Below are positions 1-33,947 of a stretch of 33,947 nucleotides of DNA, piece by piece (positions within the stretch are counted from its first letter, which is position 1; each line of letters starts with the position of its first letter). The notes beneath the pieces are model-generated. The model ran no database searches, was not told the origin of the DNA, and saw nothing but the letters and a program-made list of their open reading frames with translations. The position numbers and the translations under genes were made by a program. Source of the DNA: an uncultured Bacteroidota bacterium (GTDB lineage: Bacteria > Bacteroidota > Bacteroidia > AKYH767-A > OLB10); NCBI GenBank assembly GCA_903847585.1, contig CAINEC010000198.1, forward strand, positions 1-33,947. The letters are read 5' to 3'.

Positions 1-44
1 GATCATCATTAATTAGAACATTTTAATCACTTAATTATATAAAC

Positions 45-308
45 ATGTTACTTAACATCTTATTACAAACAACAGGCGTAGACGGATTAGGATTCGGATA
101 CGGTCTTGCTGCCATTGGTGCAGGTATCGCTGCTTTAGCTGCTGGTTTAGGTATCGGCCGCATTGGAGGTTCAGCATTAGAATCAATCGCTCGTCAACCT
201 GAAGCTTCAGGAGATATTCGTGCGAATATGATCCTTGCTGCTGCCCTTGTAGAAGGAGCTGCATTCTTCGCAATGGTAATCGGATTATTAGCAATCCTTA
301 CAAAGTAA
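45..308 (+). CDS. atpE: ATP synthase F0 subunit c
   Basis: This 87-residue hydrophobic hairpin is the proteolipid that forms the rotating c-ring of F1Fo ATP synthase in the inner membrane. It has two membrane helices (about residues 17-42 and 61-85) joined by the conserved polar loop R50-Q51-P52-E53. The ion-carrying carboxylate is E70 in helix 2. Helix 1 has no Gln/Glu and E70 is followed by Gly rather than Ser, so the Na+-binding signature is absent and proton coupling is expected. It heads the visible operon; atpB is expected just upstream, outside the window. The start ATG lies in an AT-rich context without a Shine-Dalgarno site. A stem-loop follows the stop codon. Confidence 0.97.
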   Translation: MLLNILLQTTGVDGLGFGYGLAAIGAGIAALAAGLGIGRIGGSALESIARQPEASGDIRANMILAAALVEGAAFFAMVIGLLAILTK

Positions 309-323
309 TTTGTAATTGCTATC

Positions 324-365
324 AACGAACCGGTGCAAAAGCGATTGGCCAAGCACCGGTTTGTT
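324..365 (+). promoter_or_regulatory. Stem-loop between atpE and atpF
   Basis: The 97-nt gap after atpE holds an inverted repeat: arm 324-336 (ends CCGGTGC) pairs with arm 353-365 (begins GCACCGG). That gives 13 bp with one G-U pair around a 16-nt loop, and a short T-rich stretch follows. The run of genes continues downstream, so this is unlikely to be a complete terminator. A partial terminator, or a 3' stabilising or processing element that raises atpE mRNA above the rest of the operon, fits the high copy number of subunit c. The hairpin is seen directly; the role is inferred. Confidence 0.7.
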
Positions 366-405
366 TAAAACAAGTAATACATCTAAAAAAAGAAATTAAT
401 ATAAA

Positions 406-900
406 ATGGAACTCGTAAAACCCGAATTTGGTCTCGTATTTTGGATGACCGTTTCATTTCTGATTGTTGTGTTTATCCTTCGCAAATTTGCTTGGGGACC
501 AATTTTATCATCTTTAAAAGAGCGTGAAACATCAATCGAAGATGCTTTAAATGCTGCTAAAAAAGCAAAGGATGAAGTAGCCAACATGAAGGCAGAAAAC
601 GAGCAATTGTTGAAGCAGGCACGCAATGAGCGTGACATGATGTTGAAAGAAGCTCGTGATACAAAAGATGCTATTGTTAATGAGGCTCGTGCAAAAGCAC
701 AATCAGAAGCAGATCGTATGATTACTGCTGCTCGTGAATCAATTCAAAATGAGAAAATGGCGGCTATCACTGAATTAAAAAATCAGGTAGCAACATTATC
801 TATTGAAATTGCTGAGAAAGTAATTCGTCAACAATTGGCGAGTGACGACAAGCAAAAGGCATTGGTTAATGATTTATTGAAAGACGTTAAGTTAAACTAA
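406..900 (+). CDS. atpF: ATP synthase F0 subunit b
   Basis: This is the peripheral-stalk subunit of F1Fo ATP synthase, 164 residues, the usual bacterial length. A single N-terminal membrane helix (about residues 12-30, containing FWMTVSFLIVVFIL) is followed by a long charged, Ala-rich amphipathic helix (about 35-150) typical of the b dimer that clamps delta and alpha. It lies between atpE and atpH in the canonical order, 25 nt before atpH. The start ATG is preceded by AATATAAA and has no Shine-Dalgarno sequence. Nothing is missing or unusual. Confidence 0.96.
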   Translation: MELVKPEFGLVFWMTVSFLIVVFILRKFAWGPILSSLKERETSIEDALNAAKKAKDEVANMKAENEQLLKQARNERDMMLKEARDTKDAIVNEARAKAQSEADRMITAARESIQNEKMAAITELKNQVATLSIEIAEKVIRQQLASDDKQKALVNDLLKDVKLN

Positions 901-925
901 TTCACTAATCGCTAAAAATTAGAAA

Positions 926-1483
926 ATGACAGAGTCAAAAGTAGCTCGCAGATACGCAAAATCATTGCTGGGATTAGCCACCGAAAAGAATATTACGGAG
1001 AAGGTTTTTTCTGATATGCAATTGATTGCTACTGCTTGTGATCAAAGTCGCGATTTAGCATTACTGATGAAAAACCCAATTATCAATACTGATAAAAAAG
1101 AGGCGGTAATTAAAGGTGTATTTTCAGGTAAGATTGATAATGTGACATTGTCGTTCATGGACTTAATGACTAAAAAAGGACGTGAAGGATATTTAGAAGA
1201 TATCGCACAAGAGTACATCAATATTTATAAGGAGTCAATCGGAGTAAAAGTAGCGCATGTAACTACTGCAACTCCATTGGATGCTTCAACAAAAGAACAA
1301 ATTCTTGACATCGTTAAGAAGATGAAAGGAAATAAAATTGAACTTGTTGAAACAGTAAATAAAAATATCATTGGAGGATTCGTTCTTCGCATCGGCGATG
1401 AGCAGTGGGATTCTTCAGTATTGAAAAAGTTACGTCAGTTGAAAAACGAATTCGACGATAACTTATATGTAAAAGAATATTAA
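926..1483 (+). CDS. atpH: ATP synthase F1 subunit delta (OSCP)
   Basis: This 185-residue protein is the F1 delta/OSCP subunit, which links the peripheral stalk to the top of the alpha-beta hexamer. The N-terminal helical domain begins with the family pattern VARRYAKSLLGLA. The C-terminal region carries the conserved IIGGFVLRIGDEQWDSSVLKKL signature (near residues 148-168), followed by a short tail. The length matches the family. It sits between atpF and atpA with short gaps of 25 and 35 nt, consistent with one transcript. Confidence 0.95.
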   Translation: MTESKVARRYAKSLLGLATEKNITEKVFSDMQLIATACDQSRDLALLMKNPIINTDKKEAVIKGVFSGKIDNVTLSFMDLMTKKGREGYLEDIAQEYINIYKESIGVKVAHVTTATPLDASTKEQILDIVKKMKGNKIELVETVNKNIIGGFVLRIGDEQWDSSVLKKLRQLKNEFDDNLYVKEY

Positions 1484-1518
1484 TAATTATCTAATAACAA
1501 CTATAAATAACTACGAAA

Positions 1519-3099
1519 ATGGTAGATGTTAGACCAGACGAAGTTTCAGCTATTCTCCGTCAACAATTAGCAGGATTTAAATCTGCAACAGAACTTGAAG
1601 AAGTAGGAACCGTATTACAAGTGGGTGATGGTATTGCCCGTATCTACGGACTTACAAAGGTTCAATCAGGAGAGCTAATCGAATTTGAAAATGGACTTAA
1701 AGGTATCGTATTAAATCTTGAAGAAGATAACGTAGGTGCCGTAACGTTAGGTTCATCAAACAATATTAAAGAAGGGGATACTGTAAAGCGTACAGGTAAG
1801 ATCGCTTCTATTCGCGTAGGAGAAGGAATGCTTGGACGTGTTGTAGATACACTAGGTAATCCAATCGATGGCAAAGGACCAATTTCTGGTGAGACTTTCG
1901 AAATGCCACTTGAGCGTAAAGCACCAGGGGTAATTTTCCGTCAGCCAGTAAACGAGCCTTTACAAACAGGTATCAAAGCGATTGATGCGATGATTCCTAT
2001 CGGACGTGGTCAGCGTGAGTTAATCATCGGTGATCGTCAGACAGGTAAAACAGCTGTTGCGATTGATACAATTATCAATCAAAAAGAATTCTACGATAAA
2101 GGTGAGCCAGTATTTTGTATCTACGTTGCAGTAGGTCAGAAAGGTTCTACTGTTGCTAACGTAGTGAAGACATTAGAAGAGCGTGGTGCAATGCCTTATA
2201 CAGTAATCGTTGCAGCGACTGCTTCTGAGTCTGCTCCAATGCAATTCTTCGCTCCAATGGCAGGTGCTGCAATCGGAGAATATTTCCGTGATACTGGTCG
2301 CCCAGCATTAGTTGTTTATGATGATTTATCGAAACAAGCAGTTGCTTACCGTGAGGTATCTCTATTATTACGTCGTCCTCCAGGTCGTGAGGCTTATCCA
2401 GGAGACGTATTCTACTTACACAGTCGTTTATTAGAGCGTGCTGCGAAAGTAATTAAGTCGGATTCGATTGCTGCTAATATGAATGACTTACCTGAATCTT
2501 TAAAAGGTAAAGTAAAAGGTGGTGGATCGTTAACAGCTCTTCCTATTATCGAAACACAAGCGGGTGACGTTTCTGCGTATATTCCTACAAACGTAATTTC
2601 AATTACTGATGGACAGATATTCCTTGAAGCTAACTTGTTCAACTCTGGTGTTCGTCCTGCAATTAACGTAGGTATCTCGGTATCACGTGTAGGTGGTAAC
2701 GCACAGATTAAATCAATGAAGAAAGTTGCTGGTACGCTTAAGTTAGATCAGGCTCAGTACCGTGAATTAGAGGCCTTCTCTAAATTCGGTTCGGACTTAG
2801 ATGCAGCTACAAAAGCGGTAATCGACAAAGGTTCTCGTAACGTAGAAATTCTTAAGCAAGGTCAATATTCACCATTACGTGTAGAAGAGCAAGTTGCCAT
2901 CATTTACCTTGGAACAAAAGGTTTATTGCAAAATGTTCCTGTACGTCAGGTGCGTGAATTCGAAACTAACTTCTTAAATGTAATGCGTGCAAGTCATAAA
3001 GCTACACTTGATCAATTAGCGAAAGGTGTAATCAATGATGAAATCACGAATACATTAGAGCAGGTAGGTAAAGACTTAGCAAAAAATTATACTGCTTAA
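1519..3099 (+). CDS. atpA: ATP synthase F1 subunit alpha
   Basis: This 526-residue protein is the non-catalytic nucleotide-binding subunit of F1. The Walker A loop GDRQTGKT is at residues 171-178, the Walker B strand PALVVYDD at about 262-269, and the arginine finger in SVSRVGG is R390. [11 protein letters not shown] (361-370) and the C-terminal helical domain are intact. Length and domain order match bacterial alpha subunits, so the protein should be functional. It lies between atpH and atpG in the usual order. The start context is ACGAAAATG, A-rich with no Shine-Dalgarno site. Confidence 0.98.
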
Positions 3100-3127
3100 T
3101 AACAGCACGATTTAAAGAAAATTTAAA

Positions 3128-4009
3128 ATGGCTAATTTAAAAGAGGTACGTTTAAGAATTGTTTCTGTGTCGAGTACACAGCAAATCACCAAAGCAATGA
3201 AAATGGTGAGTGCTGCTAAGTTACGTCGCGCGCAGAATGCAATTACGCAACTACGCCCTTATGCAAATAAGCTTCGTGATATTCTTGAAAACTTGTCTTC
3301 TTCTCTAGAAGGAAACAGCGGAGGACAATTCGCTCAAGTACGCCCTGTAGAAAAAGTTTTAATTGTAGCTGTTACTTCAAACAGAGGTTTAGCAGGTGCA
3401 TTTAATGCAAATATCATTCGCCAGGTTAACAGATTAATTCACGACCAATACAGCGCTCAGGCTAATGCAGGAAACGTAAAGGTTTTAAGTATTGGTAAAA
3501 AAGCATCTGATTTCTATTCTAAAAACAAATCATTGTATAATGGAAATCACAATGAAGTATATGGTGATTTACGTTTTGATGTTGTTGCGCCAATTGCAGA
3601 AAAAATCATGAGTGATTTTGCTGCTGGGCAATATGATAAAGTTATTGTAGTTTATAATCAGTTTAAAAATGCTGCAGTGCAAATTGTTCAATCTGAACAG
3701 TTATTGCCACTTCAACCAGCCGCTACTTCAACTGAAAACGCGACTAATAACGACTATATCTTTGAACCAGGAAAGCAAGAGATTGTGCTTGACTTAATTC
3801 CAAAGTCAATCAAAACACAATTGTACAAAGCGGTTCTTGATTCGCATGCCTCTGAACATGGAGCGCGTATGACAGCAATGAGCAAGGCAACTGATAACGC
3901 AGGTGAGTTGATCAAAGAATTAAAGCTTACTTACAATAAAGCTCGTCAGGCTGCAATTACCAACGAAATCTTGGAGATTGTTGCAGGTGCCGAAGCATTG
4001 AACGGATAA
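3128..4009 (+). CDS. atpG: ATP synthase F1 subunit gamma
   Basis: This is the rotor shaft of F1, 293 residues. The N-terminal coiled-coil helix carries the hallmark ITKAMKMVSAAKLRRAQ (about residues 20-36), and the C-terminal helix ends in the conserved ITNEILEIVAGAEAL. The central Rossmann-like domain is present. It is the last gene of this cluster: a strong terminator begins 28 nt after its stop codon and no atpD or atpC follows. In many Bacteroidota the beta and epsilon genes are at a separate locus, which fits. Confidence 0.97.
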   Translation: MANLKEVRLRIVSVSSTQQITKAMKMVSAAKLRRAQNAITQLRPYANKLRDILENLSSSLEGNSGGQFAQVRPVEKVLIVAVTSNRGLAGAFNANIIRQVNRLIHDQYSAQANAGNVKVLSIGKKASDFYSKNKSLYNGNHNEVYGDLRFDVVAPIAEKIMSDFAAGQYDKVIVVYNQFKNAAVQIVQSEQLLPLQPAATSTENATNNDYIFEPGKQEIVLDLIPKSIKTQLYKAVLDSHASEHGARMTAMSKATDNAGELIKELKLTYNKARQAAITNEILEIVAGAEALNG

Positions 4010-4037
4010 TAAGGTTAAACTAATCTAATAGTATCTA

Positions 4038-4067
4038 ATAGGGAGCAATTTGCTCCCTATTTTTTTT
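4038..4067 (+). terminator. Rho-independent terminator of the ATP synthase operon
   Basis: A perfect 10-bp stem (4038-4047 with 4051-4060, ATAGGGAGCA/TGCTCCCTAT) with a 3-nt loop is followed by a run of eight T (4060-4067). It begins 28 nt after the atpG stop codon, on the coding strand of the operon. Confidence 0.92.
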
Positions 4068-4171
4068 GCTTTCTTGAAACTTATTAGAAGGCTTATGCAC
4101 TAACTCTATACTCAATGAAAATAACCTATTAAAAATACAGTTCAAAGGTTGGATTGATAATGGTTGAATGG

Positions 4172-4200
4172 AAGGGCGATGTGGTTATCGCCCTTTTTTT
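4172..4200 (+). terminator. Second terminator-like hairpin downstream of atpG
   Basis: A perfect 9-bp stem (4172-4180, AAGGGCGAT; 4187-4195, ATCGCCCTT) with a 6-nt loop runs directly into a T tract ending at 4200. No protein-coding gene lies between it and the preceding terminator. It is either a back-up terminator for the atp operon or the 3' end of an unannotated short transcript from 4068-4171. Confidence 0.8.
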
Positions 4201-4230
4201 ATGATTAACCGCATTGACTGGGGAAAAAAT

Positions 4231-4259
4231 GAAGGAAGCATCGGGCTTCCTTCGTTTGT
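4231..4259 (+). terminator. Third terminator-like hairpin, just upstream of a secreted-protein gene
   Basis: A 9-bp stem (GAAGGAAGC 4231-4239 with GCTTCCTTC 4245-4253) with a 5-nt loop is followed by GTTTGTTTTTA. It ends about 27 nt before the ATG at 4286, so it could be a third read-through barrier or a leader attenuator for that gene. The T tract is interrupted by G, so it is weaker than the two before it. Confidence 0.55.
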
Positions 4260-4285
4260 TTTTATACTTTCATAAAAAAACACAC

Positions 4286-5959
4286 ATGAAAAAAATCTAC
4301 TTATTACTATTTGGCCTATTGCCATTTTTTAGCAATGCCCAGTTTGCTAATGATTCAACCAATAATGTGGTTATTCAAGATGCGATTGGCTCTGAACAAG
4401 CTACTCCATTAATCAGCTCCCGCAGCGATGGGGGTGTTTATATTTCCTGGTTTGATCAGTCGTCAGGAATGTATGTTTTACGCATGCAGCGTTTAGATGC
4501 TCTTGGTAATAAATTATGGGGCCCCAATGGTGTAGTAGTCAGTAATGCCAATCAGAATACTGCCTTATTTCGCTACGATTTGAAAACGGATAATGAAGGA
4601 AATGCAATTGTCGCTTTTCAAGATCAACGAACAGGAAGTATGCAGGTCGTTGCTCAAAAAATGGACTCTACTGGAGCTCCAGTGTGGGCGAACAATGGGG
4701 TTGTTTTAGCAGACGCCGATGCGGCACAAGGATTAGCACCTGTAATTGGTGTTTTGTCAAATAATAACGTTGTTGTAGCATGGAATGCTTATTCGAGTAC
4801 CAACCAAAAATGGGTTTGTTATATCGAATTAAATCCAGCTACAGGAGCTTCTATTAATGGCGCTGGTCCGGATAAAATAAAACCAGCAACTGGAACTACA
4901 CCTAACTATTCTCGTCCATCGATTGCTTCTTACGCTAACAACGAATATTATTTAATGTACGTTCAGGAAACAGGCAACTTCCCAGGATTAACATCTAAGT
5001 TATTTGTAAAAAGAATGGCTACTAACTATGTAAGCTTATGGGCTGCACCAATTCAGTTTACAACAAAAACAATTACCGCATTTTTCTTCCCTAGAATAAT
5101 TTCAGATGGTGGAACTGGATTCTTATGTGCTTTCAATACAGGTAATCCTGCTAATGCAGCACTTACTTGTGTTTATTTACAGCATGTTGATTCTACTGGC
5201 GCTACATGGAGTACTAACGGTACTGCATTAACGAGCTCAACAACGATTAATTCTTATTTAGGAGATTACTTTTATAATTCAACTACTAATCAAACCTGGG
5301 TAGGATTACAAGTGACAAATTCAGGGCAGTCGGCTTCTGGAAACAGTATTCAAAGAGTGAACAATGCAGGATTGAATTTATGTGGTACAGATGGAATTGT
5401 TGTTGATCCACAAACTTCTAATATGACGATACCTGTTGGCATTGCACAAGATGATAATAACGCCATTTTGGTTTATTATACTGGAGGATTTAATCAGGTT
5501 TCTATTAAAGCTACGTTAATTGATTCAATGGGTGTGAAGCAATGGGCGTTTAACGAAAAAGCAATTAATGTAACTGCAAGTAATAAAGATGATATCGGAA
5601 TTTCGAGAGTAAATAATCATCAGTTAATTGTTTCTTGGACAGATACCAGAAACGATAATGGTATTTACGCTCAAAATATAAATGATGATGGAACTTTAGG
5701 ACCTATGGCTGTTGGATTAAATAATATCGAGGCTAATTCAGGTATTCAGATTATACAAAATCCTTCAAGCATATTGCAATTAAAAAGTATGAACAGCATT
5801 GAAGAAGTTGAGATTTATTCTGCAATGGGACAATTAGTTTACTCGACGTTTGGATTGGATAATACAGAATTATCAATTCCTTTAACGAATAAGTTCATCG
5901 CAGGAAATTATATTATACGTGTGAATCGTAAAACAACACTTAAGTGGATTAAAGAATAA
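4286..5959 (+). CDS. Secreted protein with W-repeat (propeller-like) body and T9SS C-terminal sorting domain
   Basis: This predicted 557-residue exported protein starts at 4286, where MKKIYLLLFGLLPFFSNA gives a good signal peptide, cleaved before Q19. The open frame reaches back to 4214, but those codons cross the hairpin at 4231-4253 and would bury the signal sequence. The body carries a recurring D-x-x-G-x-x-x-W-x-x-N-G motif near residues 71, 127, 301, 360 and 412, alternating with strands such as VYISWFD and NVVVAWN, as in beta-propeller or sialidase-like folds. Residues about 490-557 look like a T9SS type A sorting domain (EIYSAMGQLVYS, then IAGNYIIRV). Secretion through the outer membrane is likely; function unknown. 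A bidirectional terminator separates it from the opposing gene. Confidence 0.85.
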   Translation: MKKIYLLLFGLLPFFSNAQFANDSTNNVVIQDAIGSEQATPLISSRSDGGVYISWFDQSSGMYVLRMQRLDALGNKLWGPNGVVVSNANQNTALFRYDLKTDNEGNAIVAFQDQRTGSMQVVAQKMDSTGAPVWANNGVVLADADAAQGLAPVIGVLSNNNVVVAWNAYSSTNQKWVCYIELNPATGASINGAGPDKIKPATGTTPNYSRPSIASYANNEYYLMYVQETGNFPGLTSKLFVKRMATNYVSLWAAPIQFTTKTITAFFFPRIISDGGTGFLCAFNTGNPANAALTCVYLQHVDSTGATWSTNGTALTSSTTINSYLGDYFYNSTTNQTWVGLQVTNSGQSASGNSIQRVNNAGLNLCGTDGIVVDPQTSNMTIPVGIAQDDNNAILVYYTGGFNQVSIKATLIDSMGVKQWAFNEKAINVTASNKDDIGISRVNNHQLIVSWTDTRNDNGIYAQNINDDGTLGPMAVGLNNIEANSGIQIIQNPSSILQLKSMNSIEEVEIYSAMGQLVYSTFGLDNTELSIPLTNKFIAGNYIIRVNRKTTLKWIKE

Positions 5960-5977
5960 TAGTAATTAGATAAAATA

Positions 5978-6007
5978 AAAACGGGGACTAATTTTAGTCC
6001 CCGTTTT
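5978..6007. terminator. Bidirectional terminator between convergent genes
   Basis: A 13-bp perfect stem (5978-5990, AAAACGGGGACTA; 5995-6007, TAGTCCCCGTTTT) has a 4-nt loop, with A-rich sequence on the left and T-rich on the right, so it can terminate transcripts from both sides. It sits 18 nt after the stop of the secreted-protein gene and ends just before the stop codon of the opposing DUF2723 gene. Confidence 0.93.
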
Positions 6008-6008
6008 T

Positions 6009-9000
6009 TTATTGCTGTTGATAGTAATTCGGATTGAGCGCTGAATACTTTTGAAGTTTTTTCTGCATCTCATCACCTAACTGTGATTGTCCATACTGTT
6101 TTGCCATTCTGATTAACTCACCATAAATAGCATAAGCTTGGTTCGACTCTCTGTCGATAGAAGTGAAATAAGAAGTGCGCTTTAATGATAAGTAGTAATC
6201 CATTTCATTTTCATAGATAGCGGCCATACGTTTTGTAATTGCTATTGCCATATCGTTCGCATGCTTTCTTCTTGCTTCTGGTAATTCAACCATCGACATG
6301 GTCATACGATTCATTGGATTTAAAGTATCGTTAGGATTTACTTTTTGAGAGGCAATAAAATATAATTCAATTGGACGAAGCATCATCACATTGTATCCTA
6401 CTCTATTGTCTGGCATTTCTTCATTCATTTTATCTAATACAGTAATTGCTGAATCTTTTTTACCAGACTCTAATAATGATTCCGCTAATCGAGCGAAGTT
6501 ATTGCGGAAGTTCATCGTCATACCAATATTTGTCTGATCCAGATAAACACCATCTTTATTCATATTTCCCCACAGGAATTTATTCATCATGTTGTTATAC
6601 ATAATGTCATTATTAACCCTTCCTGTTTGTCCGTTAGGATCAATTGATCTAGGATTTTTTATTGGAACAAAACGATAAGCTAATCCCTCTAACTGGAAGT
6701 AAGGCTCTAGGTTCATATAGTTTTCACTTCCAACAGTAACAGCAAAATAAATAGGACGTTTCCAATCGTTATTGGCAATCATATCCAAAATCATTAAGTC
6801 TGCTTTCATCAAATAGCTTTTATTAATCTCCCAGAAAATAGTATCTACAATCTGATTAGCTTCTTCTGGTTTTACAATACCTGCAGCTATTACTGCTTTC
6901 TTATCAACTGGAATCATGAATTTCTTAGTAGGGAAGAAGCTCAACGACATTCCACTTTGTGTTTGAACTTTTGCACTAGGATCATCCGACTTAATAAAAT
7001 TCATTACGTCTTTTAAGTTGATATAACCGTCAGCGTTTACTCTTCCTTCATAATAAGGAACATAATCTCTGTTGCCTTGTTCGTATTGCTCATGCGTGAA
7101 GCTGATAGGAAGCGCATCACTTTGATAAGCCTTGCGTTTCATCTGATCGATATACCAATCCGTGTTTAATAAACTCAAATTAACAATTCTGATATCAGGA
7201 CGAACACCTTCTACATCTTGTGCATACCAAAGAGGGAATGTATCGTTATCACCATTAGTAAAGATGAGTGCGTTCGGAGCACAGCTTTGTAAGTAGTTAT
7301 GAGCAAAATCGCGCGAAGTATAACGGCGAGAACGGTTGTGATCATCCCATCCATCTTTCGCCATTAATGTTGGTGCAGCCAATAAGCAAATAGTAGTTGA
7401 TAAAATAGCTGCAGTTTGGCCATCAAGTTTTTTGCTAATTGCATCAATCAAAGCCAACGTTCCTAATCCAATCCAAATAGCAAATGCATAAAATGATGCT
7501 GCATAAGCATAATCACGTTCACGTGGCTGATATGGATATTGATTCAGATAAAGTACTATGGCTAATCCTGTAAAGAAGAACAATAACATTACGGTCCAGA
7601 AATCGTTTTGCTTTGCTTTTTTGTAATGCCAGATCATCCCTACAAATCCTAATAAGAAAGGAAGCATGTAAAAACGATTGTATCCTTTGTTGCTTTTTGC
7701 ACTATCAGGTAAAGTGTCTTGAGGACCTAATCGTGCTTCATCAAGAAATGTAATTCCTGTAAGCCAATTACCTTTAGTAATTCCTCCATGTCCTTGAATA
7801 TCATTTTGACGACCAGAAAAATTCCACATAAAATAGCGCCAATACATATGAATGATTTGATAATTCCAGAAGAACTTTAAGTTTTGAGCAAATGTTGGCT
7901 TGCCTTCACCCGTAATACCCGCCCATTCTTTGTAAGCTTGAATGTGATTTTCTTGACCGCTATACATACGAGGGAAAATTGTACAGTTAGCAGGATCAAA
8001 AACAGGAGATTGTTTTTTACCACTCACTACATACTTTCCATCTTTTGCTGCATATTGATTAGCTCCTTCTTCAATGCTTACTTGTTCTGCATTGTAGTAT
8101 TGACCATAAAACAAAGGACGATCTCCGTACTGCTCACGATTGATATATCCTAATAAATTAAATACTTGCTCAGGATTGTTTTCATCCATTGGCGGATTAG
8201 CCATCGAACGAATAACAATCATCGCATAAGAAGAGTATCCCAATAGAATAAATGCAAAGCAAAGGATGCTTAAATTTAGTAAAGGCTTATTCTTTTCAAC
8301 CGAATGTTTTAATCCGTAAGCAATTCCTCCAATTACTAATAACAAGAAGAAAATAAATCCTGACCAGAATGGTAATCCAAAGCTATTTACAAACAATAAG
8401 TCAAACTTAGATGCAAGACTTACTAAGCCAGAGATAATTCCGTATTGCACAACACCTAAAATCAATACCCCAACAATAGAAGTTTTAATTACTCCACCTA
8501 ATGATGGTTTGTTTTTCTTGAAGTAGTAAATGAATGCAAGCGCAGGAATCGTCAATAAGTTCAATAAGTGAATACCGATGGATAATCCCATCAAGTAAGC
8601 AATTAATATAATCCATTTGTTGGCGTCTTTTTCTTCGGAAGCATCCCACTTAAACATTACCCAAAATACAATTGCTGTAAAGAAAGAAGAGGAAGCGTAA
8701 ACCTCGCCCTCTACTGCCGAAAACCAGAATGAATCACTGAAGGTGTATGCTAAAGAGCCTACTAAACCAGCACCCATGATTCCGATCAGTTGTGCATTTG
8801 TAATCTCTTCGCTTTTTACAACAATCTTTTTTGCAATAGCGGTGATAGTCCAAAACAAAAACAGAATTGTAAATGCACTCATTAAAGCAGATAAAACATT
8901 GATCATTACGGAAACGAGGCGAATATCGCCGCCCGACATCAAACTAAATACTCTACCTAACATCAAGAATAGTGGCGCTCCCGGAGGATGACCTACTTGA

Positions 9001-9137
9001 AGACGGTAAGAAGATGCGATGAACTCACCGCAATCCCAAAAACTACCTGTTGGCTCAATAGTGCTTAAATACACGAACGCTGAAATGGCAAAAGCAATCC
9101 ATCCGAAGAGATTGTTAATACGCTTATAATGATTCAT
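6009..9137 (-). CDS. DUF2723 / TMEM260-like membrane protein, putative protein O-glycosyltransferase
   Basis: This 1042-residue protein has a polytopic membrane N-terminal half with the DUF2723 signature: an acidic loop after the first helix (W34-D35-C36-G37-E38-F39), then RLQVGHPPGAPLF, and further on YTFSDSFWFSAVEGEVYA. A second hydrophobic block lies at about residues 480-600. The C-terminal part (about 600-1042) is soluble and, in the last 200 residues, helical and TPR-like. The family is GT-C-like; the human member TMEM260 is a protein O-mannosyltransferase, and bacterial members are abundant in Bacteroidota but poorly characterised. Transfer of a sugar from a lipid donor to exported proteins is an inference. 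It is convergent with one T9SS secreted-protein gene and lies close to a second. Confidence 0.88.
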   Translation of the reverse strand: MNHYKRINNLFGWIAFAISAFVYLSTIEPTGSFWDCGEFIASSYRLQVGHPPGAPLFLMLGRVFSLMSGGDIRLVSVMINVLSALMSAFTILFLFWTITAIAKKIVVKSEEITNAQLIGIMGAGLVGSLAYTFSDSFWFSAVEGEVYASSSFFTAIVFWVMFKWDASEEKDANKWIILIAYLMGLSIGIHLLNLLTIPALAFIYYFKKNKPSLGGVIKTSIVGVLILGVVQYGIISGLVSLASKFDLLFVNSFGLPFWSGFIFFLLLVIGGIAYGLKHSVEKNKPLLNLSILCFAFILLGYSSYAMIVIRSMANPPMDENNPEQVFNLLGYINREQYGDRPLFYGQYYNAEQVSIEEGANQYAAKDGKYVVSGKKQSPVFDPANCTIFPRMYSGQENHIQAYKEWAGITGEGKPTFAQNLKFFWNYQIIHMYWRYFMWNFSGRQNDIQGHGGITKGNWLTGITFLDEARLGPQDTLPDSAKSNKGYNRFYMLPFLLGFVGMIWHYKKAKQNDFWTVMLLFFFTGLAIVLYLNQYPYQPRERDYAYAASFYAFAIWIGLGTLALIDAISKKLDGQTAAILSTTICLLAAPTLMAKDGWDDHNRSRRYTSRDFAHNYLQSCAPNALIFTNGDNDTFPLWYAQDVEGVRPDIRIVNLSLLNTDWYIDQMKRKAYQSDALPISFTHEQYEQGNRDYVPYYEGRVNADGYINLKDVMNFIKSDDPSAKVQTQSGMSLSFFPTKKFMIPVDKKAVIAAGIVKPEEANQIVDTIFWEINKSYLMKADLMILDMIANNDWKRPIYFAVTVGSENYMNLEPYFQLEGLAYRFVPIKNPRSIDPNGQTGRVNNDIMYNNMMNKFLWGNMNKDGVYLDQTNIGMTMNFRNNFARLAESLLESGKKDSAITVLDKMNEEMPDNRVGYNVMMLRPIELYFIASQKVNPNDTLNPMNRMTMSMVELPEARRKHANDMAIAITKRMAAIYENEMDYYLSLKRTSYFTSIDRESNQAYAIYGELIRMAKQYGQSQLGDEMQKKLQKYSALNPNYYQQQ

Positions 9138-9245
9138 ATTTATAGAATAAGATGGGCGAATTTAAGAATTATTTAGAAGGGGAATACATGGTTTTTGTTA
9201 AACATCAGAAGAAGTTATTCATTGTGATGTTAAATAAAAATTAAC

Positions 9246-9854
9246 CTAATACGGAATAGCTTCTGAGATATAGCCCTGTTGGGTCAAGTATTCTAATATA
9301 CGAGGTAAAACTGCTAAGAGGTTTTTCTTTGCTTTTTCACTATCGTGGAAAACGATGATTGAGCCAGGTTCTAGATTTCTAGTGACATTAGCATATACTT
9401 CCTCGGGTGATAAATCCTTATCATAGTCCTTGCTCAATATATCCCACATAATCACCTTGTCTTGTTTTTGAATGACTTGAAGTGGTGTCAAAAGAATCCT
9501 TCCGTAAGGAGGGCGAAACAAATTAGTATGCGATAGCTCACGACCTTTAACGTAATCATTAATGTACTCCTCCGCCTTCGATTTCCATCCATTCAAATGG
9601 GAATACGTGTGAGAACCAATGTGATGGCCTTTATCTTTAATTAAATTAAATATCTCAGGGTGTTGTTCTATGTTCTTCCCGATGCAAAAAAAAGTGGCTT
9701 TTGCCTTATGTGCATCAAGCAATTCGAGTACTTTTTCGGTTATAAAAGGGGTAGGACCATCATCAAATGTCAGGTATATAACCTTTCTATCAGAAGGTAA
9801 ATGCCATATTGCATTCGGATAAATCCAGCGTAAAAAGGAGGGTGGCCTGACCAT
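9246..9854 (-). CDS. Polysaccharide deacetylase family protein (NodB domain, CE4)
   Basis: This 202-residue single-domain protein is a NodB/CE4 metal-dependent deacetylase that removes N- or O-acetyl groups from glycans. All motifs are visible: TFDDGP (residues 29-34; D31 base, D32 metal), H82 and H86 in SHTYSH (metal ligands), RPPYG (114-118), W137-D138, and the terminal H170-D171. No signal peptide or membrane helix is apparent, so its location is unclear; many Bacteroidota homologues share this short form. It is transcribed divergently from the T9SS protein at 9966 and lies 108 nt upstream of the DUF2723 gene on the same strand. The substrate cannot be told from sequence. Confidence 0.9.
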   Translation of the reverse strand: MVRPPSFLRWIYPNAIWHLPSDRKVIYLTFDDGPTPFITEKVLELLDAHKAKATFFCIGKNIEQHPEIFNLIKDKGHHIGSHTYSHLNGWKSKAEEYINDYVKGRELSHTNLFRPPYGRILLTPLQVIQKQDKVIMWDILSKDYDKDLSPEEVYANVTRNLEPGSIIVFHDSEKAKKNLLAVLPRILEYLTQQGYISEAIPY

Positions 9855-9862
9855 ATAAACCC

Positions 9863-9870
9863 CAAAAATA
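9863..9870 (-). promoter_or_regulatory. Possible promoter -7 element for the deacetylase gene
   Basis: On the minus strand this reads TATTTTTG, an exact match to the Bacteroidota -7 consensus TAnnTTTG. It lies only 8 nt before the ATG at 9854, so a transcript from it would be nearly leaderless. No good -33 TTTG is seen at the right distance, so it may be chance. Confidence 0.3.
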
Positions 9871-9923
9871 GAATACTTTACAAATAATTAATTTAGAATT
9901 GAGCTTATTTCAAAATGGAAGGT

Positions 9924-9931
9924 TAAATTTG
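9924..9931 (+). promoter_or_regulatory. Promoter -7 element for the LTD/T9SS protein gene
   Basis: TAAATTTG matches the Bacteroidota -7 consensus TAnnTTTG exactly, 34 nt before the ATG at 9966. A TTG at 9899-9901 lies 22 nt upstream and could be the -33 element. The position in the divergent gap supports the call. Confidence 0.5.
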
Positions 9932-9965
9932 CTTCCCCCAAAAACGGGAATAAAAACATCATCCT

Positions 9966-10901
9966 ATGAAGAAAACATTTACGTTTTGTATCACAAAAAT
10001 CGCATTGGTATTTGCAGTTGCAATACTAATGACCAACATGGTTAATGCGCAAGCCCTAGTAATTAATGAAATCGATTATGATCAGCCTGGCGTTGACAGT
10101 GCAGAGTATGTAGAATTATACAATGCAGGTCCGAATCCGGTGAACTTAGCAGATTTCAAATTAGTATTGTTTAACGGAAGTACAAGCGGAACTGGAAACG
10201 TTGCTTACGATTCTATTCAACTTCCATCACAAACTTTAACAGCAGGTTCTTTCTTTGTAATCTGTGGTAACTCAGGTAAGGTTCCAAACTGTAACTTGAC
10301 TTTTACTGCTGCTACTAACTGTCTTCAAAATGCAGCTTCTGCAACAGCAACTACTCCATCTCCTGATGCGGTTTATTTAAAAGATGTACAACAAGGTAAT
10401 ATCATCGATGTAGTTAGCTACGAAGGTGATTGTATTGCTCCTTATTTTGAAACTGCTGGTGTTCCAGCTGGAAACAGCGACACTATTGTAGCAGATTCAA
10501 TTATGTCACGTTTCTACAGTATCGGAAGATATCCTGATGGAACAGATTCAAACAATAACTCAGTTGATTTTAATCGTATGTGTTCTACACCAGGTGCTGC
10601 TAACGTAGCAAATGCTAATGGTTGTGTAACAGCTATCGCAGAGGTTAAATCAGCAATGAATATTCTAGTGTATCCAAATCCAACTCGTGGTTTATTACAT
10701 ATCGATATGACGAAAGATTATTTCAAGCAAGTGAAAGTATCGGTAGTAGATTTATTAGGTCGTGAGGTAAAATCAGCTGATCTAGGAGATTTCGATGCTA
10801 TCTATTCATTGAATTTATCTGATCTTAACAAAGGTGTTTACATTGTTAAAATTCAAACAGCTAACGGAACGATGCTACAACGCGTAGAGCTTTCTAAGTA
10901 A
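9966..10901 (+). CDS. Secreted lamin-tail-domain protein with T9SS C-terminal sorting domain
   Basis: This 311-residue exported protein begins with a long signal peptide ending TNMVNA, cleaved before Q29. Residues about 30-160 match the lamin-tail (LTD) fold: LVINEIDYDQPG, then AEYVELYNAGPNPVNL, then a strand-rich stretch and GSFFVICG. Residues 233-311 are a textbook type A T9SS sorting domain: VYPNPTRGLLHID, VVDLLGREV, LNKGVYIVKI and a final VELSK. It is therefore expected to cross the outer membrane and be attached to the surface or released. LTD domains in bacteria are often on secreted nucleases or adhesins, but no catalytic domain is present here. It has its own -7 promoter element and its own terminator, so it is monocistronic. 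Confidence 0.9.
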   Translation: MKKTFTFCITKIALVFAVAILMTNMVNAQALVINEIDYDQPGVDSAEYVELYNAGPNPVNLADFKLVLFNGSTSGTGNVAYDSIQLPSQTLTAGSFFVICGNSGKVPNCNLTFTAATNCLQNAASATATTPSPDAVYLKDVQQGNIIDVVSYEGDCIAPYFETAGVPAGNSDTIVADSIMSRFYSIGRYPDGTDSNNNSVDFNRMCSTPGAANVANANGCVTAIAEVKSAMNILVYPNPTRGLLHIDMTKDYFKQVKVSVVDLLGREVKSADLGDFDAIYSLNLSDLNKGVYIVKIQTANGTMLQRVELSK

Positions 10902-10924
10902 TACGATTGTCACAATATTTGAAG

Positions 10925-10952
10925 ACCCCGAGAATTATCCTCGGGGTTTTTT
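10925..10952 (+). terminator. Terminator of the LTD/T9SS protein gene
   Basis: An 8-bp stem (ACCCCGAG 10925-10932; CTCGGGGT 10940-10947) with a 7-nt loop is followed by TTTTT (10948-10952), starting 24 nt after the stop codon. Confidence 0.88.
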
Positions 10953-11057
10953 ATTGAAGCCAAACCCATTTTAACCCATTTTTTTGAGATATTAACCAAA
11001 ATCAAGAGGGTAACACACGCTTTCAGTTGCATCATTGTATCATCAAAACGCACAAAG

Positions 11058-11324
11058 ATGATTACGGACGCACCTTCAGTAGAAAAGTTTAATGTTCTCA
11101 ATTTCGATGAGAAAGCATGGCATGTATGGCACCACGCTAATTTTATCATGGTACGCCAAAATAGCTGCTATCGAGTAAATCTATATTATCTGAATGGGTA
11201 CTATATCCAACTATGGTATCATGTAAAACGTAACCGTATCGCTAAAATCGCTGCTACAAAATCGAATCGTATTGTAGATGCCTATTTGCAAAACATATCA
11301 ATTAATGAATTAATATTAAATTAA
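11058..11324 (+). CDS. Small aromatic-rich protein of unknown function
   Basis: This 88-residue open frame stands alone between two terminators. The product is cytosolic by appearance (no signal or membrane helix) and rich in Trp, His and Tyr: WHVWHHANFIMV near residues 21-32, then YRVNLYYLNGYYIQLWYHV (39-57) and a C-terminal amphipathic segment ending ISINELILN. Alternating hydrophobic residues suggest a small beta-sheet followed by helices. I do not recognise a named family. Support for its being real: a dedicated downstream terminator on its strand, no competing gene on the other strand apart from a frame that would read through the terminator, and an orderly protein-like composition. No Bacteroidota -7 element was found upstream. 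Confidence 0.6.
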   Translation: MITDAPSVEKFNVLNFDEKAWHVWHHANFIMVRQNSCYRVNLYYLNGYYIQLWYHVKRNRIAKIAATKSNRIVDAYLQNISINELILN

Positions 11325-11344
11325 ACACCGTTCTCTTCAAACCG

Positions 11345-11375
11345 AAAAATCCCGAGATAACCTCGGGATTTTTTT
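11345..11375. terminator. Bidirectional terminator between the small ORF and pccB
   Basis: A 12-bp perfect stem (AAAAATCCCGAG 11345-11356; CTCGGGATTTTT 11362-11373) with a 5-nt loop, A-rich on the left and T-rich on the right, lies between two convergent stop codons. It can serve both strands. Confidence 0.92.
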
Positions 11376-11391
11376 ATGATTAGTTGGGAAA

Positions 11392-12939
11392 TTACAATGG
11401 AATATTGCCGTGCTTTTTCTTCGGAAGTTTAACAGCTTTGTTTTCTAACATTTTAAAAGCTTTAATCAATTTACTTCTTGTTGCTTCTGGCATTATTACC
11501 TCATCAACATATCCTCGCTCTGCTGCTCTGTATGGATTTGCGAAGTGATTAATATATTCCTCTTCTTTCTCTTTTAACTTTTGTTGAGGATCAGCAGAAG
11601 CCGCAATTTCATTCTTGAAAATAATTTCTGCCGCACCACGTGCACCCATTACCGCAATCTCTGCAGTTGGCCATGCATAGTTCATGTCTGCGCCTATATG
11701 CTTCGAGTTCATTACGTCATATGCACCACCATAAGCTTTGCGCGTTATAACTGTGATACGAGGAACTGTTGCTTCACTAAATGCAAATAATAATTTAGCT
11801 CCGTTTGTAATGATACCATGCCACTCCTGATCAGTACCAGGTAAAAATCCAGGTACGTCTTCAAATACCAATAAAGGAATATTAAAGCAATCGCAGAAGC
11901 GAACAAATCGTGCAGCCTTTGTGGAGGAATTAATATCTAATACTCCCGCTAAAAATGCCGGCTGATTCGCAACAATACCAATTGATTTTCCACCTAAGCG
12001 CGCGAAACCAACAACAATATTTTCTGCAAAGTTTTTATGCACTTCAAAAAATCCTTCTCCATCATTGTCGATTACTTGCTCAATAACCTCTCTGATATCG
12101 TAAGGCTGATTAGGATTATCAGGAATGATAGAATTTAATGCTACTCTTGTTTCATCTCCTTCTGTGTACGGTAATGCTGGAGCATCTTCTTCGCAGTTTG
12201 ATGGGATATAACTTAGTAATCGTTTGATATTTTGAATACACTCGATTTCATTCGCACATGAAAAATGAGTAACACCCGATTTAGAACTATGTGTTGATGC
12301 ACCTCCTAATTCTTCACTTGTTACTTCTTCGTGCGTCACTGTTTTTACTACGTTCGGACCTGTTACAAACATGTAACTGGTATTCTCAACCATCATGATA
12401 AAATCAGTAATGGCAGGCGAGTAAACAGCACCTCCGGCACATGGTCCCATAATCGCACTGATCTGTGGAATCACTCCAGAAGCCATTGTATTACGATAGA
12501 AGATATCTGCATATCCTCCTAAGGAAACAACACCTTCCTGAATCCTTGCTCCCCCCGAATCATTTAATCCGATAACAGGTGCTCCATTTTGCATCGCAAG
12601 ATCCATAATGCGACAAATTTTTTCTGCATGTGATTCAGATAAAGAACCTCCAAAAACAGTAAAGTCTTGCGCAAATACATACACCATTCGGCCGTTTATC
12701 GTTCCGTATCCTGTTACTACTCCATCACCTAAATACTTTTCACGGTCAAGGCCGAATTCAGTAGAACGATGTGTTACAAACATTCCAATTTCTTCAAAGG
12801 AATTTTCATCTAATAAAAAATGTAAACGCTCACGCGCAGTTAACTTTCCTTTTTTGTGTTGGGCTTCTATTCGTTTTTCACCACCACCTAATTGTGCCAG
12901 TGCTATCTGATTTTCGAGTTGTATTGTTTTATCCGACAT
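11392..12939 (-). CDS. pccB: Acyl-CoA carboxylase carboxyltransferase subunit (propionyl-CoA carboxylase beta type)
   Basis: This 515-residue crotonase-fold carboxyltransferase moves the carboxyl group from carboxybiotin to an acyl-CoA, giving methylmalonyl-CoA in the PCC case. The N-terminal half has [13 protein letters not shown] (32-44) and the oxyanion loop [12 protein letters not shown] (165-176); the C-terminal half has EDVPGFLPG (360-368) and [10 protein letters not shown] (401-410). D408 corresponds to the position that separates propionyl-CoA (Asp) from acetyl-CoA (Ile) carboxylases in actinomycete enzymes, so propionyl-CoA is the better guess; the same family includes methylmalonyl-CoA decarboxylase alpha. 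The biotin carboxylase and carrier subunits are not in the window. A good -7 element sits between it and polA. Confidence 0.93.
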
Positions 12940-12956
12940 ATACTTTTATTGTTTTG

Positions 12957-12964
12957 CAAAGGTA
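12957..12964 (-). promoter_or_regulatory. Promoter -7 element for pccB
   Basis: On the minus strand this is TACCTTTG followed by C, an exact Bacteroidota TAnnTTTG element, 17 nt before the pccB ATG and inside the 53-nt gap after polA. It indicates that pccB is transcribed separately from polA. The -33 region is poor. Confidence 0.55.
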
Positions 12965-12992
12965 GTCCAATTACTAATTTGTACGACTACTG

Positions 12993-15800
12993 TTAATGGG
13001 CTTCTAGCCAATTTTTACCTGTTCCAATTTCGACTTCAACAGGAATACTTAATGGTAAAGCGTGTTTCATTTTATCAGCCACTAATGTTTTCATCGTTTC
13101 TAATTCTGGCAAATAAACATCAAACACTAATTCGTCATGTACCTGCAATAACATTTTCGATTTTAAATTCATTTCCGTCATTGCTTTATTCAAGTGAATC
13201 ATCGCCAGTTTAATCATATCAGCTGCTGATCCCTGAATAGGTGCATTGATTGCGTTACGTTCTGCAAAGCCTCTAACAGTTGCATTGTTAGAATTGATAT
13301 CACGTAAATATCTTCTTCTGCCTAACACGGTTTCTACATATCCTTTTTCTTTTGCTTGTGCGATGCTGCTATCCATAAAATCTTTGATGTATGGATACTT
13401 GATAAAATACTGATCGATAATTTCAGCGGCTTCTTTACGAGGAATATTTAATCGTTCACTTAATCCGAATGCACTAATTCCATAAATAATTCCGAAGTTC
13501 ACCATCTTGGCTTTACGACGCATATCTGATGTAACATCTTCTAATGCAACTCCAAATACTTTCGACGCTGTTGCTGTATGAACATCTAAATTATGATTGA
13601 AGGCATCTAATAATCCTGGGTCTTTACAAAGTTCTGCCATGATGCGCAATTCAATTTGCGAATAATCGGCAGAGAGTAAAATATGCTCTTCGTTACGAGG
13701 TACAAACGCCTTTCTAATCTCTCTACCTCTTGCAGTACGAATAGGAATATTTTGAAGGTTCGGATTATCAGAACTCAAACGACCAGTAACAGCCACCACC
13801 TGATTAAAGGATGTATGAATTCTTCCTGTACGAGCATTCACCATTTGCGGTAAGGCATCAACGTAAGTGCTCTTTAATTTTACCAGTTCACGGTAATCTA
13901 AAATTTTATCTACAATAGGATGTTTGCCTGTAAGCTTCGATAAAATATCTTCTCCCGTTGCATACTGACCAGTCTTTGTCTTCTTAGGCTTATCAACTAT
14001 TTTCAATACTTCAAATAAAATATCACCTACTTGCTTCGGAGATGAAATATTAAATGGCGTTCCCGCTAAGGCTTGAATTTCTTTATCAATCGATTTAATT
14101 TCTTCCTCTAACGATTTACTCAATTCTTTTAACGCATCAACATCTAAACGAATTCCTTCACGCTCCATTGCTCCTAAAACAGATATCAATGGCTCTTCTA
14201 CTTCGTGATATAATTTTTCGGTATTCGTTTCATGTAACATCGGTTCAAATTTCTTTTTCAACTGTAATGTTACATCAGCATCTTCTGCTGCATATTCCGC
14301 AATTGTTTGCGTATCTATGAAACGCATACTCATCTGATCTTTTCCTTTCTTCCCGATTAATTCTTCGATAGAAACAGGGGCATATTGCAAATACGTTTCT
14401 GCAAGTACATTCATATTATGACGCATCTCTGGTTGGATTAAATAATGCGCCACCATTGTATCGAACAATGGTCCTTTTACTTCTACATCATACCACTTTA
14501 AAACGGTGATATCATACTTTAAATTTTGCCCTATTTTACGAATGGTTTCCGACTCATAAAATGGCTGGAAGTAGGATAAAATAGCTTTTGCCTGATCCAT
14601 ACTTGCAGGAATAGGAACATACCAACCTTCGTGTTCTTTTATCGAAAAAGATAGTCCTACTAATTCAACTTGATTAGCATCAATACCTGTTGTTTCCGTA
14701 TCAAAACTTACCTCTTCGGCACCCATTAAAGTTTGTGCTAACGACTGATATCCTTCAACAGTATCTACAATTTTATAATTGTGAGGTGTATTTTTAATCG
14801 TATTGTATGTAACCGACTCCGAAGGCTCTTCATCAGTTATAACGGTAGGAGTAGCCGAACTAGCAGAAGCAAATAAATCTTGTTGTCCATTTTTAATTTC
14901 AACAGGCGCTTCTATTACTTCTCCTAAAATAATTTGAGCGAGTCGGCGGAATTCTAATTCATTAAACAAATTACGAATACCATCTTTGTTTATCTCTCGA
15001 ATAGCCAATTCTTCTTCGTTAAACGTCAATGGCACATCACAGTGAATGGTAGCTAATTGTCGCGACATAAACGCTAATTCTTTATTCGCTTCCACCTTCT
15101 CTTTCAACTTACCTTTTAATTCAGCAGTATGGTTATACAGATCTTCAATTGTACCATATTGTTGAATTAATGTAGTTGCGGTTTTTTCTCCTACACCAGG
15201 AATTCCAGGGATATTATCTACTGAATCCCCCATCAATCCAAGGATATCAATTACCTGATTTGGTCTTTCAATACCAAAGCGAGCACATACTTCTTTTACT
15301 CCTAAAATCTCAGCTCCTGCACCACTACGCGCTGGCTTGTAAATAAACACATTGTTAGTTACCATCTGCCCATAATCTTTATCAGGCGTCATCATATAGG
15401 TAACAAAACCAGCTTGCTCTGCTTTAATGGAAAATGTTCCAATGATATCATCAGCTTCGTATCCATCTAATTCAATTACCGGAATATTAAAACATCGAAT
15501 AATTTCTTTGATATAGGGAATCGACTTTCTTAAATCTTCTGGCATCTCTTCACGATGAGCTTTGTACTGTTCAAAGGCGTCATGTCGATGTGTAGGTGCC
15601 GATGTATCAAACACAACCGCAATATGCGTAGGCTTTTCTTTTTTCAATACATCAAGTAAAGTATTAGTAAAGCCAAACATGGCCGAAGTATTTAAACCTT
15701 TTGAATTTACTCGATGGTTTGTGCTGAAAGCGAAATAAGCTCTGTAAACCAATGCAAAGGCATCGAGCAAAAAGAGTTTTTTAGGATGATCTTGTGTCAT
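12993..15800 (-). CDS. polA: DNA polymerase I
   Basis: This 935-residue family A polymerase fills gaps and removes primers. The start is the ATG at 15800 (MTQDHPKKLFLLDAFALVYR); an in-frame TTG at 15833 is upstream but less likely. Three domains are intact. The 5'-3' exonuclease covers about 1-295, with GYEADDIIGT and LMGDSVDNIPG. The 3'-5' exonuclease covers about 340-525 with its full acidic set: D367 and E369 in FDTETTG, D430, and D507/D509 in AAEDADVT, so proofreading should be active, unlike in Taq-type enzymes. The polymerase has D712 in DYSQIELR, O helix RRKAKMVNFGIIYG (761-774, with F769) and HDE (888-890). It is divergent from the MmcQ gene. Confidence 0.98.
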   Translation of the reverse strand: MTQDHPKKLFLLDAFALVYRAYFAFSTNHRVNSKGLNTSAMFGFTNTLLDVLKKEKPTHIAVVFDTSAPTHRHDAFEQYKAHREEMPEDLRKSIPYIKEIIRCFNIPVIELDGYEADDIIGTFSIKAEQAGFVTYMMTPDKDYGQMVTNNVFIYKPARSGAGAEILGVKEVCARFGIERPNQVIDILGLMGDSVDNIPGIPGVGEKTATTLIQQYGTIEDLYNHTAELKGKLKEKVEANKELAFMSRQLATIHCDVPLTFNEEELAIREINKDGIRNLFNELEFRRLAQIILGEVIEAPVEIKNGQQDLFASASSATPTVITDEEPSESVTYNTIKNTPHNYKIVDTVEGYQSLAQTLMGAEEVSFDTETTGIDANQVELVGLSFSIKEHEGWYVPIPASMDQAKAILSYFQPFYESETIRKIGQNLKYDITVLKWYDVEVKGPLFDTMVAHYLIQPEMRHNMNVLAETYLQYAPVSIEELIGKKGKDQMSMRFIDTQTIAEYAAEDADVTLQLKKKFEPMLHETNTEKLYHEVEEPLISVLGAMEREGIRLDVDALKELSKSLEEEIKSIDKEIQALAGTPFNISSPKQVGDILFEVLKIVDKPKKTKTGQYATGEDILSKLTGKHPIVDKILDYRELVKLKSTYVDALPQMVNARTGRIHTSFNQVVAVTGRLSSDNPNLQNIPIRTARGREIRKAFVPRNEEHILLSADYSQIELRIMAELCKDPGLLDAFNHNLDVHTATASKVFGVALEDVTSDMRRKAKMVNFGIIYGISAFGLSERLNIPRKEAAEIIDQYFIKYPYIKDFMDSSIAQAKEKGYVETVLGRRRYLRDINSNNATVRGFAERNAINAPIQGSAADMIKLAMIHLNKAMTEMNLKSKMLLQVHDELVFDVYLPELETMKTLVADKMKHALPLSIPVEVEIGTGKNWLEAH

Positions 15801-15843
15801 TATTGATATTTGAAGGCCTAAAGTTAAATGCAAAAAGGCTTCG

Positions 15844-15851
15844 TACCTTTG
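15844..15851 (+). promoter_or_regulatory. Promoter -7 element for the MmcQ/YjbR gene
   Basis: TACCTTTG followed by C matches the Bacteroidota -7 consensus exactly and lies 17 nt before the ATG at 15869, in the 68-nt divergent gap with polA. No clear -33 TTTG was seen. Confidence 0.55.
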
Positions 15852-15868
15852 CTAATAAATTATTTTAA

Positions 15869-16231
15869 ATGAATATTGAAGAATTAAGACTGTATTGCAT
15901 TAGTAAAAAGGCCGTTACTGAATCGTTCCCTTTTGATGAAGACACCTTGGTTTTTAAAGTAATGGGGAAAATGTTTGCATTGATTAGTATTTCCGAGCCC
16001 GATAGTGTTAATTTAAAATGTGACCCCGAATATGCTATTGAATTGAGAGAGAAATATACAAGTATTCGTTCAGGATATCACATGAATAATAAGCACTGGA
16101 ATACGGTCTTGTTGAATGATGATGCGCCAGACCAATTAATAATTCAATTGATTGATCATAGTTACGAAGCTGTGATAAAAGGATTTACCAAAAAATTGAA
16201 ATCAGAATACGAACAACTTCCGAATAATTAA
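15869..16231 (+). CDS. MmcQ/YjbR family DNA-binding-fold protein
   Basis: This 120-residue protein matches the MmcQ/YjbR (DUF419) family, a small CyaY-like fold with predicted DNA-binding ability and no settled role. Family features are visible: the opening NIEELRLYCISKKAVTESFPFD, VFKVMGKMFALI (28-39), LKCDPEYAIELRE (49-61) and the closing GYHMNNKHWNTVLLN (73-87) with its conserved HWNTV core. It has its own -7 element and is divergent from polA. Its stop codon overlaps the stop of the opposing methyltransferase gene by four bases. Confidence 0.9.
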   Translation: MNIEELRLYCISKKAVTESFPFDEDTLVFKVMGKMFALISISEPDSVNLKCDPEYAIELREKYTSIRSGYHMNNKHWNTVLLNDDAPDQLIIQLIDHSYEAVIKGFTKKLKSEYEQLPNN

Positions 16232-17421
16232 TATACTTTTTTTGTTGTAGCAACCTTCATTTTATTGTCCGCATCTGCGAAGAAAAAATAAAAACAATCA
16301 GGACCATAAGTAATCTTAGTTTTCTTTTCAATTTCCGATTGTGTCATACGAAAATTCCGAATTTTTATTACCCCTTTTTTGTTTTCAATTCCTGTAAATT
16401 CCCTCGATGAAAAATCGTCAACACGAATTACCTCAAAACAGTTTCCGAAGAAATCAGAAATCAGATCATTGGAGGTGTATAAATGTGTATTGTTGCTGAT
16501 TTTGTTAAGATTAAATCTGTTAGCAACCGACTTAAATCCGCCTGCTTTATTCAACGATGAAAATGGGTCATATATATAATTTAGGGCGTCTGTAACAACC
16601 ACGGAATTTTCTTCTTCTTCCTCTATCAAATATTCAAATGATTGCGTTTTTTCATTGGTAAGATTCACGCAATTAATTGTTGGAGCTCCATCAAATCGGA
16701 AATCAATATCGAATAATAATTCCTTGCATTCATCCTCAACACTAACCACATAAACTCTTTTCACATCAATCAATTCTTTCAAAGCAGCCTTAATGTCTAA
16801 CATCGGAGCGAGCTTGATAAGCATTCGCACTTTAAATTGCTTGAAATAATCAATGATAATTGACAAATCAGGCTGCATGTCTTTCAATAAAAAAACCCTG
16901 TTTTTATTTTCATTTCTTCGAGATGGATCGATGTAAACATAATCTAATGCTGCAAGTCCCTGGTACTCCAGAAATTTTTCTGCCGTTGCATTAAAAAATG
17001 AAACATTGTTAGCTCCTAAAGCATTGAAATTATGTTGAGCAATTTCATATCTGTAGGTATCAGGCTCAACGTAAAATAATCTATCCGCTTCACGACTAAT
17101 AAAATAACTATCAATGCCTAATCCACCGGTTAAATCGGCTACATGCTTTCCCTTGAAAAGTTGACTTTTAAAAACAGCTGTTAACTCCGATGAGCACTGT
17201 TCCATCGCTGTTTTATCGGGGTAAATAAGCTCATTATAGTTAGACCAGGAAGGTATTTTGCGCTTGGCAATTTGCAAACCTTGAATCTGGTTTAGGACAA
17301 AAGGGGTGAACAAATCTTTTTTATTCGCCCATTTCAGTGCTAAAGAAGCCACATTTTGTTCCTTGTTTTCTTCAATTATTCGAAGGATATCCGGGTTTTT
17401 AATCAGTTCCTGCCAGTTCAC
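16228..17421 (-). CDS. Class I SAM-dependent methyltransferase with THUMP-like C-terminal domain
   Basis: About 397 residues from the GTG at 17421; a TTG at 17436 would add five codons, and no in-frame ATG occurs before residue 73, so the start is a non-ATG codon whichever is used. The N-terminal helical part resembles the family opening. The Rossmann core has motif I VADLTGGLGIDSYF (94-107), the acidic residue after strand 2 (E119 in YVEPD) and motif IV YIDPSRR (163-169), the DPxRR form typical of this Bacteroidota family. The C-terminal third fits the THUMP-like domain (PF18096), so an RNA substrate is plausible but not shown. The end overlaps the MmcQ gene tail to tail by four bases. Confidence 0.82.
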   Translation of the reverse strand: MNWQELIKNPDILRIIEENKEQNVASLALKWANKKDLFTPFVLNQIQGLQIAKRKIPSWSNYNELIYPDKTAMEQCSSELTAVFKSQLFKGKHVADLTGGLGIDSYFISREADRLFYVEPDTYRYEIAQHNFNALGANNVSFFNATAEKFLEYQGLAALDYVYIDPSRRNENKNRVFLLKDMQPDLSIIIDYFKQFKVRMLIKLAPMLDIKAALKELIDVKRVYVVSVEDECKELLFDIDFRFDGAPTINCVNLTNEKTQSFEYLIEEEEENSVVVTDALNYIYDPFSSLNKAGGFKSVANRFNLNKISNNTHLYTSNDLISDFFGNCFEVIRVDDFSSREFTGIENKKGVIKIRNFRMTQSEIEKKTKITYGPDCFYFFFADADNKMKVATTKKVY

Positions 17422-17523
17422 AGCCCAAAGATGCAAAATTGTCCTCCATAAGAGTGATATATTTTCAATATTTTATGGCTTGCCCACTACAATTTCGGAT
17501 ATTTGCAGCGCTAAACAAACAAC

Positions 17524-18105
17524 ATGAAAAAACTGATAAATTACTTTTTACAAGGGCTCTTATTTGTAGTGCCCGTTACTGTTACAGTTTATGTGGTTAT
17601 TAAAGCGGTGGTATGGCTTGATAATTTACTTCCGGTTAAGGTTCCAATTCCAGTTCCAGGGGCAGAAAGTTTCGATTTGCCAGGTTTAGGAATTTTATTG
17701 ATCGCAAGTATTATCACAGCTGCGGGCTACATCGGAACGCGCTTCGTGAGGAACCCAATGTTTGCCATTTTTGAAGGATTAATAGAAAGAACACCCCTTT
17801 TAAAATTAATTTACTCTTCTGTGAAAGATTTGATCGAAGCTTTCGTTGGAGAGAAAAAGCGTTTCACCCAACCTGTTTTGGTTACGATGAATAACAACCC
17901 TCCTATTCAGCGAATCGGTTTTGTTACTGAAAACGATCTAACGGAATTAGGTCTTGGGAAAAGTAAAATGGCCGTGTATTTACCATTCTCTTATGGTTTC
18001 AACGGACAATTAGTGATTGTAGAATCAGACAATGTTCAGAAGCTCGATGCTTCAGGAACGGAGATGATGAAATTTGTAATATCAGGTGGAGTAACAGATA
18101 TCTAA
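17524..18105 (+). CDS. DUF502 family inner-membrane protein
   Basis: This 193-residue protein has two membrane helices (about 8-32 and 54-75) and a C-terminal soluble domain, the layout of the DUF502 family. Recognisable family segments are the opening GLLFVVPVTVTVYV, GLGILLIASIITAAGYIGTR (54-73), RTPLLKLIYSSVKDL (89-103) and GFVTENDLTELG. The family's role in the envelope is unknown. It starts a tight run of co-directional genes, with the next ATG 1 nt after its stop. A near-consensus -7 sequence (GATATTTG, 17498-17505) lies 18 nt upstream of its start. Confidence 0.88.
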   Translation: MKKLINYFLQGLLFVVPVTVTVYVVIKAVVWLDNLLPVKVPIPVPGAESFDLPGLGILLIASIITAAGYIGTRFVRNPMFAIFEGLIERTPLLKLIYSSVKDLIEAFVGEKKRFTQPVLVTMNNNPPIQRIGFVTENDLTELGLGKSKMAVYLPFSYGFNGQLVIVESDNVQKLDASGTEMMKFVISGGVTDI

Positions 18106-18106
18106 T

Positions 18107-18769
18107 ATGAAAAAACTAATCGCTTCAATCTTATTTGTTTTTATTTCTTCTTTCGGATTTTCACAAGCTGTTATTGTGGATGAAGGATTGGAAAAATTAG
18201 GAGGTGCATATAATACCGCCATACGTGTTTATCTTCCCTATGTTAATGATGATTTGTTGGCCGATGCCTGGGTAGATTTTTTAAAAGAGAACAAAGCGAA
18301 AATTAAAAAGTCGAAGGAAGAAATTACCGCGAAGAATGTAGTAATAAACGGACTTGGCGCTGATACCCTTATAGTATATTCGACCATTGTACCAGTTGAT
18401 TCAGGCTTGCAATTAGCGGCAGTATTTATGCGCGACAATATTGCCATTTCTACTAAAAGTCATCCGAAAGAAGCATCTTGGCTAATAAAGTTTTTGAAAG
18501 ACTGGGGAACAAAAATTTCTAATCAAGCATTAGAAAATAAAATAAAAGATCAAGAAGACGTTATCAAAGATAAAAGCAAAGACAAGAAAAATCTTGAAAA
18601 CAATACGTCTTACTTAGAGCAGAGTAATGCCAGCATGAAAAAGCAAATCAGTGATAACGAAAAAAGAATTGACGACAATAAAATCAAAATAAAAACAACT
18701 ATCGCAGAAATGGATAGTGTCAATTTATTAATTCAGCAAATTAAATTTCAACAGCAAAATTTAAAATGA
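18107..18769 (+). CDS. Exported protein with C-terminal coiled coil, function unknown
   Basis: This 220-residue protein has a signal peptide (MKKLIASILFVFISSFGFS, cleaved before Q20), a mixed alpha/beta domain of about 115 residues and a long charged helix (about 141-220) rich in Lys, Asn, Asp, Glu and Gln with heptad-like hydrophobics, probably a coiled coil. No lipobox is present, so it should be periplasmic or outer-membrane associated. I do not recognise a named family. It is 1 nt from the DUF502 gene and overlaps the following dehydrogenase gene by four bases (ATGA at 18766-18769), so it is almost certainly co-translated with its neighbours. Confidence 0.75.
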   Translation: MKKLIASILFVFISSFGFSQAVIVDEGLEKLGGAYNTAIRVYLPYVNDDLLADAWVDFLKENKAKIKKSKEEITAKNVVINGLGADTLIVYSTIVPVDSGLQLAAVFMRDNIAISTKSHPKEASWLIKFLKDWGTKISNQALENKIKDQEDVIKDKSKDKKNLENNTSYLEQSNASMKKQISDNEKRIDDNKIKIKTTIAEMDSVNLLIQQIKFQQQNLK

Positions 18770-19734
18770 GTAGCGCAGATAATATTTTAATATTAGGATC
18801 AGGAGGACAAATCGGAACTGATTTAGTCCATACGCTGAGAACAGAGTTAGGTGGTGATCGCGTAATCGCAGCAGATGTAAAAGATCAAGAAGGATATCTT
18901 AAAGAAAGTGGTCCGTTCTTTAAATTGGATGTGATGGACGGACAAGCCATCGCTGATGTAATTAAAGCGAATAAAGTAAAGCATGTTTACTTACTTGCAG
19001 CATTACTAAGTGCAACAGCAGAACAAAAAATGAAAATGGCCTGGAAGTTAAATATGGAAGGCCTTTTCAACGTGCTTGATATAGCAAAAGAATTAGGTGG
19101 TATGCGTATTTTTTGGCCAAGCAGTATTGCTGTTTTTGGTCCGACTACGCCACGCGTAAATACTCCTCAGTTTACAACGATGGAGCCAACAACGGTTTAT
19201 GGAATTAGTAAGCAAGCCGGTGAACGTTGGTGCGAGTATTACTTCAATAAATTTGGAGTAGATGTGCGTAGTATTCGTTATCCAGGTTTAATCAGTTATA
19301 AAGCACAACCTGGTGGTGGCACTACAGATTACGCAGTAGATATTTATCATCAGGCTTTGGATAAAGGTTCCTACAATTGCTTTTTGAAAGAAGATACAGC
19401 ATTGCCAATGATGTATATGCCTGATGCAATTCGCGCAACGTTAGAGTTGATGAATGCTGATGCAGACAAAATAAAAATTCGTAGCAGTTATAACTTAGCT
19501 GGTATCAGTTTCACTCCTCGTGAAATTGCCAACGAAATCAAAAAACATATTCCTGAATTTCAAATTTCTTACGAGCCCGATTTTCGTCAGGCAATAGCCG
19601 ACTCTTGGCCAATGTCGATTGATGATACTCGCGCACAAGATGATTGGGGATGGGTTCCGTATTATGATATGGCATCTATGACAAAGGATATGTTATTACA
19701 CTTGAAAGAAGCACGCATGAGTGCTGAACATTAA
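18766..19734 (+). CDS. L-threonine 3-dehydrogenase, SDR (NAD-dependent epimerase-like) type
   Basis: This 322-residue extended-SDR protein oxidises L-threonine to 2-amino-3-ketobutyrate with NAD+. The dinucleotide-binding loop GSGGQIG is at residues 11-17, the catalytic S119/S120 lies in FWPSSIAVFG and Y145-K149 in VYGISK. PTTVYGISKQAGE, RYPGLISYKAQPGGGTTDYA and the C-terminal SWPMSIDD...DWGW pattern match the short-chain L-ThrDH group known from Bacteroidota rather than the zinc-dependent Tdh. The partner 2-amino-3-ketobutyrate CoA ligase is not nearby. It overlaps the preceding gene by four bases and precedes cysS by 15 nt. A general sugar epimerase is the alternative but fits less well. 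Confidence 0.88.
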   Translation: MSSADNILILGSGGQIGTDLVHTLRTELGGDRVIAADVKDQEGYLKESGPFFKLDVMDGQAIADVIKANKVKHVYLLAALLSATAEQKMKMAWKLNMEGLFNVLDIAKELGGMRIFWPSSIAVFGPTTPRVNTPQFTTMEPTTVYGISKQAGERWCEYYFNKFGVDVRSIRYPGLISYKAQPGGGTTDYAVDIYHQALDKGSYNCFLKEDTALPMMYMPDAIRATLELMNADADKIKIRSSYNLAGISFTPREIANEIKKHIPEFQISYEPDFRQAIADSWPMSIDDTRAQDDWGWVPYYDMASMTKDMLLHLKEARMSAEH

Positions 19735-19749
19735 CAGAAGAAAGATTAC

Positions 19750-21225
19750 ATGCAACACCCGCTTTATATTACCAATTCGTTAACGCGACAAAAAGAAAAT
19801 TTTATTCCGATAAATGCACCTTTTGTTGGTTTGTATGTTTGCGGACCAACAGTTTATGGCGAGGCGCATTTAGGACATGCACGTCCGTATATCACATTTG
19901 ATGTGTTATATCGTTATTTATCTCACCTAGAATATAAGGTTCGATACGTAAGAAATATTACAGATGTAGGTCACTTAGAAAATGATGCTGACGAAGGAGA
20001 AGATAAAATTGCGAAGAAGGCTCGATTAGAACAATTAGAGCCGATGGAAGTCGTGGAACTTTATACGGGTAGTTTTCATGAATCAATGCGTGAGTTAAAT
20101 AATAACGCACCAAGTATTGAACCTCGTGCATCAGGACATATCATCGAACAAATTGAAATGATCAAGAAAATCATTGCTAACGGTTATGCCTATGAGTCGA
20201 ATGGTTCTGTTTACTTTGATGTGATTAATTACAGTGCTTCCAACGATTATGGAAAATTATCTGGTCGTGTGATTGAAGAATTAATTGCAGGCGCAGGTAA
20301 TGAACGCAGAGAATTAGAAGGACAATCAGAAAAAAGAAATCCTGCTGACTTCGCCCTTTGGAAAAAAGCAAGTCCTGAACATATTATGCGTTGGCCTTCA
20401 CCTTGGAGTGATGGTTTCCCAGGCTGGCATATTGAGTGTTCAGCAATGAGCAGTAAATATTTAGGAGAGACATTCGATATTCATGGTGGTGGAATGGATT
20501 TGTTATTCCCTCATCACGAGAGTGAAATTGCACAATCTAAGGGTTCATGTGGTAAAGCTCCTGTGAAATACTGGATGCATAATAACATGATTACAATCAA
20601 TGGACAAAAGATGGGAAAGAGCTTAGGTAATTTCATTACGCTTAAACAATTTTTTACTGGAGATCATAAGTTGTTGGAGAAAGCCTACACGCCAATGGCT
20701 ATTCGTTTTTTCATCTTACAGGCGCATTATAGAAGTACACTTGATTTTTCTAATGAAGGTTTGATTGCAGCTGAAAAAGCTTTCCAGCGAATTATTAATG
20801 CAATTGATACGTTAGAAAAATTAAATCCTTCAGATAGTTCAACAGTTTCAGTTGCTGAATTAGAACAGAAATGTTTTGATGCAATGAACGATGATTTAAA
20901 TACGGCGATTGTCTTATCCCATCTATTTGAAGCGGTAAGAATAATTAACTCTGCTAATGCAGGAACTGAATCGCTAACGGTTACGGATATAGACAAATTA
21001 AAATCATTAATGAATCTTTTTGTTTTTGACATCTTAGGATTGAAACGAGAAGAAAAAAAATCAGATGATGATATGGATGGGTTAATGAATCTTTTGTTAT
21101 TGATCCGCGCGCAAGCAAAAGCAAATAAAGATTTTGCTACATCAGATAAAATTCGTGATGAGTTAATCAAATTAAATTTCACAATCAAAGATGGTAAAGA
21201 TGGCTCAACCTGGAGCAAGAATTAA
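19750..21225 (+). CDS. cysS: Cysteinyl-tRNA synthetase
   Basis: This 491-residue class I aminoacyl-tRNA synthetase charges tRNA-Cys in the cytosol. It opens with [20 protein letters not shown], in which HLGH (40-43) is the HIGH signature. The KMSKS-type loop is KMGKS (287-291). The zinc site that selects cysteine is complete: C31, C230, H255 and E259. The C-terminal anticodon-binding helical region is intact, with the typical [24 protein letters not shown]-like ending, seen around residues 446-469. The length is normal. The next gene begins inside its 3' end. Confidence 0.97.
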
Positions 21226-22207
21226 TCTTATAATTTTATTTGCATTCATATTTGCATTGACCGCGTGTAACTCTGGTAATAAATCAGAAACTACAGAAGT
21301 TGAGGCGAAAAAAAGTACGACGCCAGCTCCAATATTTGACGCTGACTCTGCTTTTAATTATGTAAAAGTGCAAACTGATTTCGGTCCTCGAATTCCTAAT
21401 TCTACTTCTCAGGCTAAATGTGCAGAGTGGTTAAGCAATACCATGAAGCAATTTGCAGATACTGTAATGATTCAAAATTTTCAATCTCGAGGGTTTGATG
21501 GAAAGACGTTGAATGGAAAAAATATCATTAGTTCTTTTAATCCAAAAAAAGGAAATCGCATCATGCTTTGCGCTCATTGGGATTCTCGTCCTTTTGCCGA
21601 TCAAGATTCAGTAAGAAAAAATGAACCAATTGATGGTGCTAATGATGGAGCAAGTGGCGTAGGAATTTTAATAGAAGTTGCAAGACAGTTATCCATAGCA
21701 AAACCAGAATTAGGAATAGATATTATTTTCTTTGATATTGAAGATTACGGACAACCAGAAAATAGTGGTTATCCAGAACAAGATGATACGTATTGTTTAG
21801 GCTCGCAGTATTGGTCGCAGCATTTACATACTCCAAATTATTTTGCTCGCTATGGAGTGTTATTGGATATGGTGGGTGCAACAAATGCTACGTTTACTCA
21901 AGAAGGTACATCATTACGCTATGCTGAAGATGTGACAGGAATGGTTTGGAAAACAGCAGGAGATTTAGGTTATGGGAGCTATTTTTTATTAGAGAAAACA
22001 AATCCGATTGTTGATGACCATTATTACATTAATCAAATAGCACAGATAAAATGTACTGATGTAATTCATTACGATCATAACACACCATCCCATTTCTGGA
22101 AGCACTGGCATACACACGGAGATACGATTGATAAAATTGATAAGAATTCTTTGAAGGCTGTAGGACAAACATTATTACAAGTATTATTTAACGAGCTATC
22201 GTATTAA
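21191..22207 (+). CDS. M28-family lipoprotein, glutaminyl-peptide cyclotransferase (glutaminyl cyclase)-like
   Basis: This 338-residue protein carries a lipoprotein signal (helix 12-22, lipobox LTAC with C26), so it is membrane-anchored outside the cytosol. The body matches type II glutaminyl cyclases of the M28 fold: CAHWDSRPF (127-135), [14 protein letters not shown] (149-162; D152 zinc), FFDIEDYG (180-187; E184 catalytic, D185 zinc), LLDMVGA (224-230; D226) and [10 protein letters not shown] (305-314; H309 zinc). Such enzymes turn N-terminal Gln into pyroglutamate. An aminopeptidase remains possible. The start could also be the ATG at 21200; either overlaps the cysS end (by 35 or 26 nt), and the receptor gene follows after 3 nt. 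Confidence 0.85.
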
Positions 22208-22210
22208 GCA

Positions 22211-24727
22211 ATGAGCATAGTCAAAAAATTAAGTTTAATAACTTTAAATATTTTCCTGTTTGCCTTAGCGGGATTTTCTCAGCAACCTAATTATCCAGGT
22301 ATGCGAGACTCTTCCATGCGTGGAGGAATGAATCGTGATTCTGCTTTAAGAAATATGCCAGCCATTTGTAAAGTAATTGGAACTTTACAAGACTCACTAA
22401 CAAAATCAGGACTTGAATTTACTTCAGTAGCAGTTTTAAAAGTGCGTGATTCTTCTATTGTTGGCGGTACATTAACTAATGGTAAAGGACAATTTAGTAT
22501 TGAAGCATTACAACCTGGTAAATATTTTTTACGCATCAGCGCTATTGGTTATCGGAAAATGGATTCAAAACCTTTTATGTTAAATCCAATGGATCCAACT
22601 AAAGACTTCGGAATTGTTTACGTTGCTTCATCTCAAAAGAATTTAAAGGAAGTAGAAGTGCAGGGAGAAAGAGCAGATTATGTAAATTCTCTAGATAAAA
22701 AAATCTATAATGTAGAAAAAGATTTAGTAAGCACTGGTGGAACAGCCTCTGATGTGCTACGAAATGTACCATCTGTTAATGTGGATATTGATGGAAAGAT
22801 TAGTTTAAGAGGAAGCGAAAATCTTACCATCTTAATTGACGGTAAGCCATCAAGTTTAGGTGGTGGTGATAAAGCCTCACTTTTACAGCAACTTCCTGCT
22901 GGTTCTATTGATCAGATAGAAATTATTACCAATCCAAGTGCACGTTATGATGCAGAAGGTATGGCGGGAATCATCAACATCAAAACAAAGAAAGATAAGC
23001 GCAGTGGGATAAACGGATCGATTACATTAGGCGCAGGAACGCGCGATAAGTATAACGGCGGTGTTTCATTTAATAACCGAACGAAAAAAACAAATTTAAA
23101 TTTGAGCTATAATTTCCGCGAAGAGACAAGACGTTCGTCTGGGTTTTCTACGAGGCAAAATGAACTTGCTTTTTTATATCCCTTTGAAGATTCTCAGTCT
23201 GAAGGAAGAAATCAAAACAATAATAACTCCTTTCGTTCATCGCTGGATATTAACTTGAGCAATAATACCACATTGGGATTATCAGGAGGATATAGCGAAA
23301 GAGCCGAAGATAAATATGAATTAAACAGTACAATCTTTGAAGATTCCATTAGAAGTGAATTAGGAGGTTTCTATAGAACTACTAACTCGAATAACGCTAA
23401 TATGAACGTCGAGGGAGGGTTAGATATTCGTCATGTTATTCCAGGAACAAAAAGAGAATGGTCCGGATCTGCTAATTACTCACAAAGTGAAAACAACGAT
23501 AACGATTATTATTTAACGGTTGATAGTGCATTTGGATATTCAACATTGAAACGAAAAGGGCAATTTTCTACGTTAGTTGCGCAAACAGATTATACTCATC
23601 CGATTAATCAGAATGCAAAATTTGAAACAGGACTAAAAGGCACATTCAGAACAAGCGATAATGATCAGGTGGGGTTGAATCGCGACGGATTCGATGTAGC
23701 TAATACAGATCATTTTATTTACTCGGATGAAATCACAGCAGCTTATTTACAATTTGCAGGCAAGGCTCCTGCTCTTTTAAAGAAAGATAAATTTGTGGAA
23801 TTGCAGGGTGGTGTCAGAGTAGAAAACACGAAGATTATCGGTGATGCCGTGGTTGATGCAGATGATTTCGAATATAATTATACCAATTTATTTCCTAGTG
23901 CTGCAATAAAATATACGGTAAAAGAAAAGAATGATTTTCAATTGGTATATAGTAAACGCGTAAATAGACCCAATCCACAAAACTTAAATCCTTTTACAGA
24001 CATTTCGGATGTGCGTAACGTTAGAACAGGCAACCCGCGCCTACAACCAGAGTTTATCGATAGTTACGAATTCAACTATTTCAGAAAAATTAAAGAGCAT
24101 TCTGTCTCTGCTACTCTTTATTACCGATATACAAAAAACCTAATTAGTCGTTTTAGATCTATTGACTCACTAACAGGTGTATCTACGATGACATTTATTA
24201 ATTACAGTTCTTCGGCAAATACAGGATTAGAAATTGTAGTTAAGAATCAGTTTGGCAAGGCTGTGAGTTCAACAACGACCTTTAATTATTTCAACAATAA
24301 AATCAATGGAGAAAATATTGATGCGGCCTTACAAAGCACTAGTAATAACTGGACATTAAGAGGAAACATTAATATCAAAGCATCAAAAACTACGAGCTTA
24401 CAAATTACAGGTATGTATATGTCGGCTATTAGAAATCCACAAGGAACTTTTAGAGGTATGAGTGGAATCGATATTGGAGCACGCAGAGATTTTATGAAAG
24501 GGAAATTAAATCTGTCAGTAAATATCACTGATATATTTGATACACGTAAAATGGTTATTCATAACGTAGGAGAAGGGTTCGTATATGATGCAGAACGTAA
24601 ACGTGAGTCGCAAGTAGCAAACTTTACACTTGTTTACCGATTTGGATCTACAGATGCAAACTTGTTTCAACGTAAAAAATCAGGACGACAAATGGATGTA
24701 CCAATGGATATCAATCCTGATTTTTAA
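22211..24727 (+). CDS. TonB-dependent-receptor-like outer membrane beta-barrel protein
   Basis: This 838-residue outer membrane protein has a signal peptide (to S23, cleaved before Q24), a carboxypeptidase-regulatory-like domain (about 53-140, including GTLTNGKGQFSIEALQPGKY), a plug domain (about 145-255, with ASDVLRNVPSVNVDIDGKI and LRGSENLTILIDGKPSS) and a barrel of the OMP_b-brl_3 type to the C-terminal Phe. It belongs to the outer membrane beta-barrel family rather than the SusC group: no SusD partner is present. Its ligand is unknown. It sits 3 nt behind the glutaminyl-cyclase-like gene and its predicted mature N-terminus is Gln. Confidence 0.9.
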   Translation: MSIVKKLSLITLNIFLFALAGFSQQPNYPGMRDSSMRGGMNRDSALRNMPAICKVIGTLQDSLTKSGLEFTSVAVLKVRDSSIVGGTLTNGKGQFSIEALQPGKYFLRISAIGYRKMDSKPFMLNPMDPTKDFGIVYVASSQKNLKEVEVQGERADYVNSLDKKIYNVEKDLVSTGGTASDVLRNVPSVNVDIDGKISLRGSENLTILIDGKPSSLGGGDKASLLQQLPAGSIDQIEIITNPSARYDAEGMAGIINIKTKKDKRSGINGSITLGAGTRDKYNGGVSFNNRTKKTNLNLSYNFREETRRSSGFSTRQNELAFLYPFEDSQSEGRNQNNNNSFRSSLDINLSNNTTLGLSGGYSERAEDKYELNSTIFEDSIRSELGGFYRTTNSNNANMNVEGGLDIRHVIPGTKREWSGSANYSQSENNDNDYYLTVDSAFGYSTLKRKGQFSTLVAQTDYTHPINQNAKFETGLKGTFRTSDNDQVGLNRDGFDVANTDHFIYSDEITAAYLQFAGKAPALLKKDKFVELQGGVRVENTKIIGDAVVDADDFEYNYTNLFPSAAIKYTVKEKNDFQLVYSKRVNRPNPQNLNPFTDISDVRNVRTGNPRLQPEFIDSYEFNYFRKIKEHSVSATLYYRYTKNLISRFRSIDSLTGVSTMTFINYSSSANTGLEIVVKNQFGKAVSSTTTFNYFNNKINGENIDAALQSTSNNWTLRGNINIKASKTTSLQITGMYMSAIRNPQGTFRGMSGIDIGARRDFMKGKLNLSVNITDIFDTRKMVIHNVGEGFVYDAERKRESQVANFTLVYRFGSTDANLFQRKKSGRQMDVPMDINPDF

Positions 24728-24735
24728 TTAATATT

Positions 24736-24743
24736 TAAATTTG
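24736..24743 (+). promoter_or_regulatory. Possible promoter -7 element for the penicillin-binding protein gene
   Basis: TAAATTTG matches TAnnTTTG exactly, 18 nt before the ATG at 24762, in the 34-nt gap after the receptor gene. The region is AT-rich and the -33 position is poor, so it may be chance; if real it gives an internal promoter for the downstream genes. Confidence 0.35.
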
Positions 24744-24761
24744 AAAAGCAATTAATAAAGC

Positions 24762-26978
24762 ATGAAATCATCTTCAAAGGTTAAGCGGATAATATTTTTT
24801 ATTTGGCTGATTGTCTTTGCACCGTTTCTGTTTCTAGTTGGATTTATATCATTAGTCGCTATGGGCTATATGGGAGAATTACCAACTTTCGAGGAATTGG
24901 AGAATCCCAACTCAATGTTAGCGAGCGAGATTTATTCTTCGGACATGCAATCACTCGGAAAATATTTCAAAGAGAATCGTGTAAACGTTCATTATAGTGA
25001 ATTATCACCTTACTTGATTAATGCGTTGAAGGCAACTGAAGATGTCCGTTTTGATAAACACTCTGGAGTTGATGTACGTGGATTATTTCGTGTTTTGGTA
25101 AAAACAATTTTCTTGCATCAGGATGCAGGTGGTGGTAGTACACTTACTCAACAGCTTGCAAAAAACTTATTTCCTCGAGGAGAAAAATTAAGTAAGTCAC
25201 AACTTGTAATTCGAAAAATCAAAGAGTGGGTTATTGCTGTTAAGCTTGAAAAGAATTATACCAAAACAGAAATTCTTGCAATGTATCTTAATACAGTAGA
25301 ATTCGGAAACAATGCATATGGTATTCGTTCGGCAAGCTCTACCTATTTCCAAAAAGATCCTAAAGATGTTTCGATGGAAGAAGCTGCTTTGTTAATTGGA
25401 ATGCTACAGGCTCCTTCAAGATATAATCCAGTTAGAAATCCTGAGAATGCGATGAACCGTCGTAATACGGTTATTGGTCAGCTGGAGAAATATAATTTTA
25501 TTACAGAAGAAGCTTCAGACTCTTTACAAAAACTACCAGTACGTTTACGTTTCAGGCCAGAAAGTCATACTTCTGGTATTGCTCAACACTTTCGTGAAGT
25601 ATTGAAAAAGGATTTATTAAAATGGTGTGCTGAACACTATAAAGCCGACGGATCTCCTTATAATTTATATCGCGATGGATTAAAAATTTATACCACCGTC
25701 GATACTCGTATGCAAAAGTACGCCGAGGAAGCGGTGAAGCAGCACTTAACAAAACTGCAAGAAACATTTTACGAGCATTGGCAAGATCGATCTCCTTGGG
25801 AAGATTATCCTGAATTAATTACGCAGGGTATGAAACGTTCAGAACGTTATAAGAATTTAAAAGAACAAGGGATGTCGGATGCGCAAATTGAAATCAACTT
25901 CAATAAGAAAGTTAAGATGACCGTGTTTTCTTGGCAAGGTGATTTAGACACGATTATGTCGCCGATGGATTCTATTCGTTATTACAAAATGTTTTTACGT
26001 ACAGGATTTATGGCGCTTGAACCGCAAACAGGACAAGTGAAGGCGTGGGTTGGCGGATTAGATTTTCATTATTTTAAATATGATCAAGTAAAGGATGGTG
26101 CACGACAAGTTGGTTCTACTTTCAAACCATTTGTATATACCCTAGCAATGCAGGAAGGTTACTCACCATGTTATAAAGTTCCGAACTCGAAAGTTACTAT
26201 CGTTGATAAATTTGGTGGTTCGTGGACGCCCTCAAATGCAGATGGGAGTTATGGTGGAATGCTTTCATTAAAACAAGCGTTGGCAAATTCTGTTAATTGT
26301 GTTTCTGCTTATTTAATGAAGCAGTTCGGTCCGGAAGCCGTAATTCAGGTTGCTCATAAAATGGGAATAACCACCCCTATCAAACCATTTGCATCTATTG
26401 CTCTAGGATCAGCAGATATTTCAGTATTTGAAATGGTAGGAGCTTATGGAACGTTTGCTAATAAGGGTATTTGGACAGAGCCAATGTATATTACACGTAT
26501 TGAAGATAAAAACGGTGTTGTATTGCAAGAGTTTGTTCCACGAAAAGTAGAAGCTATCAATGAAGAAACTGCATACTTGATGTTGAACTTAATGGAAGGT
26601 GTAACAAAGTTCGGTACGGGAGAGCGCTTACGTGGAGGGGCTTATCATTTTTCAAATCCTATTGCGGGTAAAACAGGAACAACACAAAATAATAGCGATG
26701 GTTGGTTTATGGGTATCACTCCTGAACTAGTTGCCGGTTGTTGGGTAGGTTGCGAAGACAGAAGTATTCACTTCCGTTCAACTGGTCTCGGACAAGGAGC
26801 TAATACTGCGTTGCCGATTTGGGGACTTTTCATGAGAAAAGTATTTGATGATGCTAAGTTAAATTACTCACAAGGAGAATTTCCTAAGCCACAAAAACCA
26901 TTGAACGTTGAACTTGATTGTTCGAAGTATAATATGCCTGTAGTTCCAGGCACCACAAATAATTTTGATATTAATTAA
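24762..26978 (+). CDS. Class A penicillin-binding protein (PBP1A-like transglycosylase/transpeptidase)
   Basis: This 738-residue bifunctional murein synthase is anchored by one N-terminal helix (about 9-33). The GT51 domain that polymerises lipid II has E93 in ATEDVRFDKHSG (91-102) and GGSTLTQQLAKNLF (124-137). The transpeptidase domain that cross-links peptides has S452-T-F-K455 (nucleophile S452), S510-V-N512 and K637-T-G639-T. Every catalytic motif is present and the length is usual. Residues 330-410, between the two domains, hold a charged linker common in this family. The next gene, for a CoA-transferase subunit, begins 1 nt after its stop codon, an unexpected partner. Confidence 0.96.
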   Translation: MKSSSKVKRIIFFIWLIVFAPFLFLVGFISLVAMGYMGELPTFEELENPNSMLASEIYSSDMQSLGKYFKENRVNVHYSELSPYLINALKATEDVRFDKHSGVDVRGLFRVLVKTIFLHQDAGGGSTLTQQLAKNLFPRGEKLSKSQLVIRKIKEWVIAVKLEKNYTKTEILAMYLNTVEFGNNAYGIRSASSTYFQKDPKDVSMEEAALLIGMLQAPSRYNPVRNPENAMNRRNTVIGQLEKYNFITEEASDSLQKLPVRLRFRPESHTSGIAQHFREVLKKDLLKWCAEHYKADGSPYNLYRDGLKIYTTVDTRMQKYAEEAVKQHLTKLQETFYEHWQDRSPWEDYPELITQGMKRSERYKNLKEQGMSDAQIEINFNKKVKMTVFSWQGDLDTIMSPMDSIRYYKMFLRTGFMALEPQTGQVKAWVGGLDFHYFKYDQVKDGARQVGSTFKPFVYTLAMQEGYSPCYKVPNSKVTIVDKFGGSWTPSNADGSYGGMLSLKQALANSVNCVSAYLMKQFGPEAVIQVAHKMGITTPIKPFASIALGSADISVFEMVGAYGTFANKGIWTEPMYITRIEDKNGVVLQEFVPRKVEAINEETAYLMLNLMEGVTKFGTGERLRGGAYHFSNPIAGKTGTTQNNSDGWFMGITPELVAGCWVGCEDRSIHFRSTGLGQGANTALPIWGLFMRKVFDDAKLNYSQGEFPKPQKPLNVELDCSKYNMPVVPGTTNNFDIN

Positions 26979-26979
26979 T

Positions 26980-27672
26980 ATGAATAAAGTAGTAAAAGAT
27001 GCAGAAGTAGCCATTCATGATATTCAGGATGGAGAAGTTATTATGTTAGGAGGCTTTGGCCTATGTGGTATTCCAGAAAATTGTATCAACGCCCTCGTGA
27101 AAAAGGGAACAAAAGATCTTACATGTATTTCAAATAATGCTGGTGTGGATGATTTCGGAATTGGACTGATGCTTAAAACACGTCAAGTAAAAAAGATGAT
27201 CTCATCATATGTTGGGGAGAATGCAGAATTCGAAAGACAATTATTAAGTGGCGAACTTGAAGTAGAATTAATTCCGCAAGGAACATTAGCAACAAGATGT
27301 ATGGCTGCTGCTTATGGTATGCCTGCAGTATGGGTTCGTGCAGGAGTTGGAACAGAAGTCGCAATTGGAAAAGAAACGCGCGTATTTGATGGAGTAGAAT
27401 ATTTATTGGAGATGGCCTTCAAAGCGAAGTTTGCGATTGTGAAAGCCTGGAAAGGAGATACGCATGGTAATTTAATTTTCCGTAAAACAACGCGTAATTT
27501 TAATATGCCAATGGCCATGGCCGGACAAATTACAATCGCAGAAGTTGAAGAGTTAGTACCTGCGGGAACGTTAGACCCTGATCATATTCATGTACCCGGA
27601 ATTTATGTTCATCGAATCTTTCAAGGAAATAACTACGAGAAACGAATTGAGCAACGAACAGTGAGGAAGTAA
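26980..27672 (+). CDS. scoA: 3-oxoacid CoA-transferase subunit A
   Basis: This 230-residue subunit belongs to the family I CoA-transferases that move CoA between succinyl-CoA and acetoacetate (SCOT) or similar acids. The start is the ATG at 26980; the open frame extends to a TTG at 26965 inside the preceding gene. The glycine-rich CoA loop GGFGLCGIPE (about residues 25-34) and SNNAGVDDFGIGLM match subunit A, and the GNLIFRKTTRNFNMPMA block is typical. The stop codon (27670-27672) is followed at once by the left arm of an inverted repeat. Subunit B lies about 490 nt further on, separated by the four-helix-bundle ORF; in most genomes the two are adjacent. Confidence 0.95.
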   Translation: MNKVVKDAEVAIHDIQDGEVIMLGGFGLCGIPENCINALVKKGTKDLTCISNNAGVDDFGIGLMLKTRQVKKMISSYVGENAEFERQLLSGELEVELIPQGTLATRCMAAAYGMPAVWVRAGVGTEVAIGKETRVFDGVEYLLEMAFKAKFAIVKAWKGDTHGNLIFRKTTRNFNMPMAMAGQITIAEVEELVPAGTLDPDHIHVPGIYVHRIFQGNNYEKRIEQRTVRK

Positions 27673-27697
27673 TTAGTTAATTTGAAAATGTGCTAAT
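27673..27697 (+). repeat. Left arm of inverted repeat flanking the four-helix-bundle ORF
   Basis: A 25-nt arm beginning TTAGTTAATT and ending TGCTAAT, adjacent to the scoA stop codon. It matches the reverse complement of 28124-28148 at 21 of 25 positions; the mismatches are at 27683, 27685, 27686 and 27690. Confidence 0.75.
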
Positions 27698-27720
27698 TTG
27701 AAAATGTGCTAATGTGCTAA
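27679..27720 (+). repeat. Short tandem repeat, 16-bp unit
   Basis: The unit AATTTGAAAATGTGCT occurs twice head to tail (27679-27694 and 27695-27710) and is followed by a shortened copy AATGTGCT and AA. It overlaps the left inverted-repeat arm. Confidence 0.85.
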
Positions 27721-27750
27721 AGAAATACGTAACCATTTAAATATGTTTTT

Positions 27751-28116
27751 ATGAAAAAAAAGAATCCTTTATTACAAAAATCATTTCAGTTTTCAATTCA
27801 AATAATTGAGTATACTGAAAAGTTAAATGAATTAAAAAAGTATAACATCGCTAAACAATTATTTAGAAGTGGGACATCAATTGGAGCAATGGTGCGGGAA
27901 GCACAAAGTCCGGAATCAATAAGCGATTTTATTCACAAATTAAAGATTGCCGCAAAAGAAGCAGAAGAAAGTATGTATTGGTTAGAACTAGCAGAATCGT
28001 CTATACATTATCCATCACCTTCTAATGAGGGATTGATAAAACCATTAAATGAAATTCAAAAATTATTAAGTGCAATCATTAAAACTTCAAAAGATAAATT
28101 AAATGCCAATCGCTAA
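27751..28116 (+). CDS. Four-helix-bundle protein (S23 / 23S rRNA intervening-sequence family, Avd-like)
   Basis: This 121-residue helical protein shows the family pattern clearly: KSFQFSIQIIEYTEKL (10-25), then IAKQLFRSGTSIGAMVREAQ (33-52), SDFIHKLKIAAKEAEES (58-74) with YWLEL, and the C-terminal IIKTSK. Such proteins form pentameric barrels of four-helix bundles with a basic surface. Relatives are encoded in 23S rRNA intervening sequences and, as Avd, in diversity-generating retroelements; the role of stand-alone members is unknown. Here it lies alone inside the CoA-transferase operon, same strand, between inverted repeats. No reverse transcriptase or variable-repeat gene is nearby, so this is not a DGR. 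Confidence 0.9.
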   Translation: MKKKNPLLQKSFQFSIQIIEYTEKLNELKKYNIAKQLFRSGTSIGAMVREAQSPESISDFIHKLKIAAKEAEESMYWLELAESSIHYPSPSNEGLIKPLNEIQKLLSAIIKTSKDKLNANR

Positions 28117-28123
28117 TTATTTT

Positions 28124-28148
28124 ATTAGCAGATTAACCAATTAACTAA
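28124..28148 (+). repeat. Right arm of inverted repeat flanking the four-helix-bundle ORF
   Basis: A 25-nt arm starting 8 nt after the ORF stop codon and ending 16 nt before scoB. Its reverse complement begins TTAGTTAATT and ends TGCTAAT like the left arm. The next bases (AATTAGCAAATTAA) repeat the same AT-rich words. Confidence 0.75.
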
Positions 28149-28164
28149 TTAGCAAATTAAAAAT

Positions 28165-28824
28165 ATGTTAGATAAAATAGGAATTGCAAAACGCATCGCA
28201 CAAGAAGTAAAAGATGGAAGTTATGTCAACTTAGGAATTGGTATTCCTACTTTGGTTGCTAACTATATTCCGAAGGGAGTAAATGTTACTCTACAATCTG
28301 AAAATGGAATGCTAGGAATGGGTCCTTTTCCTATTGATGGAGAAGAAGATGCTGATTTGATTAATGCCGGTAAGCAAACTATTACTGAAGTCCCAGGTAC
28401 AGCCTATTTCGACTCCGCATTAAGCTTCGGAATGATTCGCGCAGGGAAAGTCGATTTAACAATTCTTGGTGCGATGGAAGTAAGTGAGAATGGAGATATC
28501 GCCAACTGGAAAATTCCAGGTAAGATGGTAAAAGGAATGGGAGGCGCAATGGACCTTGTAGCTGCTGCAAAAAATATTATTGTTGCCATGCAGCATGTTA
28601 ATAAAGCTGGCGAATCAAAATTACTTCCTGAATGTACACTTCCTTTAACGGGTGTAAAATGCATCAAGAAAATTGTAACTGAGTTAGCAGTATTAGAGGT
28701 AGTACCAGGAAAAGGATTTGTCCTTTTAGAAAGAGCACCAGGTGTAACGGTAGAGGAGATACGAAAAGCAACCGCAGGTAAATTAGTGGTTGAAGGAGAT
28801 ATCCCTGAAATGGTAATTGATTAA
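28165..28824 (+). CDS. scoB: 3-oxoacid CoA-transferase subunit B
   Basis: This 219-residue subunit carries the catalytic glutamate of family I CoA-transferases: E46 in LQSENGMLGMGP (43-54), which forms the glutamyl-CoA thioester. VNLGIGIPTLVANYIP (21-36) and the GGAMDLVAAAKNIIVAMQHV block (about 125-145) are the usual subunit B segments. It pairs with scoA to make the alpha2beta2 enzyme for ketone-body or short-chain acid activation. Separation from scoA by an inserted ORF may alter the balance of the two subunits. It ends 10 nt from the stop of the convergent lipoprotein gene, with no hairpin in between. Confidence 0.95.
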   Translation: MLDKIGIAKRIAQEVKDGSYVNLGIGIPTLVANYIPKGVNVTLQSENGMLGMGPFPIDGEEDADLINAGKQTITEVPGTAYFDSALSFGMIRAGKVDLTILGAMEVSENGDIANWKIPGKMVKGMGGAMDLVAAAKNIIVAMQHVNKAGESKLLPECTLPLTGVKCIKKIVTELAVLEVVPGKGFVLLERAPGVTVEEIRKATAGKLVVEGDIPEMVID

Positions 28825-28834
28825 CCAGAAACGA

Positions 28835-29344
28835 TTATTCAAAAGTTAAAGAAAAATCGTCCCAATAAACTTTCGACTTCCCTTCGTTTAATCCGTAAAG
28901 TTTAATTACCATATCATCGGTTAATGGTTCTTTCAAGTCGACTTTTAACTGAACCAATTCCCATTTATTAGGAACTTTAACAGTAGTTTGTATATCACTT
29001 CCTTGCCAGATTACACTCTTATCGTTTTTATCGATTGACAAGACTAACTTGCCTTTAGGGTTTTGTAATTTCGACATTACCCAAACAGTTGCAGTTATGC
29101 TTTTAGGTGATTTATTTTTCAATTGCTTGCAGGAAGCAATCATCGTTTGCGAAAACACGAATGTGCTATCAGTAAAAGTTGAGTAAATACCACTATGGCT
29201 GGCATCTGTAGTTAGCTGATCTTTATTTGACCAATTCCCCATTACTTCAAAATCGTTGTTGTATATAGATGCTTGTTTTTCTTCTTTAGAGCCACAACCA
29301 AAAGAGATAATCGTTAATCCAATGATGTAAATTGCTTTCTTCAT
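28835..29344 (-). CDS. Lipoprotein with jelly-roll (carbohydrate-binding-module-like) body
   Basis: This 169-residue protein has a lipoprotein signal peptide ending ISFGC (C17 modified). The mature part is all-beta by appearance: an opening NDFEVMGNWSN, an internal TATVWVMSKLQNPKGKLVLSI and a closing SKVYWDDFSLTFE. The layout, with a final W-D-D-F strand, is that of CBM4/9-like or galactose-binding jelly rolls. It is therefore likely exposed in the periplasm or at the surface and may bind a glycan; no catalytic residues are apparent. It is divergent from the two GT-C-like membrane protein genes and convergent with scoB. Confidence 0.72.
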   Translation of the reverse strand: MKKAIYIIGLTIISFGCGSKEEKQASIYNNDFEVMGNWSNKDQLTTDASHSGIYSTFTDSTFVFSQTMIASCKQLKNKSPKSITATVWVMSKLQNPKGKLVLSIDKNDKSVIWQGSDIQTTVKVPNKWELVQLKVDLKEPLTDDMVIKLYGLNEGKSKVYWDDFSLTFE

Positions 29345-29418
29345 AACATAAAATATTTCTGCTAAATTAAATAAGAATAATCATACATTGCATAGCTAGT
29401 AGGTAAATTGAAAATAAA

Positions 29419-29426
29419 TATCTTTG
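29419..29426 (+). promoter_or_regulatory. Possible promoter -7 element for the first GT-C-like gene
   Basis: TATCTTTG matches TAnnTTTG exactly but ends only 4 nt before the ATG at 29431, so a transcript from it would have almost no leader. No well-spaced -33 element was seen. Confidence 0.35.
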
Positions 29427-29430
29427 AGCA

Positions 29431-30786
29431 ATGATAAATTTGTTTAAAAGACGATTTTCACTGGTATTGGTTTTTATTATTTCGCTATCTGCTTTGATAG
29501 TAGATATGAACCTAAAGAAGTGGCGCAGCGATGAAAAGGTAATTGCATATGATGTGCATGCATATTATGGATACCTGCCCGCCAAATTTATTTTTGATGA
29601 TCTTAAAGTAGAGAAAAGTGATTATAAATATGGTGAAGGGAAGTACTGGTTTTGGTTGAAGCAATACGATAGTGGGAAAAAGGCATTCGATAAGACTTAT
29701 GGATTATCAATTATGTATGCACCTTTTTTCGCTGTAGCTCATCAAGTAGCGAAAGCATTTGATTATCCTTTGACGGGCTTCACAGAGCCATACCAGTTCT
29801 TTTTATTACTTAGCGCAGTGTTTTATTTTTTTCTTGGATTACTTTATCTAAGAAAATTATTGCTTCATTATAATTTTTCAGATAGAGAAATTTCAATTAC
29901 ACTATTGATTATTGGACTAGGAACTAACCTCTTTTGCTATGCTTCTCAATCAGCCCCGTTGCCGGAAGTTTATTTATTCGCCTTAAGTTCATTATTTGTT
30001 TACGCGACAGCAAAGTGGCACATGAACCGAAAATTAAAATCAATTTTTATTGTTAGTGTATCACTTTCATTAATGACGCTGATTCATTTACCCTTGATGC
30101 TATTTTCTATATTTTTTATTTTATATGATGTAAAAAATATTACCGATGCCGGTTCTAAAAAAGTACCACTTTATGCATTGATGATTTTCGCTTCACTATT
30201 TATTGCTATCTGGATTCCACAATTTAAATATTGGAAAATGACATTAGGTAGTTATTTGGGCGCGTCAGATTTGTACGAACATTATTATTTTTTAAAGCCC
30301 ATTTTTTGGAAAGGACTTTTTGGATTTCAAAAAGGATGGTTTATCTATACTCCTCTCATGTCACTTATTTTCCCAGGTGTTTATTTTATGTTTAAACGCG
30401 TTCCGGAATTAAAGTGGTCGTTGATAGCTGTTGTTGTCTTGTATGTTTATATTACGCTTTGCTGGTGGAATTGGTGGTATGGTGGAAGCTTTGGACAAAA
30501 ATCAATGATACCGTTATACTCAATGTTAGCCGTTCCAATTGCATGTGTTGTATCTAAAATATTTGTGAGTAAGTCAATTTATAAATTAAGCCTTTTTACC
30601 ATTGCTGGTGCATTCATATTGTTGAATATATTTCAAACGTATCAATTTGAGTATGGTTCTTTACATGGCGATGGAATGAATAGCAAGATTTATTTTAAAC
30701 AATTTGGTAAACTAGATAAGGTGGAGAAATTTGAAGAGCAATTATCTTATCCAAATTACGACGAAGCTAAAAAAGGTAATAGATGA
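29431..30786 (+). CDS. Polytopic membrane protein, GT-C glycosyltransferase-like
   Basis: This 451-residue protein has an N-terminal helix (about 8-25), then a loop with the likely catalytic aspartate (AYDVHAYYGYLPAKFIF, D41), and about ten more membrane helices. KGWFIYTPL near residue 307 and WWNWWYGGSFGQKS (about 348-361) are typical of uncharacterised GT-C-like proteins of Bacteroidota. Such enzymes take sugar from a polyprenyl-phosphate donor on the periplasmic side; that activity is inferred. The start at 29431 is favoured because the next Met (residue 26) would remove the first helix. It overlaps the following gene by four bases (ATGA, 30783-30786), so the two are translated together. 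Confidence 0.75.
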   Translation: MINLFKRRFSLVLVFIISLSALIVDMNLKKWRSDEKVIAYDVHAYYGYLPAKFIFDDLKVEKSDYKYGEGKYWFWLKQYDSGKKAFDKTYGLSIMYAPFFAVAHQVAKAFDYPLTGFTEPYQFFLLLSAVFYFFLGLLYLRKLLLHYNFSDREISITLLIIGLGTNLFCYASQSAPLPEVYLFALSSLFVYATAKWHMNRKLKSIFIVSVSLSLMTLIHLPLMLFSIFFILYDVKNITDAGSKKVPLYALMIFASLFIAIWIPQFKYWKMTLGSYLGASDLYEHYYFLKPIFWKGLFGFQKGWFIYTPLMSLIFPGVYFMFKRVPELKWSLIAVVVLYVYITLCWWNWWYGGSFGQKSMIPLYSMLAVPIACVVSKIFVSKSIYKLSLFTIAGAFILLNIFQTYQFEYGSLHGDGMNSKIYFKQFGKLDKVEKFEEQLSYPNYDEAKKGNR

Positions 30787-32777
30787 AATTTATTTCAATG
30801 CTGCGATCTTCTTTAAAGAAAGAAATTCATTTTACTTCCTTATTGCCTTTGGTAATGCTAGTTGCTGGAATTTGGCTTTTTCCGTTGGATATCCTTCAGC
30901 GCGACTTATCAGTTATGCCTGGCGATAAAGGCGACTCACGTTTTAATAATTATATTTTAGAACACGGATATAATTTTATGAAAGGCAAAGTGTCCAACTA
31001 TTGGGATGCTCCGTTTATGTATCCTGAAAAAAATGCGATAGCTTATTCCGATAATTTAATTGGAACAGTTCCATTGTATGCTGCTTTCAGAATAATAAAA
31101 TGCGAACGGGAGACATCTTTTCAATTGTGGTTTTTATCGCTCTTTGTTTTAAATTTTATCTGCGCCTATTGGGCATTAAAAAAGTGGACAGCATCAAATC
31201 TGTTGTCTTCAGTTGGAGCTTACATCTATGCCTTCTCAATATTTATCCTTACTCATATGAATCATGCGCAGGTTTTTCCTCGCTTCATGATTCCATTAGT
31301 TCTTTTTTGGTTTTGGAACTGGATAAAAAATAAGAACATAAAATCATTTTACTTCCTAATTGCAGGAATAGTTTATCAGTTTTATTGCGGTATTTACCTT
31401 GGATTTTTTGTTGCTTATATTTTGTTATTTGTGTTCATTGCATATTTGATAGCATATCGCGATAAGGAATTGTTTAAATGGATAAAAGAAGGTAAAAATA
31501 TTTTTAAACACACGCTTACTATTGTAATAGGAATCATTTTGTTATTGCCAATGTTTATTCCTTATATGGAAATTAGTAATCGTTTTGGATACCGCAATTT
31601 TGAAGAAGTATTGAGTTATATACCAACGTGGCGATCTTATTTTGCGGCTATTCCAGAATCTTATTCGTGGAGATTTTTGACTTGGCATATAAGAGACCAA
31701 AGTCAAAATTGGTGGGAGTTGTTTTTGTTCCCAGGACTAATAGCCTATTTAGGAATTCTTTTATTTCCTTTTGCCTATAAGAAAGCGTCGAATAAAAAGG
31801 AATTATTGTTTTTATTAGTTAGTTTGTTATTGGTTGTTTTATTCACCTTGAATATAAATGGCTTTACGCTTTATAAATTATTTTTCAACTTACCAGGATT
31901 CGGGTCTATGAGATCTATAAACCGAATTATCAATGCAGAAATTATTTTAATAATTCTGTTGACAGTTGCGGTTTTAAAAGTTTTTGAAAATAGTAAATGG
32001 AGCAAGTTACTTATGTTGCTGCCATTACTAGTAATCATCGATAATTCAACTTTATATTGGGAACGTCAATATAAAAAGTCGGAAGTACAACAACGAGAGA
32101 AAGAGACGAAAGAAAGAATTCAAAAATACATTACAGGTAACAAGGCAATTGCATACCAACATTATAATTTACGAGGACAAGAAGCTTATTCGCACCTTGA
32201 TGTTATGATTGCCTGCCAGGATTTAAATGTACCATGTGTAAATGCTTATACAGGACTTTATCCAAATAAATACAAAGGATTTTTTAATGGGGAAGGATTA
32301 GACTCACTAACGGTATGGCTAACCGCTAATAACAAATCTATTAATGATGTAGTTGTTGTTAGTGAAGATAACGCACGCTTCTTACATCGTAGTTATGTCA
32401 AAATTAAATGTGCTAACGGAAAATATCTTAAAATAGATAAAGACCATGGCGACAAATTAATTGCCAATGGTGTTGATCAAAAGGATGGTGATTTATTTGA
32501 GTATGCACAAATTGAAGATAGCACATCCGTTTTTCGCGCCGCTAATGGCAAATATGCTTGCGCCGAATATTATGATAATGGGTTGATGGTAGTTAATCGT
32601 GATGGCATCGGTGATTGGGAGCGCTTTAAACTTAATAAATTATCTGACGGAAGTTTTGTGATTAAAACGTATACCGATAATTATTTGTCACTTGAAAAAG
32701 AAGGAACACTTCGAAGTATAGATAAAGCACCAACTAACCAGTCGACATTTGTTTTTGAAACACCATTGTATTATTGA
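30783..32777 (+). CDS. Polytopic membrane protein (GT-C/YfhO-like) with C-terminal fascin-like beta-trefoil domain
   Basis: This 664-residue protein has two parts. Residues 15-425 hold about ten to twelve membrane helices with an acidic first loop (MPGDKGDSRFNNYILEH, 45-61), the layout of GT-C-like and YfhO-type membrane proteins. After a periplasmic linker (430-535) come three similar blocks of about 40 residues, starting near 538 (KIKCANGKYLKI), 583 (VFRAANGKYACAE) and 625 (FVIKTYTDNYLSL). Three repeats of this kind make a beta-trefoil, and the NGKYL pattern is that of fascin-like domains. It overlaps the upstream membrane protein gene by 4 nt and the opposing glycosidase gene tail to tail by 7 nt. 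The activity is not known. Confidence 0.78.
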   Translation: MKFISMLRSSLKKEIHFTSLLPLVMLVAGIWLFPLDILQRDLSVMPGDKGDSRFNNYILEHGYNFMKGKVSNYWDAPFMYPEKNAIAYSDNLIGTVPLYAAFRIIKCERETSFQLWFLSLFVLNFICAYWALKKWTASNLLSSVGAYIYAFSIFILTHMNHAQVFPRFMIPLVLFWFWNWIKNKNIKSFYFLIAGIVYQFYCGIYLGFFVAYILLFVFIAYLIAYRDKELFKWIKEGKNIFKHTLTIVIGIILLLPMFIPYMEISNRFGYRNFEEVLSYIPTWRSYFAAIPESYSWRFLTWHIRDQSQNWWELFLFPGLIAYLGILLFPFAYKKASNKKELLFLLVSLLLVVLFTLNINGFTLYKLFFNLPGFGSMRSINRIINAEIILIILLTVAVLKVFENSKWSKLLMLLPLLVIIDNSTLYWERQYKKSEVQQREKETKERIQKYITGNKAIAYQHYNLRGQEAYSHLDVMIACQDLNVPCVNAYTGLYPNKYKGFFNGEGLDSLTVWLTANNKSINDVVVVSEDNARFLHRSYVKIKCANGKYLKIDKDHGDKLIANGVDQKDGDLFEYAQIEDSTSVFRAANGKYACAEYYDNGLMVVNRDGIGDWERFKLNKLSDGSFVIKTYTDNYLSLEKEGTLRSIDKAPTNQSTFVFETPLYY

Positions 32778-33947
32778 ACCGCTGATACATCAAGCTTTTT
32801 AAGTTCTATAATGCCCATTCGCAAAGTAGGAATTCCATCCGCACCTACAAATGCAGTATCTGGTTTAAAGTCGCCACGAATACGATCATATAAAGGACCA
32901 GCAACCATCCAATGATAAAAGGAATATTCGCTGTACAGTTCAAAAGTGCCGTCAGGTTTTGTTGTGGTTACATGATGATTTACCCACCATTCATCCCAAG
33001 CTAAAATTTCGCCACCATCAATTGGTTCACCATCTTCATCCACCATCTTTCCTGTCACCCGAAATTTATTATGATTGCTAAAATTATAATAGTTAGATAA
33101 ACATTCGCACTTGCCCTTTTTTTGTTTTACATCGAAATCATTGATTGCTTTATTTACTGGCTTAGGTGTACCATTTACAATTTCACCTTTACTTGTTTTT
33201 GTTTCGCCTGTCCAGCTTAATACTCCAAGAAAATTCTGATGATATATATTCCAGTCAACATCTTTAAATTGCCACCAAGAATAACCCATTCCACCACAAT
33301 TAAAATTTTGTAACATGGTTTTTTTCGCAAATTCAACTTGCGCCTCGTATTTCACCGAATCATTATCAGCTGGAATTCCCGTCTCGCCAATAATCCAAGG
33401 TTTTTTTACAAAGCGGTTATACCAATACAATTCATTTCGCACCTGATCTTTTTCATATTCGTAAGGATGAAAAGAGACAAAGTCGACATTCATCAGATTG
33501 GGATCCCATTCAAAAAGCTCTCGTTGATTAGCCAGTCCGATTGTTGTTAAATGGTTAGGATCATTTTTCTTAGCAATCTTTTGCCATTTTAAAGTAATGT
33601 AGTAAACATCTTCTTTTTTTCGCTCTAACGAATCGAAATATAATGGCTCATTAAAAAAATCATAAGCTAGTAATGATGCATTATCTTTAAAATGACTAGT
33701 GATTTTTTCCAGATTTATTTCTGTTTCATGAGATTCTTTAAAAAGTCGTGTTGTCAAGATTGCCTTTAGTCCTGCATTTTCTACCGCCCTCATTAGTTCG
33801 TCAAGCGCATTTAAATATTTCGTATAGTCGTCATCGTTATTAAGATACAGACAGTAATTATGATTGCCTCCATAACTAGCTTTGAAGTTAATACGTCCTG
33901 TAACTTTATCACGGACTTCTGGCTCTCCAATACCAACTAGCCTTACC
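32771..33947 (-). CDS. GH5-like glycoside hydrolase with C-terminal CarboxypepD_reg-like domain (5' end outside window)
   Basis: The open frame continues without a stop to the right edge, so the N-terminus is missing; the first Met in view (33793) is internal. The visible TIM-barrel part shows strands such as RINFKASYGG and KAILTT, the acid/base glutamate in YDFFNEP (codon 33647-33649) and the nucleophile glutamate in WIIGETGIP (about 88 residues later), with GYSWWQFKD on the last strand. This is the clan A (GH5-type) arrangement, so it probably cleaves a beta-linked glycan such as mannan or glucan. About the last 95 residues form a carboxypeptidase-regulatory-like sandwich (VTGKMVDEDGEPIDGGEI). 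It converges on, and overlaps by 7 nt, the trefoil membrane protein gene. Confidence 0.82.
   Translation of the reverse strand, partial: VRLVGIGEPEVRDKVTGRINFKASYGGNHNYCLYLNNDDDYTKYLNALDELMRAVENAGLKAILTTRLFKESHETEINLEKITSHFKDNASLLAYDFFNEPLYFDSLERKKEDVYYITLKWQKIAKKNDPNHLTTIGLANQRELFEWDPNLMNVDFVSFHPYEYEKDQVRNELYWYNRFVKKPWIIGETGIPADNDSVKYEAQVEFAKKTMLQNFNCGGMGYSWWQFKDVDWNIYHQNFLGVLSWTGETKTSKGEIVNGTPKPVNKAINDFDVKQKKGKCECLSNYYNFSNHNKFRVTGKMVDEDGEPIDGGEILAWDEWWVNHHVTTTKPDGTFELYSEYSFYHWMVAGPLYDRIRGDFKPDTAFVGADGIPTLRMGIIELKKLDVSAVQ

Follow-up and report, generated by a model that had tools for sequence, protein, structure and literature searches.

An S23 ORF between inverted octamer arrays separates scoA from scoB in an uncultured Bacteroidota bacterium and is probably one copy of a recurrent intercistronic cassette

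The two subunit genes of a 3-oxoacid CoA-transferase, scoA and scoB, are separated in an uncultured Bacteroidota bacterium by 492 nt that hold a single small ORF of the S23 family between two inverted arrays of octamers. This insert is probably one copy of a recurrent mobile cassette that settles between genes and has the arrays as its ends. An earlier note on this DNA had suggested that a mobile cassette had entered an operon of protein-coding genes. That suggestion is supported by junctions that lack the insert or retain a decayed copy of it, by arms that vary in concert, by occurrence between many other genes, and by one cassette that is present in duplicate.

RESULTS

In the window (the whole 33,947-nt stretch of DNA that was analyzed), scoA occupies positions 26980 to 27672 of the forward strand (subunit A; TIGR02429, E = 1.5e-72) and scoB positions 28165 to 28824 of the same strand (subunit B; TIGR02428, E = 7.9e-97). 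The insert (27673 to 28164, forward strand) fills the junction between these host genes, its first base lying directly 3' of the scoA stop codon. Its sole ORF of note (27751 to 28116, forward strand, 121 aa) belongs to the S23/23S_rRNA_IVP family, with profile matches above the curated cut-offs for both PF05635 (E = 5.9e-22; 78.3 bits against 33.8) and TIGR02436 (E = 2.6e-25; 88.8 bits against 24), and this four-helix-bundle protein has a solved structural relative in PDB 2RLD (E = 7e-33). The insert has no transposase of its own, and an Rfam scan of positions 26900 to 28900 gave zero matches. Coordinates and profile matches thus confirm that 492 nt with one S23 ORF split the two genes, as the earlier note had claimed.

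The left arm of the insert (27673 to 27719, forward strand) is an array of octamers (AATTAGTT, AATTTGAA, AATGTGCT) that runs from the scoA stop codon, and the right arm (28117 to 28163, reverse strand) is an inverted octamer array. The core of the right arm, 28124 to 28148, pairs with 27673 to 27697 at exactly 21 of 25 positions, so that the geometry first described from the letters was right in all its numbers; a repeat search returned a longer, weaker version of the arms (27670 to 27714 with 28107 to 28151, 73% over 45 nt). The best local pairing between the two intergenic flanks of the ORF was equaled by 6 of 5,000 dinucleotide shuffles. The insert is thus bracketed by complementary arms like an intervening sequence (IVS) of 23S rRNA, with a position between scoA and scoB rather than in a 23S rRNA helix.

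The 16-bp unit named in the earlier note consists of two octamers, AATTTGAA and AATGTGCT. With at most 3 mismatches allowed, it matches 97 times in the window's genome, against 3 times for a reversed control pattern, and searches of this genome and its relatives identified it as a lineage-specific dispersed octamer repeat that is not peculiar to this cassette. The genome has a second S23 ORF (positions 12 to 383, minus strand, of G000:C79:1-3332), which lies at a contig end where the assembly may have broken inside a repeat array.

The architecture recurs widely. For 164 unique S23 loci, almost all from Bacteroidota, we scored the pairing of the 300 nt upstream against the 300 nt downstream and compared it with 40 dinucleotide shuffles of each locus's own flanks. 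All 40 shuffles were beaten at 73% of the loci, where 2.4% would be expected, and the arms were not significant at about a quarter. An arm score of at least 16 was reached by 57% of the S23 loci, compared with 3.5% when left and right flanks were taken from different loci and 7% around control non-S23 ORFs from those loci (n = 176); the arms are therefore locus-specific partners. They are inverted but vary by locus, and with cross-locus pairing so much weaker they are not fixed terminal inverted repeats common to the copies. Among the 94 strong loci, the best repeat period of the arms was 7 or 8 in 91 (7 in 39 and 8 in 52), a count to be read with the fact that a local alignment picked by score may favor periodic stretches, a bias that comparison with shuffles and control ORFs offsets only in part. 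In these 94 loci the left arm is richer in G than in C in 82 cases against 11, and the right arm shows the reverse (80 against 13). Placement is equally regular, with the left arm starting a median of −1 nt from the upstream stop codon (at most 10 nt in 74%) and the right arm ending a median of 6 nt before the next start codon (at most 25 nt in 71%). Both neighbors are codirectional with the S23 ORF at 137 of the 164 loci. The spacer upstream of one S23 ORF (L248) holds two different arrays, of AAAATGAG repeats and of an opposing ACATTTTCTAATT type, as if stacked.

Cassettes recur at the scoA-scoB junction. As judged from 27 relatives, the two genes are usually adjacent, and most relatives that lack S23 there have a gap of 2 to 111 nt. 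Within the window's genus, one genome whose scoB is 97% identical (G004) has an 18-nt junction without the ORF, another (G005) has a 550-nt junction with S23 and octamer arms of its own, and in a third (G002) S23 is broken between the ends of two contigs, with scoB lying at one of these ends as well; occupancy is mixed in the other genera of the family. The search for empty sites that the earlier note had proposed therefore found them both in the same genus and in the same family. In an evenly drawn sample of 346 genomes of the class, 285 with scoB and 139 with an S23 match at E ≤ 1e-12, coordinates place S23 directly upstream of scoB in at least 16 genomes from 11 families, and by the same measure S23 was not seen at up to about 94% of the sampled junctions. 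A single genus contains every state of the site: clean junctions of 2, 9, and 11 nt (G318, G163, and G350), a lone arm (G366), arms with no S23 between them (G134), and junctions that are occupied (G252, G211, and G061). G130, from a different family, retains a remnant of the S23 C terminus between arms, and the junction of G136 holds arms alone. Clean empty junctions span 2 to 18 nt, and the closest of them are too diverged from the occupied site for a comparison of target-site duplications. What the earlier note had named as grounds for abandoning its proposal was not encountered: instead of every relative carrying the ORF at this place with no repeats elsewhere, there are empty sites, decayed copies, and copies at other sites, and the arms do change together between copies. 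In the scoA-scoB junction of G019, the octamers of the left array alternate several times with copies of another repeat, which is about 30 nt long (TGCCCTGAGCTCAGTCGAAGGG).

The junction also admits different cargo. In G231 (G231:C12:12500-14200), the S23 ORF is replaced by a GxxExxY/PDDEXK_3 ORF between TACGAAT arrays. As a group, GxxExxY loci are likewise bracketed by inverted short-unit arrays, and 19 of 28 beat all shuffles.

The 164 S23 loci are spread over 114 different gene pairs. The commonest is scoA-scoB, with 24 loci (29 when partial neighbors are counted), a figure biased upward because the search for S23 loci began from a scoAB copy. Other sites, with names read from translations, include sufB-sufC, homogentisate dioxygenase-HPPD (hmgA-hpd), PDH E1-E2, and enoyl-CoA hydratase-hydroxyacyl-CoA dehydrogenase. 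On the S23 tree, the scoAB label requires 5 changes compared with 12.6 when shuffled, and at least 3 of these are forced by well-supported branches, which points to some vertical inheritance together with more than one arrival or loss. Ten scoAB copies of the Flavobacteriaceae type form one clade. Vertical clades thus exist, and a single ancient insertion at scoAB is ruled out as one simple event by the supported changes. Spread by plasmids or phages was set aside as an explanation since S23 copies there are rare (25 of 72,556 plasmid and 2 of 50,697 phage records). The plasmid genes, from cyanobacteria, Treponema, and Bernardetia, have the same kind of arms in all five cases examined. On the Dolichospermum plasmid pAfl69 and a plasmid of Nostoc sp. 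C052 (L380 and L384), the S23 ORFs lie between AATTCGT heptamer arrays, the former between a helicase gene and a pair encoding a hypothetical protein and a DNA methyltransferase, an arrangement that resembles a defense operon.

One genome, G021, contains two cassettes that are 92.9% identical over 436 bp, at two junctions 3.5 kb apart in a putative RND efflux operon (L120, G021:C48; S23 matches at 5832 to 6173 and 2335 to 2676, minus strand). Their strong similarity extends from about the start of S23 through the right arm and ends at the ATG of the next gene. The left arms are recognizably related, with similarity fading there, and the flanking genes differ. In both copies the last codons and the stop codon of the upstream gene come from the left arm. 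Of all the comparisons made here, this pair speaks most directly for joint movement of the ORF and its arms.

The S23 protein is under purifying selection. Its dN/dS is 0.03 to 0.12 over pairs with unsaturated dS and 0.07 to 0.10 among copies of the same genus. The Avd protein of diversity-generating retroelements has a four-helix-bundle fold related to that of S23. There is no reverse transcriptase in or beside the window cassette, the genome's one match to such an enzyme lies on another contig, and matches to the family are absent from most S23-bearing relatives. A reverse transcriptase partner is therefore not required to keep S23, and the retroelement reading was rejected.

DISCUSSION

Intervening sequences of 23S rRNA that carry an S23 ORF occur in Leptospira, Coxiella, and others. 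The cassettes described here resemble them in having the ORF in a loop between complementary arms, at a transcribed place that tolerates interruption. In Coxiella, the ORF lies between complementary ends, tandem heptamers occur in the 5' arm much as short-unit arrays occur in the arms of the cassettes, and the insert is excised by RNase III (PMC4990558). The two differ in that the cassettes lie between protein-coding genes in an operon rather than in an rRNA helix, that their arms are locus-specific arrays of 7- to 8-nt units matching dispersed genomic repeats, and that purifying selection maintains their S23, in contrast to the decaying ORF of Coxiella. Excision by RNase III is known for the rRNA elements and is hypothetical for the cassettes.

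The STRR sequences of cyanobacteria are short intergenic tandem heptamers, and intergenic tandem units of 7 to 8 nt make up both the S23 arms and the dispersed arrays of these genomes. Comparable TAACTGA arrays have been described in Beggiatoaceae, cyanobacteria, and Bacteroidetes with no mention of S23 (PMC4679880). Like them, the cassette arrays are lineage specific and lie near start and stop codons, but they are arranged in inverted pairs that flank an S23 or GxxExxY ORF. The GxxExxY loci (TIGR04256; PF13366, PDDEXK_3) share with the S23 loci a small ORF between inverted arrays, similar arm statistics, and, in one case, occupation of the scoA-scoB gap; they differ in encoding a protein of the PD-(D/E)XK superfamily rather than a four-helix bundle and in using other units, such as CACAGAG. 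The cassettes are unlike an insertion sequence or classical transposon in having neither transposase or recombinase nor fixed ends. In the part of the literature that our searches covered, we found no description of an intercistronic, array-armed form of S23 and no paper linking S23 intervening sequences, TAACTGA arrays, and GxxExxY loci.

We propose that the element consists of one S23 ORF, transcribed from the host operon, between two inverted arrays of 7- to 8-nt units that would be its ends and part of what moves. On landing, its left array would come to lie at a stop codon and its right array immediately ahead of the following start, so that the neighbors would stay intact and the element could use their transcript. 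Repeated gain and loss at favored junctions such as scoA-scoB would leave partial arrays behind, and the empty, occupied, and decayed junctions of its relatives make such mobility likely in the window's lineage as well. Arm complementarity would be maintained at the DNA level, where S23 may act on a hairpin or cruciform in the element's own upkeep. What counts against this model is that the cassette lacks both a transposase or recombinase and a fixed terminal sequence, that significant arms are absent at roughly one S23 locus in four, that octamer arrays also occur without S23, that part of the distribution is vertical, and that copies on plasmids and phages are rare.

One question is whether the arms act as RNA. 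The arms could pair in the polycistronic transcript and form a stem for RNase III, whose cuts would free the S23 portion and part the scoA mRNA from that of scoB, and this could hold in addition to mobility at the DNA level. The geometry fits, as do the precedent of the rRNA elements and their Coxiella heptamers (PMC4990558) and the presence of an RNase III gene in the window's genome. In the predicted RNA of the insert, the stem foreseen by the earlier note does form, the arms being paired in both the MFE and the centroid structures, but the RNA as a whole is of ordinary stability compared with shuffled RNA (z = +0.61). If pairing in the sense RNA were what is kept, arm mismatches should be mostly G·U and rarely A·C. 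Among S23 loci with an arm score of at least 18, G·U mismatches number 78 against 109 A·C, and in the GxxExxY cassettes 14 against 19. There is thus no signal of RNA-level compensatory evolution, and with no excess of G·U the arm pairing appears, from these mismatch patterns, to be conserved as a DNA-level property. Arrays that stand alone, without a partner, also argue against an mRNA intervening sequence. Folding and cutting of the transcript may nonetheless be compatible with pairing kept in DNA; the idea that the RNA is cut out or alters the scoA:scoB ratio is plausible but gains no further support here, and we regard an mRNA intervening sequence as rather unlikely.

A second question is whether the arrays belong to the element at all. 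Since they occur without S23, they may be independent repeats of the STRR kind that gather in sense orientation after stop codons and in antisense before start codons, with S23 as a passenger that settles or survives between them. In the window's genome the octamer stands at many other places without S23, and it is found in every genome of the genus, including those with no detected S23 ORF; S23 alone is thereby left unsupported as the source of the arrays. Over three genome sets, arrays adjoining a stop codon are in sense orientation in 35 of 38 cases, and those adjoining a start codon are antisense in 10 of 15. This polarity was seen at L090 to L109 in the window's own genome and at L250 to L289 in G005, G003, and G032, with the stop codon often within the first unit. 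G032 has about 300 overlapping matches to arrays of AATTAAC, a unit that also builds one of the S23 arms in that genome. The dispersed arrays may have been left behind by cassettes, or they may be independent repeats with S23 living among them, and the latter is a serious rival. Against it, paired arms are about eight times as frequent at S23 loci as at control ORFs, and in G021 the S23 ORF and right arm were copied together with a related left arm; on balance we think this passenger role unlikely. It is far less probable still that S23 is an ordinary, vertically inherited host gene of the sco operon whose spacer repeats arose by chance or slippage. Purifying selection and the Flavobacteriaceae clade would fit such a gene, yet it is already contradicted by patchy presence, including absence from a same-genus relative and no S23 placed by coordinates at up to about 94% of the sampled junctions, by the many unrelated gene pairs at which S23 is found, and by arms that exceed chance.

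A wider generalization of the mobile-cassette reading is possible, and we offer it tentatively. Single-ORF cassettes with array arms could be an unrecognized class of mobile elements whose cargo can be exchanged (S23 or GxxExxY), which insert between stop and start codons, and whose ends are 7- to 8-nt arrays that the element builds or copies itself. The intervening sequences of rRNA would then be a particular case, produced by landing in rRNA, and the dispersed arrays would be scars.

S23/IVS elements have figured as rRNA oddities since about 1990, and to our knowledge no function has been assigned to the S23 protein. Should the majority of S23 genes prove to be array-armed cassettes lying between genes for other proteins, that function could be sought where the protein is selected and abundant. 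Such cassettes would also account naturally for the origin of rRNA intervening sequences and would offer a candidate cause for the short heptamer arrays that have been a puzzle in Bacteroidota and cyanobacteria. At scoA-scoB, a single site is found empty, occupied, decayed, and with alternative cargo, which makes these ideas open to direct tests.
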